Source: Pseudorhodobacter sp. PARRP1
Lineage (GTDB): Bacteria; Pseudomonadota; Alphaproteobacteria; Rhodobacterales; Rhodobacteraceae
Length of the DNA stretch: 64,000 bases
Direction of reading: 5' to 3'
Assembly (NCBI GenBank): GCA_002256245.1
Contig: NKIU01000007.1
Location: 1 to 64,000, forward strand
Below the pieces are notes generated by a model, which worked only from the letters and a program-made list of their open reading frames with translations, was not told where the DNA came from and searched no databases. The position numbers were made by a program, and so were the translations under genes. How positions within the stretch are numbered: position 1 is the stretch's first letter; each line of letters begins with the position of its first letter. Shown here in pieces: positions 1 to 64,000 of the stretch.

Positions 1-66
1 TTTCAGGGCGGCGTTGTAGGAGCGCCAGTTCGTAGTGCGGTAGGTCGGGGGTGTGGGCCTGCTCAT
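1..66 (-). CDS. IS5-family transposase, N-terminal 22 residues (partial at window edge)
   Basis: Reading the reverse strand from ATG at 66 gives MSRPTPPTYRTTNWRSYNAA and then LK before the window ends. This start matches the well-known N-terminus of IS5-group transposases abundant in Rhodobacteraceae, in which a fixed pattern rich in Pro, Thr and Tyr is followed by NW..YN.ALK. Only the N-terminal tail is present, so the DDE catalytic domain cannot be assessed. The gene reads away from mipZ. Confidence 0.65.
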   Translation of the reverse strand, partial: MSRPTPPTYRTTNWRSYNAALK

Positions 67-127
67 CCAAGCCGACTAACACCTTGGAGTCACGAAGGGA
101 ATCCCTCACGATTTCTGCAACAGAGCC
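1..127 (-). mobile_element. Left-edge fragment of an IS5-family insertion sequence (terminal end plus start of transposase)
   Basis: The reverse strand from about 127 begins GGCTCTGTTGCAGAAATC, which resembles the terminal inverted repeats of IS5/IS903-like elements, and about 60 nt later a transposase start codon opens at 66. The element runs off the left edge, so only one end is visible and neither the other inverted repeat nor a target duplication can be checked. The inner part of the terminus also carries the short palindrome GGGAATCCC. The boundary at 127 is inferred from the terminal motif. Confidence 0.6.
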
Positions 128-260
128 GATCGCCCTTAGCCGACTGTATCAACACCGTGCGCCTCTGCGATTCCGACGTGCCAATGTCATAAGCAACTTC
201 CCGCTTCCCCTTTCTGCCGCTAACCGTATAGGAAGCCTGAAAGACCAAAGGGGACGCGGC

Positions 261-1070
261 ATGGCGCATATCATCGTTGTCGGCAATGAAAAGGGTGGCT
301 CTGGCAAATCGACCACCTGCATGCATGTGGCGACAGCATTGTGCCGGATGGGCCACCGTGTCGGCGCGCTGGACCTTGATCTGCGGCAAAAAAGCTTTGG
401 CCGCTATGTCGAGAACCGCCGCGCTTTCCTTGCGCGCTCGGGCCTTGATCTGCCAACGCCCGATTACCGTGATCTGCCAGAGGTTGAAGCCGGATCGCTG
501 GCACAAGGCGAAAACGCCTTTGATGCCCGCCTGTCCGCCGCCGTCGCGCAACTGGAGCCTGTGTCGGATTTCATCCTGATTGATTGCCCCGGCAGCCACA
601 CGCGCCTGTCACAAGTGGCCCACTCGCTCGCCGACACGCTGATCACGCCCTTGAACGACAGCTTCATCGACTTTGATCTGCTGGCCCGCGTCGATGCCGA
701 AACCGGCAAAGTCAAAGGTCCGTCAATCTATTCCGAGATGGTGTGGAACGCCCGGCAGTTGCGCGCGCAGGCGGGGCTGAAGCCGATTGACTGGATCGTT
801 TTGCGCAATCGCCTCGGCGCGCAGCAGATGCACAACAAGAAGAAGGTCGGCGCCGCCTTGGAAGAACTGTCCAAGCGCATCGGCTTCCGTGTCTCACCCG
901 GTTTTTCTGAACGGGTGATCTTTCGCGAACTGTTCCCGCGTGGTTTGACCTTGCTCGATCTCAAGGACACCGGCGTCGATCAGCTTAACCTTTCCAACAT
1001 CGCAGCGCGGCAAGAACTGCGCGATCTGATGAAAGAGCTTAAGCTTCCAGGGGTGACAGTCTCGTTTTGA
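261..1070 (+). CDS. mipZ: MipZ-type ParA-family ATPase (division plane positioning)
   Basis: This 269-residue P-loop ATPase has a deviant Walker A motif KGGSGKST at residues 11-18, followed by an LDLD motif and an IDCPG switch region typical of ParA/MinD proteins. Its length and the middle region (DNDLL-like segment, long C-terminal helix) fit alphaproteobacterial MipZ, which forms gradients from the poles and inhibits FtsZ away from midcell. The start at 261 is chosen because AAAGGGG lies just upstream and translation begins directly with the MAHIIVVGNEKGG strand; an upstream in-frame extension to 51 would run through the IS terminus and is not credible. The IS end lies only about 130 bp upstream, so the native promoter may be altered. 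A chromosome-partition ParA is the alternative, but no parB is adjacent. Confidence 0.85.
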   Translation: MAHIIVVGNEKGGSGKSTTCMHVATALCRMGHRVGALDLDLRQKSFGRYVENRRAFLARSGLDLPTPDYRDLPEVEAGSLAQGENAFDARLSAAVAQLEPVSDFILIDCPGSHTRLSQVAHSLADTLITPLNDSFIDFDLLARVDAETGKVKGPSIYSEMVWNARQLRAQAGLKPIDWIVLRNRLGAQQMHNKKKVGAALEELSKRIGFRVSPGFSERVIFRELFPRGLTLLDLKDTGVDQLNLSNIAARQELRDLMKELKLPGVTVSF

Positions 1071-1206
1071 ACAGCATTGGCTGCGCTTCCCGCCGCGCTT
1101 CGCGGGTGCGGGTGCGTTCCAGCCGCATGTCGAACATATCCGGGCCAGCATCCGCCTTGCGGGCGAACAGACCAAAACGGGCAAACAGGGCGTATCCGAA
1201 TTTCAT
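1039..1206 (-). CDS. Small basic protein, 55 residues, unknown function
   Basis: ATG at 1206 is preceded on the reverse strand by a good Shine-Dalgarno (GCAGGAGATCACC), which is the main reason to call it. The product begins MKFGYALFARFGLFARKADA, continues with a central run rich in Arg and Glu, and ends in SPLEA. It has no clear membrane span. The last 32 nt overlap the 3' end of mipZ on the opposite strand. I do not recognise the family. It could be a spurious frame in GC-rich DNA, but the ribosome binding site and the presence of a gap with no other gene favour a real small gene. Confidence 0.4.
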   Translation of the reverse strand: MKFGYALFARFGLFARKADAGPDMFDMRLERTRTREARREAQPMLFKTRLSPLEA

Positions 1207-1360
1207 GGTGATCTCCTGCGGCTGAATTTCGTTAACGCCAACCTGCAGGTGAATCGCGGCGGGAAAATGACCGACGCGCGTTGGTTTCTGGCCGTTTTCG
1301 GGCTGCGTGAAACAATCGGTTTCTTGTTTGGCCAAACCTAAAGGTTGGCACCCCGCTCTA

Positions 1361-1708
1361 TCACGGCTCGGACGGAACCTCGGACGTTGCTTCCAACTCC
1401 CCCTCAAGAAAGCGCTCAAACGCATCCAGATCGACCGGTTCAAATTGCCCGAAGCCCTGCATCCAGACGCTGGCCGCGCGCATCGCATCCGGCTCCAGCT
1501 TGCACCAGATCACCCGGCCCCGCTTTTCACGGCTGATCAGGCCAGCATCCGCCAAGATGCCCAGATGCTTGGAAATCGCCGTCAGGCTCATCTGAAACGG
1601 CTCGGCCACATCCGTGACGGCCATATCGTCTTCCAGCAACATCGCCAAAATCGCCCGCCGGGTCGGGTCGGCCAAAGCGGCGAAAACGGTGTCAAGATGG
1701 GCTGCCAT
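1361..1708 (-). CDS. ArsR-family winged-helix transcriptional regulator
   Basis: This 115-residue protein has the ArsR pattern: LADPTRRAILAMLLE at residues 10-24, the recognition helix segment MSLTAISKHLGILADAGLIS and the wing REKRGRVIWCKL. No CxC metal site is visible in the alpha-3 helix, so it is unlikely to be an arsenic or cadmium sensor and resembles the SdpR/YgaV-like group. The start at 1708 gives the usual family length; an in-frame ATG at 1792 would add 28 residues and cannot be excluded because neither start has a strong ribosome site. No obvious SRPBCC or transporter partner is adjacent, so its target is unknown. Confidence 0.8.
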   Translation of the reverse strand: MAAHLDTVFAALADPTRRAILAMLLEDDMAVTDVAEPFQMSLTAISKHLGILADAGLISREKRGRVIWCKLEPDAMRAASVWMQGFGQFEPVDLDAFERFLEGELEATSEVPSEP

Positions 1709-1845
1709 AGCCTGACTATCCCAAGCCCTCACGCGATCGTCAACCAGATGGTTGAATATGCCAGCGCGCGACATCATCGGTTTTCCGAACATCGAGCGTT
1801 TTGAAATTCTATCAATATCAACGACTTACGCTATTTTTTCCATAC

Positions 1846-1874
1846 TTGACTCGCAAGGCCGCTGTTCGTAGGTA
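1846..1874 (+). promoter_or_regulatory. Candidate sigma-70-type promoter of the F0 ATP synthase operon
   Basis: TTGACT at 1846-1851 and TAGGTA at 1869-1874 are separated by 17 nt, and the predicted start lies about 20 nt before the GTG start of atpI. This is a pattern match by eye, not a mapped promoter. Confidence 0.45.
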
Positions 1875-1901
1875 TGCCGCAACCTTCTGGAGGCTTTTGC
1901 C

Positions 1902-2261
1902 GTGTTGTCTGACGCAGATCGTGAGCGCCTCGCCGCCCTCGAAAAGCGGATCGAAACCGCCAAAGCCGCCGCAGCGCCCCGGCGCAGCGCGAATGAAGAG
2001 AAGCATCGTCAGGCGCAACTCGCCTGGCGCATGGTGATAGAGCTTGTGGCCGGTCTGCTGATCGGCTTTGGCATCGGATACGGGCTGGATACCCTGTTTG
2101 GGACCATGCCGATTTTTCTGGTGCTGTTCGTGTTGGCTGGGTTTGCGGCGGGGGTGAAAACCATGCTGCGCTCGGCAAAAGAGATGCAGGACAAGGCCGC
2201 GCAAGCGCAAGGTCCGCAAGCAAACGCCACTTCGGTGGCCGATGATGAAGAGGAAGACTGA
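1902..2261 (+). CDS. atpI: AtpI, ATP synthase assembly/accessory protein I
   Basis: This 119-residue protein has a charged N-terminal helix, two membrane spans (about residues 44-64 and 70-88) separated by a short loop, and a polar acidic tail ending DDEEED. It matches alphaproteobacterial AtpI, which helps assemble the c-ring and may move Mg2+ or Ca2+. It heads the F0 operon. Translation starts at GTG 1902, placed about 8 nt after a strong TGGAGG. Its stop codon (2259-2261) abuts the atpB GTG, so the two are translationally coupled. Confidence 0.88.
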
Positions 2262-2262
2262 C

Positions 2263-3033
2263 GTGGCAGCCGAAGCGCAAGAAGGTGGTTTGTCGTTCCA
2301 TCCGCTCCAGCAGTTTGAGGTTCATCCGCTGTTTGGCGATGGCCCGATCCACTGGTACACCATCACCAACGCCACCGTCTGGCTGCTGCTGGCCGCTTTG
2401 GCGGTGATCTTCTTCTTCGCTTACGGCTCGGCTGGCCGCAAGCTGGTGCCGTCGCGCCTGCAGTCGATTGGCGAGATGGGCTATGACTTCGTGCACAACA
2501 TGGTCGTCGATGTCACCGGCGAAGATGGCGCGAAATACTTCCCAATGGTGATGACGCTGTTCCTGACCATCGTGTTTTCCAACATGCTGGGCCTGCTGCC
2601 GGGTTCGTTCTCGCCGACCTCGCATATCGCTGTCACGGCGGTGATGGGTGTGGGTGTGTTCCTGTTCGTGACCCTGCTGGGGTTCTGGAAGCACGGCCTG
2701 CATTTCCTCGGCCTGTTCTGGATGAAAGATGCGCCGCTGATCCTGCGCCCGATCATCGCGCTGATCGAGTTGATTTCCTACTTCGTGCGCCCCGTCAGCC
2801 ACTCCATTCGTTTGGCCGGCAACATCATGGCAGGCCACGCGGTTATGAAAGTGTTCGCCGCCTTCGCGCCGATGATCCTGATCTCGGGCATTGGTGTGCT
2901 GGTCACCCCGGTGTCGGTTCTGGCCATCACCGCAATCTACGCGTTGGAGGTTCTTGTGGCCTTCATCCAAGCCTACGTTTTCACCATCCTGACCTGCGTT
3001 TACCTGAAAGATGCGCTGCATCCGAGCCACTAA
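2263..3033 (+). CDS. atpB: ATP synthase F0 subunit a
   Basis: The 256-residue multi-span protein forms the proton half-channels beside the c-ring. It carries the hallmark segment [14 protein letters not shown], whose Arg is the essential stator arginine, and further membrane helices to the C-terminus. I chose GTG at 2263, immediately after the atpI stop and 7 nt after AGAGGAAG; an in-frame ATG at 2242 would overlap atpI and put the SD inside the coding region. It is followed by atpE after a 48-nt gap. F1 genes are not in the window, which is normal for photosynthetic-type alphaproteobacteria where F0 and F1 operons are separate. Confidence 0.95.
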
Positions 3034-3081
3034 ACGCCGCTCTTAACCCTATCTAACCTATTCCATCGTAAGGAGAATATC

Positions 3082-3321
3082 ATGGATCTCGCAACCGCAG
3101 CCGCTCTCGGCAAATTCATCGGCGCTGGTCTGGCCGCTATCGGTTCCGGCGCTGCCGCAATCGGCGTTGGCAACGTTGCTGGCAACTTCCTGGCTGGCGC
3201 TCTGCGCAACCCTTCGGCAGCTGGCTCGCAAACCGCGACCCTGTTCATCGGTCTGGCCTTCGCAGAAGCTCTGGGGATCTTCTCGTTCCTCGTCGCTCTG
3301 CTGTTGATGTTCGCAGTCTAA
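3082..3321 (+). CDS. atpE: ATP synthase F0 subunit c
   Basis: This 79-residue hairpin protein has two hydrophobic helices joined by the polar loop around ARNP-like residues (ALRNPSA). The proton-carrying carboxylate is Glu62 in the context [10 protein letters not shown]. Glycine-rich spacing in the first helix ([17 protein letters not shown]) fits ring packing. A strong TAAGGAG precedes the ATG, consistent with the high expression needed for a multi-copy ring. An 83-nt gap containing a GC-rich hairpin separates it from the next gene and may tune relative expression. Confidence 0.97.
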
Positions 3322-3404
3322 TCTGACGTCAGCATCCTTACGGTCAGGGGTGCCGCCCAAGCGCGGCGCCCTTGAGCATCAAAAAGGGTCCGACGGAGGG
3401 CAAA

Positions 3405-3950
3405 ATGGCGACCACGACCACGACTGAAGCCGCAACGGAAGTTGCGCATGGGGCCGCGAAGGCAGGTATGCCGCAGCTGGACCCCACCCATTTCGCAAAC
3501 CAGATATTCTGGCTTGTCGTCACCCTTCTGGTGATTTTCTTCGTGCTGAAGCTGGTGGCTTTGCCACGCATCGGCGGCACGTTGGCAACCCGGCGCGGCA
3601 CCATCGTCAACGATCTGGCTGCGGCCGAAGAGTTGAAGCAGAAGGTCGTGGCGGCAGAGAAAGCCTATAACGACGCACTTGTTGCGGCGCGGGCAGAGGC
3701 TGGCAAGATCGTCACCGCAGCCAAGGCAGACATTCAGGCTGACCTTAACAAAGCCATCGCGAAGGCCGATGTCGAAATCTCGGCGAAAGCTGCGGAATCG
3801 GCTGGCCGCATCGACGAAATCCGGGCTGGCGCGCAAGACGCGATTGCCGAAGTCGCCAAGGATACGGCCAAAGAGCTGGTTGCAGCTTTGGGCGGTAAGG
3901 CGGATGCTAGGTCGATCACGGCGGCTGTGACTGCTCGGTTGAAAGGGTAA
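3405..3950 (+). CDS. atpX: ATP synthase F0 subunit b' (second b-type stator subunit)
   Basis: This 181-residue protein has an N-terminal Thr/Ala-rich tail, one membrane span (about residues 36-55, around [17 protein letters not shown]) and a long Ala/Glu/Lys coiled coil. It pairs with the classical b subunit to form the heterodimeric stator stalk, as in photosynthetic bacteria and other alphaproteobacteria. The start at 3405 follows GACGGAGGG; an in-frame TTG at 3372 lies upstream of that SD and was not used. The gene ends 3 nt before atpF. Confidence 0.92.
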
Positions 3951-3953
3951 GCG

Positions 3954-4520
3954 ATGAAAAACGTCTTTCTGATCATCGCCGTCCTCGGCATCGTCGCGGT
4001 GCTGACCGGCAATAACCACGGCGAGCCTTTGGTCAGCCTGCACAACACCAACTTCGTGGTGTTGCTGGCGTTCCTGATCTTCGTCGGCATCCTGCTTTAC
4101 ACAGGCGTTCCCGGTCTGCTCGCCAAGGCGCTGGACGCCCGTGCAGCGCGCATCAAGGCCGAGTTGGACGAGGCAAAAGCCCTGCGCGACGAGGCCAAGG
4201 CTTTGCTGGCATCCTATGACGCCAAGCACAAGGAAGTGGCCGAGCAATCGGCGCGCATCATCGCTTCCGCCAAGGAAGAAGCCGAAGCCGCTGCCAAGCA
4301 GGCCAAGGCTGATCTGACCGACTCGATCGCGCGCCGTCTGGCTGCGGCCGAGGAGCAGATCGCTTCGGCAGAGGCTGGCGCTTTGCGTCAGGTCCGCGAA
4401 AGCGCGATTTCGGTGGCGGTGGCTGCCGCGGGCGAAGTGCTTGCCAAGCAGAACACCCCCGAAGCAGCCTCGGCCTCGATTGACGCCGCGATTGCCACGG
4501 TGGACGCCAAGTTCCACTGA
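3954..4520 (+). CDS. atpF: ATP synthase F0 subunit b
   Basis: This 188-residue protein starts with a hydrophobic, signal-like segment (residues 3-18), then a second membrane span (about 33-52) followed by a long charged coiled coil, typical of alphaproteobacterial b subunits that couple F0 to the F1 delta subunit. Together with the preceding b' gene it supplies the stator. It is the last gene of the operon and is followed within 16 nt by a strong terminator. Confidence 0.93.
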   Translation: MKNVFLIIAVLGIVAVLTGNNHGEPLVSLHNTNFVVLLAFLIFVGILLYTGVPGLLAKALDARAARIKAELDEAKALRDEAKALLASYDAKHKEVAEQSARIIASAKEEAEAAAKQAKADLTDSIARRLAAAEEQIASAEAGALRQVRESAISVAVAAAGEVLAKQNTPEAASASIDAAIATVDAKFH

Positions 4521-4535
4521 TCGGTTGACGATCCC

Positions 4536-4568
4536 GACAAAGCCCGGTGCGCAGCGCCGGGCTTTGTC
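4536..4568 (+). terminator. Rho-independent-type terminator of the F0 operon
   Basis: A perfect 12-bp stem (GACAAAGCCCGG at 4536-4547 with its complement at 4557-4568) encloses a 9-nt loop. It lies between the converging atpF and GntR genes and may serve both strands, although it lacks a long T-tract. Confidence 0.7.
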
Positions 4569-4573
4569 ATGCG

Positions 4574-5341
4574 CTATTTCGATTGCTCGTGCTGCAAGCG
4601 TTGCTTGGCCACCGCCTCATTCCGGTTGGCCTTGATCTGATCCGCCATCGCGGTTTCCACAAATCCCAGATGCGTCACCACCGCCGCCCTTGCCGCTTGC
4701 GGATCACGCGCCTGCAGGGCCGAATTGATCGACCGATGCTGATCCAGCAGTTGATCGCGGGTCAGCCGGTTGCGGAACATCATCTGCCGATTATAGAACA
4801 CGCCCATCCGCAGCAGATCATACATCGCGCGCATCATATGCAGCATCACCACGTTATGGCTGGCCTCGATGATCGCCATGTGGAATGTCGCGTCCAACTC
4901 GGCCTCATCCGTAGGGTCGCGCTTGGTATGCGCGGCTTCCATCTTGGTGAAAATCGCCTCAATCACCGCCAGATCGGTGTCCGAGCCCAGCCGGGCCGCG
5001 CGCTCTGCCGCCAGCCCCTCCATATCGCGGCGGAAGTCGATGTAGTCGAACACCGCCTCTTCATGCGCCGAAAACAACCCGATCAGCGCCGGAGAAAACG
5101 CCGAGCCCAACACCTCGGCCACAAAAATCCCGGCATTGGGGCGGCTGACCAGCAGCCCGCGCACCTGAAGGTCGGCCACCGCTTCGCGCAACGAAGGCCG
5201 CGACACCCCCATCCGCTCGGATAACTCCCGCTCCGAGGGCAGCCGCTCACCGGGGCGCAAAACGCCACGCAGGATCAGCAACTCGATCTGCTGCACCACC
5301 GAATGAGACAGTTTCTCGGCGTCTATCTTGAGGAAGGGCAT
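4574..5341 (-). CDS. GntR-family regulator, FCD (FadR/PdhR/GlcC-like) subgroup
   Basis: The 255-residue protein has an N-terminal winged helix (residues 10-78) with the GntR signature LRPGERLPSERELSERMGVS followed by SRPSLREAVADLQVRGLL, and a C-terminal all-helical FCD effector domain (about 95-230) with metal-binding-type Asp/His residues (DATFHMAI, DQHRSI). Such regulators respond to small carboxylates. A near-perfect inverted repeat ATTGGT-N11-ACCAAT sits 15 nt upstream of its start, suggesting autoregulation. The same half-sites and spacing occur just upstream of glcD at 51237-51258, so a role like GlcC (glycolate-responsive) is a reasonable inference; PdhR- or LldR-like roles are alternatives. 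Confidence 0.85.
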   Translation of the reverse strand: MPFLKIDAEKLSHSVVQQIELLILRGVLRPGERLPSERELSERMGVSRPSLREAVADLQVRGLLVSRPNAGIFVAEVLGSAFSPALIGLFSAHEEAVFDYIDFRRDMEGLAAERAARLGSDTDLAVIEAIFTKMEAAHTKRDPTDEAELDATFHMAIIEASHNVVMLHMMRAMYDLLRMGVFYNRQMMFRNRLTRDQLLDQHRSINSALQARDPQAARAAVVTHLGFVETAMADQIKANRNEAVAKQRLQHEQSK

Positions 5342-5355
5342 GATCGGCTCCGGCT

Positions 5356-5380
5356 GATTGGTGCAAACATATGACCAATC
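5356..5380. promoter_or_regulatory. Candidate GntR operator (ATTGGT-N11-ACCAAT)
   Basis: The inverted repeat GATTGGT/ACCAATC with an 11-nt spacer lies 15 nt upstream of the GntR start codon. Arms resemble TTGGT/ACCAA sites bound by FCD-type GntR proteins, though the spacer is longer than the 3 nt of E. coli PdhR sites. A second copy with the same spacer and an identical TATGACCA edge lies upstream of glcD. Confidence 0.5.
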
Positions 5381-5398
5381 CGAAAGCGGCTCAATGAC

Positions 5399-5426
5399 AA
5401 AGGGCCGGGGTTTCCCCCGGCCCTTG
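5399..5426 (-). terminator. Terminator hairpin after the OmpA-family lipoprotein gene
   Basis: AAGGGCCGGGG at 5400-5410 pairs with CCCCGGCCCTT at 5415-5425 around a 4-nt loop. On the reverse strand it follows the stop codon at 5461 by about 35 nt and is followed by TTGTCATT. Confidence 0.65.
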
Positions 5427-5460
5427 CAAACATGCCGCCAAACTTAGCGAGTCGCCAAAC

Positions 5461-6114
5461 TTAACGCGTCGGGCGAATGATGATCTCAACCCGGCGGTTC
5501 TGTGCGCGGCCCGAAGCCGACAGGTTCGACGCAATCGGTTGATCCTCGCCGCGGCCATAGGCGGCCACGCGGCCCGCAGGCACACCAGAGCTGATCAACA
5601 CACCCGCCACCGCCGAAGCCCGGCGCTGCGACAGGTCTTGGTTATAGGCCTGCGAGGCGGTGTTGTCGGTATGGCCGATCACCTCGATGGTGGAATTCGG
5701 ATAGCGGTTCAGCGACGATGCCACCGCGCGCAAGTCTGATGTCAGGTCCGGGCGCAGCGTTGCGCTGTCGGACGCGAACAGCACGTCTTGCGGCATGTTC
5801 ACCACCAGATACTGCCCGTTGTTGGTGACCGACACGTTCGACGACAGCGAACCGCGCAGATCAGCCGCCTGCGCATCCAGGCTCGACCCGATCGCGCCGC
5901 CAACAGCCGCCCCCAAGGCGCCACCGATCACGGCCTTCGCCAGACGGTCATCGCCTTTGCTGGTGCCACCAGCCACAGCGCCCAACAGGCCGCCGACAAT
6001 CGCGCCGTTCTTGGCGCGCGCATTCGGATCATTCGGATATGCATCGGGATTAACGCAGGCGGTCAGCGCCAACAGCGCTGCGGTAGAGATGATAACCGGG
6101 GTCTTGAACATCAT
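5461..6114 (-). CDS. OmpA-family outer-membrane lipoprotein with glycine-zipper domain
   Basis: The 217-residue product begins with a lipoprotein signal (MMFKTPVIISTAALLALTAC, lipobox LTAC with Cys20). Residues about 40-85 are a glycine zipper (GAIVGGLLGAVAGG and GGALGAAVGGAIG), and residues 105-217 form an OmpA-like peptidoglycan-binding domain with the motifs LFASDSATLRPD, VIGHTDNTAS, LSQRRASAV and NRRVEI. It is similar to YiaD and likely tethers the outer membrane to peptidoglycan. The start at 6114 is chosen for AGAGG upstream and for the complete signal peptide. Confidence 0.87.
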   Translation of the reverse strand: MMFKTPVIISTAALLALTACVNPDAYPNDPNARAKNGAIVGGLLGAVAGGTSKGDDRLAKAVIGGALGAAVGGAIGSSLDAQAADLRGSLSSNVSVTNNGQYLVVNMPQDVLFASDSATLRPDLTSDLRAVASSLNRYPNSTIEVIGHTDNTASQAYNQDLSQRRASAVAGVLISSGVPAGRVAAYGRGEDQPIASNLSASGRAQNRRVEIIIRPTR

Positions 6115-6250
6115 GGCTGCCTCTGAATTGTCTGGGTGGGCCGCTCTGGCCGCGCCGCTACGTATATATGAACGCGCGTCCAGCGGCACGGTTCCCGAAT
6201 GCGATTGGCAAATTATCGCGCAGATGTGAAACCTGTCTCAAACGCTCCGC

Positions 6251-7081
6251 TCAGCCCCTTGCATCTGCGCGCGCCGCTTCCCATGCCAGCATCGCGCGTT
6301 TGACAGGCAGGCCCCAGTGGTATCCGCCCAAGCCGCCCGATTTGCGCAAGGCGCGATGGCATGGCACCAAAAAGCTGATCGGGTTGCGCCCCACCGCCGT
6401 GCCAACCGCCCGCTGCGCGGTGGGATGCCCGACAGCCTTGCCAAGTTCGGAATAGGTGGTGACATGGCCCGTGGGAATTTGCAGCAGGGCCTCCCACACT
6501 TTCACCTGAAACGGCGCGCCGATCAGATGCAGCCGGGCCGCCCGCCCCGCCATAGCCTCGGTCACAAGCGGCTCGATGCTGGCATCTTCGATGTAAGTGG
6601 CGTTCGGCCAGCGCGATGTCAGATCGTTCATCGACCAGTCGCGGCCAAATTCCTCGGTAAAGCCCATACCGCAGATGCCGCGATCGGTCGCCATCACCAG
6701 CGCTTCGCCGAACGGCGTCGGGAAATAGCCCCAGCGGATCACCAACCCCGCACCACCCGTCGCATATTCGCCGGGGCTCATCGCCTCCCATGTCAAAAAC
6801 AGATCATGCAGCCGCCCGCCCCCGGAAAGCCCCGCCGCATGGGCAGTCTCCAACACGGTGAAGCGGTCGGCCAGCAGGCGGCGGGCGTGATCCAGCGCCA
6901 GATATTGCTGATAGCGCTTCGGGCTGACCCCCACCCATTGCGAAAACGTCCGTTGAAAATGCGCCGCGCTCATGCCGATCCCGGCGGCCAGATCGTCAAG
7001 GCTTTGGCCGGGGCCGCCTTCGTCGATCAGTTGCAGGGCGCGGGCGATAACGCCGTAATGATAGCTGGTCTGGTCGGTCAT
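6251..7081 (-). CDS. ada: Ada-like bifunctional protein: AraC-type HTH plus O6-alkylguanine-DNA alkyltransferase
   Basis: The 276-residue protein has an N-terminal AraC-type helix-turn-helix domain (about residues 10-100) and a C-terminal alkyltransferase domain carrying the acceptor-cysteine motif FLVPCHRAL (Cys at about residue 241) and the upstream TTYSELGKAVGHP segment. It lacks the N-terminal zinc domain of E. coli Ada that accepts methyl groups from phosphotriesters, so it can repair O6-methylguanine but the classical methyl-phosphotriester switch is absent. Start at 7081 follows a strong GGAAGGAGA. It is divergent from nth, another base-damage repair gene. Confidence 0.9.
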   Translation of the reverse strand: MTDQTSYHYGVIARALQLIDEGGPGQSLDDLAAGIGMSAAHFQRTFSQWVGVSPKRYQQYLALDHARRLLADRFTVLETAHAAGLSGGGRLHDLFLTWEAMSPGEYATGGAGLVIRWGYFPTPFGEALVMATDRGICGMGFTEEFGRDWSMNDLTSRWPNATYIEDASIEPLVTEAMAGRAARLHLIGAPFQVKVWEALLQIPTGHVTTYSELGKAVGHPTAQRAVGTAVGRNPISFLVPCHRALRKSGGLGGYHWGLPVKRAMLAWEAARADARG

Positions 7082-7242
7082 GCGGGTCTCCTTCCCGCCA
7101 CCATAGGCTGCAAGCGCGTGGCAATCGACCCGGTTCCTGCGGCTTTTGCCGCTGAAAGCGCGAAAGCCCGAAAACGACAAATTGACAAAAAACCACAACA
7201 TATTGTGTAAAAACGCGTAAGGTTTCCGAAAAAGACACAAGT

Positions 7243-7260
7243 CTGTCCCCGCGGGGACAG
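7243..7260. repeat. Perfect 18-bp palindrome CTGTCCCCGCGGGGACAG
   Basis: The palindrome lies in the divergent promoter region between ada and nth. The central 16 bp recur exactly at 22963-22978, and a partial version occurs near 25119. It could be a protein-binding site or a short dispersed repeat. Confidence 0.6.
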
Positions 7261-7327
7261 AAATTTCACCGTCAGGCGGAAAACCGAGATGCTTGCCCGC
7301 TGTCCGGCAATCGGGCATATCAAAGCC

Positions 7328-7972
7328 ATGACACGCCAGCTCGACTACCCCGCCATGCAGCGCATTTTCACCCGGTTTCAGGCCTTGGAGGCCGAGCCGA
7401 AGGGTGAGTTGGAACACACCAACGCCTTCACGCTGGTGGTGGCCGTGGCGCTGTCGGCGCAGGCGACGGATGTTGGCGTGAACAAGGCCACACGCAAGCT
7501 GTTTCAAATCGCCGATACCCCCGCCAAGATGCTGGCTTTGGGCGAGGAAGGCGTGATCGAGCACATCAAGACCATCGGGCTTTACCGCAACAAGGCCAAG
7601 AACGTGATCAAGCTCAGCCAGCTTCTGATCGACAATTTCGGCGGCGAGGTGCCCTCCAGCCGCGCGGCCTTGGTGTCGTTGCCCGGCGTGGGGCGCAAGA
7701 CCGCGAATGTGGTGCTGAACATGTGGTTCGGCCAGCCATCGCAGGCGGTGGATACGCATATTTTCCGGCTGGGCAATCGCTCTGGCATCGCCCCCGGCAA
7801 GGACGAAACCGCGGTAGAGCGCGCCATTGAAGACAACGTCCCCGCCGAGTTTCAACGCCACGCCCATCACTGGCTAATCCTGCACGGGCGGTATATCTGC
7901 ATCGCGCGCAAACCCAAATGCGGCATCTGCCCAATCGCGGATGACTGCCTGTTCGAGGAAAAGACCCAATGA
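7328..7972 (+). CDS. nth: Endonuclease III (DNA glycosylase/AP lyase)
   Basis: This 214-residue enzyme removes oxidised pyrimidines and cleaves AP sites in base-excision repair. The helix-hairpin-helix LPGVGRKTANVVL contains the catalytic Lys, and the catalytic Asp is in QAVDTHIFRL. The C-terminus carries the iron-sulfur cluster ligands in the pattern C-x6-C-x2-C-x5-C. The start at 7328 is favoured by the usual length; an in-frame ATG at 7289 would add 13 atypical residues. The stop overlaps the next gene start in an ATGA arrangement. Confidence 0.93.
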   Translation: MTRQLDYPAMQRIFTRFQALEAEPKGELEHTNAFTLVVAVALSAQATDVGVNKATRKLFQIADTPAKMLALGEEGVIEHIKTIGLYRNKAKNVIKLSQLLIDNFGGEVPSSRAALVSLPGVGRKTANVVLNMWFGQPSQAVDTHIFRLGNRSGIAPGKDETAVERAIEDNVPAEFQRHAHHWLILHGRYICIARKPKCGICPIADDCLFEEKTQ

Positions 7973-8952
7973 AACGCTATCAGGTTGTCGGCATCGGCAA
8001 TGCGATTGTGGATGTGTTCGCCCAAGCCGATGACAGCTTTCTTGAGATGATGGGCATCGAAAAAGGCATCATGCAACTGGTCGAGCGCGAGCGTGGCGAG
8101 CTTTTGTATGCCGCGATGAAAGACCGCGTGCAGGCGCCGGGTGGGTCGGTGGCAAACACGCTGGCGGGTCTGGGCAATCTCGGCCTGACCACGGCGTTCA
8201 TTGGCCGGGTGCATGACGACGCGTTGGGGCGGTTCTATGCGACCTCGATGGCCGCAGGCGGCACCGATTTCGTCAATGCTCCGGTGCCAGGCGGGGAGTT
8301 GCCAACCTCGCGCTCGATGATCTTCGTCGCCCCGGATGGGGAGCGGTCGATGAACACCTATCTTGGCATCTCCTCGGAACTCGGGCCAGAGGATGTCTCG
8401 GACGCGGTCGCGGGCGATGCGGCGGTGCTGTTCCTTGAAGGCTATCTCTACGACAAGCCCAAGGGGATGCAGGCGTTTGAGCGGGCGGCGAAGCTTTGCC
8501 AAGCGGCGGGCGGGCAGGCGGGGATCGCGCTGTCAGACCCGTTCTGCGTGGACCGGCACCGCGGCGATTTCCGTCGGCTGGTCAAGGATCTGGATTACGT
8601 GATCGGGAACGAGCATGAATGGGCCAGCCTGTATCAGACCGATCTGGATGCGGCTTTGAAGCAGGCGGCGGCAGAGGTTGGGTTGATCGCCTGCACCCGC
8701 TCGGGCGATGAGGTGATCGTGATCCGGGGCGACGAACGCGCCGTGGTTCCGGTGCGCCGGGTGGTGCCTGTCGATGCCACCGGGGCGGGCGATCAGTTCG
8801 CGGCGGGGTTCCTCTATGGCATCGCCACGGGTCGGTCGTTGGAGATTTCGGGCCGGATGGGCTGCGTTGCGGCGGCCGAGGTGATCGGGCATTTCGGGGC
8901 GCGGCCTGAGGCTAATCTGGCAGATTTGTTTGCAGGCGAGGGGCTGATTTAA
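7969..8952 (+). CDS. PfkB-family kinase, adenosine kinase-like
   Basis: The 327-residue ribokinase-fold enzyme has the N-terminal glycine-rich strand (QAPGGSVANTLAGLGNLGL) and the C-terminal PfkB signature DATGAGDQFAAGF with the catalytic Asp. Overall arrangement (GNAIVDVFAQADD at the N-terminus) matches the proteobacterial adenosine kinase/2-dehydro-3-deoxygluconokinase group, in which adenosine kinase is the usual annotation. It is translationally coupled to nth by a 4-nt overlap. Substrate cannot be fixed from sequence alone; nucleoside is the most likely. Confidence 0.85.
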   Translation: MKRYQVVGIGNAIVDVFAQADDSFLEMMGIEKGIMQLVERERGELLYAAMKDRVQAPGGSVANTLAGLGNLGLTTAFIGRVHDDALGRFYATSMAAGGTDFVNAPVPGGELPTSRSMIFVAPDGERSMNTYLGISSELGPEDVSDAVAGDAAVLFLEGYLYDKPKGMQAFERAAKLCQAAGGQAGIALSDPFCVDRHRGDFRRLVKDLDYVIGNEHEWASLYQTDLDAALKQAAAEVGLIACTRSGDEVIVIRGDERAVVPVRRVVPVDATGAGDQFAAGFLYGIATGRSLEISGRMGCVAAAEVIGHFGARPEANLADLFAGEGLI

Positions 8953-8956
8953 CGGC

Positions 8957-8973
8957 GGTCCCAACTCGGGACC
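8957..8973. promoter_or_regulatory. Palindrome GGTCCC-AACTC-GGGACC, copy A of a composite element
   Basis: The 6-bp arms lie 5 nt after the kinase stop. The exact 17-mer recurs at 60150-60166 and an equivalent with another loop occurs at 29256-29272. In all three the palindrome is followed 39-40 nt later by a CtrA-like box. It may act as a terminator hairpin here, but the following bases are AAATTT and not a T-run. Confidence 0.6.
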
Positions 8974-9013
8974 AAATTTAATATATATAAATCAATGTGA
9001 TAGCCCCATAGAT

Positions 9014-9028
9014 TTAAGGTTTCGTTAA
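9014..9028. promoter_or_regulatory. CtrA-type box TTAA-N7-TTAA (copy A)
   Basis: TTAAGGTTTCGTTAA matches the full CtrA consensus of alphaproteobacteria. A near-identical box is at 60206-60220 and a one-mismatch version at 29313-29327, each at the same distance from a GGTCCC/GGGACC palindrome. Confidence 0.55.
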
Positions 9029-9050
9029 GGTTTGGCCAGGTTTTCTTGCT

Positions 9051-9138
9051 GTTTCATCTGTTCTTAAATATCCCCGCCGGAGGCTTCTTACGCCAATATC
9101 GGAAGCCTCCGGCGGGGATATTTAAGAACAGATGAAAC
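9051..9138. repeat. Long inverted repeat with 37-bp arms (CCTCCGGCGGGGATATTT family)
   Basis: Arms 9051-9087 and 9102-9138 are perfect complements around a 14-nt loop. The core GCCTCCGGCGGGGATATTTA recurs at 60255-60340 (33-bp arms), as one arm at 22886-22907, and as a variant with AGTATTTAGG at 27752-27823. All are intergenic. As RNA it would form a very stable hairpin, so transcription termination or RNA 3'-end protection is likely. Confidence 0.8.
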
Positions 9139-9306
9139 GCGGTCGGCGGCCAAGACCCACAAGGCCGACGCCGCCGGGGCGGGGCGAAACCTTAAGCCTG
9201 TTTTCGCTGTTTGGCGTTCTCGGTGCTGCCGTGCCGCATGGTCTTGCGGCGCGCGCGGCTTTCGGGCATCACCATTTCAAATGGCATCTGCGTGTGAGGT
9301 TTTACG

Positions 9307-9480
9307 ATGGACTATGGCAAATCGGGCAATCCGAGAACCGACAAGAACGTGCCGCAGCGCAAGGTTGGCAAAAAAGGCCTTGGCGCGGAACGCTCGGCGA
9401 CAGGCGGCAAGGCCAGCAAAGACGAGCTTGTGGCGCGGATGAAAGCGGCTGCGGCGGCCAAGGCCGCAGAGACGAAGTAA
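9307..9480 (+). CDS. Small basic protein, 57 residues, conserved-looking hypothetical
   Basis: The product begins MDYGKSGNPRTDKNVPQRK, is rich in Lys, Gly and Ala, and ends in an Ala-rich helix (ELVARMKAAAAAKAAETK). It has no membrane span or signal peptide and looks intrinsically disordered and nucleic-acid compatible. TGAGG precedes the ATG. I recall similar short proteins with an MDY..G N-terminus and a KAELLARMKAAA tail in Rhodobacteraceae, but no function is known to me. Confidence 0.6.
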   Translation: MDYGKSGNPRTDKNVPQRKVGKKGLGAERSATGGKASKDELVARMKAAAAAKAAETK

Positions 9481-9517
9481 GCCACGTTCTGAACCGGGGG
9501 CATTCTTGCCCCACGCT

Positions 9518-9577
9518 GCCCCGGACTTGATCCGGGGCCTCATGGGATGCGCCAAGGCCCCGGATCAAGTCCGGGGC
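9518..9577. repeat. Inverted repeat with 23-bp arms (CCCCGGACTTGATCCGGGG family)
   Basis: Arms 9518-9540 and 9555-9577 are perfect complements around a 14-nt loop. The same module occurs at 34908-34980 (30-bp arms), 44491-44566 (imperfect) and as a single arm at 37431-37458. Each lies at a gene 3' end. Here it separates the small gene from the convergent RNase gene and could terminate both. Confidence 0.85.
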
Positions 9578-9592
9578 GGCGCAGATGGTGGG

Positions 9593-10231
9593 TTAGCGCA
9601 CCGCCTCTAGCCCCGCGTCTTTCAGGGTGCAGTCCTTGATGGTGTCAGCGCCGCAGCGGCGGGGTTCAAGGTCTTTGGTCAGGCAGATGCGGATTTCCTG
9701 AATCATGCCGCTGCTGCATGTCACCGTCATCTGATCGCGGGCGATCTGGGGGTTGGCTTCGGCGAAGGCCTCTTCGATGACCGACGCGGGCACATGCAGG
9801 TCTTTGGTGATTTTGGCGAAGATCGGCGGGATCACCACGGCTTTGTAGGCTTTGCGCATGGTACTGTAATAGGTTTTGGCCGATAGGCCCGAGCAGCGGC
9901 CATGTTTTTTCCACTCGTAGAACGCAAGGCCTGCGCCGCCCATGATGTCGGCCATTTGGGCTGAATCGCTGCGGTTGGGGTCGTTTTCAACCGTGCGGCA
10001 GTCCGACGGATAGCCGGATTCGTATTGCGGCCAGAGGCCGTGCAGCGTCCATGTCAGGCCGCGGCCCGCATCGCATTGCGGGTCGCCGCGCCCGTCGCCT
10101 GTCAGCGCGCACCAGTTGGAAGACCAGCCCAAAGACATGACGTAATAGTCGAAATCGCCCGCCTTTTCGCCTTGGGCTTGTGCCATTCCACCAAAACAAA
10201 TCGCCGCGATCACCAACCCAAGCAGACGCAT
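9593..10231 (-). CDS. Secreted ribonuclease T2 family protein
   Basis: The 212-residue protein has a Sec signal peptide (residues 1-20, ending AQAQ) and both catalytic sequences of the T2 family: WTLHGLWPQY with catalytic His64, and EWKKHGRC with Glu106 and His110. Multiple cysteines (41, 53, 78, 113 and C-terminal ones) can form the conserved disulfides. It is a periplasmic or extracellular endoribonuclease likely used for scavenging RNA. ATG at 10231 follows AAGGGGAAG. Confidence 0.92.
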   Translation of the reverse strand: MRLLGLVIAAICFGGMAQAQGEKAGDFDYYVMSLGWSSNWCALTGDGRGDPQCDAGRGLTWTLHGLWPQYESGYPSDCRTVENDPNRSDSAQMADIMGGAGLAFYEWKKHGRCSGLSAKTYYSTMRKAYKAVVIPPIFAKITKDLHVPASVIEEAFAEANPQIARDQMTVTCSSGMIQEIRICLTKDLEPRRCGADTIKDCTLKDAGLEAVR

Positions 10232-10382
10232 TACCACTTCCCCTTTGCGACAAGCCGCAGTATATGGGCCAAGATTTCCCTGAAAACGAAAACTTCGCGG
10301 CCACGGTCGCAGCCGTTTTCCCGGCTCGGGGAAGATTTGTAAAGCCCCGCCCGTTTGCGGGCGTAAGCTGAGGAGATTTCCG

Positions 10383-11141
10383 ATGTCGAAGCCTTTGATG
10401 TCCAAAGCGACCGCAGTTTGGCTGGTGGACAACACCACGCTGACCTTCCGCCAAGTGGCAGAGTTCTGCGGCATGCATGAATTGGAAGTGCAGGGCATTG
10501 CCGACGGCGATGTGGCGACCGGGGTGAAGGGATTCGATCCGGTTGGCAACAACCAGTTGGACGCGATTGAGATTGAGCGCGGGCAAAAAGACCCGCTGTA
10601 TAAGCTGAAGCTGAAGTTCAACGCCTCGGCTGTCGGTGAAGAAAAGCGGCGCGGGCCGCGCTATACGCCTTTGTCCAAGCGTCAGGATCGTCCGGCGTCG
10701 ATCTTGTGGCTGGTGAAGTTCCACCCCGAGTTGTCGGATGGCGCGATTGGCAAGCTGGTCGGCACCACCAAGCCGACGATTGCGGCTATTCGTGAGCGCA
10801 CGCACTGGAACATCAACAACATCACCGCGATTGATCCGGTGGCTTTGGGGCTGTGCAAACAGTCGGAGTTGGATACGGCGGTGCAGGCTGCGGTGCGCAA
10901 GAAGGCGGCCGAGGGCGGCGTGATGTCGGATGACGAGCGGCGCAAGCTGGTGTCCACCGAGCAGTCTTTGGGGATGGATACCGAGGCCAAGATGCCTTCC
11001 GGTTTGGGGGCGGGTCTGGCGCAGTTCACCCGTGAGGAGCAGGAAGAAAAGCCTGCCGATTTCTCGGATGCCGACAGCTTCTTCAACCTGCCGCATGGCG
11101 ATGATGACGATGAGGACGAGGACGACGATATCCGTCGTTGA
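10383..11141 (+). CDS. trcR: TrcR, cell cycle transcriptional regulator (DUF1013)
   Basis: The 252-residue protein matches the alphaproteobacterial DUF1013 family: an N-terminal domain with the conserved stretch VWLVDNTTLTFRQVAEFCG, a central helix-turn-helix region (LSDGAIGKLVGTTKPTIAAIRERTHWN) and a highly acidic C-terminal tail of Asp/Glu residues before IRR. TrcR has been linked to CtrA/GcrA-dependent cell-cycle control in alphaproteobacteria. TGAGGAG precedes the ATG. It is monocistronic and followed by a terminator. Confidence 0.9.
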   Translation: MSKPLMSKATAVWLVDNTTLTFRQVAEFCGMHELEVQGIADGDVATGVKGFDPVGNNQLDAIEIERGQKDPLYKLKLKFNASAVGEEKRRGPRYTPLSKRQDRPASILWLVKFHPELSDGAIGKLVGTTKPTIAAIRERTHWNINNITAIDPVALGLCKQSELDTAVQAAVRKKAAEGGVMSDDERRKLVSTEQSLGMDTEAKMPSGLGAGLAQFTREEQEEKPADFSDADSFFNLPHGDDDDEDEDDDIRR

Positions 11142-11154
11142 TCTTTGGCTGATG

Positions 11155-11188
11155 AAACCCCGGTCCTTGTGGCCGGGGTTTTGTTTTG
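11155..11188 (+). terminator. Rho-independent terminator of trcR
   Basis: AAACCCCGG at 11155-11163 pairs with CCGGGGTTT at 11173-11181 and is followed by TTGTTTTG. It lies 13 nt past the stop and only a few bases from the converging stress-protein gene. Confidence 0.8.
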
Positions 11189-11191
11189 TGG

Positions 11192-12040
11192 CTAGTGTGC
11201 CATCAGCACCGGGATTTCGGTGCGCTCCAGCATGTAACGGGTGGTGCCGCCCAGAATGGCCTCGCGCAGGCGGGAATGGCCGTAAGCGCCCATCACCAGC
11301 ATATCGGCGTTCTGATCAATGGCGTGGCGGGTCAGCACATCGCAGGTTTGCGGCAGGGTGCGGGCCAGCACCGAAACCTCGGCATGGACGCTGTGGCGGG
11401 TCAGCAGTTGGCACAGCATACCGCCGGGATCAGAGCGTTCCTCGCCTTGCGTCGGCGGGTCGATCACGGTGATGTTGACGCTGTCGGCGGCTTTCAGGAA
11501 CGGCAGGGCGCGGCGGGCGGCGGTCATCGCTTCGCTGCTTTGATTCCAGGCGAGCACGATGCGTTTGGGCTGGATGTTCGGCCCCAAACCCTTGGCGGGC
11601 AGCACCAGAACCGGGGCTTTGCCGTCAAACAGCGCCGCTTCGATCACCGCTTCGGCATCGGGATTCGCCTCGGGTCCGTAGGGGCGGGGTTGGACGACCA
11701 GATCGGCAAAGCGGGCGCGGCTGGCGACCAGATCGGTCAGCGCGCCGGCTTGGGTGATCACGGTCTCAAGGCTGTAGCGCAGATCGGGGCCCTCGGCGGC
11801 GAGGGCGGCGCGGGCTAGGGTTTCCAGCGCCTTGGCGTCGGCTTCGGCGCGGTCGATGCCGACTTGCATCAGCACGGCACCGGTGCCGATGTAGGAATAA
11901 CCCATCTGGGTGCGATCCACGCCCAGCACCAGCACGTCGAGATGCGCGTCTTGGGCGCGGGCCAGACGGGCGGCGGCGCTGATCGCCAGTTTGGCATCGG
12001 CGGGGTTGCTCAGCACGGTCAGAATCGTTTTGTAGTCCAT
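11192..12040 (-). CDS. Universal stress protein, tandem UspA domains
   Basis: The 282-residue protein contains two Usp-like halves. The C-terminal one has the ATP-binding motif G-x2-G-x9-G-(S/T) in VMGAYGHSRLREAILGG followed by TTRYMLERTEIPVLMAH. The start at 12040 follows AGGGAGA. The gene is divergent from ccoN and one of two FnrL-like boxes between them (12105-12118) is the nearer to it, so low-oxygen induction is likely. The same arrangement of a usp gene beside ccoN is familiar in Rhodobacter relatives. Confidence 0.88.
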   Translation of the reverse strand: MDYKTILTVLSNPADAKLAISAAARLARAQDAHLDVLVLGVDRTQMGYSYIGTGAVLMQVGIDRAEADAKALETLARAALAAEGPDLRYSLETVITQAGALTDLVASRARFADLVVQPRPYGPEANPDAEAVIEAALFDGKAPVLVLPAKGLGPNIQPKRIVLAWNQSSEAMTAARRALPFLKAADSVNITVIDPPTQGEERSDPGGMLCQLLTRHSVHAEVSVLARTLPQTCDVLTRHAIDQNADMLVMGAYGHSRLREAILGGTTRYMLERTEIPVLMAH

Positions 12041-12104
12041 CACACGGTCTCCCTTTTTGGGTGGTGCCATGGTGCGACTATGGCGTGTGCCGCGGGGCAT
12101 CACA

Positions 12105-12118
12105 TTGACCTTGATCAA
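12105..12118. promoter_or_regulatory. FnrL-type box TTGAC-N4-ATCAA
   Basis: TTGACCTTGATCAA matches the FNR consensus TTGAT-N4-ATCAA with one change. It lies 65 nt upstream of the stress-protein start codon and about 150 nt upstream of ccoN. Confidence 0.7.
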
Positions 12119-12135
12119 CTTTAGATGGGGGCTGG

Positions 12136-12149
12136 TTGATATGGATCAA
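12136..12149. promoter_or_regulatory. Perfect FnrL box TTGAT-N4-ATCAA upstream of ccoN
   Basis: TTGATATGGATCAA is an exact FNR/FnrL consensus, 118 nt upstream of the ccoN ATG. In Rhodobacter and Paracoccus such sites activate cbb3 oxidase at low oxygen. Confidence 0.85.
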
Positions 12150-12267
12150 GGCCCCGCGCCGCCCTGACTGCCAGAAGCGGGACAGTCAAAAGCGTTGGCC
12201 GTGGGCTGAGTCGGGTTCTGCATGCCCGATCCAGACGCGGACCGGAGCAAAGTCGAAGGGACGCAAA

Positions 12268-13875
12268 ATGTGGGATTACGTGAAACTGATCGTGCTTGGC
12301 ACGATCGCGGTTCTGGCCGCGATCGGGGCCAATTTCGCGCATGATCTGCCGTATATGGTGAACGCAATCGTCGTCATGCTGGCCGCTTCCATCACCTTTG
12401 TGTGGGAGATCCGACATGTGGGCGAGGTGCGGCTGCATCCGGCAAATGAATATATGGACGGCGTGGTGCGCGCCGGGGTGATTGCGACGACCTTCTGGGG
12501 TGTCGTGGGGTTTCTGGTGGGTGTGGTCATCGCCTTTCAACTGGCGTTTCCGCAGCTGAACCTGGGCAACATCACCGATGGCGTGCTGAATTTTGGCCGT
12601 CTGCGCCCCCTGCACACATCTGCGGTGATCTTTGCCTTTGGCGGTAACGCCCTGATCATGAGCTCTTTCTACATCGTGCAACGCACCTGCGGCACCCGGC
12701 TGTGGGGCGGCAATCTGGGCTGGTTCGTGTTCTGGGGCTGGCAGTTGATGATCGTGCTGGCGGCGACCTCGTATGTCACGGGTGGCACGCAGGGCAAGGA
12801 ATACGCCGAAACCGTCTGGTATATCGACATCTGGATCACCGTGGTCTGGGTGGCGTTCCTTTTGGTCTTCATGGGCACGCTTTGGAAGCGCCGCGAGCCG
12901 CATATCTACGTCGCCAACTGGTTCTTGCTGTCGATGATCATCACGGTGGCGATGCTGCATCTGGTCAACAACATGGCGGTGCCGGTTTCGATCCTGTCGT
13001 CGCAATCGGTGCCGGTGTTCTCGGGCGTGCAGGATGCGATGACGCAGTGGTGGTATGGCCACAACGCGGTGGGCTTCTTCCTGACGGCTGGTTTCCTTGG
13101 CATGATGTATTACTTCGTGCCGAAGCAAGCCGAGCGTCCGGTTTATAGCTATAAGCTGTCGATCATCCACTTCTGGGCGCTGATCTTTCTGTATATCTGG
13201 GCCGGTCCGCACCACTTGCACTATACCGCTTTGCCCGAATGGGCTGGCACCCTTGGCATGGTGTTCTCGATCATCCTGTGGATGCCAAGCTGGGGCGGTA
13301 TGATCAACGGTCTGATGACGCTGTCGGGCGCCTGGGACAAGCTGCGCACCGATCCGATCATCCGGATGATGGTGATCTCGATCGGGTTCTACGGCATGTC
13401 CACCTTTGAAGGGCCGATGATGTCGATCAAGGCTGTCAACAGCCTGTCGCATTATACCGACTGGACGATTGGCCATGTGCATTCTGGCGCTTTGGGCTGG
13501 AACGGCATGATCACCTTTGGCGCGCTTTACTTCCTGACGCCGCGCTTGTGGAACCGCGAGGGGCTTTACAGCCTGAAGCTGGTGTCGTGGCACTTCTGGC
13601 TCGCCACCATCGGGATCATTCTTTACGCCTCGTCGATGTGGGTGACGGGGATCATGGAAGGCCTGATGTGGCGCGAAGTTGATGCCAACGGCTTCCTTGT
13701 CAACGCCTTCGCCGACACCGTGGCCGCCAAGTTCCCGATGTATGTGGTGCGTGGCACGGGTGGTCTGATGTATCTGACCGGCGGGCTGATCATGGCTTAT
13801 AACCTGTGGATGACGGTGCGCGCCCAGCCCGCCCGCGCCCCGGTGAACGCCAATAACTTCGTCCCGGCGGAATAG
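12268..13875 (+). CDS. ccoN: cbb3-type cytochrome c oxidase subunit I
   Basis: The 535-residue polytopic membrane protein is the catalytic subunit carrying heme b and the heme b3-CuB centre. Histidine ligands are seen in [14 protein letters not shown] (low-spin heme), [10 protein letters not shown], and [15 protein letters not shown] (CuB site), plus [16 protein letters not shown] near the high-spin heme. It reduces O2 with high affinity at low oxygen. The start at 12268 follows GAAGGGACG; it is the first gene of ccoNOQP. A 9-nt gap precedes ccoO. Confidence 0.97.
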
Positions 13876-13884
13876 GAGGCTGAG

Positions 13885-14610
13885 ATGGCTTTTCTGGACA
13901 AACACAAAGCAATCGAAACCCATGCGACCTTGCTGATGGTTCTCAGCCTGCTGGTGGTGACGATTGGCGGCATCGTGGAAATCGCGCCGCTGTTCTACTT
14001 GCAGAACACCATTGAAAAGGTGGAAGGGGTGCGCCCCTACACGCCGCTGGAGCTTGCGGGGCGCGATATCTACATCCGCGAGGGCTGCTACAACTGCCAC
14101 AGCCAGATGATCCGCCCGATGCGTGACGAGGTGGAGCGGTATGGCCATTACTCGCTGGCCGCCGAGTCGATGTATGACCATCCGTTTCAATGGGGCAGCA
14201 AGCGCACCGGGCCGGATCTGGCGCGGGTGGGCGGCAAATACTCGGACGCCTGGCATGTTGATCACTTGATGAACCCGCAGGCGGTGGTGCCGGAATCGGT
14301 GATGCCGAAATACAGCTTCCTGATGGATGCTGAAATTGACGGCAAATACATCGGCGACATCATGGCGACGCATCGCATGGTGGGAGTGCCTTACACCGAT
14401 GACGAGATGGCCAACGCCAAGGCCGATTTCGCGGTGCAGGCCGACCCGAACGCCGACACGTCGGGCATTGAGGCGCGCTATGGCAAGCTGACGGTGGCGA
14501 ACTTTGACGGTCAGCCGCAACTGACCGAGATGGACGCGCTGATCGCTTATTTGCAGGTGTTGGGCACGATGGTCGATTTCTCGACCTTCATTCCCGACCC
14601 GAAACGCTAG
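13885..14610 (+). CDS. ccoO: cbb3-type cytochrome c oxidase subunit II (monoheme cytochrome c)
   Basis: The 241-residue protein has one N-terminal membrane anchor (about residues 15-36) and a periplasmic cytochrome c domain with heme motif [14 protein letters not shown] distal Met in the MPKYSF segment is the likely axial ligand. It passes electrons from CcoP to CcoN. A strong AGGAGG is placed before the ATG. Confidence 0.96.
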
Positions 14611-14620
14611 GGGGCGGCTT

Positions 14621-14809
14621 ATGGAACTGTATAGTCTCTTGCGCGAATTCGCCGACAGTTGGGTGCTGTTGTTCCTGACGGTGTTCTTTCTGGGGGTGTT
14701 TGTCTGGGCTTGGAGGCCCGGCTCTCGCAAGACCCATGAGGATATTGCGAATTCGATCTTCCGCCATGATCAGAAACCTGCGGACGTGCCGCAAACCGAG
14801 GAGGCGTAA
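14621..14809 (+). CDS. ccoQ: cbb3-type oxidase subunit IV (CcoQ)
   Basis: The 62-residue protein has one membrane helix (about residues 14-32, LFLTVFFLGVFVWAW) and a polar C-terminal tail. CcoQ stabilises the CcoNOP complex and protects it from oxygen. It lies between ccoO and ccoP with a 10-nt and a 3-nt gap. Confidence 0.92.
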   Translation: MELYSLLREFADSWVLLFLTVFFLGVFVWAWRPGSRKTHEDIANSIFRHDQKPADVPQTEEA

Positions 14810-14812
14810 ACC

Positions 14813-15691
14813 ATGTGCGCCAAGCAAGTGAAGCAAGCCCAGCGTGAGGTTGAGACGACTGGCCACAGTTGGGACGGCATTGAAGAATTCAACAATCCGC
14901 TGCCGCGGTGGTGGGTTTGGGTGCTGTATCTGACGATCATCTGGGGGATCGGTTACACGATTGCCTATCCGGCCTGGCCGCTGATCACCGGCCACACGCA
15001 GGGGGTGATCGGATCGAACCAGCGGGCGGATGTCGAGGCCGATATCAAGCGGTTTGACGATGCCAATGCTGGGATCAAGGCCAAGCTGGTGGCGGCCGAT
15101 CTGGCCAGCATCCCGGCCAATGACGAGTTGAAGACCTTTGCGGTCTCGGCTGGGGCGTCGGTGTTCAAGAACAACTGCGCGCAATGCCATGGCTCGGGGG
15201 CTGCGGGGGTGCAGGGCAAGGGTTATCCGAACCTTCTGGACAACGACTGGCTGTGGGGCGGTGATATGGAGGCGATCCATACCACGGTGACGCATGGTAT
15301 CCGCAACACCACCGATGAAGATGCGCGGCTGTCGCAGATGCCGGCGTTTGGGGTCGATGGCATTCTTGAGAAACCGCAGATCGCGCAAGTGGTGCAGTAT
15401 GTGCGGCAAATCTCGGGGCAGGACCATGATGCGGCGCAGGCGACCGAGGGGGCTGCGGTGTTCGCCGAAAACTGTGTGGCCTGCCATGGTGAAGACGGCA
15501 AGGGCAACCGCGAGTTCGGCGCGCCGAACCTGACGGATGCGATCTGGCTCTATGGCGGCGATGTGGCGACCCTGACCGAGACTGTCACCAAGGCGCGTTA
15601 TGGGGTGATGCCGGCCTGGACGGGGAAGCTGTCCGAGGATGAAATCCGGGCGGTGGCGACCTATGTGCACAGCTTGGGCGGCGGCGAGTAA
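14813..15691 (+). CDS. ccoP: cbb3-type cytochrome c oxidase subunit III (diheme cytochrome c)
   Basis: The 292-residue protein has an N-terminal membrane helix (about residues 34-54) and two cytochrome c domains with heme sites [10 protein letters not shown] (near residue 121) and [10 protein letters not shown] (near residue 221). Met ligands are expected in SQMPAFG and YGVMPAW. It accepts electrons from cytochrome c or c-y. It ends the structural operon and is followed by a terminator. Confidence 0.96.
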
Positions 15692-15711
15692 GCTGCTGTC
15701 AATGTTTCAGG

Positions 15712-15745
15712 CCGCCCCCGGTTCGCGCCGGGGGCGGTTTTGTTT
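15712..15745 (+). terminator. Rho-independent terminator of ccoNOQP
   Basis: CCGCCCCCGG at 15712-15721 pairs with CCGGGGGCGG at 15728-15737, followed by TTTTGTTTT. It is 20 nt past the ccoP stop. Confidence 0.85.
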
Positions 15746-15752
15746 TGCGATG

Positions 15753-15929
15753 TTACCAGCGGCGCGGCCCGTCGCCGGGGGTGCCGCTGCGGCCTTGCCA
15801 GAAATATTCATCCTCCCACCGCTTTTGGGCGACCAGTTTCTCGCGGCTGGTGCGGGGCGCGGTGTGTGGGGCGCTGGGGTGGTCGGTGCGGGTGGCGATG
15901 CCGAAGGCGGCAGCAAGAATTCCTAACAT
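15753..15929 (-). CDS. Small hypothetical protein, 58 residues, with N-terminal hydrophobic segment
   Basis: The reverse-strand ATG at 15929 is preceded by ACGAGGCCACC. The product starts MLGILAAAFGIATRTD, a short hydrophobic stretch, and ends with a composition unlike a chance frame (VAQKRWEDEYFWQGRSG then PGDGPRRW). It converges on the ccoP terminator and is divergent from the LysR gene, whose start lies 95 nt away. I do not recognise the family. It fills an otherwise empty gap, which supports but does not prove it. Confidence 0.45.
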   Translation of the reverse strand: MLGILAAAFGIATRTDHPSAPHTAPRTSREKLVAQKRWEDEYFWQGRSGTPGDGPRRW

Positions 15930-16024
15930 GGTGGCCTCGTGTGGGTTGCTTGATGTGGCCAATATCGCCCAGAATGGCCCACGATTCCACGCAGCAACGA
16001 TGTTTCGATGTAAGGCAGGCTTTC

Positions 16025-16921
16025 ATGATAGATTGGCGGCACATGCCCCCCTTGTCGGCGCTGCGGGCGTTTTCGGCGTTTGCCGAAGCCTCTGGGGTCG
16101 AGGAAGCCGGGGCGCGGATTGGCGTCACGCATGCCGCGATCAGCCAGCAGATCCGCGCGCTGGAGGCGCATCTGGGGCTGGCGTTGGTTGAGCGCGGCGG
16201 GCGGCGGTTGGGGCTGACGGCAGAGGGGCGGCGGTTGGCCGAAACGCTTCAGGCCAGCTTTGCGGCGATTGCGGGCACGATTGCCGATCTGACCGATGCG
16301 GATGCCGGGCGGGTGCTGCGGATCACCACCACCTCGACCTTCGCGGGGGGATGGCTGTTGCCGCGTCTGGCGGATTTTCGCAGCAAACATCCGGGGATTG
16401 ATCTGGTGATCGACCCAACCGCCGAGGCGCGCGACATCGGGCGCGAGGCGGATCTGGGCATCCGTTACGGCAATGGCGGGTGGCCGGGGTTGGTGTCTAA
16501 GCTGGTGTTGCGGTCGGGCGTGGTGGTGGTGGCGTCACCCAAGCTGGTGCCGGAGGGTGCGGCCTCGACATTGGCTGATCTGGCGAAACTGCCGTGGTTG
16601 CAGGAATTGGGCACATCCGAGGCGACGGCGTTTCTGGAAAAACACGGGCTTCAGCGGGCGATGGGGGCGGGGATGACCTCGATGCCCGGCACGCTGCTGC
16701 TGGATGCGGCACGCGATGGGCAGGGGGTGGCGATTGCGGTGCGCGCGTTCATGCAGGCCGATCTGAACGCCGGACGCTTGCGCCTGCTGCACGAAGATCA
16801 TGGCCGCGAGGGCTATTTTCTGGTCACGCGACCGGGGATTTTGCGCCCTGCGTTGCAACTGTTCTGCGATTGGATGCTGAAACAGGCGGGCAGCGGGCGG
16901 GGACAAACGGTCGCAGGCTGA
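16025..16921 (+). CDS. LysR-family regulator, GcvA-like subgroup
   Basis: The 298-residue protein has an N-terminal winged helix (residues about 8-65, PPLSALRAFSAFAEA, then THAAISQQIRALEAHLGLALVERGG) and a periplasmic-binding-type effector domain. The pattern LRAF-xAFAEA at the start and DIGREADLGIRYGNGGWPGL in the effector domain is typical of the GcvA/AmpR-like branch. The second in-frame ATG at 16043 is an alternative start. It sits between the two cco operons on the same strand but reads as a separate unit. Its target may be the divergent small gene or may be elsewhere. Confidence 0.85.
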   Translation: MIDWRHMPPLSALRAFSAFAEASGVEEAGARIGVTHAAISQQIRALEAHLGLALVERGGRRLGLTAEGRRLAETLQASFAAIAGTIADLTDADAGRVLRITTTSTFAGGWLLPRLADFRSKHPGIDLVIDPTAEARDIGREADLGIRYGNGGWPGLVSKLVLRSGVVVVASPKLVPEGAASTLADLAKLPWLQELGTSEATAFLEKHGLQRAMGAGMTSMPGTLLLDAARDGQGVAIAVRAFMQADLNAGRLRLLHEDHGREGYFLVTRPGILRPALQLFCDWMLKQAGSGRGQTVAG

Positions 16922-16942
16922 AGCTGTATTTCGGATGCGGGA

Positions 16943-16956
16943 TTGATTCATGTCAA
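16943..16956. promoter_or_regulatory. FnrL-type box TTGAT-N4-GTCAA upstream of ccoGHIS
   Basis: TTGATTCATGTCAA has one change from the FNR consensus and lies 56 nt upstream of the ccoG start, a spacing suited to activation at about -41. Confidence 0.75.
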
Positions 16957-17012
16957 AGTCGGGCAGGGTCACGGGGCGCATAGAGAGGCAGCTTTAGATA
17001 CCGGAGACTTCC

Positions 17013-18446
17013 GTGACCCATTCCGATTCCCCGCCGCCCAGCCTTTACGCCGCCCGCGAGCCGATCTTTCCGCGCCGGGTCAAAGGCAGCTTTCGCACAC
17101 TGAAATGGTGGCTTTTGGGGCTGATGCTGGGGATTTACTACGTAACCCCTTGGCTGCGCTGGGATCGCGGGCCAAACTTGCCGGATCAGGCGGTTTTGGT
17201 CGATATCGCCAACCGTCGGTTTTTCTTTTTCATGATCGAGATTTGGCCCTACGAGTTCTATTTCGTGGCGGGCTTGCTGATCATGGCGGGGCTGGGGCTG
17301 TTTTTGTTCACCAGCGCCGCGGGGCGGGTCTGGTGTGGCTATGCCTGCCCGCAAACGGTGTGGACCGACCTGTTCATTCTGGTGGAGCGTTGGGTGGAAG
17401 GCGACCGCAACGCGCGGTTGCGGCTGCATCGGCAAAGCTGGAACCTGGAAAAGCTGCGCAAGCGGGCGGTGAAATGGGCGGCATGGTTGCTGATCGGCCT
17501 CGCGACCGGGGGGGCTTGGGTGTTCTATTTCACCGATGCGCCGACGCTGTTGCAAAACCTGATCCACGGCACCGCGCATCCGGTGGCTTACATCACGATG
17601 GCTATTCTGACCGCGACGACGTTTTTCTTTGGCGGCTTCGCGCGCGAGCAGATTTGCATTTACGCCTGCCCGTGGCCACGGATTCAGGCGGCGATGGTGG
17701 ACGAGGATACGCTGACCATCGGCTATCGCGATTGGCGGGGCGAGCCGCGCGGCAAGGCCAGCGTCGAGGGCAATGGCGACTGCATCGACTGCATGGCTTG
17801 CGTCAACGTCTGCCCGATGGGGATTGATATTCGCGACGGTCAGCAGATGGCCTGCATCACCTGCGGTCTGTGCATTGATGCCTGCAATGACACGATGGCG
17901 AAGATTGGCAAGCCGTTGAACCTGATCAGCTATATGGCACTGACGGATGAGACGCGCGAACGTGCGGGTCAGCCGCCGAAATCGGTCTGGAGCCATGTGT
18001 TCCGTCCTCGGACGGTGATGTATTCGGTGCTGTGGGCGGGGATCGGTGTGGCTCTGGTGGTGGCGTTGTTCCTGCGCGCCTCGATTGATGTCAGCGTGAC
18101 GCCGGTGCGCAATCCGCTGTTTGTGACGCTGTCGGATGGGTCGATCCGCAACACCTATGAATTGCGGCTGCGCAACAAGCATGGCGAGGATCGCTGGTTT
18201 ACCTTTGCTGCCACCTCGGATGCCGGGTTCGTGCTGACGCTGGATGGCGCGCCGGGGTTGAAGGTGCTGGTGCCTGCCAACATGACCAAAACGCAGCGGT
18301 TGTTTGTGACGGCGCCCGCGCATTCCTTGGGGGCAGAGGCTTCGCGCACCGATCTGCGGCTGTGGATACAGGATTTGGGCACAGAATCTGTGCCCAGCAA
18401 CGACCGGGTGCATCATGACACCGTGTTCAACGGAAAGGGTGAATAA
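17013..18446 (+). CDS. ccoG: CcoG (RdxB/FixG-like) polyferredoxin membrane protein for cbb3 assembly
   Basis: The 477-residue protein has several N-terminal and central membrane spans, a conserved CGYACPQTVWTD motif, a CPWPRIQ segment, and two 4Fe-4S ferredoxin motifs (CIDCMACVNVCPMG and CITCGLCIDACND). The C-terminal third is a periplasmic immunoglobulin-like domain. CcoG reduces Cu(II) to Cu(I) for insertion into the cbb3 oxidase. GTG at 17013 follows CGGAGA. It heads ccoGHIS and is separated from ccoH by one base. Confidence 0.95.
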   Translation: MTHSDSPPPSLYAAREPIFPRRVKGSFRTLKWWLLGLMLGIYYVTPWLRWDRGPNLPDQAVLVDIANRRFFFFMIEIWPYEFYFVAGLLIMAGLGLFLFTSAAGRVWCGYACPQTVWTDLFILVERWVEGDRNARLRLHRQSWNLEKLRKRAVKWAAWLLIGLATGGAWVFYFTDAPTLLQNLIHGTAHPVAYITMAILTATTFFFGGFAREQICIYACPWPRIQAAMVDEDTLTIGYRDWRGEPRGKASVEGNGDCIDCMACVNVCPMGIDIRDGQQMACITCGLCIDACNDTMAKIGKPLNLISYMALTDETRERAGQPPKSVWSHVFRPRTVMYSVLWAGIGVALVVALFLRASIDVSVTPVRNPLFVTLSDGSIRNTYELRLRNKHGEDRWFTFAATSDAGFVLTLDGAPGLKVLVPANMTKTQRLFVTAPAHSLGAEASRTDLRLWIQDLGTESVPSNDRVHHDTVFNGKGE

Positions 18447-18447
18447 G

Positions 18448-18921
18448 ATGGCTGACGCGGGTGTGCGCGAAATCAAGGGCTGGCATGTGCTGGCGTTTAC
18501 TGTGGCGGCGTTTGGGGTGATCATCGCGGTCAATCTGGTGATGGCGTATAAGGCGATCAGCACGTTTCCGGGGCTGGAGGTGGAAAACTCTTACGTTGCC
18601 AGCCAGACCTTTGACGCAGACCGCAAGGCGCAGGAGGCCTTGGGTTGGAAGGTTGCGCCGCAGTATGACGCCGCGAAAGGCGAGCTGGTGCTGGCATTTA
18701 CCGATACCGCTGGCAAGCCGGTGGTGGTGCAGGGGTTGCAGGTTTTGCTGGGCCGGGTGACCGAGGCGCGCGAGGATACGACGCCGCAATTCGTCTATGA
18801 GGGCGGGGTTTATGTGGCAAAGGCGGCGCTGCACACGGGCAAATGGATGCTGCATGTCACCGCCAGGTCGGGCGATGGGGTGCTGTTTCAGCAGCGGCTG
18901 AACCTGTTTGTGAAGGGCTAG
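18448..18921 (+). CDS. ccoH: CcoH (FixH-like) cbb3 oxidase maturation protein
   Basis: The 157-residue protein has one membrane helix (about residues 13-34) and a periplasmic domain with the FixH pattern ENSYVASQTFDADRKAQEALGWK. CcoH contacts CcoN early in cbb3 assembly. The start at 18448 lies one base after the ccoG stop. It is 3 nt before ccoI. Confidence 0.93.
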   Translation: MADAGVREIKGWHVLAFTVAAFGVIIAVNLVMAYKAISTFPGLEVENSYVASQTFDADRKAQEALGWKVAPQYDAAKGELVLAFTDTAGKPVVVQGLQVLLGRVTEAREDTTPQFVYEGGVYVAKAALHTGKWMLHVTARSGDGVLFQQRLNLFVKG

Positions 18922-18924
18922 GCG

Positions 18925-21111
18925 ATGGCTTTGGCCGAGGTTGAGCATGGCGGGATGGCGGCTTGCCCCGCTTGCGTGGTGGCCCCAATGGCGGCCGCGC
19001 AGGCGCAGGTGGCGGCGCGCGGGCGGCTGATGCTGTCGCTGCCTGCGGCGCATTGCGCGGCTTGTATCTCGACGGTGGAAGGCGCGCTGGCGGCGGTGCC
19101 GGGGGTGGCGTCGTCGCGGGTCAATCTGACGATGAAGCGGGTGTCGGTGGATGCGGATGCTGAGGTGACGGCCGAGGCTTTGGTCGCGGTGCTGGCGGGC
19201 GTGGGCTATGAGGCGCATGAGTTGGATGCGGGCCTGCTGAGTGCGACTGAGACCGACAAGCAGGGCCGCGAATTGCTGATGCGGCTGGGTGTGGCGTTTT
19301 TCTCGATGATGAACGTGATGCTGCTGTCGGTGGCGGTGTGGTCGGGGGCCGAGGGGGCCACGCGCGACATGTTCCACTGGATTTCGGCAGCAATTGCGGT
19401 GCCGACGGTGATTTTCTGCGGCCAGCCGTTTTTCCGCTCGGCTTGGGCGGGGGTGAAGGTTGGCCGGTTGGGGATGGATTTTCCGATCTCGCTGGCGTTG
19501 GTGTTGGCCTCGTCGATTTCGTTGTTTGAGACGATCAAGTCGGGACATCACGCCTATTTCGATGCGGCGGTGATGCTGTGCTTTTTCCTGCTGCTGGGGC
19601 GCTATCTGGACCACCGCACGCGGGCGGTTGCACGCTCGGCTGCCGAGGAGTTGGCGGCGCTGGAGGTGCCTCGGGCCATGGTGCTGGTGGACGGGGCCGA
19701 GGTGGTGCGGGTGATCTCTGAGGTGGCGGTCGGTGATCTGGTGCGGGTGCGTCCGGGCGGGCGGATGCCGGTGGACGGGGTGGTAGAGGCGGGCGCGTCT
19801 GAGGTGGATCGCAGCTTGCTGACCGGGGAAAGCCTGCCGGTGTTCGTGGGGCCGGGCACGGTTGTCGCGGCGGGCGAGGTCAATCTGACCGGGCCGCTGG
19901 AGGTGCGGGTGACGGCGGCGGGGCGGGATTCCAGCTTGCACCGGATGGCCGATCTGGTGGCGGTGGCGGAAAGTGCCAAGACGAAATACACCACTTTGGC
20001 CGAACGCGCGGCGCGGTTTTATTCGCCGATGGTGCATATCCTGTCGTTTGGGGCATTTGGCTATTGGATGTGGGCGACGGGTGGGGATTTGCGCTTTGCG
20101 ATCAACATCTCGGCGGCGGTGCTGATCATCACCTGCCCCTGTGCTTTGGGCTTGGCGGTGCCTGCGGTGGTGACGGCGGCGAGTGGCAAGCTGTTTCGCA
20201 AGGGCCTGCTGATCAAGCATGGCACGGCGTTAGAGCGGTTGTCGCAGGTGGACACCGTGGTGTTCGACAAGACCGGCACGCTGACGATGGGCGCGCCGGA
20301 ATTGGTGGATGTGGGGGCGCATCCGGCATGGGCGTTGCAGGTGGCGGCGGGGCTGGCGGCGGGGTCGTCGCATCCGCTTGCGCGGGCTTTGGCGCTGGCT
20401 GTGCAGGCTGAGGGCGTCGCGGCGGCGGAGGTTTCTGATCTGCGCGAGGTGCCGGGATATGGGGTTGAGGGCCAGTGGCAGGGGCAACCCGTGCGGCTGG
20501 GTCGGGCGGATTGGTGCGGGGCGGCACCGCTGGACGTGACGGCGACGTATTTGCGTGCAGGCGATCAGACGCAGGCCTTTGCCTTTGCCGACAGCTTGCG
20601 TCCGGGGGCAGAGGCGGCGATTGCGGCGCTTACAGCGCAGGGGATGCGGATAAAGCTGATCTCGGGCGATGTGCCGGGGGCGGTGGCGGCGCTTGCCGCG
20701 CGGCTTGGGATTGTTGATTGGGTCGCGGGGGCCTTGCCTGCCGAGAAAGTGGCGCTGGTGCGGGCTTTGACGGCTGAGGGGTGCCATGTGCTGATGGTGG
20801 GGGACGGGCTGAACGACACGGCGGCGCTGGCGGCGGCGCATGTCAGCATCTCGCCCGCGACGGCGCTGGATGCGGCGCGGACGGCTTCGGATATTGTGCT
20901 GCTGGGGCAGGATATGGCGCCGATTGGCGATGCCACCCGCATCGCGCGGCAGGCGACGCGGCGGATGGTTGAGAATTTTGGCATCTCGGCGGCCTATAAC
21001 GTGATCGCGGTGCCTTTGGCGCTGATGGGGGCGGCGACGCCGCTGGCGGCGGCCTTGGCGATGTCGTTGTCGTCGATTACGGTCTCGCTGAACGCGATGC
21101 GGTTGAAATAG
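18925..21111 (+). CDS. ccoI: CcoI, copper-transporting P1B-type ATPase
   Basis: The 728-residue ATPase has an N-terminal CPAC motif and a heavy-metal-associated domain with HCAACIS, then membrane helices, the intramembrane metal site TCPCALGLAVP, the phosphorylation motif DKTGTLTMG, the actuator LLTGES (TGE), and the hinge GDGLNDTAAL. It belongs to the FixI/CtpA group that exports Cu(I) to the periplasm for the CuB centre of cbb3 oxidase. Its place between ccoH and ccoS confirms that role. Confidence 0.96.
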   Translation: MALAEVEHGGMAACPACVVAPMAAAQAQVAARGRLMLSLPAAHCAACISTVEGALAAVPGVASSRVNLTMKRVSVDADAEVTAEALVAVLAGVGYEAHELDAGLLSATETDKQGRELLMRLGVAFFSMMNVMLLSVAVWSGAEGATRDMFHWISAAIAVPTVIFCGQPFFRSAWAGVKVGRLGMDFPISLALVLASSISLFETIKSGHHAYFDAAVMLCFFLLLGRYLDHRTRAVARSAAEELAALEVPRAMVLVDGAEVVRVISEVAVGDLVRVRPGGRMPVDGVVEAGASEVDRSLLTGESLPVFVGPGTVVAAGEVNLTGPLEVRVTAAGRDSSLHRMADLVAVAESAKTKYTTLAERAARFYSPMVHILSFGAFGYWMWATGGDLRFAINISAAVLIITCPCALGLAVPAVVTAASGKLFRKGLLIKHGTALERLSQVDTVVFDKTGTLTMGAPELVDVGAHPAWALQVAAGLAAGSSHPLARALALAVQAEGVAAAEVSDLREVPGYGVEGQWQGQPVRLGRADWCGAAPLDVTATYLRAGDQTQAFAFADSLRPGAEAAIAALTAQGMRIKLISGDVPGAVAALAARLGIVDWVAGALPAEKVALVRALTAEGCHVLMVGDGLNDTAALAAAHVSISPATALDAARTASDIVLLGQDMAPIGDATRIARQATRRMVENFGISAAYNVIAVPLALMGAATPLAAALAMSLSSITVSLNAMRLK

Positions 21112-21119
21112 GGGGAATC

Positions 21120-21278
21120 GTGGAAATTCTGTCGATCTTGATTCCTGTGTCGTTGCTGCTGGGCGGCGTTGGCTTGCTGGCATTTATCTGGGCCATGAAG
21201 ACCAAGCAGTTCGACGATCCCTCAGGCGATGCCAATCGGATTTTGATGAAGGATTGGGACGACAAGCCAAAGCAGTAA
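21120..21278 (+). CDS. ccoS: CcoS, small cbb3 oxidase maturation protein
   Basis: The 52-residue protein starts at GTG 21120 after AGGGGGAATC. It has one membrane helix (MEILSILIPVSLLLGG then VGLLAFIWAMK) and the conserved short tail KTKQFDDPSGDANRIL. CcoS is needed to insert heme b and CuB into CcoN. It closes the ccoGHIS operon, 8 nt after ccoI. Confidence 0.93.
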   Translation: MEILSILIPVSLLLGGVGLLAFIWAMKTKQFDDPSGDANRILMKDWDDKPKQ

Positions 21279-21280
21279 GC

Positions 21281-21326
21281 GAATTCCGAAACGGAATTCG
21301 GCACGATTTTCGAAGGCGAAAATCGG
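21281..21326 (+). terminator. Two tandem hairpins after ccoS
   Basis: GAATTCCG/CGGAATTC (21282-21300) and CGATTTTCG/CGAAAATCG (21304-21325) are back-to-back perfect stems with 3-4 nt loops. They lie between the converging ccoS and yqgE genes and end one base before the yqgE stop. No T-run follows, so termination strength is uncertain. Confidence 0.55.
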
Positions 21327-21881
21327 TTACGCGCGGCCTGAGGTTGCGGAGAGGGTCAGCGGCTCGATCCCCATGACGCGCAGCGCGCTGGCCCATTTGG
21401 CGGCGTTGTTTTCGGCAAAGATCAGCGCCTCGGTGGGCTCGACGGTCAGCCAGTCGTTGCGGGTGATTTCGGCCTCTAGCTGGCCCGGGCCCCAGCCGGA
21501 ATAGCCAAGCGCCAGCAACGCCTTGTCGGGGCCAAAGCCGCGCGCCATGGCTTCCAGCACATCCAGCGTCGCGGTCATGCCATAGCCGCCCTCGATGCGC
21601 AGCGTGGCGGGACCGCCGGTGTAATCGGGGCTGTGCAGCACAAAGCCGCGGCCACGCTCGACCGGGCCGCCAAAATGCACCGCGATCTTGCGGCTGTCAT
21701 CGCCCAGCGGGATGTTGAGATGTTCAAGCAGGCCTGCAAAAGACATATCGGGCATGGTTTTGTTGATGATCAGGCCCATCGCGCCCTCGGGCGTATGGGC
21801 GCAGACCAGAATGACCGCATGTTCAAAGCGCGGGTCGCCCAAGCCGGGCATGGCGACCAAGAGTTTGCCGCACAGATCCAT
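21327..21881 (-). CDS. yqgE: YqgE/AlgH family protein (UPF0301)
   Basis: The 184-residue cytoplasmic protein carries the family hallmarks: GKLLVAMPGLGDPRFEHAVI at the N-terminus, GAMGLIINKTMPD, and VHFGGPVERGRGFVLH followed by a YSGWGPGQLEAEI segment. Function is unknown; the family was once linked to alginate regulation. Start at 21881 follows GGAGGGAGG. It is divergent from the DsbD-alpha-like gene. Confidence 0.93.
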   Translation of the reverse strand: MDLCGKLLVAMPGLGDPRFEHAVILVCAHTPEGAMGLIINKTMPDMSFAGLLEHLNIPLGDDSRKIAVHFGGPVERGRGFVLHSPDYTGGPATLRIEGGYGMTATLDVLEAMARGFGPDKALLALGYSGWGPGQLEAEITRNDWLTVEPTEALIFAENNAAKWASALRVMGIEPLTLSATSGRA

Positions 21882-22037
21882 CGTGCCTCCCTCCATCCTA
21901 TCGCCCCCCATCGTGTTGCCCCCCACCGTGTTGAGCCGTCGTTGTGCCTGATCAAGATGGGCAAAACGCCGGATGGTTACAAGTCTCTCGCCGGAACGTG
22001 ATTTTCCTGATGGCGAGGCTTTGCTTATGACGGGGGG

Positions 22038-22850
22038 ATGTTGAAAATCGTCGTCTCCACGCTTTGCCTTGCCGCCGCTGCGGTTGTCCTTGGGTCGGCC
22101 CATGCGGCCCGTGCCACCACGCAGGATGATGTCTTGCAGGCGGATCTGCTGCCGGGGTGGCAGATGCAGAATGGCCACCACATGGCCGGGTTGCGGTTGC
22201 AACTGGCCCCATCGTGGAAAACCTATTGGCGCAGCCCCGGCGAGGCTGGGATTCCGCCGCTGTTCAACTGGTCGGGTTCGGTGAATGTCAAATCGGTCAA
22301 GATCCATTGGCCCAGCCCTGCGGTGTTTCACACCAACGGGATGCAGACGATCGGCTACCATGACGGGGTGGTGTTGCCGCTAGAGGTGGTGCCGCTGGAT
22401 GCGTCAAAACCGGTGGAGTTGCGGGCGGGCGTTGATCTGGGCGTGTGCAATCAAATCTGCATGCCGGCGGCGGTGCAGGTGTCGGCGGTGCTGGACAAGG
22501 GCGCGCCGGATGCGTTGATCAACGCGGCGCTGGAGGCCCAGCCTGTCGGCGGCAAGCGGGCGGGTTTGCGCGCGATTTCCTGTGAGGTGTCGCCGATTGC
22601 CGATGGATTGCGCCTGACGGCGGTGCTGGATTTGCCGCAGCGCGGGGCCGAGACGGTGGTGTTTGAAACTGCAGACCCCAGTGTTTGGGTGGGCGAGGCG
22701 GAAAGCGCACGCTCGGGCGGGCGTCTGACGGCCAGCGCCGATCTGGTGGCCAGCAGCGGCGCGCCGTTTGCGCTGGATCGGTCGGGCGTGGTGGTGACGG
22801 TGCTGGGGGCGAACGGTTCGGTGGAGATCGCGGGCTGTCCGGCGCCGTGA
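22038..22850 (+). CDS. Periplasmic protein with DsbD-alpha-like (DsbC-type) domain
   Basis: The 270-residue protein has a signal peptide (residues 1-23) and a domain matching the N-terminal disulfide-exchange domain of DsbD/ScsB, including WKTYWRSPGEAGIPP and the cysteine pair in GVDLGVCNQICMPA. Unlike full DsbD it has no membrane electron-transfer domain or C-terminal thioredoxin, so it must receive electrons from a separate partner. It could reduce periplasmic thiols or copper. C-terminal cysteines (near residues 186 and 267) may form a structural disulfide. Confidence 0.8.
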   Translation: MLKIVVSTLCLAAAAVVLGSAHAARATTQDDVLQADLLPGWQMQNGHHMAGLRLQLAPSWKTYWRSPGEAGIPPLFNWSGSVNVKSVKIHWPSPAVFHTNGMQTIGYHDGVVLPLEVVPLDASKPVELRAGVDLGVCNQICMPAAVQVSAVLDKGAPDALINAALEAQPVGGKRAGLRAISCEVSPIADGLRLTAVLDLPQRGAETVVFETADPSVWVGEAESARSGGRLTASADLVASSGAPFALDRSGVVVTVLGANGSVEIAGCPAP

Positions 22851-22885
22851 GTGCTGGGGGGTCTGCGCTGGTTGGGCTGTTGGAT

Positions 22886-22917
22886 GCCTCCGGCGGGGAT
22901 ATTTAAGCAGAGAGGAT
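22886..22917 (+). repeat. Single-arm copy of the GCCTCCGGCGGGGATATTTA repeat
   Basis: Only one arm is present. The 3' part, GGATATTT then GCAGAGAGGATGACC, also occurs on the reverse strand at the glcD/glcE junction near 49747-49775, which shows the repeat family has a second conserved module. Confidence 0.65.
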
Positions 22918-22962
22918 GACCTCAGGCTGCGTTTGTTTGGGGCGCAGACGTGGCGCTGAATC

Positions 22963-22978
22963 TGTCCCCGCGGGGACA
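22963..22978. repeat. Palindrome TGTCCCCGCGGGGACA, second copy
   Basis: Exact match to the core of the palindrome between ada and nth. Here it sits between two converging genes, so it is less likely to be a promoter operator. Confidence 0.6.
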
Positions 22979-23050
22979 AATCTCTGTAGGTGGTGGGTTT
23001 GAGGAAACGCGCCACAACAGGTTGACGCAGGGGTTGTTTTTGCGGCCGTC

Positions 23051-23866
23051 TTAGCCGCGCAGTTTGGCTTGCAGCGACAACAGGTCTGCCCAAGCCTCGC
23101 GCTTGGCAATCGGGTTGCGCAGCAGGTAGGCGGGATGGGCCATGGGCAGCACGGGCTTGCCAAGCGCCTCGGCCCAGGTTCCGCGCGCGCGCTGGATGCC
23201 TTTGGCGTTCAGGATCATCCGTAAAGATAAATTGCCAACCAACACGATCACGTCAGGGTTGACCAACGCAACATGGCGTTCGACGAAGGGAAGCATCATC
23301 GCGATTTCGTCATCGGAGGGGTTGCGATCTTGCGGAGGCCTCCATGGCATCGTGTTGGTGATGTATAGCGCGTTATCAGGATCGGGCGCGTTGCGCGACA
23401 GGCCGATGGCGGCAAACATCCGGTCAAGCATCTGGCCCGCCTGGCCGACAAACGGGCGGCCTTCGCGGTCTTCCTCGACCCCCGGCGCGTCGCCCAGGAT
23501 CAGCACGCGGGCCTGCGGGTTGCCATCGGCGAACACCAGATTGCGCGCGCCGCGTTTCAGGTCGCAATGCGTGTAAGCCGCCAGTGCGGCGCGCAGGTCT
23601 TCCAGCGTCGCGGCGCGGTTTGCTGCATCGCGGGCGGCGTCGATGGCGACAGCGGGGTTCGGCGCTGCGGGTTCGGGCGGTGGCGGGGTTGGCGCTTTGG
23701 CGGCGGCGGTGATCGGTGCGGGCGGCGGTGCTTTCACCGGCTCGGGCAGATCATAGCGATCCAGCGGGGTTTCGGCGGGAATATCGCTGAGGCCAAGTTC
23801 AACCTGCCACGCCAATGCGGCCAAAGCGGCGTGCCAGTCGCCCGCGATGTCATCAGCGATTCCCAT
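23051..23866 (-). CDS. Uracil-DNA glycosylase superfamily protein (type 4/5-like)
   Basis: The 271-residue protein has an N-terminal Pro/Ala-rich linker (residues 40-75) and a UDG fold with motif 1 at GDAPGVEEDREGRPFVGQAG (from residue 125), the ITNTMPWRPPQDRNP strand, and motif 2 at PMAHPAYLLRNP. It removes uracil or related damaged bases. Cys101 in HCDLKRGARNLVFADG is the only cysteine, so the four-cysteine iron-sulfur site of classical type 4 enzymes cannot form. The variant GDAPG replaces the usual GEAPG. Annotated by fold; exact substrate uncertain. Confidence 0.85.
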   Translation of the reverse strand: MGIADDIAGDWHAALAALAWQVELGLSDIPAETPLDRYDLPEPVKAPPPAPITAAAKAPTPPPPEPAAPNPAVAIDAARDAANRAATLEDLRAALAAYTHCDLKRGARNLVFADGNPQARVLILGDAPGVEEDREGRPFVGQAGQMLDRMFAAIGLSRNAPDPDNALYITNTMPWRPPQDRNPSDDEIAMMLPFVERHVALVNPDVIVLVGNLSLRMILNAKGIQRARGTWAEALGKPVLPMAHPAYLLRNPIAKREAWADLLSLQAKLRG

Positions 23867-23973
23867 CCGGGCAAACTAGGGTGGATGTGACGGGGCGGCA
23901 AGATATGATGGGCGGGCCTTGCCGGGGCGGGCGGGGCTTCCTATAAGCCTACAAACCGCCGACGGAGATGCCG

Positions 23974-24936
23974 ATGAGCTTTCGCGCCCGCCACCTGCTT
24001 GGGATCGAGCAACTTTCGCCACAGGAAATCACCACCATTCTGGATCTGGCGGATCGCTATGTCGATCTGAACCGCCGCACGGTGAAATCTTCGGATGCCT
24101 TGGCGGGGCTGACGCAGATCAACATGTTCTTTGAGAATTCGACGCGGACGCAGGCCAGTTTCGAGTTGGCGGGCAAGCGACTGGGTGCGGATGTGATGAA
24201 CATGTCGGTCGCGGCCTCGTCTGTGAAAAAGGGCGAGACGCTGATTGACACCGCGATGACGCTGAACGCGATGCACCCGGATTTGCTGGTGGTGCGGCAT
24301 GGGGCGTCGGGGGCGGTGAATTTGCTGGCCAGCAAAGTGAATTGCGCGGTGCTGAATGCGGGCGACGGGCGGCATGAACACCCGACGCAGGCCTTGCTGG
24401 ATGCGCTGACCATCCGGCGGGCGAAAGGGCGGATACAGCGGCTGACGATTGCGATTTGCGGTGATATTGCGCATTCCCGCGTGGCGCGTAGCAATCTGAT
24501 TTTGCTGGGGAAGATGGAGAACCGGCTGCGGTTGATTGCTCCGCCCACCCTGATGCCCTCGGGGGTGGAGCATTTCGGGTGTGAGTTATACGACGACATG
24601 CGCAAGGGGCTTGAGGGCGCCGATGTGGTGATGATGCTGCGGCTTCAGAAAGAGCGGATGGACGGTGGGTTTATACCGTCGGAGCGGGAGTATTACCACC
24701 GCTATGGGCTGGATGCCGAGAAGCTGAGTTTCGCCAAGCCAGATGCGATTGTGATGCATCCCGGCCCGATGAACCGCGGCGTCGAGATTGACGGCGAGTT
24801 GGCCGATGACATCAACCGCAGCGTTATTCAGGATCAGGTGGAGATGGGCGTCGCGGTGCGGATGGCCTGCATGGACCTGCTGGCGCGCAATCTGCGGGCC
24901 GAGCGTGGCCGGGCGGCTGTGGGGACGATGGTATGA
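23974..24936 (+). CDS. pyrB: Aspartate carbamoyltransferase catalytic subunit
   Basis: The 320-residue enzyme condenses carbamoyl phosphate with aspartate in pyrimidine synthesis. Carbamoyl phosphate binding residues are in [12 protein letters not shown]; the neighbouring-subunit loop is [20 protein letters not shown] and the aspartate-binding [10 protein letters not shown] segment are intact. I chose ATG 23974 since CGGAG is correctly spaced from it, not from the ATG at 23968. It overlaps a 38-residue gene, then a degenerate dihydroorotase, as in class A ATCases that need a DHO-like partner. No pyrI regulatory subunit is present. Confidence 0.96.
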
Positions 24937-25049
24937 GCGACGATCCCAAGAAGAAATGGTCCGACGCCCGGATGAGCGGCATGGTGGCGACCGGGGTGCT
25001 GGTTTTTCTGGCGGTGTTCACGGTGGCGTTTGTCTGGATGGCGGGGTGA
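24933..25049 (+). CDS. Small single-span membrane protein, 38 residues, between pyrB and pyrC
   Basis: The ATG overlaps the pyrB stop in an ATGA arrangement, indicating translational coupling. The product is [17 protein letters not shown] followed by one membrane helix ([21 protein letters not shown]), so a basic cytoplasmic tail and one anchor. I do not know a named family. Its place within the pyrimidine operon suggests a real gene, possibly a membrane anchor or merely a co-transcribed small protein. Confidence 0.6.
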
Positions 25050-25134
25050 GGGCGGTGATGTCGGCTACGAATTCTTCGTCTTCAAATATTGATCGAGTGC
25101 GGCGGGATAAACCCTGTCCCCGGGGAGAATCGAA

Positions 25135-26400
25135 ATGACCCTCCACTTCACCAATGCCCGCCTGATCAACCCGGAATCTGGCACCGATGAGATCGGCTCG
25201 CTCACCATCGACAACGGTGTGATCGTGGCCCTCGATGGCGATGCTCCGGTGGGGGCGTCCGAGGTCGATTGCGGCGGGCATTGTCTGGCTCCGGGCATCG
25301 TCGATATCGGCGTCAAGATTGGCGAACCCGGTGAGCGGCATAAGGAATCGTTCCGCTCGGCGGGGTTGGCGGCGTCAGCCGGGGGGATCACCACGATGGT
25401 GGTGCGGCCGGATACCACGCCTTCGATCGACACGCCGGAGGTGTTGGAGTTTGTGACCCGGCGTGCGGCTGAGGCGCGGGTGCGGATTTTGCATATGGCG
25501 GCGCTGACCAAGGCGCGCGCGGGGCATGAGATGACCGAGATCGGCTTTCTGCTCGATGCGGGGGCGGTGGCGTTTACCGATGTGTTCAAGGTTTCCAGCG
25601 ATACCAAGGCGTTAAGCCGGGCGTTCACCTATGCGCGGTCGTTGGGGGCGTTGGTGATCGGGCATCCGCAAGAGCCGGGGCTCTCAGTTGGGGCGGCGGC
25701 GACCAGCGGCAAGTTCGCCAGTTTGCGCGGCTTGCCGGGGGTTTCGGCGATGGCGGAGCGGATCGGGCTTGACCGTGATCTGGGCCTCGTCGAGATGACC
25801 GGGGCGCGCTATCACGCGGATCAGATCACCACGGCGCGCAGTCTGCCTGCGTTGGAGCGCGCCAAGGCGAATGGGTTTGATGTGACGGCGGGGGTGTCGA
25901 TCCACCATCTGACGCTGAATGAGATTGATGTCGGCGATTACCGGACGTTCTTCAAATTCACCCCGCCGCTGCGGTCGGAAGAAGACCGGATTGCGATGGT
26001 GCAGGCGGTGGCCGAGGGGCTGATCGACGTGATCGGGTCGTTCCACACGCCTGCGGATGAGGAATCAAAGCGCTTGCCGTTTGAGGAAGCGGCCTCGGGT
26101 GCGGTGGGGTTGGAGACGTTGCTGCCCGCGGCGTTGCGGCTGTATCACGCCGGGCAGTTGGATTTGCCGACGCTGTTCCGCGCGCTGGCGCTGAACCCCG
26201 CCAATCGGCTGGGGCTGCCGCAGGGGCGGCTTGCGGTGGGGGCACCTGCGGACCTCGTGCTGTTTGACCCCTACGCGCCCTACCTGCTGGACCGGTTCAA
26301 ATTGCACTCCAAATCGAAGAACACGCCGTTTGACGGTTGCCGGATGGAGGGTAAGGTGCTGGCAACTTATGTCGCGGGCCAAGCAGTTTATCAGGGGTAA
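25135..26400 (+). CDS. pyrC: Dihydroorotase-like protein, probably catalytically inactive (pseudo-DHOase)
   Basis: The 421-residue protein has the amidohydrolase fold of class I dihydroorotases with the normal gene position next to pyrB. However the metal-binding D-x-H-x-H is D-I-G-V-K at residues 57-61, the following substrate Arg of the usual REPG is Gly63, and the usual TDHAPH near the C-terminus reads SFHTPA. These losses predict no zinc centre. By analogy to the inactive dihydroorotase of Pseudomonas it likely holds ATCase catalytic trimers together. An active dihydroorotase should be encoded elsewhere. AGAATCG precedes the ATG; the gene abuts plsY. Confidence 0.85.
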   Translation: MTLHFTNARLINPESGTDEIGSLTIDNGVIVALDGDAPVGASEVDCGGHCLAPGIVDIGVKIGEPGERHKESFRSAGLAASAGGITTMVVRPDTTPSIDTPEVLEFVTRRAAEARVRILHMAALTKARAGHEMTEIGFLLDAGAVAFTDVFKVSSDTKALSRAFTYARSLGALVIGHPQEPGLSVGAAATSGKFASLRGLPGVSAMAERIGLDRDLGLVEMTGARYHADQITTARSLPALERAKANGFDVTAGVSIHHLTLNEIDVGDYRTFFKFTPPLRSEEDRIAMVQAVAEGLIDVIGSFHTPADEESKRLPFEEAASGAVGLETLLPAALRLYHAGQLDLPTLFRALALNPANRLGLPQGRLAVGAPADLVLFDPYAPYLLDRFKLHSKSKNTPFDGCRMEGKVLATYVAGQAVYQG

Positions 26401-27012
26401 ATGATGCCAGAGATTACATCTTCGCCGATGCTGCTGGGGCTGGTGGCCGTGCTGGCCTATCTGCTGGGGTCGGTGCCGTTTGGGGTGGTGATCACGCGGG
26501 CGCTGGGGCTTGGGGATTTGCGCTCGATTGGGTCGGGCAATATCGGGGCGACGAATGTGCTGCGGACGGGCAACAAGGGGGCGGCACTGGCGACGCTGCT
26601 GCTGGACGCGGCCAAGGGCGGCATCGCGGTGCTGATCGCGCGCGCGGCGGTGGGCGAGGATGCGGCGCAACTGGCGGCGGCGGCGGCGTTTCTGGGGCAT
26701 CTGTTCCCGGTCTGGCTGGGCTTCAAGGGCGGCAAAGGGGTGGCGACCTTCCTTGGCACGCTGCTGGCCTTGGCTTGGCCGGTGGGGCTGGCGGCTTGCG
26801 CGACATGGGCGGTGGCGGCGGCGATCTGGCGGATCTCCTCTCTGGCGGCGCTGCTGGCGGCGGCGTTCAGCGGGCTGTGGTGCTTTGTGTTCGACGCGGG
26901 GCATATGATGCTGTTGGTGTTTGTGCTGACGGTGCTGATCTACATCAAGCACTGGCCAAACCTGCAGCGGTTGAAGGCCGGGACCGAGCCTAAGATCGGA
27001 GCGAAGAAGTGA
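26401..27012 (+). CDS. plsY: Glycerol-3-phosphate acyltransferase PlsY
   Basis: The 203-residue polytopic protein transfers acyl groups from acyl-phosphate to glycerol-3-phosphate, the first step of phospholipid synthesis. It has the three family motifs: GSVPFGVVITR, then SIGSGNIGATNVLRTGNK, and GHLFPVWLGFKGGKGVAT. The ATG follows the dihydroorotase stop with no gap; a second ATG at 26404 is possible. Co-transcription with pyr genes is common in Rhodobacteraceae. Confidence 0.94.
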   Translation: MMPEITSSPMLLGLVAVLAYLLGSVPFGVVITRALGLGDLRSIGSGNIGATNVLRTGNKGAALATLLLDAAKGGIAVLIARAAVGEDAAQLAAAAAFLGHLFPVWLGFKGGKGVATFLGTLLALAWPVGLAACATWAVAAAIWRISSLAALLAAAFSGLWCFVFDAGHMMLLVFVLTVLIYIKHWPNLQRLKAGTEPKIGAKK

Positions 27013-27473
27013 TCCGGCTGGCGCTGGTTTTGTGTGTGTTGGCGGGGCCAGCCTTGGCGGAAGTTAGACTAAGGGATCCTGTCACGATTATTTTGGACGA
27101 GGCGAAAGCTGATTGTGCCAATCTTGACGGTGGCGTGTTCGAGGCACCTGAAGGGACCGTCGCTAGAGTGGATTTAACTGGCGACGGCATCGTGGAATTT
27201 ATCGTTGATGCGGCGAAATTCGTCTGTTCGACCTCGGCCAGTTATTGGGGCGGCACGGGGGGCTCGCAACTGTCGCTGGTCGTGGAAGGGAAGCGGCTGG
27301 ATTACTTTGCGCAAGAGTGGAAAGTGATCGCGTGGAACAAGGCCCCGGTGCTGCTGCTGTGGCTGAACGGCGGCGAATGTGGTGGCGCGGGGGCCGATCC
27401 CTGCATCGAGGCGCTGGTGTGGAGCGATTATAACCACGCCTTCATGTCGGTGCGCCCGGCTGCGAGTGAATAG
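27009..27473 (+). CDS. Secreted hypothetical protein, 154 residues
   Basis: GTG at 27009 overlaps the plsY stop. Residues 1-17 form a signal peptide (MIRLALVLCVLAGPALA). The mature part has an Asp-rich segment VDLTGDGIVEFIVDAAKF resembling a calcium-binding or FG-GAP-like turn and paired cysteines (CSTSASYWGG, ECGGAGADPC). No family recognised with certainty. Base composition in the first 150 bp is less GC-rich than neighbours. The next gene continues in the same frame after one stop codon. Confidence 0.7.
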   Translation: MIRLALVLCVLAGPALAEVRLRDPVTIILDEAKADCANLDGGVFEAPEGTVARVDLTGDGIVEFIVDAAKFVCSTSASYWGGTGGSQLSLVVEGKRLDYFAQEWKVIAWNKAPVLLLWLNGGECGGAGADPCIEALVWSDYNHAFMSVRPAASE

Positions 27474-27476
27474 CGG

Positions 27477-27734
27477 TTGGACCGTTTTCGGGCAGCGCTT
27501 GATCTGATCCCCGAGGGCTATAGCGAGGGATTGTATCAGGGCCAGCGCTGGCGCATCGAGAAAACCACATACAGCCAAGGCCGCAGCGTGAAGCTCTACG
27601 CCGATTGTCTCGCAGGATCGGATTTCGTCAGCTTGAACCTCTATCATCTGGCATCGGGCGATGTGCTGAAGCCGTGTGAAATGGCCGAGGACAAAGTGCG
27701 GGCGTTTGTGCTGGACGTGGTGTTGGCGGGCTAG
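27477..27734 (+). CDS. Hypothetical protein, 85 residues (MDRF..ALDLIPEG family)
   Basis: The gene starts at TTG 27477, 3 nt after the TAG of the previous gene and in the same reading frame. The product begins MDRFRAALDLIPEGYSEG, contains YQGQRWRIEKTTYSQGRSVK and ends in a short helix. I recall similar free-standing short proteins in Rhodobacteraceae, so a separate gene is preferred, but a nonsense mutation or readthrough of a longer fused gene remains possible. Confidence 0.6.
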   Translation: MDRFRAALDLIPEGYSEGLYQGQRWRIEKTTYSQGRSVKLYADCLAGSDFVSLNLYHLASGDVLKPCEMAEDKVRAFVLDVVLAG

Positions 27735-27751
27735 GTGTCTTGCCATTCATC

Positions 27752-27823
27752 TTGGCCTAAATACTCCCGCCGGAGGCACCCGGCATTTGCCTCAGAAGCC
27801 TCCGGCGGGAGTATTTAGGCCAA
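27752..27823. repeat. Inverted repeat with 26-bp arms (variant CCTCCGGCGGGAGTATTTAGG)
   Basis: Arms 27752-27777 and 27798-27823 are perfect complements around a 20-nt loop. It lies between converging genes and ends 9 nt before the gshA stop, so it probably terminates both transcripts. Confidence 0.8.
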
Positions 27824-27831
27824 TGTGAAAG

Positions 27832-29175
27832 TTACAGGCTGGAGGCCTCGTAGATCGGTGCAAGCGATTTGCCCCAAGCGCCGTTGTAAAGGTCAAGCCA
27901 GCGGTCGGCTTGGGTTTTCTCGGTGGCAAGGTTCTGCACAAGGGGCGCGAGGTAGCGTTGTTCGTCCAGACCACGGGCGGCGAGGCCTGCGTGTGACAAG
28001 CCGACGGCGGCGCGGGCGAGGTCAAGCAGTTTGACGCCATTCGCCTCGGCTTGCAGGGCGCTGACCGAGGCGTTCACGCGCAGGGTCTCGCGGGTTTCCG
28101 CATCAAAGCCTTTCACCAGATCCCAAGCGGCATCCAGCGCCGCGTCGTCATACATCAGGCCGACCCAGAAGGCGGGCAGGGCGTCGATATGGGCTTGGTC
28201 GCCGCAATCTGCGCCGCGCATTTCAATGTATTTCTTCACGCGGGCTTCGGGGAACACGGTGGTCATGTGGTCGGCCCAGTCCGAAAGCGTGGGCTTTTCG
28301 CCCGGCATCGCGGGCAATTCGCCTTTCAGGAAGGCGCGGAAGGATTGGCCCAGAGCGTTGATGTATTTGCCGTCGCGATAGACGAAATACATCGGCGCAT
28401 CGAGGACCCAATCGACGTATTGCTGAAAGCCGAAACCTTGGTCGAAGGCGAAGGGCAACATGCCGGTGCGGGCGTTGTCCAAGCCGCGCCAGATGCGCGA
28501 GCGCCAGGATTTGTGCTGGTTGGGTTTGCCGTCAAAGAACGGGCTGGAGGCGAACAGTGCGGTGGCGACGGGTTGCAGGGCCAAAGCGACGCGGAGTTTC
28601 TTGACCATGTCGGCCTCGGACGCGTAGTCGAGGTTCACTTGCACGGTGCAGGTGCGATACATCATCTGGGTGCCATGGGTGCCGACACGGCCCATGTAAT
28701 CCGTCATCAGGCGGTAGCGGCCTTTCGGCATGACCGGCATGGTTTCCGAAGACCATTCGGGTGCTGCCCCGATCCCCATGAATTTGATGCCCAGCGGGTC
28801 GGCGATGCTGCGGACTTCGTCGAGGTGGTTTTGCAGCTCCTCGGCGCCTTGGTGCAGGTTTTCCAATGGTGCGCCCGAGAGTTCGAATTGGCCGCCGGGC
28901 TCCAAGCTGATGTTGGCGCCGCGGCGGGTCATGCCGATGATGTTGTCGGCCTCGGTAACGGGCGTCCAGCCGAAGGATTGCAGGCCCGCAAACAGGGCCG
29001 AGATCGAACGGTCGCCTGCGTAGGGCAGGGGGGCGCGGGTGTCGGTCAGCCAGCCGAATTTTTCATGCTCGGTCCCGATGCGCCATTCGGATTTGGGTTT
29101 GTTGCCGGATTCCAGCAATTCGGCGAGTTGGGCGAAGTTTTCGATGGGGCCGCCGCCGGACTGAGGAATCGACAT
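27832..29175 (-). CDS. gshA: Glutamate-cysteine ligase (plant/proteobacterial class)
   Basis: The 447-residue enzyme makes gamma-glutamylcysteine, the first step of glutathione synthesis. Class-specific segments include RIGTEHEKFGWL near the N-terminus, GANISLEPGGQFELSGAPL, the MTDYMGRVGTHGTQMMYRTCTVQVNLDY stretch (quoted in parts: GRVGTHGTQMM and TVQVNLDY), and EIRGADCG-like MRGADCGDQAHID. Start at 29175 is used because translation of the conserved N-terminus begins with MSIPQSGGGPI; an in-frame extension to 29295 would read through a palindrome. Upstream lies copy C of the palindrome/CtrA-box element, which may regulate it. Confidence 0.93.
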   Translation of the reverse strand: MSIPQSGGGPIENFAQLAELLESGNKPKSEWRIGTEHEKFGWLTDTRAPLPYAGDRSISALFAGLQSFGWTPVTEADNIIGMTRRGANISLEPGGQFELSGAPLENLHQGAEELQNHLDEVRSIADPLGIKFMGIGAAPEWSSETMPVMPKGRYRLMTDYMGRVGTHGTQMMYRTCTVQVNLDYASEADMVKKLRVALALQPVATALFASSPFFDGKPNQHKSWRSRIWRGLDNARTGMLPFAFDQGFGFQQYVDWVLDAPMYFVYRDGKYINALGQSFRAFLKGELPAMPGEKPTLSDWADHMTTVFPEARVKKYIEMRGADCGDQAHIDALPAFWVGLMYDDAALDAAWDLVKGFDAETRETLRVNASVSALQAEANGVKLLDLARAAVGLSHAGLAARGLDEQRYLAPLVQNLATEKTQADRWLDLYNGAWGKSLAPIYEASSL

Positions 29176-29255
29176 GGGGCACGCTCTTTCGGTTGGAAAT
29201 TTCAGGATGCAACAGGTGGAGCGGCGGCGCAGACAAGTCAAGAGAGGGCGTGCAT

Positions 29256-29272
29256 GGTCCCGCGTTGGGACC
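29256..29272. promoter_or_regulatory. Palindrome GGTCCC-GCGTT-GGGACC, copy C of the composite element
   Basis: Arms are identical to copies A and B, the loop differs. It lies 81 nt upstream of the gshA start on the reverse strand, and a CtrA-like box follows 40 nt further on. Confidence 0.55.
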
Positions 29273-29312
29273 AAAATGATCTGCTTTAAGATCAATGGCT
29301 TGAAAAAATGCG

Positions 29313-29327
29313 TTCAGGAATTGTTAA
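29313..29327. promoter_or_regulatory. CtrA-like box TTCA-N7-TTAA (copy C)
   Basis: TTCAGGAATTGTTAA has one mismatch to TTAA-N7-TTAA. It overlaps the stop codon of the upstream membrane-protein gene. Its spacing to the palindrome equals that of copy A. Confidence 0.4.
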
Positions 29328-29896
29328 GCATTTTCCGGCAAATCGGGCCGATTTTGCCCCGGCAGGGCGGCGGCTGTCTTGCGGTGCCAGATGGTTTGCG
29401 TGGTGGCGGCAAGGCTAAGCACGGTGCTGCCGGTGCTGGGGCTTGGGTCTAGCGCGCTGACAAGGGCAAGCGTGTTCATACCCGGCAGGCTGGCGAAAGC
29501 GTCGAACAATTTGTCGGCCCCGCTGGCATCGACCGGGATCAGCAAGGCCTGCCCATCGGCCTGTTTCAAGCGCCACACCCGGCGACCGCGCAAGCTGAGC
29601 AGGCGCAGTTCGACCAGTTCGGGGATCGAGACATAGCCGCCGCTTTGCGGGCCAAGATAGCCGATCTGGCCTTCATCGACCTCGACCACGCCCGGCGAGT
29701 CGATGGTTTGCACAAAGCGCAGGCGGCGCAGCGCAAGGATGCCCCACGCCACGCCAAAGGCCGCAATCGCGGTGCCGACGGGGGTGAGGAGGTAGCCGCC
29801 AAGCACGATCAGCCAGAGGCCAAACGCCAGCACGGCGAGGGCCCAAAGCACCTCGGAAAAGCGGCGGAGCAGGGCGATAAACTCGGGGCGGATCAT
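29324..29896 (-). CDS. Membrane protein, 190 residues, unknown function
   Basis: Two membrane helices (about residues 14-34 and 37-55) are followed by a cytoplasmic domain with IDSPGVVEVDEGQIGYLGPQ and a beta-rich stretch (ISIPELVELRLLSL-like), resembling PH-like membrane-associated domains but not conclusively. The start codon at 29896 overlaps the GNAT gene stop in ATGA fashion. It is the last gene of the rsmE-GNAT operon. Confidence 0.7.
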   Translation of the reverse strand: MIRPEFIALLRRFSEVLWALAVLAFGLWLIVLGGYLLTPVGTAIAAFGVAWGILALRRLRFVQTIDSPGVVEVDEGQIGYLGPQSGGYVSIPELVELRLLSLRGRRVWRLKQADGQALLIPVDASGADKLFDAFASLPGMNTLALVSALDPSPSTGSTVLSLAATTQTIWHRKTAAALPGQNRPDLPENA

Positions 29897-30729
29897 GCGG
29901 CGACCTGCTGGCTTTGGGTGAACAGGATCAGCGCAAAACTGTGGCTGGGGCGAAATCCGATGGCAAGATAGGCGCGGGCGGCGGCTTGGCTGGCGGCGAA
30001 CAGCACCGCGCGCTTGCAGCCCTGTTGCCGCGCCTCGGCCAAGATCATCGCAACGGCGCGGCGGGCGTGGCCGTGGTTGCGCAGCGCGGGCGGGGTATAG
30101 ACGCCGCCGATCTGCACGGCCTGCGCGGTTTGGGCGTTGAAGCCTGCGATGGCCACCGGCTGATCGGCCTGCCACAGGATGCGGTGACGCCCCTCGGCCT
30201 GCCAGCGGTGCACCTGATCGTGCGCGATCAGCGGGGCGTCTTGCGGCGCAAAGCCCATGGTTTCAACCAAGGCGGCGGCGCGCCACTGGATCACCAGCGC
30301 CAAGTCAGCCGAAAGCGGGGTCAGGCGAAAGCCATCAGCGGGGGGCAAGATAAGATCGGCCAGATCAAGGGAAAAGCCGGGCTCGACGGCTTGCATCCGC
30401 AGGGGTGCTTCATCAAGGCCCAGCGCGTGTTGCAGCGCCTTGCATTGGGCGGGCGGGCCGATCAGGCCTGCGATGGCGCGCTCTGCCAGCCACGGGCGGA
30501 CCAGCGACCAATCGGCATCAGGCGCTTGCGGCATCAGGCGGTGATCGGCGGTCAGGCCAAGATAGCCGGTGATATGGGGGCCGGTTTGGAACAGCCAGTT
30601 TTCGGTTTTCGGCCCATGGCCCAGCAGGTTGTGCATCGGAAACATCGAACCCGCTTCGTGCTGTGCCAGAAAGCCAAGCAGGGCGGGGGTGTCTTTTGGC
30701 GTGGCGGGGCGCAGGATTGCGGCGGTCAT
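29893..30729 (-). CDS. GNAT-family N-acetyltransferase
   Basis: The 278-residue protein has a C-terminal GNAT fold with the acetyl-CoA pyrophosphate-binding stretch VYTPPALRNHGHARRAVAMIL (Q/R-x-x-G-x-A-like: RNHGHA) and the terminal beta-bulge segment AYLAIGFRPSHSFALILF. The N-terminal half is a second, degenerate acetyltransferase-like domain. Substrate unknown. ATG at 30729 overlaps the rsmE stop by 4 nt. Confidence 0.8.
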   Translation of the reverse strand: MTAAILRPATPKDTPALLGFLAQHEAGSMFPMHNLLGHGPKTENWLFQTGPHITGYLGLTADHRLMPQAPDADWSLVRPWLAERAIAGLIGPPAQCKALQHALGLDEAPLRMQAVEPGFSLDLADLILPPADGFRLTPLSADLALVIQWRAAALVETMGFAPQDAPLIAHDQVHRWQAEGRHRILWQADQPVAIAGFNAQTAQAVQIGGVYTPPALRNHGHARRAVAMILAEARQQGCKRAVLFAASQAAARAYLAIGFRPSHSFALILFTQSQQVAA

Positions 30730-31451
30730 GCCCAATCGCCCAAGGCGGCTTGCCAGAGGGTAAGGGCCGCGACGGCGGCGGTATCGGCGCGCAGGATGCG
30801 GGGGCCAAGGGCGGTGGGGCGGATTTGCGGCAGGGCGCGCAGGCGGTGCTGCTCGTCTGCCGAAAAGCCGCCTTCGGGGCCGATCAGGATCGCCCATTTG
30901 CCGCCGCGCGGGCCAGAGAGGGCGGGGGCCTGGCCGACCATCGCCTCATCACACCACAAAAGCTGGCGGTCGGGATCAAGGCTGGTGAGGAATTTATCAA
31001 GGCTGGTCAGATCGCTGACCTCGGGGACGGAGGTCGCACCGCATTGCTCGGCGGCTTCAAGCGCGTGGGCTTGCAGGCGGTCTTGGCGGATGCGTTCGGC
31101 ATTGGTGTGGCGGGTTTGCACCGGGATGATGCGGGCGGCCCCCAACTCGGTGGCCTTTTCGACGATGAAATCGGTGCGGGCCTTTTTGATCGGCGCGAAG
31201 GCAAGCCACAGATCGGGGGGCAGGCGCAGCGGGGCGGTTTGGACAGAACAGATCAGGATGCCGCCGCGCTTGCCAGCCTCGGCCACTTCGGCGCGCCATT
31301 CGCCGTCGCGGCCATTGAACAGGGCGACGGCAGCACCCCGCGCCAGCCGCATGACGTTGAACAGGTAATGCGCCTGATCGGCATTGACCGCGACGGCTTG
31401 CCCCGCGCCCAAGGGCTGATCTACATAGAGGCGGATTTTTGCATCTGTCAT
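30726..31451 (-). CDS. rsmE: 16S rRNA (uracil(1498)-N3)-methyltransferase
   Basis: The 241-residue SPOUT methyltransferase modifies U1498 of 16S rRNA. It has the N-terminal PUA-like domain (HYLFNVMRLARG), the KKARTDFIVEKATELG helix, and the SAM-knot motifs IGPEGGFSADE and LGPRILRADTAAVAAL. The start at 31451 is only 12 nt from the divergent ubiA start. It leads the rsmE-GNAT-membrane protein operon. Confidence 0.93.
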   Translation of the reverse strand: MTDAKIRLYVDQPLGAGQAVAVNADQAHYLFNVMRLARGAAVALFNGRDGEWRAEVAEAGKRGGILICSVQTAPLRLPPDLWLAFAPIKKARTDFIVEKATELGAARIIPVQTRHTNAERIRQDRLQAHALEAAEQCGATSVPEVSDLTSLDKFLTSLDPDRQLLWCDEAMVGQAPALSGPRGGKWAILIGPEGGFSADEQHRLRALPQIRPTALGPRILRADTAAVAALTLWQAALGDWA

Positions 31452-31463
31452 GCTGGGGAATTT

Positions 31464-32438
31464 ATGTCTGAGTTTGCGGAAAAACCAGAGGCGGAATTTT
31501 CGCAAGCCAGCGTGGCGGATGCGGCCAAGGACAACTGGGTGGATCGGTTCGCGCCGATGGCGACGCGGCCCTATCTGCGGCTAAGCCGCGCGGACCGCCC
31601 GATTGGCACGTGGCTGCTGCTGATCCCGTGTTGGTGGGGCATTGCGCTGGCGGGCCTGAGCGATGGCTTCACGCGCTGGGATCTGTGGCTGGCAGTCTCC
31701 AGCGGCTTGGGCGCGTTTCTGATGCGCGGGGCGGGCTGCACCTGGAACGACATTACCGACCGCGAGATTGACGCTAGCGTGGCGCGCACGCGCAGCAGGC
31801 CGCTGCCTTCGGGGGCGGTGACGGTGCGCGGCGCGCTGATCTGGATGGCGGTGCAGGCGGCGCTGGCGGCGGTTATTCTGTTTACCTACAATTGGTTGGC
31901 GATTGGCCTCGGAGTGGCCTCGCTGGGATTGGTGCTGATCTATCCGTTTGCCAAGCGGTTTACCTGGTGGCCGCAGGCGTTTCTGGGGTTGGCGTTCAAC
32001 TGGGGGGCGGTGCTGGTTTATGCCGCCCATGCCGGTGAGGTGCGGCTGCCTGCGGTGTTGCTGTATGGCGCGGGGATTGCCTGGACGCTGTTTTACGACA
32101 CGATCTATGCGCATCAGGACCGCGAGGATGATGCGCTGATCGGGGTGAAATCGACGGCGCGGCTGTTTGGCGACAACAGCCGGGCGTGGCTGCGCGGGTT
32201 CATGGTGGTGGCGGTGGTGCTGATGGCGGGGGCGGTCATCATGGTGGCGATTACGCCTGCGAAAGTGCTTGGGCTGATTCTGGCCTTGGCGGGGGTTTGG
32301 GGCTTTGGCTGGCATCTGGCCTGGCAGTTGCGCGGCCTGAACATCGACGATCCGGCGCAATGCCGCAGATTGTTTCTTTCCAACCGTGATGCGGGACTGA
32401 TTGCTGCGCTGTTTCTTGCCGCTGCAGTCTTCCTTTGA
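31464..32438 (+). CDS. ubiA: 4-hydroxybenzoate polyprenyltransferase
   Basis: The 324-residue membrane enzyme attaches the polyprenyl chain to 4-hydroxybenzoate in ubiquinone synthesis. The first Asp-rich motif is NDITDREID and the second is DTIYAHQDREDD, both facing the active site, with about eight membrane helices around them. The first 35 residues are a charged, extended tail. GGGGAA precedes the ATG within the 12-nt gap from rsmE, so its promoter must lie inside rsmE or the transcript has a very short leader. Confidence 0.93.
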   Translation: MSEFAEKPEAEFSQASVADAAKDNWVDRFAPMATRPYLRLSRADRPIGTWLLLIPCWWGIALAGLSDGFTRWDLWLAVSSGLGAFLMRGAGCTWNDITDREIDASVARTRSRPLPSGAVTVRGALIWMAVQAALAAVILFTYNWLAIGLGVASLGLVLIYPFAKRFTWWPQAFLGLAFNWGAVLVYAAHAGEVRLPAVLLYGAGIAWTLFYDTIYAHQDREDDALIGVKSTARLFGDNSRAWLRGFMVVAVVLMAGAVIMVAITPAKVLGLILALAGVWGFGWHLAWQLRGLNIDDPAQCRRLFLSNRDAGLIAALFLAAAVFL

Positions 32439-32515
32439 TTGATCCGGGGGGGCGGGGGCTTTATGCAGGCGCAAAGTGGCGGGCTGTCGGGCCTTTGCCG
32501 TGCTGACAGCTTAAG

Positions 32516-34531
32516 TTGAATGACCCTGTGGTAACATTGCGCACTCTTAGCCTTGGCCAGATACCTGCAAAGTTTCTGGCACCCTCTGCCTTTGTCGCAG
32601 CGGGGCTGGTGTCTGTGCTGGTGGCGTGGGGCGCTGCGGTGCTGGTCGAGAATATCTCGGCCCGTGCGGTGAAATCCATGCTGCTGACCGAGGGCATCAC
32701 CTTTGCCAGCGTCGCCCCCGATGGCTTGCAAATTCACCTGAGCGGCACCGCCCCGAATGAGGCGATGCGCTATAAGGTTGTCAATATGGTGGGTGGGCTG
32801 ATCGATTCGTCGCGGATCAGGGACCGGCTTGAGGTGACGCCCGTCAAGGCGATTGAAGCGCCGCGGTTTTCGGTGGAAATGCTGCGCAATGATGATGGCA
32901 TCCAGCTGATCGGGCTTTTGCCGGAAAGCGACACGTTGCAGGGCATCAAGGACGCAGCGCAGGCGCTGAACCCCGACACGCCCTTGGCCGATATGCTGGA
33001 GACGGCGGCGTATCCGGCCCCCACGGGCTGGGATGCGGCGCTGAAATATGGGCTGGATGCGCTGACGATGCTGCCGCGTTCAAAGATTTCGGTGGCGGCG
33101 GATCAGGTGGCGATCACGGCGATCGCGAAATCGGAGGCCGAAAAGCGTGCCTTCACCGCGCAGTTGAACAGCGCCAAGCCCGAGGGGTTGGTGGTGACGA
33201 TGGAAATCTCGGCCCCGCGCCCGGTGCTGACGCCGTTTACCTTGCGGTTTGTGAAGGACGGCGAGGGCGCGCGGTTTGATGCGTGCTCGGCCGATACCGA
33301 ACTTGCGCGGGCGAAGATTTTGGCGGCGGCGGGCGCGGCGGGAGCTGTGGGGCGCAACAGTTGCACCGTTGGTCTGGGTGTTCCGACGCCGCGCTGGGCC
33401 GATGCCACGATTGCGGGCATCAAGGCGGTGGCGCAGTTGCCGACCGCGACGCTGACCTTTGCCGATGCCGATGTGACGCTGCTGGCGGGCGCAGACGTGC
33501 CGCAGGCGGATTTTGACCGAGTGGTGGGCGAATTGGGCGCGGCGCTGCCGGATGTGTTCTCGCTGAATGCCACGCTGGAGAAGAAGGCCACGGGCGGGCA
33601 GGCGGGCCCGGCGGAATTTACCGCGAAGCTGGCCCCGGAAACCCATCGGCTGGAGATGCGCGGGCGTCTGACCGACGAGATGCTGCGCAAGGCGGTTGAC
33701 AGTTTTGCCAAGGCCGAGTTTGGCGCCAACACCTATCTGGCCACCCGGATGGACCCCGATTTGCCGACCGGATGGCCGGTGCGGGTGCTGGCGGGCTTGC
33801 AGGCGCTGGGCGAGTTGGACAACGGCTCGCTTTTGGTGCGTGCTGATACGGTTGAAGTGACGGGCATCACCGGCTCGCAATCGGCCAAGGTGCGGATTTC
33901 GCAGATTTTGTCGGAAAAGCTGGGGCAGGGGCAGACCTTTCGCGTTGACGTGAAATACGACAAGGCGCTGGACCCGCTGGCAGGGATTCCGACACCGGAG
34001 GAATGTGCGCAGGATGTCGAAGACGTGGTGGCGCGGCAGAAGATCACCTTCACGCCGGGATCGGCCGAGATCGCCTCGGCGGCTAGTGGTGTGATGAAGG
34101 CGCTGGCGGATGTGCTGAAATCTTGCCCCGGTGTGAAGCTGGAAGTGGCGGGCTACACCGATGCGCAGGGGTCGGAAGAAGGCAACCGCGCGCTGTCGCA
34201 GGCACGGGCAGAAACCGTGGTGCTGGCATTGCAGGGGCGGCAGATTGATGTCTCGGGCATGGTCGCCAAGGGCTATGGCGAGGCTGATCCTTTGGCCGAT
34301 AATGGCACCGAAGAAGGGCGCGAGGCCAATCGGCGGATTGAATTCCGCCTGATCGGTACTGCGAAGCCGGTATCTGCCGATGCGGCCAAGGCGGCGGCGA
34401 CGGCGGCACAGGGTTCGGATGGCGCGGTTGCGGCATCAGAGGGGCCGGATTTCTCGGGCGATACCAGCCCTTCGGTGGCACCAAAAGAAAAGACCATCGC
34501 GCCGAAACCGCGACCGAAGAAGTCAGAATGA
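32516..34531 (+). CDS. Inner-membrane anchored protein with BON-like repeats and C-terminal OmpA domain
   Basis: The protein of up to 671 residues has one N-terminal membrane helix (about residues 21-45), several BON-like repeats (FASVAPDGLQIHLSGTAPNE and similar elements repeated through about residue 490), and a C-terminal OmpA peptidoglycan-binding domain (about 510-625: ITFTPGSAEIAS, VAGYTDAQGSEE, LSQARAETV, NRRIEFRL). A Pro/Lys-rich tail follows. It resembles ArfA/OmpATb-type proteins. Start is uncertain: TTG 32516 or GTG 32528; neither has a strong SD. The next gene, a coiled-coil membrane protein, is 16 nt away. Confidence 0.8.
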   Translation: MNDPVVTLRTLSLGQIPAKFLAPSAFVAAGLVSVLVAWGAAVLVENISARAVKSMLLTEGITFASVAPDGLQIHLSGTAPNEAMRYKVVNMVGGLIDSSRIRDRLEVTPVKAIEAPRFSVEMLRNDDGIQLIGLLPESDTLQGIKDAAQALNPDTPLADMLETAAYPAPTGWDAALKYGLDALTMLPRSKISVAADQVAITAIAKSEAEKRAFTAQLNSAKPEGLVVTMEISAPRPVLTPFTLRFVKDGEGARFDACSADTELARAKILAAAGAAGAVGRNSCTVGLGVPTPRWADATIAGIKAVAQLPTATLTFADADVTLLAGADVPQADFDRVVGELGAALPDVFSLNATLEKKATGGQAGPAEFTAKLAPETHRLEMRGRLTDEMLRKAVDSFAKAEFGANTYLATRMDPDLPTGWPVRVLAGLQALGELDNGSLLVRADTVEVTGITGSQSAKVRISQILSEKLGQGQTFRVDVKYDKALDPLAGIPTPEECAQDVEDVVARQKITFTPGSAEIASAASGVMKALADVLKSCPGVKLEVAGYTDAQGSEEGNRALSQARAETVVLALQGRQIDVSGMVAKGYGEADPLADNGTEEGREANRRIEFRLIGTAKPVSADAAKAAATAAQGSDGAVAASEGPDFSGDTSPSVAPKEKTIAPKPRPKKSE

Positions 34532-34547
34532 TGTTGGGGGCAAGCCT

Positions 34548-34877
34548 ATGAACCGCACGGAATTTATCGCCGCCACCGCCGTTATTCTGATGCTGGCCTT
34601 TGCGGCGGGCTGGTTCACCTATTGGCTGCTGCACCGCTTTACCCGTGTGGCGGGTGGCGATATGGGCGAGATGGACCGCCTTGCGCAATCGCTGCACGAG
34701 GCCGAGGAAATCCGCGATCAGGCGATTGTGTATCTGGAAACCCGCGAGGGCGAGTTGATGAACCAGATCGCCCAGACCGAAGCCGAGTTGCGCGCGGCGA
34801 TGGAAGGCCTGCGCGATGCGCGCCATGAGGCGGAAGAAATGCGCGCCTATATCGAGCGGATGCACGCCAACAGCTAG
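34548..34877 (+). CDS. Small membrane protein with coiled-coil domain, 109 residues
   Basis: One N-terminal membrane helix (about residues 6-28, AATAVILMLAFAAGWFTYWLL) is followed by an acidic coiled coil to the C-terminus (residues 40-105). TGGGGGC precedes the ATG. It lies 16 nt after the OmpA/BON gene on the same strand, so the two probably work together in the envelope. No named family recognised. Confidence 0.75.
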   Translation: MNRTEFIAATAVILMLAFAAGWFTYWLLHRFTRVAGGDMGEMDRLAQSLHEAEEIRDQAIVYLETREGELMNQIAQTEAELRAAMEGLRDARHEAEEMRAYIERMHANS

Positions 34878-34907
34878 GCAGGCTGACCTGACCTATGCCC
34901 AGAACGC

Positions 34908-34980
34908 CACGCCGCCCCGGACTTGATCCGGGGCCTCGTGCTTGCCGCCTGAGGCCCCGGATCAAGTCCGGGGCGGCGTG
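34908..34980. repeat. Perfect inverted repeat with 30-bp arms (CCCCGGACTTGATCCGGGG family)
   Basis: Arms 34908-34937 and 34951-34980 are perfect complements around a 13-nt loop. It sits between converging genes, ending 9 nt before the esterase stop, and probably serves as a bidirectional terminator. Confidence 0.85.
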
Positions 34981-34988
34981 GTGCGGGT

Positions 34989-35771
34989 TTAGAGGTCGCT
35001 CAGACAGGTGTTCATCAGGGCGGAGTTTGGGCTTTCCAACGCGTCGATCACGCTGAAATGGTGGGTGCCGGGATCGACCGTCCAGCCGCAGTTCCAGTTT
35101 TCCGACAGGGTGCGGGCTTGCCACAGGAAGGCGGGGCGCTCGATGCCGCCGACCCAGATATGGGCCGGGGTGGTCAGGGCGTGGCGGGCGGGGCTTTCGG
35201 CGGCGATCTCGGCGGCGTCGAGGTGGAGTTTGGCTTGCATATCGGTTTCGGCCAAGGGTTCCAACTCGGCCAAGGGTGAGATTGGCACGATGCGGCTTAG
35301 GCGCGATTGCAGGGCGGCGCTGCGGTCGGGGTTGCCCATGCGGGCGGACAGATGCCCGCCTGCGGAATGGCCGGTGACGACCAAGGGGCCTGCCACTTCG
35401 GCGCAGGCGGCGAGGATGGCGGCTTCGACCTCAGACGTGATCTGGGCGATGCGGGCTTCGGGGGCGAGGGTGTAGCCGGGCAGCGCGCAGGCCCAGCCAC
35501 GGGCGAGTGCCCCTGCGGCAAGGTGCGACCACAGGCTTTTGTCGGTGGAAATCCAATAGCCGCCGTGGATGAACACCATCAGGCCTTTGGGTGTGGTTTC
35601 GGGCAGGAACAGATCGAAGCGGTTGCGGGGTGCGGAGCCGTAGGGCAGATCAAGCCGCGCGCGGGGGCCAAGATCTGCGCGGAACTGGGCGGCTTTGCTG
35701 GCCCACAGGGCGGGCATGGTTTCTGATCCGGCGATGAATGCGCCATTTTGATATTCGCGGGTCATGTCCAT
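34989..35771 (-). CDS. Alpha/beta hydrolase (esterase / kynurenine formamidase-like)
   Basis: The 260-residue hydrolase has the oxyanion-hole motif VFIHGGYW, the nucleophile elbow GHSAGGH, and late His (THHFSVIDAL). The HGGYW form and overall length fit the KynB-like/arylformamidase and esterase branch of the BD-FAE family. Start at 35771 is chosen because CTGGAG is 8 nt upstream; an ATG-like GTG at 35780 is possible. Substrate unknown; no tryptophan catabolism genes are adjacent. Confidence 0.82.
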   Translation of the reverse strand: MDMTREYQNGAFIAGSETMPALWASKAAQFRADLGPRARLDLPYGSAPRNRFDLFLPETTPKGLMVFIHGGYWISTDKSLWSHLAAGALARGWACALPGYTLAPEARIAQITSEVEAAILAACAEVAGPLVVTGHSAGGHLSARMGNPDRSAALQSRLSRIVPISPLAELEPLAETDMQAKLHLDAAEIAAESPARHALTTPAHIWVGGIERPAFLWQARTLSENWNCGWTVDPGTHHFSVIDALESPNSALMNTCLSDL

Positions 35772-35880
35772 CGTGATCACTCCAGTTTGACGCTCAGTCT
35801 AGGTCCAGCATTGGTGCAGGATGTGGACTTTTAAGTCCAGAGCGGGCAAGCAGAGGCAACGCGTGCTAATGGAGGCCCCC

Positions 35881-37359
35881 ATGCTCGATTCCGTCACCGA
35901 TCTTCGCTCGATGTTGAAAGACCCCAGCCTGTTGCCGAACAAGGCCTATGTGGCGGGGGCGTGGGTGGATGCTGCGGACGGCAAGACGTTTGCGGTGACA
36001 AACCCGGCGCGGGGCGATGTGATTGCCAATGTGCCGGATTTGACGCGTGCGGATGCGGCGCGCGCGATTGCGGCGGCCGATGTGGCGCGGCGGGAATGGG
36101 CGGCGCGGACTGGCAAGGAACGCGCGGGCGTGATGCGCAAGTGGTTTGATCTGTGCATGGCGGCGCAGGAGGATCTGGCGACGATCCTGACCGCCGAGAT
36201 GGGCAAGCCGCTGGCCGAGGCCAAGGGCGAGATCGCTTACGGTTCGGCCTATATCGAATGGTTTGGCGAGGAGGCCAAGCGGACCTATGGCGAGATCATT
36301 CCGGGCCATATGCGCGACAAGCGGATTTCGGTGCTGAAGCAGCCCATCGGGGTGTGTGCCTCGATCACGCCGTGGAATTTCCCGAATGCGATGATTGCGC
36401 GCAAGGTGGCCCCGGCGCTGGCGGCGGGTTGTGGCTTTGTGGCGCGTCCGGCAGCGGAAACGCCGCTGTCGGCGATTGCGCTGGCGGTGTTGGCCGAGCG
36501 GGCGGGCGTGCCTGCGGGCGTGTTCAGCGTGATCACTTCAAGCCGTTCGTCCGAGATCGGCAAGGAGTTCTGCGAGAACCCGGCCATTCGCAAGCTGACC
36601 TTTACCGGATCGACCGAAGTGGGGCGGATCTTGCTGCGGCAGGCGGCGGATCAGGTGTTGAAATGCAGCATGGAGTTGGGCGGCAACGCGCCGTTCATCG
36701 TGTTTGACGACGCCGATCTGGATGCGGCGGTTGAGGGCGCGATGATCTCGAAGTTCCGCAACAACGGGCAGACCTGTGTTTGTGCGAACCGGATTTATGT
36801 GCAGGCCGGGGTGTATGATGCCTTTGCCGAAAAGCTGGCGGTGGCGGTGGGCAAGCTGGCGATTGGCGATGGCTTGACGGCTGGCACCACGACCGGGCCG
36901 CTGATCAACGAAGACGCGGTGGAGAAGGTTGAGGAACATATCGCTGATGTGCTGGCGGGTGGCGGAAAGGTGTTGACGGGCGGTAAGCGTCACACGTTGG
37001 GCGGCACGTTCTTTCAGCCAACCGTGGTGACGGGTGTGACCAAGGATATGAAGGTGGCCAACGAGGAAACCTTTGGCCCGCTGGCCCCGTTGTTCAAGTT
37101 TGACACCGAAGAAGAAGTGATCCGCCGCGCCAATGACACGATCTTTGGGTTGGCGTCGTATTTCTATGCCCGCGATATTGGCCGGATCACCCGGGTGCAA
37201 GAGCAGTTGGAATACGGCATGGTGGGCGTGAACACCGGGTTGATTTCCAACGAGATGGCACCGTTTGGCGGCGTGAAACAGTCCGGCTTGGGGCGTGAAG
37301 GCAGCCACCATGGCATCGACGATTATATGGAACTGAAATACGTCTGCTTGTCGGTTTAA
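35881..37359 (+). CDS. gabD: NAD(P)-dependent succinate-semialdehyde dehydrogenase
   Basis: The 492-residue aldehyde dehydrogenase has cofactor-binding TPWNFP and FTGSTEVGRIL, catalytic Glu in MELGGNAPFIVF, and catalytic Cys in NNGQTCVCANR. The double-Cys CVC is the redox switch reported for GabD-type enzymes. It oxidises succinate semialdehyde to succinate in GABA breakdown; glutarate semialdehyde is an alternative substrate. The start at 35881 is set by ATGGAGGCCCCC upstream. No gabT is adjacent. Confidence 0.9.
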   Translation: MLDSVTDLRSMLKDPSLLPNKAYVAGAWVDAADGKTFAVTNPARGDVIANVPDLTRADAARAIAAADVARREWAARTGKERAGVMRKWFDLCMAAQEDLATILTAEMGKPLAEAKGEIAYGSAYIEWFGEEAKRTYGEIIPGHMRDKRISVLKQPIGVCASITPWNFPNAMIARKVAPALAAGCGFVARPAAETPLSAIALAVLAERAGVPAGVFSVITSSRSSEIGKEFCENPAIRKLTFTGSTEVGRILLRQAADQVLKCSMELGGNAPFIVFDDADLDAAVEGAMISKFRNNGQTCVCANRIYVQAGVYDAFAEKLAVAVGKLAIGDGLTAGTTTGPLINEDAVEKVEEHIADVLAGGGKVLTGGKRHTLGGTFFQPTVVTGVTKDMKVANEETFGPLAPLFKFDTEEEVIRRANDTIFGLASYFYARDIGRITRVQEQLEYGMVGVNTGLISNEMAPFGGVKQSGLGREGSHHGIDDYMELKYVCLSV

Positions 37360-37377
37360 CGGCTGGCACAGATGGCG

Positions 37378-37412
37378 CGGCGCGAGGGGAAACCTTCGCG
37401 CCGTTTCGTTTT
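37378..37412 (+). terminator. Terminator after gabD
   Basis: CGGCGCGAGG (37378-37387) pairs imperfectly with CCTTCGCGCCG (37393-37403) and is followed by TTTCGTTTTT. It lies 18 nt past the gabD stop. Confidence 0.65.
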
Positions 37413-37430
37413 TGTGGGGGCGGCGACCCT

Positions 37431-37458
37431 GAGGCCCCGGATCAAGTCCGGGGCGGCG
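37431..37458. repeat. Single-arm copy of the CCCCGGATCAAGTCCGGGG repeat
   Basis: The arm matches 9555-9577 and 34951-34980 but no complementary arm is present. It lies between gabD and the converging SDR gene. Confidence 0.7.
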
Positions 37459-37486
37459 GGGGAAGGTGGTGGCGTGCCGCCAGCCG

Positions 37487-38230
37487 TCAGGCCGGGTTCA
37501 GCATGGCAAAGGTTTCGTCAAAGCTGCCGTTGGCTTCGGCGTTGCGCAGGAACTTTACCCGCTCGACCAGCAATTCGCCCGAGGCGGGGGGATTTGCCAG
37601 CAGGGCCAGCGATTCGGTGATGAAATCGGCCAGCGGCATGGCGTGCGGGTTTTGCGCGTGGCCGGGCATCAGATCGGTTTGCACGGCGGGGGGTGCCCAC
37701 TCCAGCACCTGCACGCTTGTGCCGCGCAACTGGTGGCGCAGCGATTGCGTGTAGCTGTGCAGCGCGGCTTTGGTCGCCGAATAGGTGGGCGTTGACGCCA
37801 GCGGCACGAAGGCAAGCCCCGAGGTGACGTTGACCACGGTTGCGGTGGGTTGCGCGCGCAGATGCGGCAGAAGGGCGGCGGTCAGCGCGATGGGGGCAAG
37901 CAGGTTGGTGGTGATGGTGGCTGCGGCAGTGCCATCGGGGGTGGCCAGCACGTCTTCGGCCACCATTATGCCAGCATTGTTGATCAGCACATTCAGCGCC
38001 GGAAAGCGGGCGATCAGATCGGCGGCGAAGGTCGGCAAGGCGGCGGTGTTGCTCACGTCAAGCGCCAGAGTTTGCAGGCCGGGTGTGGCGGCGGCGGCTC
38101 GATCCAGCAGGGCCTGACGGCGGCCTGCGATGATCACGGTGTTGCCCTGCGCCTGCAAGGCTTGTGCGGCGGCCAGACCGATGCCCGAGGTGCCGCCTGT
38201 GATCAGAATGGTGTTGCCTGTCGGTTTCAT
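37487..38230 (-). CDS. Short-chain dehydrogenase/reductase, DltE-like
   Basis: The 247-residue oxidoreductase has the NAD(P) motif TGGTSGIG (residues 14-21), NNAGIM, the catalytic Ser in NVTSGLAFVP, and the catalytic YSATK. It begins with AGRR after the second strand, which favours NADP. Start at 38230 follows AAGGA. It is divergent from an HxlR regulator, which probably controls it in response to an electrophile such as an aldehyde or quinone. Confidence 0.88.
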   Translation of the reverse strand: MKPTGNTILITGGTSGIGLAAAQALQAQGNTVIIAGRRQALLDRAAAATPGLQTLALDVSNTAALPTFAADLIARFPALNVLINNAGIMVAEDVLATPDGTAAATITTNLLAPIALTAALLPHLRAQPTATVVNVTSGLAFVPLASTPTYSATKAALHSYTQSLRHQLRGTSVQVLEWAPPAVQTDLMPGHAQNPHAMPLADFITESLALLANPPASGELLVERVKFLRNAEANGSFDETFAMLNPA

Positions 38231-38290
38231 GGCGGGTCCTTTTGGGTTGATTTCCATGCTTGCGAAATGGCCCGGTCACAGGCAAAAAGA

Positions 38291-38327
38291 AAGTAGGCAC
38301 CCAAAAGAATTATACTTACCCAAAAGA
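38291..38327. promoter_or_regulatory. Candidate HxlR operator region with direct repeats ACCCAAAAGA
   Basis: Two copies of ACCCAAAAGA (38299-38308 and 38318-38327) are 19 nt apart, and AAGTA (38291-38295) is complementary to TACTT (38313-38317). The site lies in the divergent promoter between the SDR and HxlR genes. Confidence 0.45.
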
Positions 38328-38334
38328 GAGTGAC

Positions 38335-38721
38335 ATGCCGCTGCAATTCAAAACCCCGGACGCGCAGCCGATTGATCCCCGGATTGAGCGGTTGGTGAAC
38401 GATCTGATCGGGCGGATTGCCGACAAATGGACGATGCTGATCCTGGAGCTGTTGGCGCAGCAGGGCGAGATGCGCTTTACCCAGATTGGCCGCGCGGTGG
38501 AGGGCATCAGCCAGAAAATGCTGACCCAAACCCTGCGACAGATGGAGCGCGACGGGTTGGTGCAGCGCACGGTGCATCCGGTGGTGCCGCCAAAGGTCGA
38601 GTATCGGCTGACCGATCTGGGGCTGACCTTGGGCGAGGCGTTTTGCGGCGTCTGGCTGTGGGCGGAAACCCATCTTGATCGGATTGAGGCTGCACGTGCC
38701 GCTTTTGACGCGCGCGCCTAG
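38335..38721 (+). CDS. HxlR-family winged-helix regulator
   Basis: The 128-residue protein shows the HxlR pattern: LVNDLIGRIADKWTMLILELLAQ, then MRFTQIGRAVEGISQKMLTQTLRQMERDGLVQRTVHP and VVPPKVEYRLTDLGLTLG (quoted piecewise; it is one continuous domain at residues 20-100). The N-terminal Cys found in thiol-sensing HxlR members is absent. GAGAG precedes the ATG. Divergent pairing with the SDR is typical of an autoregulated repressor or activator. Confidence 0.88.
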   Translation: MPLQFKTPDAQPIDPRIERLVNDLIGRIADKWTMLILELLAQQGEMRFTQIGRAVEGISQKMLTQTLRQMERDGLVQRTVHPVVPPKVEYRLTDLGLTLGEAFCGVWLWAETHLDRIEAARAAFDARA

Positions 38722-38750
38722 CTGTTGCCGCCTAGCCGTGGTCGCCTGCG

Positions 38751-39323
38751 TTAGCCGCCCACGGCCCGCGCTGTGCCCGAGCCGCCAAAGCCGCCGCGTG
38801 ACTGCACTTGGGTTTTCGTCATCGGGGCAAGGCCCTTAGTGACGGGGGCCTTGTTGAAGGCGCTGGCGTTTATCGTGCCGGCGCTGTTGAGGCTGCTGAT
38901 CCGGGTGCCGCCATCGGGGGTGGAAAAACCGCCACCCGCGGTGCGCATCACCGGCTGGGCCATCACCCGGCCACCACCGCTGAGCGCCTGCCCGATCATG
39001 TAGCCCATCAGCAAAGGCATGAACACCGAACCGCCGCCGCTGTTGTTGGCGGCTGCGTCGGCACCGCAGGCGCCTGCGCCATGCTCGGCCTCGCACAATT
39101 CGCGGCTTTCATAGCGGGGGGCGGTTTCTTCCAGCAGTTTTTGCGCCTCGGCGAAGGCGGTTTCGCAATCGGCGGCGCTGAACCAGCCGTCGGGTTTGGC
39201 GGCCGCCAGACAGCTTGCCTTGTCGGGAAAGGCGTTGGCCTCGGTCTTTTCTTCGGTGCAGGCGGCGATCCCGAAAGCGGCGGCGCCCAGCAAGGCGAGT
39301 GCGACGTGGTGCGAGCGTTTCAT
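38751..39323 (-). CDS. DUF1190 (YgiB-like) lipoprotein
   Basis: The 190-residue protein has a lipoprotein signal with lipobox GIAAC (Cys at residue 22) and then a Cys-containing domain (PDKASCLAAAK, SAADCETAFAEAQ, ELCEAEHGAGACGA) followed by a Gly-rich, low-complexity half ending FGGSGTARAVGG. This fits the YgiB family. As in E. coli ygiB-ygiC, the gene for a glutathionylspermidine synthase-like protein lies directly upstream, with only 4 nt between them. Confidence 0.85.
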   Translation of the reverse strand: MKRSHHVALALLGAAAFGIAACTEEKTEANAFPDKASCLAAAKPDGWFSAADCETAFAEAQKLLEETAPRYESRELCEAEHGAGACGADAAANNSGGGSVFMPLLMGYMIGQALSGGGRVMAQPVMRTAGGGFSTPDGGTRISSLNSAGTINASAFNKAPVTKGLAPMTKTQVQSRGGFGGSGTARAVGG

Positions 39324-39327
39324 CGCC

Positions 39328-40566
39328 TTACCCTTCAATGAAATGCGGTTTGAACCGCGACAAATCCTGCGTGATGCGGCTGCGATCTTCGCGCAGGCCC
39401 ATTCCCACACAGGCCTCACCCACCATCCATGCGCCGATCACCGGGCGCATGTCGGCAAAGACGGGCAGCGGGTGGTAGGCTTGCACGATCTTGGGGTGCT
39501 GATCGTAGGCGCGGGCGGTGGCGGCTTCCAGCACTTGGCCGTTCTGGTGGATCGTCACCGATTGGCCTTCGCGCGAGAAGATCGGTTTGACGACATAGCC
39601 GCCTGCCAGCAGATCGGGGGCGCGGCCAAGGCTGGCTTGATCCTGAAAATATGCGGGCAGCAGGTTGGGGTGGCCTTCAAACATCTGCCACAGCACCGGC
39701 AGAATCGCCTTGTTTGACAGGATGGCTTTCCATGCAGGCTCGATAAACCGGCAGCCCGAGGTTGCAATCTGATCCGCGAACGGGTCGCGCAGCAGGTCTT
39801 CCCACGGGTAAAGTTTGAACAGCGCGCCGATGACGCGGTCTTCACTGTCGGTGAACTGGCCGCCTTCGCTGAGGCCGATCTTGTCGATATCGGTGTAATG
39901 CGCGCCCAAACCGGCCTCGCGCGCGGCCCAAGCCATGGTTTCCACCGTGGCATAGTCTTCGGGCGCGTCTGCGGTGGCTGCGAAGTGCAGATCGGTGTCG
40001 GGGGCGAACATGCCGGCCAGGCGGGCGACCAAAGCCTCGTGCACGCCATTGAACTGATCGGCCCCCTGCGGCAGCACGCGGGCGGCCAGTTGCTGTTCAA
40101 ACCACAGCCATTGGAAGGAGGCAGATTCATACAGCGAAGTGGGCGTGTCGGCGTTGTATTCCAGCAGTTTTGCCGGGCCGTGGCCATCGTAGGCCAGATC
40201 GAAGCGGCCGTATAATTCCGGCTCGGCGGCGTGCCAGCTTTGCGCCACCAGATCCCAGTGGGCGCGCGGAATGTCCATCCGCTGCATCAACTCTTCGGAA
40301 GCGATCACCTGCGCCACAGCCTCGCGGCACAGGGCGTGCAGGGCGGTGCTGGGGTCTTCGATATCATCCTCGATCTGCGCCAGCGTGAAGCTGTAGGCCG
40401 AGGTTTCGTCCCAATACGGCTCGCCATACATATCGGCGAAGGTGAAGCCGAGTTTTTCGGCCTCGGTGCGCCAATCGGGGCGTTCGGGCAGGGGGATACG
40501 GTGCAAGGGTTCCTCCACAGGGTTGCGGTTGATATTGGGTTTGGCGGGGGGCAAAGCAAGGGTCAT
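39328..40566 (-). CDS. Glutathionylspermidine synthase family protein (YgiC-like ATP-grasp ligase)
   Basis: The 412-residue protein corresponds to the C-terminal synthetase domain of GspS without the amidase domain. Features include GFTFADMYGEPYWDE near the N-terminus, YNADTPTSLYE, and a C-terminal ATP-grasp part with YVVKPIFSREGQSV and IVQAYHPLPVFADMRPVIG. YgiC-type members ligate peptide-like substrates but their products are not well defined. It is followed by the YgiB-like lipoprotein gene. Confidence 0.88.
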   Translation of the reverse strand: MTLALPPAKPNINRNPVEEPLHRIPLPERPDWRTEAEKLGFTFADMYGEPYWDETSAYSFTLAQIEDDIEDPSTALHALCREAVAQVIASEELMQRMDIPRAHWDLVAQSWHAAEPELYGRFDLAYDGHGPAKLLEYNADTPTSLYESASFQWLWFEQQLAARVLPQGADQFNGVHEALVARLAGMFAPDTDLHFAATADAPEDYATVETMAWAAREAGLGAHYTDIDKIGLSEGGQFTDSEDRVIGALFKLYPWEDLLRDPFADQIATSGCRFIEPAWKAILSNKAILPVLWQMFEGHPNLLPAYFQDQASLGRAPDLLAGGYVVKPIFSREGQSVTIHQNGQVLEAATARAYDQHPKIVQAYHPLPVFADMRPVIGAWMVGEACVGMGLREDRSRITQDLSRFKPHFIEG

Positions 40567-40658
40567 CTGTCGGGTCTGGCGGGGTGGATGTCGGGGATGG
40601 CGGGGAAAAAACTGCCGCTTGCGTCAGACTGGCGGGCGAACCCAACAGGAGTATTGCC

Positions 40659-41012
40659 ATGCAAAGCGTCGTCAAACTAAGCCCCACCGATGGGATTGAG
40701 CCCTCTACCGCCGATCTGGACGGCTGGGTTGTGACCGAAGGCAGCCCGAGCATGAAGACCTGGGCGCTGCACACCTCGGCTGCCGGAGATATGGTTTCGG
40801 GGATCTGGGAATGCACGGTGGGCAGCTATCATGCGACCTACACGGCCTATGAATATGTGGTGCTGATTGCGGGCAAAATCACCATCACGCCAGATGGCGG
40901 CACGCCTGTCACCGTGAAGGCGGGCGATGCTTTTGTGGTGGAACCGACCTTCAAGGGGATTTGGAAGATCGAAGAAAACGTCCGCAAGCATTTCGATTTC
41001 CGTATCAAATGA
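40659..41012 (+). CDS. Cupin-domain protein (DUF861-type)
   Basis: The 117-residue single-domain cupin has the pattern SGIWECTVGSYHATYTAYEYVVLIAGKI (shown in parts: GIWECTVGSYHATY and YEYVVLIAGKI) and PVTVKAGDAFVVEPTFKGIWKI. This matches the (S)-ureidoglycine aminohydrolase/DUF861 cupins, but only one classical His is visible, so metal-dependent activity is doubtful. AGGAG precedes the ATG. A stem-loop follows the stop. Confidence 0.82.
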   Translation: MQSVVKLSPTDGIEPSTADLDGWVVTEGSPSMKTWALHTSAAGDMVSGIWECTVGSYHATYTAYEYVVLIAGKITITPDGGTPVTVKAGDAFVVEPTFKGIWKIEENVRKHFDFRIK

Positions 41013-41020
41013 ACAGCTTA

Positions 41021-41047
41021 CGGTGGGATGCATAGGGTATCCCACCG
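41021..41047 (+). terminator. Stem-loop after the cupin gene
   Basis: CGGTGGGAT at 41021-41029 pairs with ATCCCACCG at 41039-41047 around a 9-nt loop, 9 nt past the stop. No T-run follows. Confidence 0.5.
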
Positions 41048-41170
41048 CAAACACCGCGTTGTTATCGCCTATCAATGCAACGATTTTGCTTATCGGGCGT
41101 TGTCATCCCATGTTGCTCTCATCGGTCAGACGAGGCTGCTCTCGCTGACCCCAACATGAAAGGATACGAC

Positions 41171-41686
41171 ATGCTGCCCGCTGTCTCGAACATCAAACGG
41201 AACACCATCGCCGCGCTGCTGGCTGTCGCGGTTGCCCTGCCTGCTGCCCCGGCTTTGGCTTGGGGCCAGCGCGAACAAGACGTGCTGAAGGGTGCCGCTG
41301 GCGTCATTCTGCTGCAAGGCATCATCCGGGAAACCAAACCGAACAAGAAGCACTACGAGCCGCGTTACGAGCCCCGGTATGAACCGCGCTATGAACAGCC
41401 GCGCTATCAGCACTATCAGCCGCGCTACGAGCCCCGGTATGAGCCGCAGCGCGTTTCGGTTTACAGCACCGCCGCCGCGCGCGCCTTCAACAGCTATTCG
41501 TCGTCGGAACGCCGGTTGATCCAGCGCCGCCTGTCGGCTTACGGCTATTACAACGGCGGGATTGATGGCTCTTTCGGCCCCGGCACCTATAACGCGGTGG
41601 TGGCCTATGCCAACGCGCAGGGGCAAAGCCGTCAACTGGCTTCGACCAACACGGCTTACGGTGTGTATGACGGGTTGATGTATTAA
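41171..41686 (+). CDS. Secreted peptidoglycan-binding-domain protein with YEPR tandem repeats
   Basis: The 171-residue protein has a signal peptide (residues 1-30, ending APALA), a helical segment, then a Tyr/Pro/Arg-rich tandem repeat (YEPR units, residues 62-92) and a C-terminal domain (residues 110-160: RRLIQRRLSAYGYYNGGIDG then FGPGTYNAV) matching PGBD_1-type peptidoglycan-binding modules. ATG at 41171 is chosen because AAAGGA precedes it and the signal peptide is complete; the ATG at 41156 would put that SD inside the gene. Likely periplasmic or surface structural role. Confidence 0.8.
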   Translation: MLPAVSNIKRNTIAALLAVAVALPAAPALAWGQREQDVLKGAAGVILLQGIIRETKPNKKHYEPRYEPRYEPRYEQPRYQHYQPRYEPRYEPQRVSVYSTAAARAFNSYSSSERRLIQRRLSAYGYYNGGIDGSFGPGTYNAVVAYANAQGQSRQLASTNTAYGVYDGLMY

Positions 41687-41801
41687 TCTTGCGGACGCTC
41701 TGTCGGCCTGATGCGCTATCCCCGCGGGGAATGGTTGATGTCTTCGCATCAGGATTGGCCCGTTTTCACCAGATGTTGTGGTGACTGTTTTGAACGCTGT
41801 G

Positions 41802-41838
41802 AAGCGCGCCCGATCGGTTCGGGCGCGCTTTTATTTTG
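41802..41838 (+). terminator. Rho-independent terminator before the ECF sigma gene
   Basis: AAGCGCGCCCGA at 41802-41813 pairs with TCGGGCGCGCTT at 41819-41830 and is followed by TTATTTTG. It ends the peptidoglycan-binding gene transcript about 115 nt after its stop. Confidence 0.8.
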
Positions 41839-41883
41839 CGCGCGCCCCAAGGATTGCCGGGCGGTCTGCGTCTGACTAGAGTC

Positions 41884-42426
41884 ATGCTGATGGAAACCCC
41901 GGATGAGACCCTTGCTTTGGCCGCCGCTGGTGGTGATCGCAGCGCCTTTGCGGCGCTGGTTGCGCGGCATTATGACCGGATTTATGGGCTGGCGTATCGG
42001 CTGACCGGGGCGCGGGCCGAGGCGCAGGATCTTGCGCAGGATATCTGCGCGGCCTTGCCGGTCAAGCTGCGGCATTGGCGCGGTGAGGCGCGGTTTACCA
42101 CCTGGCTTTACCGCGTGGTGATGAATGCGGCGCATGATTTGCGCAGGCGGCAGGCCACGCATGCGAAGGCGGCAAGCGGTTGGGGCGATTGGGAAATCGC
42201 GCGGCAGGATGAGATCAAGGTTCAGGCCGAGGCGCAGGATTGGCTGGCGCAGGCGATGGCGCGGCTAAGCCCGGAGTTGCGGGATACTGTGGCTTTGGTT
42301 TTGGGCGAGGAGATGACCCAAGCCGAGGCTGGCCTTGTTCTGGGAGTGTCTGAAGGCACGGTGGCGTGGCGGATGTCAGAAGTGAAGAAGCGCCTGCGGG
42401 CCATGGCGGTGGAGGATGCGAAATGA
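41884..42426 (+). CDS. ECF-type RNA polymerase sigma factor
   Basis: The 180-residue protein has sigma region 2 (FAALVARHYDRIYGLAYRLTG, then AEAQDLAQDICAALP, and FTTWLYRVVMNAAHDLRRR) and region 4 (LSPELRDTVALVLGEEMTQAEAGLVLGVSEGTVAWRMSEVKKRL, in parts). Start at ATG 41884 or 41890. Its last codons are part of a 23-bp sequence repeated 53 bp downstream at the start of the vWA gene. The adjacent vWA membrane protein is the obvious candidate for its anti-sigma or input partner. Confidence 0.9.
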   Translation: MLMETPDETLALAAAGGDRSAFAALVARHYDRIYGLAYRLTGARAEAQDLAQDICAALPVKLRHWRGEARFTTWLYRVVMNAAHDLRRRQATHAKAASGWGDWEIARQDEIKVQAEAQDWLAQAMARLSPELRDTVALVLGEEMTQAEAGLVLGVSEGTVAWRMSEVKKRLRAMAVEDAK

Positions 42427-42479
42427 TCACAACATCAGCGGCACCGCGCACCGCCTTGGCGGTGGAGGATGCGAAATGA
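42404..42479. repeat. 23-bp direct repeat spanning the sigma/vWA gene junction
   Basis: TGGCGGTGGAGGATGCGAAA followed by TGA occurs at 42404-42426 and again at 42457-42479. The first copy ends the sigma gene; the second contains the vWA ATG. Without the 53-bp insertion the two genes would overlap as ATGA. Confidence 0.8.
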
Positions 42480-44482
42480 CGGATGAGCTTGACGCCCTGA
42501 AGGCCGCTCTGCGCGCCGCGCCTGCACCGGATGCTGATGCAAAGGCGGCCGCAATGCGGTTGGCTATGGAAAATTTCGACCGCCTCCAAGGATCGACCGA
42601 GGCCGTGCGTCCTATGCAAGACCGCCCTGTGAGGGCGGGTTTCTTGCAAAAGGGATTGGCCATGTTGAACGCATTGAAGATGAAACCTGTGCTGGCGGCG
42701 ACCACTTCGGTTGCGGCGTTGTTGGTGGGGTTCGTGGTGATTTTGCCGCTGTCGGGCAAGGGGCCGATGGAGGAGGCGCGGGGCAATAAGCCTGTGGCGC
42801 AGGTGGATGCTCCGGTGCAAAATGCGGTGCCCGAAGCGCTGCCCGCGCCGCTGCCGAAGGCCGACGTGCAGGCCGAGGCTAAACCAGCGGCAGAGATGGC
42901 GGCAACGCCCGCCAAGCCCGACGCGGATGCCTCTGCCACGGTTTCCAGCGGAATTGTCGCTGAAAGCGCGCCTGCGGTCGCACCCGATGCCATGGCCGCC
43001 GCTGCTCCTGCGCCTTCGGCCACGCGCGGCATGGTGGCGAAGATGGCGGCGGAAAGCTATGCGGCCGATCCTATGCTGCGGCAGGTGGAGAACACCGAAA
43101 GCTTCGCCAATGCCGATGCCAACCCGGTGAAGGTGACGGCAGAGGAGCCGGTTTCGACGTTCTCGATTGATGTCGATACAGCGTCTTATGCGACGGTGCG
43201 GTCCAGTCTGAACGCGGGGTTCTTGCCTGATCCGGCCTCGGTTCGGGTCGAGGAGATGGTGAATTACTTCCCCTATGCCTATCCGAAACCCGAAGGCGAT
43301 CAGGCGTTTCGCCCGACGATTACCGTGATGCCGACGCCGTGGAACCCGAACACGCGGCTGGTGAATATCGCCATTCAGGGGGCTGTGCCACAGGTGGAAA
43401 ACCGCCCGCCGCTGAACCTGGTTTTCTTGGTGGATACCTCGGGGTCGATGGAGGATGCGGGCAAGCTGCCGTTGTTGAAGCAGTCTTTGGGGTTGATGCT
43501 GGGGCAGTTGAAGCCCGAGGATCAGGTGGCGATTGTGGCCTATGCAGGCTCGGCGGGGCAGGTGTTGCCGCCGACCAAGGCGAGCGATACGGCGACGATC
43601 ATGGGCGCGCTGGATCAGCTTGCGGCGGGCGGATCGACAGCGGGGGCGCAGGGGTTGGAGCTGGCCTATCAGGTGGCTGAGGCGATGAAGGCCGACGGCG
43701 AGGTGAGCCGGGTGCTGCTGGCGACGGATGGCGATTTCAACGTGGGGATTGATGACCCCAAAGCGTTGAAGGATTTCATCGCCAAGAAGCGCGACAGTGG
43801 CGTGTATCTGTCGGTGCTGGGCTTTGGCCGCGGCAATCTGGATGATGCGACGATGCAGGCGCTGGCGCAGAATGGCAATGGCACGGCTGCTTACATTGAT
43901 ACCTTGAATGAGGCGCGCAAGGTGTTGGTCGATCAGTTGACCGGGGCTTTGTATCCCATTGCGGATAATGTGAAAATTCAGGTCGAGTGGAACCCGGCGC
44001 AGGTCGCGGAATACCGGTTGATCGGCTACGAGACGCGGGCGCTGGCGCGTGAGGATTTCAACAACGACAAGGTCGATGCGGGCGATATTGGCGCGGGCAC
44101 GGCGGTGACGGCGATTTACGAGGTGACGGCTCCGGGCAGTGCGGGGTTGCTGAACGATCCGCTGCGGTATGGTGCGGCTACGGTGGCCGAGGGTTCGGCA
44201 GAGTTGGGGTATTTGCGGTTGCGCTCGGTTGCACCGGGGGGCGGGCCAAGTGTGTTGCAGGAAACCGCGATTGTGCCGGGGATGCCGGTGACGGATGAAA
44301 CCCGCTTTGCCGCAGCGATTGCCGGGTTTGGGCAGTTGCTGACCGGGTCGAAATATCTGGGCGATTGGGGCTGGGATCAGGCGATTGATCTGGGGCTTGC
44401 GTCGCGCGGGGCGGATGCGTTTGGCTACCGCATTGAGGCGGTGAACCTGATGCGGACGGCGAAGGCGCTGTCGCAACGCTAA
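42476..44482 (+). CDS. vWA-domain membrane protein (YfbK-like), possible regulator of the adjacent ECF sigma factor
   Basis: The 668-residue protein has a cytoplasmic N-terminus (residues 1-70, DELDALKAALRAAP and RLAMENFDRLQ), one membrane span (about 71-92), an Ala/Pro-rich linker, the YfbK-type N domain (FSIDVDTASYATVR, VRVEEMVNYFPY), a von Willebrand A domain with MIDAS motif LVDTSGSMED near residue 320, and a C-terminal DUF3520-like domain. The sigma gene lies 49 nt upstream. The short cytoplasmic segment would be the only part able to contact sigma, so an anti-sigma role is inference. Periplasmic ligand unknown. Confidence 0.83.
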   Translation: MTDELDALKAALRAAPAPDADAKAAAMRLAMENFDRLQGSTEAVRPMQDRPVRAGFLQKGLAMLNALKMKPVLAATTSVAALLVGFVVILPLSGKGPMEEARGNKPVAQVDAPVQNAVPEALPAPLPKADVQAEAKPAAEMAATPAKPDADASATVSSGIVAESAPAVAPDAMAAAAPAPSATRGMVAKMAAESYAADPMLRQVENTESFANADANPVKVTAEEPVSTFSIDVDTASYATVRSSLNAGFLPDPASVRVEEMVNYFPYAYPKPEGDQAFRPTITVMPTPWNPNTRLVNIAIQGAVPQVENRPPLNLVFLVDTSGSMEDAGKLPLLKQSLGLMLGQLKPEDQVAIVAYAGSAGQVLPPTKASDTATIMGALDQLAAGGSTAGAQGLELAYQVAEAMKADGEVSRVLLATDGDFNVGIDDPKALKDFIAKKRDSGVYLSVLGFGRGNLDDATMQALAQNGNGTAAYIDTLNEARKVLVDQLTGALYPIADNVKIQVEWNPAQVAEYRLIGYETRALAREDFNNDKVDAGDIGAGTAVTAIYEVTAPGSAGLLNDPLRYGAATVAEGSAELGYLRLRSVAPGGGPSVLQETAIVPGMPVTDETRFAAAIAGFGQLLTGSKYLGDWGWDQAIDLGLASRGADAFGYRIEAVNLMRTAKALSQR

Positions 44483-44490
44483 TCACAAAA

Positions 44491-44566
44491 GCCACGCCGC
44501 TCCGGGCTTGACCCGGAGCCTCGTGGGCTGGCGAGAGGCCCCGGATCAAGTCCGGGGCGGCTTGGC
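44491..44566. repeat. Imperfect inverted repeat of the CCCCGGACTTGATCCGGGG family
   Basis: Arms about 44491-44522 and 44535-44566 pair with several mismatches (left core CTCCGGGCTTGACCCGGAG, right core CCCCGGATCAAGTCCGGGG). It lies between the converging vWA and PLP-enzyme genes. The left arm appears to be drifting. Confidence 0.75.
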
Positions 44567-44567
44567 G

Positions 44568-45815
44568 TTAGTCGGCCAGTGCGCGGTCCAGATCGGCGAT
44601 CAGGTCGCGCACATCTTCCAGACCGACCGACAGGCGGAATACGCCTTCACCGGCGAAGCGTTTGTAATCGGCCAAGCTTTCGCCGGTCATGCGGTAGGTG
44701 GAGGCCATGATGTCATCGGTGCCGATATGCACGCAGATGCTGCGCTGGTGGCCCAAGGAAAACGCGTAGTGCATCACGCGGAAGCGAGCGGCCATCTTTT
44801 GCGCGATGGCCTCGGGATCGGCGGTCTGGAAGGTAATCATACCGCCGGGCAGGGCCATTTGGCGGGCGACAAGGTCGCGTTGCGGGTGGCTGGCAAGGCC
44901 GGGGTAGGTGACGGCCAGCACTTTGGGGTGGGCCTCAAGATACGCGGCGAGTTGCTGGGCGTTGTCGGAGGCGGTGCGCAGGCGGGGGAACAGGGTGTCG
45001 ATGCCGCGCAGGATCAGCCATGCGTTTTGCGCCGACAGTGCCGCCCCCAGATAGACGCCGGACGAGGCGCGGATGCGCGAGATCAGGTCTTTGCTGCCAA
45101 TCACAGCGCCGCCCAAGGCATCGCCGTGGCCGTTCATGAATTTGGTCAGCGAGTGGATCACCAGATCGAAACCGTGGCTCAGCGGTTGGGTGATGACGGG
45201 GGTGGCGAGGGTGCTATCGACGGAAGTGAGCACCCCTGCGGCGCGGGCGATTTCGGCCAGTGCGGAAAGATCGGTCAGCCGCAGCAAGGGGTTACAGGGG
45301 CTTTCGGCGTGGATCAGCTTGGTGTTCGGGCGCAGGGCGGCCTTCAACGCATCAAGGTTTGACAGGTTCACGGGTGTGACTTCGATGCCAAAACCGGGCA
45401 GGATGCGGGTGGCGAGTTCATAGGCCCCGGCATAGCAGACGTCCGAGATGATCAGGTGATCGCCGGATTTCAGCAGGCTGAGGAAGGTGGCGGCGATGGC
45501 GGCGACTCCGGTCGCGGTGGCAAGCGCATCTTCGGCGGATTCGAGGCTGGCGAGGCGGCGTTCCAGATCGCGGACGGTGGGGTTGGTCCAGCGGGCGTAG
45601 AGATAGGGCAGGTCGGTCAGATCGCCGACGCCATCGGCAGAAAACGACGAGCCGCCGGGGGTGAACACGTTGTTGACCGACATCGAAATGCCGGGTGCAA
45701 TCGCGCCTGTCATCGGATCGGGGCGCAGTCCGCCATCCAGCGCGCGGGTGGCGGGGTGCATCGGATGCGCGGTGTCAACAGCCGTGATCTGTTTGGGGGG
45801 CAGGTGGGTTTTCAT
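44568..45815 (-). CDS. Cys/Met metabolism PLP-dependent enzyme (cystathionine gamma/beta-lyase-like)
   Basis: The 415-residue fold-type I enzyme has Tyr/Arg cofactor contacts in YLYARWTNPTVRDLE, ALATATGVAAIAATFL, Asp in SVDSTLATPVITQPLSHGFD, and Schiff-base Lys in HSLTKFMNGHGDALGG. Substrate residues SLGHQRSICVH are near the C-terminus. Candidates are methionine gamma-lyase, cystathionine beta-lyase or an O-acyl-homoserine sulfhydrylase; sequence alone does not decide. Start at 45815 has only a weak SD (GGATGAGA). Confidence 0.87.
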   Translation of the reverse strand: MKTHLPPKQITAVDTAHPMHPATRALDGGLRPDPMTGAIAPGISMSVNNVFTPGGSSFSADGVGDLTDLPYLYARWTNPTVRDLERRLASLESAEDALATATGVAAIAATFLSLLKSGDHLIISDVCYAGAYELATRILPGFGIEVTPVNLSNLDALKAALRPNTKLIHAESPCNPLLRLTDLSALAEIARAAGVLTSVDSTLATPVITQPLSHGFDLVIHSLTKFMNGHGDALGGAVIGSKDLISRIRASSGVYLGAALSAQNAWLILRGIDTLFPRLRTASDNAQQLAAYLEAHPKVLAVTYPGLASHPQRDLVARQMALPGGMITFQTADPEAIAQKMAARFRVMHYAFSLGHQRSICVHIGTDDIMASTYRMTGESLADYKRFAGEGVFRLSVGLEDVRDLIADLDRALAD

Positions 45816-45874
45816 CGGCGTCTCATCCGGCTGTTGCGGTTGGGGCGCAGTATCGCAGGAAGGCGCGCAAAGCA

Positions 45875-45901
45875 AAAGGCCCGGCGCGGGGCCGGGCCTT
45901 T
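45875..45901 (-). terminator. Terminator after hsp20
   Basis: AAAGGCCCGGC at 45875-45885 pairs with GCCGGGCCTTT at 45891-45901 around a 5-nt loop. On the reverse strand it follows the hsp20 stop by 17 nt and is trailed by TTTGCTTTG. Confidence 0.8.
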
Positions 45902-45917
45902 CGGGCGTGAGAGACGC

Positions 45918-46394
45918 TTAGGCGTGGGCGGGTTCGGCTTGCTGTTCAACCGCCTTGACCTCGACATCGCTGCGGCGGCCAATCTCAATCCGGCGGGGCT
46001 TCAGCGCCTCGGGGGTTTCGCGGATCAGGTCGATGTGCAGCATGCCGTGTTCGTGGGTTGCCCCGGTGACGCGGACGTGATCGGCCAAGGCAAAGCGGCG
46101 GTCAAAGGCGCGGGTGGCGATGCCACGGTGCAGATAGGCGCGGCCTTCGGTTTCCGGGGCCTTGCGGGCGGTGACATGCAGCGCGCCGTCTTTCACTTCG
46201 ACCGACAGCTCATCCGGCGAGAAGCCTGCGACGGCGATCGAGATGCGGTAGGCATCTTCGGCGGTTTTTTCGATGTTGTAGGGCGGGTAGGTGGGCTGGG
46301 CCACATCGGCGCTGAGCGCGCGGTCCACAAGGTCTGCCATGCGGTCAAAGCCGACAGTGGCGCGGTAAAGCGGGGCAAAATCAAAGTTACGCAT
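45918..46394 (-). CDS. Small heat-shock protein Hsp20 (IbpA-like)
   Basis: The 158-residue chaperone has an alpha-crystallin domain (about residues 38-130: YNIEKTAEDAYRISIAVAGF, then VTARKAPE, YLHRGIATRAFDRRFALADHV) preceded by the IbpA-type N-terminus RNFDFAPLYRATVGFDRM. The conserved A-x-L motif is GMLHIDL. ATG at 46394 is preferred because AGAGG is 6 nt upstream; ATG 46400 would leave no spacing. The leader carries a ROSE-like hairpin over this SD, and a heat-shock-like promoter lies upstream. Confidence 0.92.
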   Translation of the reverse strand: MRNFDFAPLYRATVGFDRMADLVDRALSADVAQPTYPPYNIEKTAEDAYRISIAVAGFSPDELSVEVKDGALHVTARKAPETEGRAYLHRGIATRAFDRRFALADHVRVTGATHEHGMLHIDLIRETPEALKPRRIEIGRRSDVEVKAVEQQAEPAHA

Positions 46395-46397
46395 CTT

Positions 46398-46416
46398 CAT
46401 CCTCTTTCAAGCGATG
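46398..46416 (-). ncRNA. ROSE-like RNA thermometer hairpin in the hsp20 leader
   Basis: On the reverse strand CATCGCTTGAAAGAGGATG folds as CATC-(G bulge)-CTT, loop GAAA, G?-AG-GATG: CATC pairs with GATG, CU pairs with AG of AGAGG, the G between them is bulged, and GAAA caps the stem. The pattern UCGCU opposite the SD with a bulged G is the hallmark of ROSE elements. A second hairpin GCCGTC/GACGGC (46417-46432) lies directly upstream. Confidence 0.6.
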
Positions 46417-46508
46417 GCCGTCCTGCGACGGCGCGGGGTGCCTTCCCATGCGGGCAAGGCGGGTTTCCGCCGCCAAGGCCCGATTGCGGCACCCTGGCGA
46501 CAACGCTG

Positions 46509-46537
46509 ATTTGGGAAATGCTGTGGCGGCTTTCAAG
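46509..46537 (-). promoter_or_regulatory. Candidate heat-shock (RpoH-type) promoter of hsp20
   Basis: Reverse strand CTTGAAA (46537-46531) and CCCAAAT (46515-46509) are 15 nt apart, close to the RpoH consensus CTTGAAA/CCCCAT-T. The predicted leader is about 105 nt. Confidence 0.5.
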
Positions 46538-46553
46538 ACCCCGCCGTTTGATC

Positions 46554-47354
46554 TTAGGGTTTGACGAATTTCGCGCCCTTGGCTTTGCCGCCCGACAGGA
46601 TGTTGATTTTTGACCCCGCCACCGACACCGCGCGGTTTTCCTTGGCCATTTCGGCCATTACCACGGCCAGAGGTGCTTCGAGTGCTGTGCCAAGCGAAAC
46701 CTTCTTGCCGTCGGCTTCGGCCTTGGCCGACACTACCGACACAATCTGCGGCACGCCGTCTTTCATGGTGAAGATCGGCGCGCCGGACGAGCCGAAATCG
46801 ACATCGCACGACAGCACCAGCACTTTGTCAGAGCCATCAATGACATGGCAGATTTGTTGCAGCGATGGCGCCTCGGCGCGGTCTTGCGCGTAGGACACCA
46901 CGCCAACCTGATCGCCCAAGGCGGGCGGCCCGGTGACGGCGATGGGCTGGATCGAGGGCAGGCGGATCGGCTGATCAAGCTCTAGCAGCGCCACATCATA
47001 GGCGGTGCGGTCCAGATCATCGGCCCCGGAATAGGCGTAATCGGGGTGGGCTACGGCGCGGGCGACGTCGCGATACGCCTCGGCCCGGCCATTGCGCAGA
47101 CCGGCGAGGAAATGCAGATCGCGGGCGTCAAAGCGCGCGCCGGTTTCCTTGTCAAACAGGCAATGCGCGGCGGTCAGCACCAGATCAGGGGCGATCAAGG
47201 TGCCGGTGCAAAAGCCGCGGTCGCCCAGGTTGATGCGGCCAACGGCGTTCCAACCCTTTGAATCGTTGGCAGTTTGCAGGCTGACCAGCGGGGATTCCTG
47301 TGCCATCGCAGGCAGGGCGGCTAGGGCAAGCAGGGCGAGCAGGGGCAGGCGCAT
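46554..47354 (-). CDS. Secreted trypsin-like serine protease
   Basis: The 266-residue S1 protease has a signal peptide (residues 1-19) and an intact triad: His64 in LTAAHC, Asp120 in YDVALLEL, Ser190 in DFGSSGAP. Cysteines at 49/65 and 169/183 can form the usual disulfides. A C-terminal extension of about 50 residues (ENRAVSVAGSKINILSGGK) is not part of the catalytic core. It lies 48 nt after glcF on the same strand but has no evident link to glycolate metabolism. Confidence 0.88.
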   Translation of the reverse strand: MRLPLLALLALAALPAMAQESPLVSLQTANDSKGWNAVGRINLGDRGFCTGTLIAPDLVLTAAHCLFDKETGARFDARDLHFLAGLRNGRAEAYRDVARAVAHPDYAYSGADDLDRTAYDVALLELDQPIRLPSIQPIAVTGPPALGDQVGVVSYAQDRAEAPSLQQICHVIDGSDKVLVLSCDVDFGSSGAPIFTMKDGVPQIVSVVSAKAEADGKKVSLGTALEAPLAVVMAEMAKENRAVSVAGSKINILSGGKAKGAKFVKP

Positions 47355-47402
47355 GTATCCTCCGGGCTGGTCCGCCCAGATAGCCAGAGACTGCGGCAGA
47401 TG

Positions 47403-48683
47403 TTAGGCAAATTCTGCCAGCGCGTGCGGTTTTGGCCCACCTGTGGCCCAATCCAGCAACTCGACGGTGTGGACGATGGGAATCTGCGTCGCTCCGCCAA
47501 TCTGCATCATGCAGCCGATGTTGCCGGCGGCGATGATATCGGGGCGCTTGGCCTCGATGGTCTGCACCTTGCGGGCGCGGAGTTCGGCGGAAATCGCAGG
47601 TTGCAGCAGGTTGTAGGTGCCTGCCGAGCCACAGCACAGATGGCTGTCGGCGGGTTCGACCACGGTGAAGCCTGCGCGTTTCAGCAGATCTTTCGGGGTG
47701 GTTTTGATCTGCTGGCCGTGTTGCAGGCTGCATGCGGCGTGATAGGCCACCGTCAGGCCCTTGGGCGCGCCTTCGGGGATCGTAAGGCGTTGCAGAAGTT
47801 CGGAAATATCCAGCGCCATGGTGGCTACTTCGGCAGCGTCGGGCGTGCCAAGCATATGGCCGTAGTCCTTGACCGTGGTGCCACAACCGCTGGTGTTGAT
47901 CACGATGGCATCCAAACCTGCGCCGCGTTTTTCGGCCATGAAGGCGGCGATGTTGGCGCGGGCGGCGGCGTGGCTTTCAGCCTCGCGCCCCATGTGATGG
48001 GTCAGCGCGCCACAGCAGCCCATACCGTGTGGGATTACCACCTCGCAACCCAGACGGCGCAGCAGGCGGATGGTGGCGTCGTTGATGTCGGTGTTCAGCG
48101 CCTTTTGCGCGCAGCCGGTCATCAGGGCGACGCGCATCCGCTGCGGCGTGGTGGGGGCGAAACTTTGCGGGTCATCGTTGCGGCTGACTGGGGGGATGGT
48201 TTTTGGTGCCATCGCCAGCATGGCGCGCAGGCGGGCATCGGGTATCAGACGGGCAAACGGGCGGGCGAGTTTTGCGCCGAACAGCGCCAGACGGAAGCGG
48301 GTAGGATGCGGGATCACTTTCGCCAGCACCCAGCGCAGGGCGCGGTCGGACAGCGGGCGTTTGTAGGTTTTCTCGACATAGGCGCGGGCCTGGTCGATCA
48401 GGTGCATGTAATCAACGCCTGACGGACAAGTGGTGGTGCAGGCAAGGCAGGACAGGCAGCGATCCAAGTGTTTGACAGTGCGGGCATCGGCAGGGCGGCC
48501 GGTTTCCAGCATTTCCTTGATCAGATAAATCCGGCCGCGCGGGCTATCAAGCTCATCCCCCAGCACCTGATAAGTTGGGCAAGTGGCGGTGCAAAAGCCG
48601 CAATGCACGCAGGAGCGCAGGATCTTGTTGGCCTCGGCGAGTTTGGGGTCTTGCAACTGGGCTTCAGTGAAATGTGTCTGCAT
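47403..48683 (-). CDS. glcF: Glycolate oxidase iron-sulfur subunit GlcF
   Basis: The 426-residue protein carries two 4Fe-4S ferredoxin motifs (CVHCGFCTATCPTY near residue 31 and CLSCLACTTTCPSG near residue 83) and two CCG-type cysteine domains (MGCCGALTHHMG and HLCCGSAGTYNLLQ). It passes electrons from the flavin subunits to the quinone pool at the inner membrane. ATG at 48683 overlaps the glcE stop by one base. Confidence 0.94.
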   Translation of the reverse strand: MQTHFTEAQLQDPKLAEANKILRSCVHCGFCTATCPTYQVLGDELDSPRGRIYLIKEMLETGRPADARTVKHLDRCLSCLACTTTCPSGVDYMHLIDQARAYVEKTYKRPLSDRALRWVLAKVIPHPTRFRLALFGAKLARPFARLIPDARLRAMLAMAPKTIPPVSRNDDPQSFAPTTPQRMRVALMTGCAQKALNTDINDATIRLLRRLGCEVVIPHGMGCCGALTHHMGREAESHAAARANIAAFMAEKRGAGLDAIVINTSGCGTTVKDYGHMLGTPDAAEVATMALDISELLQRLTIPEGAPKGLTVAYHAACSLQHGQQIKTTPKDLLKRAGFTVVEPADSHLCCGSAGTYNLLQPAISAELRARKVQTIEAKRPDIIAAGNIGCMMQIGGATQIPIVHTVELLDWATGGPKPHALAEFA

Positions 48684-49744
48684 CAGCCCATCATCCCGGG
48701 GTTAAAAATCTGGCGCGGATCGAACTGCGCGCGCAGGCCGGCGGTCAGGGCGGCCACGGCGGGCGGTTCTGGCGGAAAGGCGGGGGCGGTCATGCCCGGC
48801 AGGGGGCGGATCAGTGTGGCATGGCCCACGCCTGCGACAGCCGCGCGCACGTCGGCTTGGCCCGTGGGGTCCAGCAGCCAGATCAGCCCGCCGCCCCAAT
48901 CGCAAACCGCTTCCAGATCAAGGCGTTGCACCAGATCGGCGGCGGCGGTGGGTTTCACTGACAGCCGCCAGACCGCACCGGCGCGGCCCGCAAAGGCCGT
49001 TACATCGCGCACCGCAGACCAATCGGCTGGGGCTGCTTCAAACCCCAGCAGGTCGCGCAATTTGCCCGCACGGTAGGCGACCGATCCGGCCATACCCTCC
49101 AGCCGGATCATGGCGCGGCCTGCCACCCAAGCAGCCCCCGACACATCAAACGGAGAGCCAAGCGCACGGCGCAGATCGGCCAAACCTTGCGGCAAGGCGC
49201 GCTCGGCCACCAACGTCACTTCTGCCTCGGGCACCGCCTGCACCTTGAAGGACACCTCCGTCAGCACACCCAAAGCGCCCTGCGATCCGGCCAGCAGCTT
49301 GACCAGATCATAGCCGGTGACGTTCTTCATCACCCGCCCGCCGTTCTTGATCACGCAGCCTTGGCCATCGACAAAGCGCACGCCCAGCAGGGCATCGCGG
49401 CAGGCCCCCACCTGCACCCGGCGCGGGCCCGAGGCATTGGCCGCTACCACTCCGCCGATCGTCGATGCGCCTGTGCGGCCTAGCAGAGCGCGCAGATCAG
49501 GCACCTCGAACGCAAGGCGCTGGCGTTCTGATGCCAGCAGCGCCGCAATCTCGGCAACGGGCGTTCCGGCGCGTGCGACAAGCGTCAACGCGCCGGGTTC
49601 GTAAAGCTGCACTCCGCAAAGGCCTGTGGTCGCCAACACCGCGCCCGTGGCCCGACCTATGCCGCGCGTGCCGCCGCCGGTGATCTGCAAGGCTGCGGCG
49701 GCTTTGACCATCTCGCTCAATTCGGCTTCGGAATCCGGGCGCAT
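48683..49744 (-). CDS. glcE: Glycolate oxidase FAD-binding subunit GlcE
   Basis: The 353-residue subunit has an FAD-binding PCMH-type fold: ITGGGTRGIGR near the N-terminus, STIGGVVAANASGPRR, KNGGRVMKNVTGYDLVKLL, and GVLTEVSFKV. It lacks the second FAD-oxidase C domain of GlcD, as usual. ATG 49744 fits the SD GAGAGG with 6-nt spacing; ATG 49750 would overlap the glcD stop as ATGA and is also possible. Confidence 0.92.
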   Translation of the reverse strand: MRPDSEAELSEMVKAAAALQITGGGTRGIGRATGAVLATTGLCGVQLYEPGALTLVARAGTPVAEIAALLASERQRLAFEVPDLRALLGRTGASTIGGVVAANASGPRRVQVGACRDALLGVRFVDGQGCVIKNGGRVMKNVTGYDLVKLLAGSQGALGVLTEVSFKVQAVPEAEVTLVAERALPQGLADLRRALGSPFDVSGAAWVAGRAMIRLEGMAGSVAYRAGKLRDLLGFEAAPADWSAVRDVTAFAGRAGAVWRLSVKPTAAADLVQRLDLEAVCDWGGGLIWLLDPTGQADVRAAVAGVGHATLIRPLPGMTAPAFPPEPPAVAALTAGLRAQFDPRQIFNPGMMG

Positions 49745-49746
49745 GG

Positions 49747-49800
49747 TCATCCTCTCTGCGCAAATATCCTGGGGGTGTGGGGGCTAGCCCCCGCTCCGCG
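49747..49800. repeat. Repeat module at the glcD/glcE junction (GGATATTTGCGCAGAGAGGATGACC)
   Basis: On the reverse strand, GGGGGCTAGCCCCC is followed by CCCAGGATATTTGCGCAGAG and AGGATGACC. The second half matches the single-arm repeat at 22895-22917. It supplies both the glcD C-terminus and the glcE ribosome site. Confidence 0.6.
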
Positions 49801-51222
49801 CCGTGATGCAGTAGCCTCTAGTGGGAATACTTTGGCGGGGTTCAGCAACCAGCCGGGATCGAACACATCCTTGACGCGCAACTGCGCCTCCAGGTCTGCC
49901 GGGTTGAACTGCACCGACATCAGATCGCGCTTTTCGATGCCCACGCCATGCTCACCGGTCAGACAACCGCCGACCTCGACACAGAGTTTCAGGATGTCGG
50001 CGCCAAAAGCCTCACACCGCTCCAGATCGCCGGGTTTGTTGGCGTTGAACAGGATCAGCGGGTGCATATTGCCGTCGCCCGCGTGAAAGACGTTGCCCAC
50101 GTCCAGCCCACAGGCGGCGCTCATCTCGCCGATGCGGCGCAGCACGTAGGGCAGGGCGGAAACCGGGATGGTGCCATCCAGACACATGTAATCGTTGATC
50201 TGCCCCATCGCGCCGAACGCCGATTTGCGACCCAGCCAGATACGTTTGGCCTGATCCTCGTCAGCGGCTTCGCGGAATTCGACGGGGTTGTGTTGCAGGG
50301 CGATGGCCTTGATGCGGGCGAGTTGCTCGGCGATTTCCTGCGGTGCGCCTTCGACCTCGATGATCAGCAAAGCCTCGCAATCGGGGTAGCCTGCCTTGGC
50401 GAAGGCCTCGGTGGCGCGGATGCAGGGACGGTCCATGAATTCGATGGCGACGGGCAGGATACCGGCCTTGATGATGTCGGACACGCAGGTGCCTGCGACT
50501 TCGTTGCTATCAAACCCCACCAGAACCGGGCGCGCGCCCTCGGGTTTGGGCAGGATGCGCAGGGTGGCCTCCGTCACGATGCCCAACTGGCCTTCCGATC
50601 CGCAGATCACACCGAGCAGATCAATGCCACCCGCATCCGCCCAAGGCCCGCCGATTTCCACCACGGTGCCATCCATCTGCACCAAGGTCACGCCCAGCAG
50701 GTTGTTGGTGGTCACACCATATTTCAGGCAATGCGCGCCGCCCGAGTTCATCGCGATATTGCCCGCGATGGCACAGGCGAGTTGGCTGGACGGATCTGGG
50801 GCATAGAACCAGCCGTCGGATTCAATCGCCCCCGTCACCGACAGGTTGGTGCGGCCCGATTGCACCCGGATAAAGCGGTTGTCGTAATCGGTTTCCAGCA
50901 CGGCGTTCATCCGCGCGACACCGATCAACACGCAATCGGCGGTGGGCAAAGAGCCGCCCGCAAGGCTGGTTCCGGCCCCGCGCGGCACGACGGGAACGCC
51001 TTCCTGATGGCAAATCCGCAGCACGGCGGCGACCTCTTCGGTGGTGCGGGGCAGCACGGCGGCCATGGGGGCGCAGCGATAGGCGGTCAGCGCATCACAT
51101 TCGTAGGCGCGGGTCTCGGCCGGGTCGCTGATCACCGCATCGGCGGGCAAGACGCTGCGCAGGCGGGCGGTGATCGCCGATTTGCGCGCAATGATCGCGG
51201 CATCGGGCAGGGGCATATCCAT
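49747..51222 (-). CDS. glcD: Glycolate oxidase FAD-linked subunit GlcD
   Basis: The 491-residue subunit has the FAD-binding PRGAGTSLAGGSLP motif, IAMNSGGAHCLKYGVTTNNLLG, GSEGQLGIVTEATL, and C-terminal active-site residues GNVFHAGDGNMHP and GGCLTGEHGVGIEKRD. It oxidises glycolate (and D-lactate) to glyoxylate with GlcE and GlcF. AAAGGAG precedes the ATG. The last 20 or so residues after KVFPLEATA are encoded by an intergenic repeat. Upstream is a putative GntR operator shared with the gene at 4574-5341. Confidence 0.95.
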   Translation of the reverse strand: MDMPLPDAAIIARKSAITARLRSVLPADAVISDPAETRAYECDALTAYRCAPMAAVLPRTTEEVAAVLRICHQEGVPVVPRGAGTSLAGGSLPTADCVLIGVARMNAVLETDYDNRFIRVQSGRTNLSVTGAIESDGWFYAPDPSSQLACAIAGNIAMNSGGAHCLKYGVTTNNLLGVTLVQMDGTVVEIGGPWADAGGIDLLGVICGSEGQLGIVTEATLRILPKPEGARPVLVGFDSNEVAGTCVSDIIKAGILPVAIEFMDRPCIRATEAFAKAGYPDCEALLIIEVEGAPQEIAEQLARIKAIALQHNPVEFREAADEDQAKRIWLGRKSAFGAMGQINDYMCLDGTIPVSALPYVLRRIGEMSAACGLDVGNVFHAGDGNMHPLILFNANKPGDLERCEAFGADILKLCVEVGGCLTGEHGVGIEKRDLMSVQFNPADLEAQLRVKDVFDPGWLLNPAKVFPLEATASRRGAGASPHTPRIFAQRG

Positions 51223-51236
51223 GGCGCACTCCTTTT

Positions 51237-51258
51237 GTGGTCATAAAATATAACCAAT
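51237..51258. promoter_or_regulatory. Candidate GntR operator upstream of glcD (ATTGGT-N11-ACCA)
   Basis: On the reverse strand ATTGGT-TATATTTTATG-ACCA lies 15 nt before the glcD start. It shares both half-sites, the 11-nt spacer and the TATGACCA edge with the site at 5356-5380. Confidence 0.45.
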
Positions 51259-51357
51259 TTCAGATTTGCGCAAGCTGATCGTGGCGCGCAAGGCCGCAGG
51301 TGGATTGCCCCCGTGTTCCCCCTTTCGCAAATCGCCGCAAGGCCGTAGATTTACGCG

Positions 51358-52050
51358 ATGCAAAGCATGATCAGCATTGGCCCCTTGGGCACCATCGACG
51401 CGATTGCGGTTGCGCTTAACCTGTTCGCCTGGGCTGCGACGGGGTGGCTGATTGAGCATCCTCCGGCAAACCGGCCTTCGGTGACAACGCTGATGAAGGA
51501 ATACCGGCGCGAGTGGATGCGGCAGTTTCTGACGCGGCAACCGCGGATTTTCGATGCCTCGATCATCGACAGCTTGCGGCAGGGCACGGCGTTTTTCGCC
51601 AGCGCCTCGCTGATCGCGATTGGCGGTGGCATTGCGCTGATCGGCAATCCGACGACGGTTGTGGGCCTAGCGAAAGGGCTGACGCTGCCTGCCGATGTCA
51701 CCGGATTGCAGGTGCGGGTGTTGCTGGTGGTGGTGTTTCTGGCCAATGCGGTGCTGAAATTCATCTGGTCCAACCGGCTGTTTGGCTATTGCGCGGTGAT
51801 GATGGCGGCGGTGCCGAATGACCCCGCCGACCCGATGGCCTTGCACCGTGCCGCGCAGGCCGGAGAGTTGAACATCACCGCCGCCAAAAGCTTTAACCGA
51901 GGGCTGCACTCGATCTACTTTGCGCTGGGAAGTCTGGGCTGGCTGCTGGGGCCTTATGTGCTGATCGCGACCACGGTGCTGACCTCGGCCATGCTGATCC
52001 GGCGCGAGTTTGCGTCGCAGTCGCGCAAGATCATGCTGCCCGACGCTTGA
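51358..52050 (+). CDS. DUF599 family membrane protein
   Basis: The 230-residue protein has about four membrane helices (near residues 12-31, 75-97, 115-137 and 185-210) and conserved family residues RREWMRQFLTRQPRIFDASI and NRGLHSIYFALGSLGWLLGP. Function unknown. An ATG at 51367 is an alternative start. It is divergent from glcD and convergent with the BatA-like operon, whose last gene overlaps its 3' end by about 20 nt. Confidence 0.88.
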   Translation: MQSMISIGPLGTIDAIAVALNLFAWAATGWLIEHPPANRPSVTTLMKEYRREWMRQFLTRQPRIFDASIIDSLRQGTAFFASASLIAIGGGIALIGNPTTVVGLAKGLTLPADVTGLQVRVLLVVVFLANAVLKFIWSNRLFGYCAVMMAAVPNDPADPMALHRAAQAGELNITAAKSFNRGLHSIYFALGSLGWLLGPYVLIATTVLTSAMLIRREFASQSRKIMLPDA

Positions 52051-54100
52051 AGCGCCCTTCGACGAGCCAAGCCGCAACCGCCAAGCCTGCCGCAAGCAGC
52101 AGCATCAGCCAGCCCGGCACCAGCGGATTGACCCGCAAGTCTTCGGTGAGGAACGCGCCGCGCGGGGTGATGCCGATCCAGCCGCGCCCGGCGGCGGGGC
52201 GGCCCTCGCGCACGGTGCGGATGCCGGGCAGGCCTGCTTCGATCGGGACGATGCCGCCCTGCATGGTTGCCACGATCGGCGCAAGGCCTGCATCGGTGGC
52301 GAGTGTTTCGGCAAATTCTTTCGGGGCAGACGCGCCAACGGCCACCACGCGCACCAGATCGCCCTGTTGCAGGCGATAGAGCCCGTAAGCGGGGGCTTTC
52401 CAATCGGCGCTGAATTTGCCCGGCCCGGTTTGCGGCAGGGGCAGGGTGTGGCTGGCACCGTCCGGGCCGGTGATGGTCAGATCGGGCAAAGCGGTTTCTG
52501 ACACGGTGCGGCGGGTGATCGTCAGCACCTCGCCCTTGTTGGTGGCGGTCAGCGATTCTTCTTCAAGCTCGGGCTCTTTCAGCATCCAGTGCGCAAGGCG
52601 GCGCAGCAGTTCCAACTGCGGCCCACCACCTTCATAGCCACGCCCCCACAGCCACGCCTGATCAGAGGCCAGCACCGCGATGCGGCCTTGTCCGACCCGG
52701 TCCAGCACCAGCAGGGGTTTGTCTTGCGGGCCGGACATCAGCACCTGGCCGCGCAGCAGGTTCACGTCGATCAGGCGGAACCAACGGCCCCAGCCTTTGG
52801 GGAACAACGCCTCAAGCCCCTCGGTGACGGGATGGCGGCGGCCCAGTTCGGTGAGGGCGGGTTTGTAGCCTTCTTCGATGACTTGGGAGGTCGGCTCCAC
52901 CGGCAGGATTTCGGCAAGGGGAGAGCGCCACAGGCTATCGACCGCGCCAAATTCGGGGCCTGCGGCCACCAGAACCGTGCCGCCGTTTTTCACATATTGC
53001 ACAACGTTATCAATGTATTCCATCGGCAGGATGCCCCGCATCCGGTAGCGATCAAAGATGATCAGGTCGAAATCCTTGATCTTTTCGACGAACAATTCGC
53101 GGGTCGGGAAGGCGATCAGCGACAACTCCTCGACCGGCACGCCATCTTGCTTTTCCGGCGGGCGCAGGATGGTGAAATGCACGAGGTCCACCGAGGGATC
53201 GGATTTCAACAGGTTGCGCCAGACGCGCTCGCCTGCATGGGGTTCGCCCGAAACCAGCAGCACGCGCAAGCGGTCGCGCACGCCGTTGACTTGCACAACG
53301 GCGGTGTTGTTGCGGTCGGTCAACTCGCCTTCAGCGCGGGCGACCGAGAATTGCAGCACGTTCATCCCGGCATGGGGCAGGCGGACGGGCAGCTCCATTT
53401 CCTCGTTCACCGGGATCTGGAAGGTCATCGGCGCGTCGGAATCGACGCCGATCGTCAGCGCAACCGTGTTGCCAGCCGATGCAGGGACCGCGCCCTTGTC
53501 TTCGATCTTCAGCGTGAGTTTGAATTCCTCGCCCAGAATGGCGAAGGCGGGGGCGTCTTTGATGATCAGATGGCGATCCCAGTCTTGTGGCTTGCCGGTC
53601 AGCAGCACCTGCAAGGGCGCGGGCAGGTTGGGCGCGATGTCAAGATCGTGCACCTGACCATCTGTCACCAGAACCGCGCCTGCGATGCGCGCGCGGGGTT
53701 CTTCGGCGATGGCTTGGGCAAGGGCCGTCATCGCCAGCGTGCCCGCATCATCGGGGCCGTCGCCAAAGCGGATCACGCGCAGTTCGGTGTTGGGCAGGGC
53801 CGCCACCTCGGCAGTCATGCGGGCGATGGCGGCGTCTGTCTGCGCCTTGCGGTCTGACAGGGTTTGGCTGGCGCTTTCATCGACCAGCAGCAGCACGATG
53901 TCGGACAAAGGCTTGCGGCCTTCTTCTTGCAACGACGGATTGGCAAGCGCCACGCCCAAAGCCATAAAGGCAAGCCCGCGCAGAAGCCAGCCGCGCAGGC
54001 CTTTCCACAGCGCGAAAGCCACCAGCAGCCCCGCGAGGATGGCCAGGGCCCAGATCAGGGGCAGGGCTACGAGGGGGGCGAAAATCACAGTGCGGCTCAT
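52031..54100 (-). CDS. Membrane protein with glutamine-amidotransferase-like and vWA-like domain (MoxR/Bat operon)
   Basis: The 689-residue protein has two N-terminal membrane helices (about residues 5-25 and 30-50), a vWA-like domain starting LLLVDESASQTLSDRKAQTD (DxSxS MIDAS variant), a central region with a class I glutamine-amidotransferase-like fold (VLLVSGEPHAGERVWRNLLKS to MSGPQDKPLLVLDRVGQGRIA), and a final membrane helix. It is the last gene of the moxR operon and starts within the stop of its neighbour (ATGA). Role probably envelope quality control or metalloprotein maturation; not proven. Confidence 0.75.
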   Translation of the reverse strand: MSRTVIFAPLVALPLIWALAILAGLLVAFALWKGLRGWLLRGLAFMALGVALANPSLQEEGRKPLSDIVLLLVDESASQTLSDRKAQTDAAIARMTAEVAALPNTELRVIRFGDGPDDAGTLAMTALAQAIAEEPRARIAGAVLVTDGQVHDLDIAPNLPAPLQVLLTGKPQDWDRHLIIKDAPAFAILGEEFKLTLKIEDKGAVPASAGNTVALTIGVDSDAPMTFQIPVNEEMELPVRLPHAGMNVLQFSVARAEGELTDRNNTAVVQVNGVRDRLRVLLVSGEPHAGERVWRNLLKSDPSVDLVHFTILRPPEKQDGVPVEELSLIAFPTRELFVEKIKDFDLIIFDRYRMRGILPMEYIDNVVQYVKNGGTVLVAAGPEFGAVDSLWRSPLAEILPVEPTSQVIEEGYKPALTELGRRHPVTEGLEALFPKGWGRWFRLIDVNLLRGQVLMSGPQDKPLLVLDRVGQGRIAVLASDQAWLWGRGYEGGGPQLELLRRLAHWMLKEPELEEESLTATNKGEVLTITRRTVSETALPDLTITGPDGASHTLPLPQTGPGKFSADWKAPAYGLYRLQQGDLVRVVAVGASAPKEFAETLATDAGLAPIVATMQGGIVPIEAGLPGIRTVREGRPAAGRGWIGITPRGAFLTEDLRVNPLVPGWLMLLLAAGLAVAAWLVEGRFKRRAA

Positions 54101-56847
54101 TCGCCTAGCCTTTCCAGCAGGGCAGGCACATGCACCTGATCCGATTTGTAGTTGCCCGTCAGCACATGCATGATCACGTTGATGCCGAAGCGATACGAAA
54201 TCTCGCGCTGATCCTCTCCGGCATAGCCGCGCCCGACGGGGAACATCGGCACGCCATCGGTATCGGTGGCCCAGGCCGAGGCCCAATCGGCGCTGCCGAT
54301 GATCACTGGCGTCACACCGTCGTTCAGGTTGCGAAACGGCATGCCTTCGGCCTTTTCAGCCTCGGGGTCAGAGGCTTCGACCCAGACAGCACCACCCGCA
54401 TAGCGACCGGGGAAGTCTTGCAGCAGATAGAAGCTGCGGGTCAGCACGTGATCTTTCGGCATCGGCTCCAACGGGGGGATGTCAAGGCCCGCCGCGATCA
54501 GTTGCAGCATCTGGCCTTCGGGGGTGGTGTCGCCGGAATAGCCTGCGATGTCGCCGTCGCGGGTATCAAACAGGATCATCCCTCCGGTGCGCAGAAAGCG
54601 GTTGAGTTTGGCATAGGCCGCGGTCGAGGGCAGGGGCTGGTTGGCGGTGATTGGCCAGTAAAGAAACGGATAAAACGCCAGATCGTCCTTTTCCAGATCA
54701 ACGCCAATCGGCATTTCAGGCTCGACCGCCGTGCGCAGCCACAACTGATCGCTCAGGCCGCGCATTCCGGCTTCGGACACCTGATCGGTCGCGGCGTCGC
54801 CGGTTTCAACATAGGCCAGCACAACGCCGCGCGTGGCCTCTATCGCCTTGATATCGTCGGGCACCTGCGCGCGGGCGTCGTGCGGCAGCATCAGCGCCAG
54901 CACCACCACAGCGCCGCGCGCCACACCGCCGATGCGGCCCGAGACCCACAGCGCCGCAAGCACATCCAGCGCCAGAAGCAGCATCGCGGCGGTCAGCAGA
55001 ACGCCTTTCAGCGCGGTGGATTTGACGGTTTCAATGCCTTCGATCGCCACGCCCGAGGGCCATGTCGCAGCGGTCAGTTTGGTGTCGGCGGCAATCACGT
55101 TCAGCGCCACTTTGCGTTCGGCACTGGCATAAAGCCCGGCGGGCAGGCCGGGGCCGGGGCCGGTGGCGATGGCTTTGGCCAGATTTGCGCCCTCAATCCC
55201 GGCGATTTCGCCTGCGTCCCGCTCGGTCCCGTAGCCGTCCATGATCTTTTGCGGCACCCATGTCAGCCCGACCAGATCCTGCGCGTCGGGCTGCGCGGGT
55301 TTGGTTGATACCGCCAACCGCTCTAGCATCTGCACGAACAGGCCGGTCAGCGGCAGGTTCGACCATTCGGCATTGGCGGTGACATGCACCAGAACCACCT
55401 GACCCGCGCCGATTTCGCGGCGGGTGACAAGCGGGGTGCCATCGGCAAGGGCCGCGATGGTGCGGGAGGAAAGATCGGGATCGGGCTGCGCCAGCACTTG
55501 CTGGGTGACAGTCACATCATCGGGGATGGCCAGCCCGTGGAAGGGCGAGTTTTCGGGGAAGGGGGCGAGGGTTTTCGGCTCGCCCCAACTCATCGCACCG
55601 CCGACCGAGCGGCCGCCTTCGCGCAAGCGCACGGGCATCAGCGGGTCTTCGTCGGCGCGCGAAAGTTCGGATGCGGCAAGGCGGGGGCCGGCAAAGCGCA
55701 GCAACAATCCGCCTTTGTTGACCCATTCCAGCAGGGCATCGGCCTCGGCTGGGCTGGTCTTGGCGACATCGGCAAGGATGATCACATCGGGGTTGGCGGG
55801 GATCACGTCGGACAAGCCGCCTTCAACCAGATCGGCCACGGGGGTCAGGGCTTGGCGCAGGTAGTAGGTGGGTTGCAGCAGCGGCAGGCCTTCGCGGTCA
55901 GGCGTGCCGCCGATCACCGCGATTTTGCGGCGTTTCAGGCTGTCATCGGTCAGGCTGACCGCGCCTGCGCTGCGTTGGCCCAGAAGTTCAAAGCGGTTGA
56001 CGCGGTTGCGCAGTTCGGGCGGCAGGTCGAGCGTGGCTTTCGCCTCGGCTGCGCCCGCGTCGAAATGCAGCGGGCTGCGGGCGAGTTCGCGGTCAATGCC
56101 GGAAGGGTCGGGGCCACGGGCGATCACGTCAAGGTCGGCGGCATCGCCGGGCAGGCGGGCGGCGGTGAGGCTGATCTTGCCATCCTCAAACGCGGCGGGG
56201 CGCAGGGCGAAGACAGGGCGGGGCGAGAGGAAGGCGGTAAGGTTGCCTTTGGATTGCAGGGCTTTCAACAGGGCATCGCGGCCCGGATGGTCTAGGCCAT
56301 CGGAAAGCCAATAGCTGTCAAAGCTTTGATCGGGCAGGTTTTTCAGCCAATCCGCATAGCTTTGCGGCGCGAAGGGTTGCGGTTCCATCGCGGCCAGACG
56401 GCCTGTCCACGCGTCGGCATTCTGAAAGCTGACGGGTTGCGGCAGATCGGTCAGCCGGATCACGGCAACGGGGCGGCCGGCGCGGCCAGCCTCGGTCAAC
56501 AGGTTGGTGGCCTTGTCAAGCCGCCCCGGCCAATCGCGGGCGTCGGCCCAGCCACCGTCAAGGATGATCACTAACGGCCCCGTCCCCGCGGCGCGGTTTT
56601 CGGGGTTCAGGATCGGGCCCGCAAAGCCGATGATGGCGGCGGCGACGGCCAAGGCGCGCAAAAGCAGCAGCCACCACGGGGTTTTGTCGGCTTGGCGGTC
56701 TTCATCGGTCAGGCCCAGCAGAAGGGCCACAGCGGGGAAGCGGCGGCGGATCGGCGCGGGGGGGATGGCGCGCAGCAAAAGCCACAGGATCGGAATGGCG
56801 ATCAGGCCCCACAGCAGCCACGGCATGGTGAAGGCAAGCATGCTCAT
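54097..56847 (-). CDS. BatA-like membrane protein with C-terminal DUF4159 domain
   Basis: The 916-residue protein begins with a BatA-type N-terminal region of two membrane helices (LWGLIAIPILWLLLRAIPPAP, then TPWWLLLLRALAVAAAIIGFAGP), a degenerate vWA domain (VIILDGGWADARDWP), amidotransferase-like segments, another membrane helix near residue 640 and a C-terminal DUF4159 domain (DDLAFYPFLYWPIT, GMILFDTRDGD, GRYAGGAVWVE). It overlaps DUF58 and its downstream partner by 4 nt each, so the four proteins are co-translated. Confidence 0.83.
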   Translation of the reverse strand: MSMLAFTMPWLLWGLIAIPILWLLLRAIPPAPIRRRFPAVALLLGLTDEDRQADKTPWWLLLLRALAVAAAIIGFAGPILNPENRAAGTGPLVIILDGGWADARDWPGRLDKATNLLTEAGRAGRPVAVIRLTDLPQPVSFQNADAWTGRLAAMEPQPFAPQSYADWLKNLPDQSFDSYWLSDGLDHPGRDALLKALQSKGNLTAFLSPRPVFALRPAAFEDGKISLTAARLPGDAADLDVIARGPDPSGIDRELARSPLHFDAGAAEAKATLDLPPELRNRVNRFELLGQRSAGAVSLTDDSLKRRKIAVIGGTPDREGLPLLQPTYYLRQALTPVADLVEGGLSDVIPANPDVIILADVAKTSPAEADALLEWVNKGGLLLRFAGPRLAASELSRADEDPLMPVRLREGGRSVGGAMSWGEPKTLAPFPENSPFHGLAIPDDVTVTQQVLAQPDPDLSSRTIAALADGTPLVTRREIGAGQVVLVHVTANAEWSNLPLTGLFVQMLERLAVSTKPAQPDAQDLVGLTWVPQKIMDGYGTERDAGEIAGIEGANLAKAIATGPGPGLPAGLYASAERKVALNVIAADTKLTAATWPSGVAIEGIETVKSTALKGVLLTAAMLLLALDVLAALWVSGRIGGVARGAVVVLALMLPHDARAQVPDDIKAIEATRGVVLAYVETGDAATDQVSEAGMRGLSDQLWLRTAVEPEMPIGVDLEKDDLAFYPFLYWPITANQPLPSTAAYAKLNRFLRTGGMILFDTRDGDIAGYSGDTTPEGQMLQLIAAGLDIPPLEPMPKDHVLTRSFYLLQDFPGRYAGGAVWVEASDPEAEKAEGMPFRNLNDGVTPVIIGSADWASAWATDTDGVPMFPVGRGYAGEDQREISYRFGINVIMHVLTGNYKSDQVHVPALLERLGE

Positions 56848-57710
56848 CGCCCGCCCTCCAGCGCGCTATAGGCCCAAAGCAGCGCGGTTTGCGCCGATTG
56901 CCCGGTGTGGTGGCAGTGGTAATGCCAGCCCATCGCGCGGGCGAGGCTGGTCAGGCGTGCTTTGCGTTCGGCCAGACGGTCAAGGTAGCGGCTGCGCAGA
57001 TCGCCTGCGGATTGGGTCTCGTGCCGCAGAGAGCCTTGCATGGATTCGAACACGGTGCGGCCTTGGTAGGGGAAATCTTCCTCTGCCGGATCAAGCACTT
57101 GCAGCAGAACGCCGCGCACGCCACGATCTGCCGCAAGGGTCAGGGCGGTTTCTAAAGGATCAAGGTTGCCAAGGAAATCTGACAGGAACACCGCGCGGCC
57201 ATGGCTGACCATGCCCGCAATTTCAGGCGTGCCGTAGTCGTCGAGGTTGTCCGAGGACAGGCCTTCGACCAAGGCCATGATCTGCGCGCGGCCCGGTTTG
57301 GGGGCGGTGCCAGACAGGCCGACCCGCTCACCACCGCGCAGCAGCAAGACTGAAAGTGCCAAGGCCAGCAGGCGGGCGCGGTCGAGTTTGGGGGCGCGGT
57401 CTTTGTCACCGGAAAATGCCATGGAACGCGCGGCATCGACCCAAAGTGTCACCGATTGCGCCGCCTGCCATTCGCGTTCGCGGATGAAATGCGCATCCGA
57501 CCGGGCCGATCTGCGCCAATCAATGCTGCGCGCGGCGTCGCCCTGATGCGCGGGGCGATATTGCCAGAACTCATCCCCTTGACCCGCGCGGCGGCGGCCA
57601 TGTTCGCCCAGCATCAGGGTTGCGGCCAAATGCTCGGCCTCGGCCAGCAGGGCTGGCAGTGACTGGCCCAGCGTTTCGGCTTCGGCGCGCAGATTGGCGG
57701 TCAGATTCAC
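56844..57710 (-). CDS. DUF58 domain protein of the MoxR operon
   Basis: The 288-residue soluble protein carries the DUF58 signature (GRRRAGQGDEFWQYRPAHQG and SIDWRRSARSDAHFIREREW) followed by a vWA-like half with VTLWVDAARSMAF. It always accompanies MoxR ATPases. It overlaps MoxR and the BatA-like gene by 4 nt each. Confidence 0.9.
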   Translation of the reverse strand: MNLTANLRAEAETLGQSLPALLAEAEHLAATLMLGEHGRRRAGQGDEFWQYRPAHQGDAARSIDWRRSARSDAHFIREREWQAAQSVTLWVDAARSMAFSGDKDRAPKLDRARLLALALSVLLLRGGERVGLSGTAPKPGRAQIMALVEGLSSDNLDDYGTPEIAGMVSHGRAVFLSDFLGNLDPLETALTLAADRGVRGVLLQVLDPAEEDFPYQGRTVFESMQGSLRHETQSAGDLRSRYLDRLAERKARLTSLARAMGWHYHCHHTGQSAQTALLWAYSALEGGR

Positions 57711-58711
57711 GCAGCGGCCTCAAGTTTCAGGCTGCGGGTGATGGTGCGCTCGATCAGACCAGACAGGGTTTCGCCGCGCGCACGGGCGGCGAAGGACAAA
57801 GCCATGCGGTGTTCCAGCACGGGTTTCGCCATCGCGGCCACGTCGGCAATCGTCGGCACCAAACGGCCATCGAGAAGCGCGCGGGCGCGCACGGTCAGCA
57901 TCAGGGCTTGGGCGGCACGCGGGCCTGGGCCCCAAGACAGACTGCCCGCCAGATCGCGGCCCTCTGCCTCGCCGGGACGGCAGGCGCGGACAAGATCAAG
58001 GATGGCTTCCACCACCTGATCACCCACCGGCATCCGGCGCAGAACGGTTTGCGCGGCCAGCAGTTCATCGGCGCTGAACACCTGATGCGCTGCGGATTCG
58101 GTGGCGCCGGTGGTGGCCAGCAGAATGTCACGCTCATGCGCGCGGGTGGGATATTCGACGTTCACTTGCAGCAAGAACCGGTCCAACTGCGCCTCGGGCA
58201 GCGGATAGGTGCCTTCCTGCTCAATCGGGTTTTGCGTGGCCAGCACATGGAACGGGCGACCCAAGGCGCGGTGTTGGCCTGCGATGGTGACCTCTTTTTC
58301 CTGCATGGCTTGCAGCAGCGCCGACTGGGTGCGGGGGCTGGCGCGGTTGATCTCATCCGCCATCAGCAGTTGGCAAAACACCGGGCCTTCGATGAAGCGG
58401 AACGCGCGGCTGCCATCGGCGGCGGTCTCCAGCACTTCCGAGCCGAGAATATCGGCGGGCATCAGATCGGGGGTGAACTGGATGCGGTTGCCCTTCAGGC
58501 CCATCACGGTGGACAGGGTATCGACCAGCAGCGTCTTGCCCAAGCCCGGCAGACCGACCAGCAAAGCATGACCACCGCAGAGCATCGCCGCCAAAACCTG
58601 ATCGACGACGCGATCCTGCCCGATAAAGCGCTGATTGATCGAGGCCTTGGCCTGCGCCAGCCGGGCACCGAGGGATTCGATCTCGGCGACGAGTTGGGTG
58701 GGATCGGCCAT
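57707..58711 (-). CDS. MoxR-family AAA+ ATPase
   Basis: The 334-residue ATPase has Walker A GLPGLGKTLL, Walker B LLMADEINRASPRTQSALLQ, sensor 1 LATQNPIEQEGTYPLPEAQLDRFL and a C-terminal lid domain. MoxR ATPases act as chaperones with vWA partners. GGAG precedes ATG 58711. It leads a four-gene operon and is divergent from DUF1285, only 33-60 nt away. Confidence 0.94.
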   Translation of the reverse strand: MADPTQLVAEIESLGARLAQAKASINQRFIGQDRVVDQVLAAMLCGGHALLVGLPGLGKTLLVDTLSTVMGLKGNRIQFTPDLMPADILGSEVLETAADGSRAFRFIEGPVFCQLLMADEINRASPRTQSALLQAMQEKEVTIAGQHRALGRPFHVLATQNPIEQEGTYPLPEAQLDRFLLQVNVEYPTRAHERDILLATTGATESAAHQVFSADELLAAQTVLRRMPVGDQVVEAILDLVRACRPGEAEGRDLAGSLSWGPGPRAAQALMLTVRARALLDGRLVPTIADVAAMAKPVLEHRMALSFAARARGETLSGLIERTITRSLKLEAAA

Positions 58712-58771
58712 GACAATTCTCCGTAACGGGTTATATGGTGCCATATGATCCAATCTAGGCTCCGGGCACAA

Positions 58772-59365
58772 ATGGCAAAAAGCGAAGATGCACAAATGAT
58801 CGTGAAACCGCTGGCCGAAGGGATGGCTGCGGTGCAGGCGGCCGCGAAAAAAGGCCCGCCGCCGGTGCATCTGTGGAACCCGCCGTTTTGCGGCGACATT
58901 GATATGCGGATCGCGCGGGACGGGACGTGGTTTCACGAAGGCTCGCCGATTGGCCGCGCGCCGATGGTGAAGCTGTTTTCGTCGATTCTGCGGCGTGAAG
59001 GGGATGCGTTTTTCCTTGTGACGCCGGTGGAAAAGGTGCGCATCCGGGTGGATGATGCGCCAATGCTGGCGGTGGATTTTGACGTGGAAGGCACGGGGCG
59101 GGATCAGCGCCTGCGGTTTTTCACCAAGACCGAGGATGAGGTGGTCGCCAGTGCTGAAAATCCGATCCGCGTGGTGATGGGGGCAGGGGGGGAGCCTTCG
59201 CCTTACGTGCATGTCCGCGCTGGGCTGGAGGCGCTGATTGACCGCAAATCGTTCTATCGGTTGATGGAACTGGGGGTGCATGAGGATCGCTGCGGGGCAA
59301 GCTGGTTCGGGCTTTGGTCAGATGGGTGTTTCTTTCCGGTCATTCCTTCGCTAGACCTGCGCTGA
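58772..59365 (+). CDS. DUF1285 family protein
   Basis: The 197-residue protein has the family pattern: PPVHLWNPPFCGDIDMRIARDGTWFHEGSPIGRAPMVKLFSSIL (in parts: NPPFCGDIDM and DGTWFHEGSPIGR), then LVTPVEKVRIRVDD and WFGLWSDGCFFPVI. Function unknown. ATG 58772 is used; ATG 58745 is equally possible and would lie close to a leaderless start. Its stop overlaps the next start (TGATG). Confidence 0.87.
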   Translation: MAKSEDAQMIVKPLAEGMAAVQAAAKKGPPPVHLWNPPFCGDIDMRIARDGTWFHEGSPIGRAPMVKLFSSILRREGDAFFLVTPVEKVRIRVDDAPMLAVDFDVEGTGRDQRLRFFTKTEDEVVASAENPIRVVMGAGGEPSPYVHVRAGLEALIDRKSFYRLMELGVHEDRCGASWFGLWSDGCFFPVIPSLDLR

Positions 59366-60141
59366 TGCCTAATTTTGCCGCCAACCTGACCATGCTTTTT
59401 ACCGAGGTTTCCGCCCTCGACCGCCCCGGCTTGGCCGCGCAGGCGGGGTTTGATGGTGCGGAAATCCTGTTCCCCTATGACCACTCGGCCAAGGAATGGG
59501 AGACCGCACTCGCGGGTCTGCCGCTGGCGATGATCAACACGCCGCCGGGGGATTGGGCGGCGGGGGATCGGGGGTTTGCCGCCGTGCCGGGCGAGGAGAG
59601 CCGGTTTCGCGACGGGTTCCTGCGGGCGGCAGAGCTTGCGTCTCGGCTGGGGGCGGCGCGGGTGCATGTGATGGCTGGGGTCGCCAAGGGGCCGCAGGCG
59701 GAGCAGGTTTATACCGAGAATTTGGCCTGGGCCGCGGCACAGGCGCCGGATTTGCTGCTGACGCTGGAGCCTTTGAACCCGGATGACATGCCGGGGTATT
59801 TCCTGAACGACTTTGATCAGGCGGGGCGGATTGTCGATGATCTGGGGCTGGCGCAGGTTGGTATCCAGTTTGATCTGTGGCACGCCGCTAGAATTCATGG
59901 CGATGCGGCGGGGGTTTGGGCCAAGCATGGGCCCCGGGTCAATCATGTGCAGATTTCGGGCTTTCCAAGCCGGAACGAGCCGGGCGGTGGCGGATTTGAT
60001 CTGACCGGGCTTTGCGCGACCTTGGATGAGGGCGGCTATCAGGGTTGGGTTTCGGCGGAGTATCGGCCCGCGCGTGCCACGGTGCATGGGCTGGCCTGGC
60101 TGGGGGCCTTGAAGGCGCGGTCGCGGTTGATCGGGGCCTGA
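59365..60141 (+). CDS. hyi: Hydroxypyruvate isomerase family TIM-barrel protein
   Basis: The 258-residue sugar-isomerase-like protein has NFAANLTMLFTE at the N-terminus, the metal and catalytic Glu in TLEPLNPDDMPGYFLND, QFDLWHAARIHGD, VNHVQISGFPSRNEP and the second catalytic Glu in GWVSAEYRP. This matches the Hyi/OtnI group. It converts hydroxypyruvate or a related keto acid. Translationally coupled to DUF1285. Links to glycolate/glyoxylate metabolism (glcDEF 8 kb away) are suggestive only. Confidence 0.88.
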   Translation: MPNFAANLTMLFTEVSALDRPGLAAQAGFDGAEILFPYDHSAKEWETALAGLPLAMINTPPGDWAAGDRGFAAVPGEESRFRDGFLRAAELASRLGAARVHVMAGVAKGPQAEQVYTENLAWAAAQAPDLLLTLEPLNPDDMPGYFLNDFDQAGRIVDDLGLAQVGIQFDLWHAARIHGDAAGVWAKHGPRVNHVQISGFPSRNEPGGGGFDLTGLCATLDEGGYQGWVSAEYRPARATVHGLAWLGALKARSRLIGA

Positions 60142-60149
60142 TCGGGCGT

Positions 60150-60172
60150 GGTCCCAACTCGGGACCTTTTTT
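60150..60172 (+). terminator. Palindrome GGTCCC-AACTC-GGGACC followed by T6, copy B
   Basis: The 17-bp palindrome is identical to copy A and is followed by six T residues, 9 nt past the hyi stop, so here it fits a Rho-independent terminator. The CtrA box at 60206 still follows at the same spacing as in the other copies. Confidence 0.65.
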
Positions 60173-60205
60173 ATCGTTTAGATACAACAGCATAGACCTG
60201 TCATT

Positions 60206-60220
60206 TTAAGGTTTTGTTAA
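60206..60220. promoter_or_regulatory. CtrA-type box TTAA-N7-TTAA (copy B)
   Basis: TTAAGGTTTTGTTAA is a full match to the CtrA consensus and differs from copy A at one spacer base. It lies in a convergent intergenic region, 39 nt after the palindrome. Confidence 0.5.
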
Positions 60221-60254
60221 GATCTGGCGGTGGACGCAAGTCTTAGCGCCCTCG

Positions 60255-60340
60255 TTTCATCCGTTCTTAAATATCCCCGCCGGAGGCATCCGACATTGGC
60301 CAAAGGAGCCTCCGGCGGGGATATTTAAGAACGGATGAAA
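60255..60340. repeat. Inverted repeat with 33-bp arms (CCTCCGGCGGGGATATTT family)
   Basis: Arms 60255-60287 and 60308-60340 are perfect complements around a 20-nt loop. It is 92% like the arms at 9051-9138 by eye. It follows the CtrA box in the same order as at copy A. Confidence 0.8.
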
Positions 60341-60362
60341 TGGCAGGGTGTGCCTGCAAAGC

Positions 60363-60392
60363 AAAACGCGCGAAGGGGGCTTCGCGCGTTTT
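60363..60392 (-). terminator. Terminator hairpin after ftsK
   Basis: AAAACGCGCGAAG at 60363-60375 pairs with CTTCGCGCGTTTT at 60380-60392 around a 4-nt loop, giving T-runs on either strand. Confidence 0.8.
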
Positions 60393-60415
60393 GGCCTTGG
60401 GAGTGTTGGGGCGGA

Positions 60416-63400
60416 TCAATGCTCGGGCAGCAGGATCTCGCGTTTGCCGACGTGGTTGGCGGCGCTGATCACCGAGTGTTCTTCCATCTGTTCCACCAAC
60501 TTCGCGGCCTTGTTATAGCCGATGCCGAGTTTGCGCTGGATATAAGAGGTCGAGCATTTGCGGTCTTTGGCGACGATGGCGACGGCTTGGTCATACAGGC
60601 TGTCATCTAGGCCATCGGAGCCGAGGCCCAGCAGGCTGTCGATTTCAGCGGCGTTTTCATCCTCGGGGCCTTCGATCACGCCAGACATATAGACCGGCGG
60701 GCCGTAGGATTTCAGGTGGTTGACGATTTCTTCGACTTCTTCATCGGAGACAAAAGGCCCGTGGATACGGGACACGCGACCGCCGCCTGCCATGTAGAGC
60801 ATGTCGCCCATGCCCAAGAGTTGTTCGGCACCCTGTTCGCCAAGGATGGTGCGGCTGTCGATCTTTGAGGTGACCTGGAAAGAAATCCGGGTGGGGAAGT
60901 TGGCTTTGATGGTGCCGGTGATCACGTCCACGCTTGGGCGCTGGGTGGCCATGATCAGGTGGATACCGGAGGCGCGGGCCATCTGGGCGAGGCGCTGGAT
61001 GCAGGCTTCGATTTCCTTGCCGGCGACCATCATCAGGTCGGCCATCTCATCGACCACCACCACGATATAGGGGATGGTGACGGGCTGGAATTCATCGGTT
61101 TCAAACATCGGCTCGCCGGTGTCTTCATCGAATCCGGTCTGGATGGTGCGCTTGAACATCTCGTTTTTGGACAGGGCTTCGCGGACGCGGCCATTGTAGC
61201 CTTCGATGTTGCGCACGCCCATTTTCGACATTTTGCGGTAGCGTTCCTCCATCTCGGACACCACCCATTTCAGGGCGACGACGGCCTTTTTCGGGTCGGT
61301 CACGACGGGGGAGAGCAGGTGCGGGATGCCGTCATAGACGGAGAGTTCCAGCATTTTCGGGTCGATCATGATCAGGCGGCATTCCTCGGGCGAGAGTTTG
61401 TAGAGGAGCGACAGGATCATGGTGTTGATGGCGACGGATTTGCCCGAGCCGGTGGTGCCTGCGATCAGCAGGTGGGGCATTTTGGCGAGGTTGGCGACGA
61501 TGGGATCGCCGCCGATGTCTTTGCCAAGCGCGAGGGGCAGCCGCATGTTGCTGTCGCCAAAGTCGCGGGCAGAGATGATTTCGCGCAAGACCACCTTTTC
61601 GCGGGTGGCGTTGGGCAGTTCGATGCCGATCACGGTGCGGCCCGGAACGGTAGAGACGCGGGCGCTGAGGGCGGACATGGAACGGGCGATATCGTCGGCC
61701 AAGCCGATGACGCGCGACGCTTTCAGGCCGGGGGCGGGTTCAAGTTCATACATCGTCACGACCGGGCCGGGGCGGACCGAGACGATTTCGCCTTTGACGC
61801 CGTAATCGTCGAGGACGGATTCCAGCATGCGGGCGTTTTCTTCGAGTGCCTCGTCCGAGAGCGCGTGGCGCTGGACGGACGACGCCGGGGTCAAAAGCGA
61901 CAGGGGCGGGAGTTCGTAGGCAGGGGCGGGATCGTCAAAGCGCAGGCGGGGCTGGGCCTCGGCCGCGGCGCGGGTTGAGGGGGCGACGGGTTTTTTCACC
62001 GCGTGCTGCACGACCGGGCGACGCTCGGCTGCGGGCAGGGGGCGGGGGGCGATGGGCGCGGGGATGTATTCGGCGGGGATGTGGTCGGGTTCGTAGACGT
62101 CGTCGAACGCCACATCTTCGGCGAAATCCTCGGCTGCGTCGTCGTTGAGGGCGAAGCCGTTTTCCTCTGGCAGATCATAGGCTTGATCGTCGGCAGAGGG
62201 TGCGAATGCGTTGTGCAGCGGGGCTGTGGGGGCAATCACCGGAGGCTCGATCCGCTGGAGCGGGCGGGTGTCGGCGATCAGCGGTTTCGGGCCGCGCGGG
62301 CGTTGCAGGGGCGGCTCGCGGCGCTGGATGGCGGCGGCGAGGGGGGAAAGCTGCGCTTCGGGCGGGCGGGTGCGCGAGCGGATGGCATCGGAGATCCGCG
62401 ATTTGATGCGGTCGTCAGACGGCATGTCGGCGTGATCGGCGGAATAGGCGAGGATCGGCTCGATCAGTTCGGGTTCGGGATCGACGGCGCGGCGCATCAG
62501 GGCGGGCATCCGGGCCAGCAGGCCGAGTTTTTCGCGCGGGGGGGCGTATTGCGCGGCCTCGGCCAGCGGTTCGGCATAGCGGGCGTCGGCGCGCAGGGTG
62601 CTGGGGCGACCGAAGGCGGCGGGGGCCTCGACGGCGGGTTCGGCGCGGTGGATCGGGGTGGCGGCGCGGTCTTCGCGCCAATCGGCGGGGGCGCGCAGGG
62701 TGGCGTCGGGGTGGGCGGCTTCGGCGGCGGCGCGTTTGCGGCGGGCATGGATGGCGGCGGCCGCGCGGGTTGTGCCTTCGGCACCCTTGCCAGCCGCGCC
62801 CAGCAGGATGGCATAGGTGGTGATCAGGCTGGTGATCAGAAAGCGGAAGGCGGCTTGGATTTCCGGGAAGTTGAAGCCGGTGACGAACAAAAGCAGGGCG
62901 ATCATCGCGCCGCCCGACGCCAGCGAGATCAGTTTCAGCCCGATGGCCGAGGTGCCGGGGATGATGTTCATCAGCGCGCCCACCACGGTGTCGCCGAACA
63001 GACCGCCCATGCCAAAGCTGTGCACCCACATCGCCGAGGGCAGCAGCGTGGCGGCATAGACCGAGGCCATGGCGACGGCGATCACGGCGAAAACCATGCG
63101 CGAGATTGCCCGCTCGGCCCCGCGGTGCAGCACAAAGCGCAGGCCCCAAGCGGCGAGGATCAGCGGGATGGCCCAAGCGCCTTTGCCGCCGATGATCATC
63201 AGGGTGGAGGCGAGGGCTGCGCCAAAGCGGCCCAAGGTGTTGGCGGCGGGTTCATCGGTGGCGACCATCCAGCCGGGGTCTTCGGGTGAATAGCTGCCCA
63301 GCATCAGCAGGAAGGCGAAAGCGCCCAGGATCAGTGCGATGCCCAAAAGCTCGCGGCCCCGGCGTTCCAGCATGGCTGTGGTGCCTTGGTCGAGAAGCGG

Positions 63401-63430
63401 ATCGCGTTGCCGTGCTTGATAAGATGCCAT
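60416..63430 (-). CDS. ftsK: DNA translocase FtsK
   Basis: The 1004-residue protein has an N-terminal domain of four or five membrane helices (about residues 25-215), a long Pro/Ala/Arg-rich linker (about 215-510), the RecA-like motor with Walker [14 protein letters not shown] near residue 660 and Walker [13 protein letters not shown], and a C-terminal gamma winged helix ([37 protein letters not shown]). It pumps DNA at the septum and activates XerCD at dif. The KOPS-reading gamma domain is intact. Confidence 0.96.
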
Positions 63431-63442
63431 GATACCCTGTCC

Positions 63443-64000
63443 TCAACCGTAGAGGCAGTCGCGGAGTTGGATCAGCCCGCGCTGCATTTCTTCTTTGGGG
63501 GCCACGAGGGCGACCCGGATGTAACCTTTGCCGGGGTTTTCCCCGTTTGCGTCGCGCGAAAGGTAGGCTCCGGGCAGCACCCGGACGCCAGTTTCGCGCC
63601 ATGCTTTTAGCGCTGCTTGTTCGCCATCTTCGACGGGCAGCCAGAGGAAGAAGCCGCCTTCGGGGGTTTTGAAACCCTGAAGGCCTGCGAAAATCTGATC
63701 CGCTGCGTCAAATTTCGCGTGGTAGAGGGCGAGGGAGGTGGCGACGTGGGCGTCATCCTGCCAAGCGGCTTGCGAGACTTTCTGGATCGGCAGCGGCAGG
63801 GGTGCGCCTGCGAAGGAGCGCAGTTTGCGGATTTGCGCGATGCCTTTCGCCCCGCCCGCCACGAAGCCCGAGCGCAGGCCGGGCAGGTTGGAGCGTTTGG
63901 AGAGCGAGTGGAAGGTGAACACGCGCTCGGGGTCGGCCACGGTGGCTTGGGCCACTTCGAGGATGCCGGTGGGGGCGGTGTTGCGCCAGATCTCAGAGTA
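63443..64000 (-). CDS. Aminotransferase class I/II, partial (N-terminus outside window)
   Basis: The visible C-terminal 185 residues start YSEIWRNTAPTG and include the PLP-lysine motif SLSKRSNLPGLRSGFVAGG and the substrate Arg segment GYIRVALVAPKEEMQRG. The SLSKRS-N-PGLR form is typical of DapC-like succinyldiaminopimelate aminotransferases and related aspartate/valine-pyruvate aminotransferases. The frame stays open to position 64000. It lies 12 nt upstream of ftsK on the same strand. Confidence 0.88.
   Translation of the reverse strand, partial: YSEIWRNTAPTGILEVAQATVADPERVFTFHSLSKRSNLPGLRSGFVAGGAKGIAQIRKLRSFAGAPLPLPIQKVSQAAWQDDAHVATSLALYHAKFDAADQIFAGLQGFKTPEGGFFLWLPVEDGEQAALKAWRETGVRVLPGAYLSRDANGENPGKGYIRVALVAPKEEMQRGLIQLRDCLYG

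Follow-up and report, generated by a model that had tools for sequence, protein, structure and literature searches.

An intergenic composite of a palindrome, an IHF-like site and a TTAA-N7-TTAA box in some Rhodobacteraceae: a possible architectural DNA site with a fast-changing recognition module

Pseudorhodobacter sp. PARRP1 and some other Rhodobacteraceae carry a repeated intergenic composite of about 85 nt, which we tentatively read as an architectural nucleoprotein site that acts at the DNA level and has a fast-changing recognition module. We give this reading, which is built on sequence comparison, a probability of about 0.47, i.e., slightly below even odds. The composite consists of a recognition module of 16-19 bp (palindromic in most lineages read), an IHF-like site that follows the module at 15-18 nt and a TTAA-N7-TTAA box that follows it at 39-42 nt. 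IHF is predicted to bend the DNA near the midpoint of the stretch from module to box. The bend would bring a protein that recognizes the module sequence against the protein on the box, which may be CtrA or another TTAA binder, and a loop or an insulator between neighbouring transcription units could result. The module sequence would follow a lineage-specific protein with changed specificity, with dozens of sites per genome changing along. That proteins bind to DNA at this unit on a common scaffold had also been proposed in a sequence-only reading of the window, i.e., the whole stretch of 64,000 nucleotides analysed here, which is the start of contig C3 of the PARRP1 genome (G000), and our best reading would agree with it on this point.

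Allowing up to two mismatches, the window contains three GGTCCC-N5-GGGACC palindromes and no others, at exactly the places from which the sequence-only reading had started (8957, 29256 and 60150). With a shuffle mean of 4.5 this number is not enriched; the excess over chance comes from the exact palindrome matches, the genome count and the linked TTAA box. The exact TTAA-N7-TTAA box occurs only twice in the window, at a distance of 40 nt behind the palindrome at 8957 and of 39 nt behind that at 60150 (0.03 expected). The pairing claimed for three sites is exact at these two; at 29256 the box reads TTCA-N7-TTAA. Rfam gave no match in the window at gathering score. The three copies are composed as follows.

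8957..8973, + strand: copy A, palindrome GGTCCC-AACTC-GGGACC, 4 nt past the stop codon of a PfkB-family kinase gene (7969-8952)
8974..8979, + strand: copy A, A/T tract AAATTT
8990..9002, + strand: copy A, IHF-consensus-like site AATCAATGTGATA, 8/9 specified positions
9014..9028, + strand: copy A, TTAA-N7-TTAA (CtrA-type full site)
29256..29272, + strand: copy B, palindrome GGTCCC-GCGTT-GGGACC with a class B loop, about 80 nt upstream of a - strand GCS2-family gene
29290..29302, + strand: copy B, IHF-consensus-like site GATCAATGGCTTG, 8/9
29313..29327, + strand: copy B, TTCA-N7-TTAA, 7/8, overlapping the stop codon of the - strand ORF 29324-30175
60150..60166, + strand: copy C, palindrome GGTCCC-AACTC-GGGACC, 8 nt past the stop codon of an AP_endonuc_2-family gene (59314-60141)
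60167..60172, + strand: copy C, A/T tract TTTTTT
60182..60194, + strand: copy C, weak IHF-like site, 6/9
60206..60220, + strand: copy C, TTAA-N7-TTAA; ftsK (60416-63430, - strand) lies downstream, directly behind the copy

A genome-wide search, suggested from the window alone, finds GGTCCC-N5-GGGACC 89 times in the 4,351,260-base (4.35-Mb) genome and the reversed-pattern control not once. The copies were oriented by the better combined score for the IHF-like site and the TTAA box. In 84 of the 89 the composite starts at the palindrome, which is followed by an often A/T-rich stretch, a site resembling the IHF consensus and the TTAA-N7-TTAA box. The IHF consensus is WATCAANNNNTTR, often with an A/T tract upstream. 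A site of this kind scores 8-9/9 at +15..18 in 67 of the 84 copies and the box 7-8/8 at +39..42 in 79 of them. Arms shuffled by single bases over 300 rounds reached at most 2 copies for the IHF-like site and 4 for the TTAA box; the choice of orientation was not repeated in these rounds, which could at most roughly double such small control counts. A chance origin is ruled out by the genome count, the empty reversed control, the linked box and the shuffle maxima, and palindrome and box are one unit of near-fixed spacing, as had been claimed, and not a coincidence of random frequency. In the literature searched, to which most subscription papers did not belong, we found no description of the element.

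Read with the arm to the right, the loop is AACTC in 64 of the 89 copies, GCGTT in 8, GAGTT in 5, AACGC in 4 and another sequence in 8. The 59 copies of class A (loop AACTC) and the 25 of class B (other loops) share one arm, in which the IHF-like block scores best at offsets of 15-18 and the box at 39-42, with 22-24 between block and box. Class A copies continue behind the palindrome with a tract of 5-6 nt, about 10 nt of other sequence, ATCAATGGCTTR and then a block like TTTAAGGATTTGTTAAC; the tract is mostly T in 35 of the 59 copies, mostly A in 9 and mixed in 15. The statement that the sequence between the two motifs is not conserved had to be dropped, as a WATCAANNNNTTR-like block stands at a near-fixed place in the 84 genomic copies and an A/T tract in the 59 of class A. 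The spacing of 39-40 nt frames an element of three parts, with a predicted bend site midway. The picture of two proteins on the same face of the DNA, four helical turns apart, had overlooked this IHF-like site and is wrong, because IHF would fold the DNA between the two motifs. The five copies of class C have the palindrome and then a different sequence without the usual arm. At the class C loci (L024, L149, L167, L169 and L177 in the own genome, plus L108, L077, L103, L050 and L073) a ATTGTTTTCAT-like sequence, often with GGTTAA boxes, stands behind the palindrome, which can occupy another arm.

With genes called by a simple codon-usage caller, a non-standard annotator, 88 of the 89 palindromes fall outside called genes. 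The palindrome stands between convergent genes in 43 cases, between tandem genes in 35 and between divergent genes in 9; one copy overlaps a gene end and one is unclassified. Of the neighbouring gene pairs in the window, 22-31% are convergent, a share that varies with the choice of gap. At 60 copies a gene reads towards the palindrome, and 51 of these copies begin 0-12 nt past its stop codon. The start side of a gene faces the module in 28/89 copies, and in 8/89 the 68-nt arm already contains the start of the next called gene.

The copies are spaced fairly evenly. Intervals within contigs have a mean of 40.7 kb and a CV of 0.64 vs 0.94 under uniform placement, and none of 5000 simulations was as even; conditional on the first and last site of each contig, P is 0.0002 in the own genome and likewise in G005 (65 of 66 exact sites, contigs with at least three sites). 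In G007 the evenness is not significant (P 0.13), and no interval is shorter than 10 kb (2.9 expected, P 0.04). As the three genomes share positions, these tests are dependent. The result for G007 and the poor IHF match of copy C count against the architectural reading. Fifteen contigs of G000 with together 424 kb (C1, C2, C4, C9, C11-C15, C18, C19, C21, C22, C25 and C26) hold no exact palindrome, where 8.7 would be expected (P 1.7e-4); four small ones among them, C1, C12, C25 and C26, contain no G or C and probably represent withheld sequence. These contigs are possibly plasmids or islands: ten of their proteins include a transposase and a tyrosine recombinase, and when 45 of the 74 called proteins were scanned against Pfam, the 25 families listed, out of 80, included none for replication or partition. 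It is a rather doubtful further step that some Rhodobacteraceae mark their chromosome by IHF-bent sites about 40 kb apart, and that the specificity of the reader protein would have changed repeatedly, dozens of sites being rewritten in concert with positions and the rest of the element kept.

Among 61 genomes the palindrome is abundant in the own genus only, with 13-89 copies in 7 of its 15 genomes; the other 8 have 0-1 copies and the 46 genomes outside the genus 0-2. An exact-pattern scan of named genomes gave at least 91 stretches. Of those listed, 85 belong to Cypionkella psychrotolerans, C. aquatica, a Cypionkella MAG, a Rhodobacteraceae MAG (WRPH) and a Pseudorhodobacter MAG, and 6 are scattered in other taxa with low arm scores (6-13/17). 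These copies were picked by the exact palindrome, so that its conservation among them is built in; shared places were scored with the element masked. Among the matches listed, 66 of the 85 copies share their place with a copy of the own genome (31 by both flanks), which bears out the expected conservation in related genomes and disfavours a recent mobile element. Among the same matches copy A has a partner in WRPH by both flanks, copy C has one by its right flank and copy B has none; by its left flank copy C also matches copies in G009 and G004 that carry a CCAC-type module. Counting only the best-scoring arm matches, a subset in each genome, and requiring, with the element masked, a minimum of 80 nt of matching nearby flank to one side or both, places are common with an own copy for 31/45 in G009, 24/34 in G004, 11/28 in G003 and 5/17 in G012; G004 and the WRPH MAG are probably the same assembly, so that their counts are dependent. 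A scan of the family with about one genome per genus gave arm hits at E<=1e-4 in at least 16 of 295 genomes, counting the own one; it scored 17 candidates in each genome, so that the number is a minimum. With arm hits in so few of the genomes, the element is inessential. An exact-pattern scan of viral contigs and two element queries against plasmids found nothing. In G213, a single contig of 4,156,044 bases, 12 of the 13 listed arm matches lie on the + strand, which is either a scoring artefact or a real orientation bias.

A model of the arm alone (R1), built from the 59 class A copies with the palindrome left out, matches 101 times in the own genome at E<=1, and 77 times in G009 and 38 times in G012 at E<=0.1. 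Despite these many arms, G009 has one GGTCCC palindrome and G012 none. Other modules take its place, typed here by rough patterns with 'other' kept as a separate row: in G009 they are TGTCCACGYGTGGACA-like in 32/45 and GCTCCCAACTTGGGAGC-like in 8/45 while 5 fit neither, and in G012 they are TGTCCCGGSCCGGGACA-like in 15/17. Distinct rows of G004 show GGTCCC in 24/34 and the CCAC type in 7/34; G003 has GGTCCC in 8/28, other TCCC types in 12/28 and neither in 8/28. Two palindrome types coexist, and the CCAC type lacks the A/T tract. Inside a genome the module is uniform and between genomes it differs, as in G213, where it is GCGTCCCACGRTGGGACGC-like in all 13 copies read, and in G173, where all 11 copies read (of 17 matches) have the non-palindromic module TTCCCCCTGTGTTACA, in either orientation and with some decay. 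The G173 module, non-palindromic and present in both orientations, is easier to reconcile with a protein site than with a hairpin. Further palindromes, GTGTCCACATGTGGACAC, GCGTCCGAGCTTGGACGC, GCGCCGCGCGTGGCGC and ATGTCCCGGGCCGGGACAT, occur in one or a few copies in other genera. At 4 of 18 family loci read (G204, G252, G184 and G294) no comparable module was seen; those of G204 and G184 contain unrelated inverted repeats.

The exchange of modules can be followed behind one gene. We found aroC in all 15 genus genomes; the element stands right behind its stop codon in 9, which are those with many arm hits (38-84), and is absent in 6, which are those with few (1-7). The palindrome at this place is GGTCCC-AACTC in G000, G001, G004, G005, G006 and G007, CTCCC-AACTT-GGGAG in G009, GTCCC-GAGGC-GGGAC in G003 and TGTCCC-GGACG-GGGACA in G012, i.e., four different palindromes behind aroC in one genus. 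Whether the arm was kept meanwhile was judged by its identity to the ortholog, with other own copies of the same class as baseline. At 8 shared TCCC-type loci of G009 the identity is 0.65 vs 0.56 (3/8 partners exceed 95% of their class), and at 20 CCAC-type loci it is 0.505 vs 0.498. In G004 it is 0.61 vs 0.54 at 17 loci with the same palindrome (2/17 above 95%) and 0.49 vs 0.50 at 6 CCAC loci, and G003 (11 loci) and G012 (5 loci) show little or no excess. As the matched baseline leaves a small excess or none, the case for a module change on a kept arm is weakened. Such a change on a vertically kept arm has modest support, at a few loci; at the other shared loci replacement of the whole element, or divergence past recognition, is possible.

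One could take the palindromes for intrinsic terminators of the upstream gene or for hairpins at the 3' end of its mRNA, which is improbable in our view. The typical place right past a stop codon would suit them, the three window copies can fold into hairpins of -11.5 to -13.4 kcal/mol, and a T tract directly follows the hairpin in the 35 class A copies with a mostly T tract. However, the T tract is about as frequent where a gene runs into the hairpin as where none does (23/41 vs 12/18, Fisher P 0.57), 24 of the 59 class A copies have an A or mixed tract instead, the CCAC type has no tract and the G173 module is not a hairpin; around copy A no terminator-like site was found. In addition, a terminator would require no constant sequence and no constant arm following it. 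It is the indifference of the T tract to the direction of transcription, together with the G173 module, which disfavours this explanation. A CtrA-controlled promoter with an operator, close to the promoter plus operator unit of the sequence-only reading, is very improbable. The box at its near-fixed place equals the published CtrA full site in motif and spacing (accessible part of PMC6180460), as had been recognized from the window. Unlike that site, however, it lies mostly away from promoters and is embedded in a composite, and its 3' half is better conserved than its 5' half, the first half being loose (TTNA) in class B. Of the 87 classifiable copies 43 lie between convergent and only 9 between divergent genes, and no sigma-70-type promoter was found around copy A.

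The strongest rival is a RAYT-driven REP: a selfish repeat that a REP-associated tyrosine transposase (RAYT) spreads or once spread, with the IHF and TTAA parts as mere baggage or as targets of insertion. We rate it as unlikely, though as a serious contender. The own genome encodes one RAYT (NF047646, 133 bits vs a cut-off of 80), and RAYTs occur in 8/9 element-rich genus genomes vs 2/6 element-free ones; in G012, which is 82% complete, none was found. A protein query was needed for these 10/15, as the Y1 transposase family PF01797 alone is too weak (3/15). The element resembles the REP super-families (GTAG, CGTC) as a short palindrome with tens to about 100 copies in intergenic regions at gene ends, a location typical of REPs according to the available part of PMC3733652. 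Whole-element replacement would also predict that arms at shared loci are no closer than unrelated copies, as seen at 20/31 loci of G009. On the other hand, the tag is missing, with GTRG (GTAG/GTGG, whose role in REPs is treated in PMC8266576, as far as accessible) 5' of the hairpin in 3/89 copies and CGTC, TGTC or CCTC in 0/89, and the stem is 6 bp in the own-genome copies vs 8-9 bp in CGTC repeats (same part of PMC3733652). The RAYT genes are not adjacent to copies: at all 10 RAYT loci read, there is no GTCC- or CTCC-type palindrome within about 1.5 kb. When the own RAYT is aligned with TnpAREP (4ER8), Ser replaces the tyrosine that precedes N119 by four residues and Asp replaces N119 itself, both positions belonging to the class pattern (Y---NP and N119; PMC6006769, accessible part), and because of these replacements the protein is probably inactive. 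RAYT distance is not tied to the palindrome either, since the G006 protein is 62% identical to the own one with the same palindrome and the G009 protein 69% with another. The positions common to several species and the G173 module, which is no hairpin, also argue against a REP. In a variant that may apply to the REP and the architectural reading alike, an inactive RAYT would have been retained to bind the palindrome.

The RAYT-like protein, encoded at G000:C28:59483-59971 (L352), is the sole match in the own genome, with relatives at L353-L361. Its upstream and downstream neighbours are the same across the element-rich genomes read. The relatives have residues other than Tyr in the catalytic motif, and the G009 match contains one stop.

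Sites of the matS, Noc and SlmA type mark chromosomes by tens of palindromic protein sites per genome and are not known to include an IHF site or a second box. The element shares their number and palindromic form and differs in that it adds an IHF-like site and a second box. Binding by Noc or another ParB paralogue was considered and set aside: 13 of the 15 genus genomes encode one strong HTH_ParB protein each, so that a strong Noc-like paralogue is not indicated, and four genomes have further weak hits. The names RIB and RIP, from enterobacteria, stand for elements close to BIME-1, the nearest known kind to the composite, which would work similarly if IHF binds. Like these, it is a dispersed intergenic repeat, often at gene 3' ends, that joins a palindrome and an IHF-like site into a unit, IHF being assigned here by motif. 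BIME-1 consists of REP pairs around an IHF site (PMC2817692, in the part accessible), whereas here one palindrome stands in place of two opposed REPs, the TTAA-N7-TTAA box takes the other side and the GTAG tag is missing. The composite is also unlike BIME-1, RIB and RIP in its fairly even spacing and in the different palindromes that species carry behind the same gene.

If the architectural reading holds, an ecologically important family would have a chromosome-wide architectural element, and the swapped modules behind aroC would allow a direct test of how a DNA-binding protein and dozens of its sites coevolve. If the composite is instead of the REP type, it would be an unusual one, untagged, often conserved in position, coupled to a TTAA box as well as an IHF-like site, and accompanied by a RAYT seemingly without its catalytic tyrosine.

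Shortly behind copies A and C the window contains perfect inverted repeats at 9051-9138 (arms of 37 nt) and 60255-60340 (33 nt), with the arm sequence GTTTCATCYGTTCTTAAATATCCCCGCCGGAGGC... Their core CCTCCGGCGGGGATATTT was found in 37 of 367 loci examined and represents a second repeat family.
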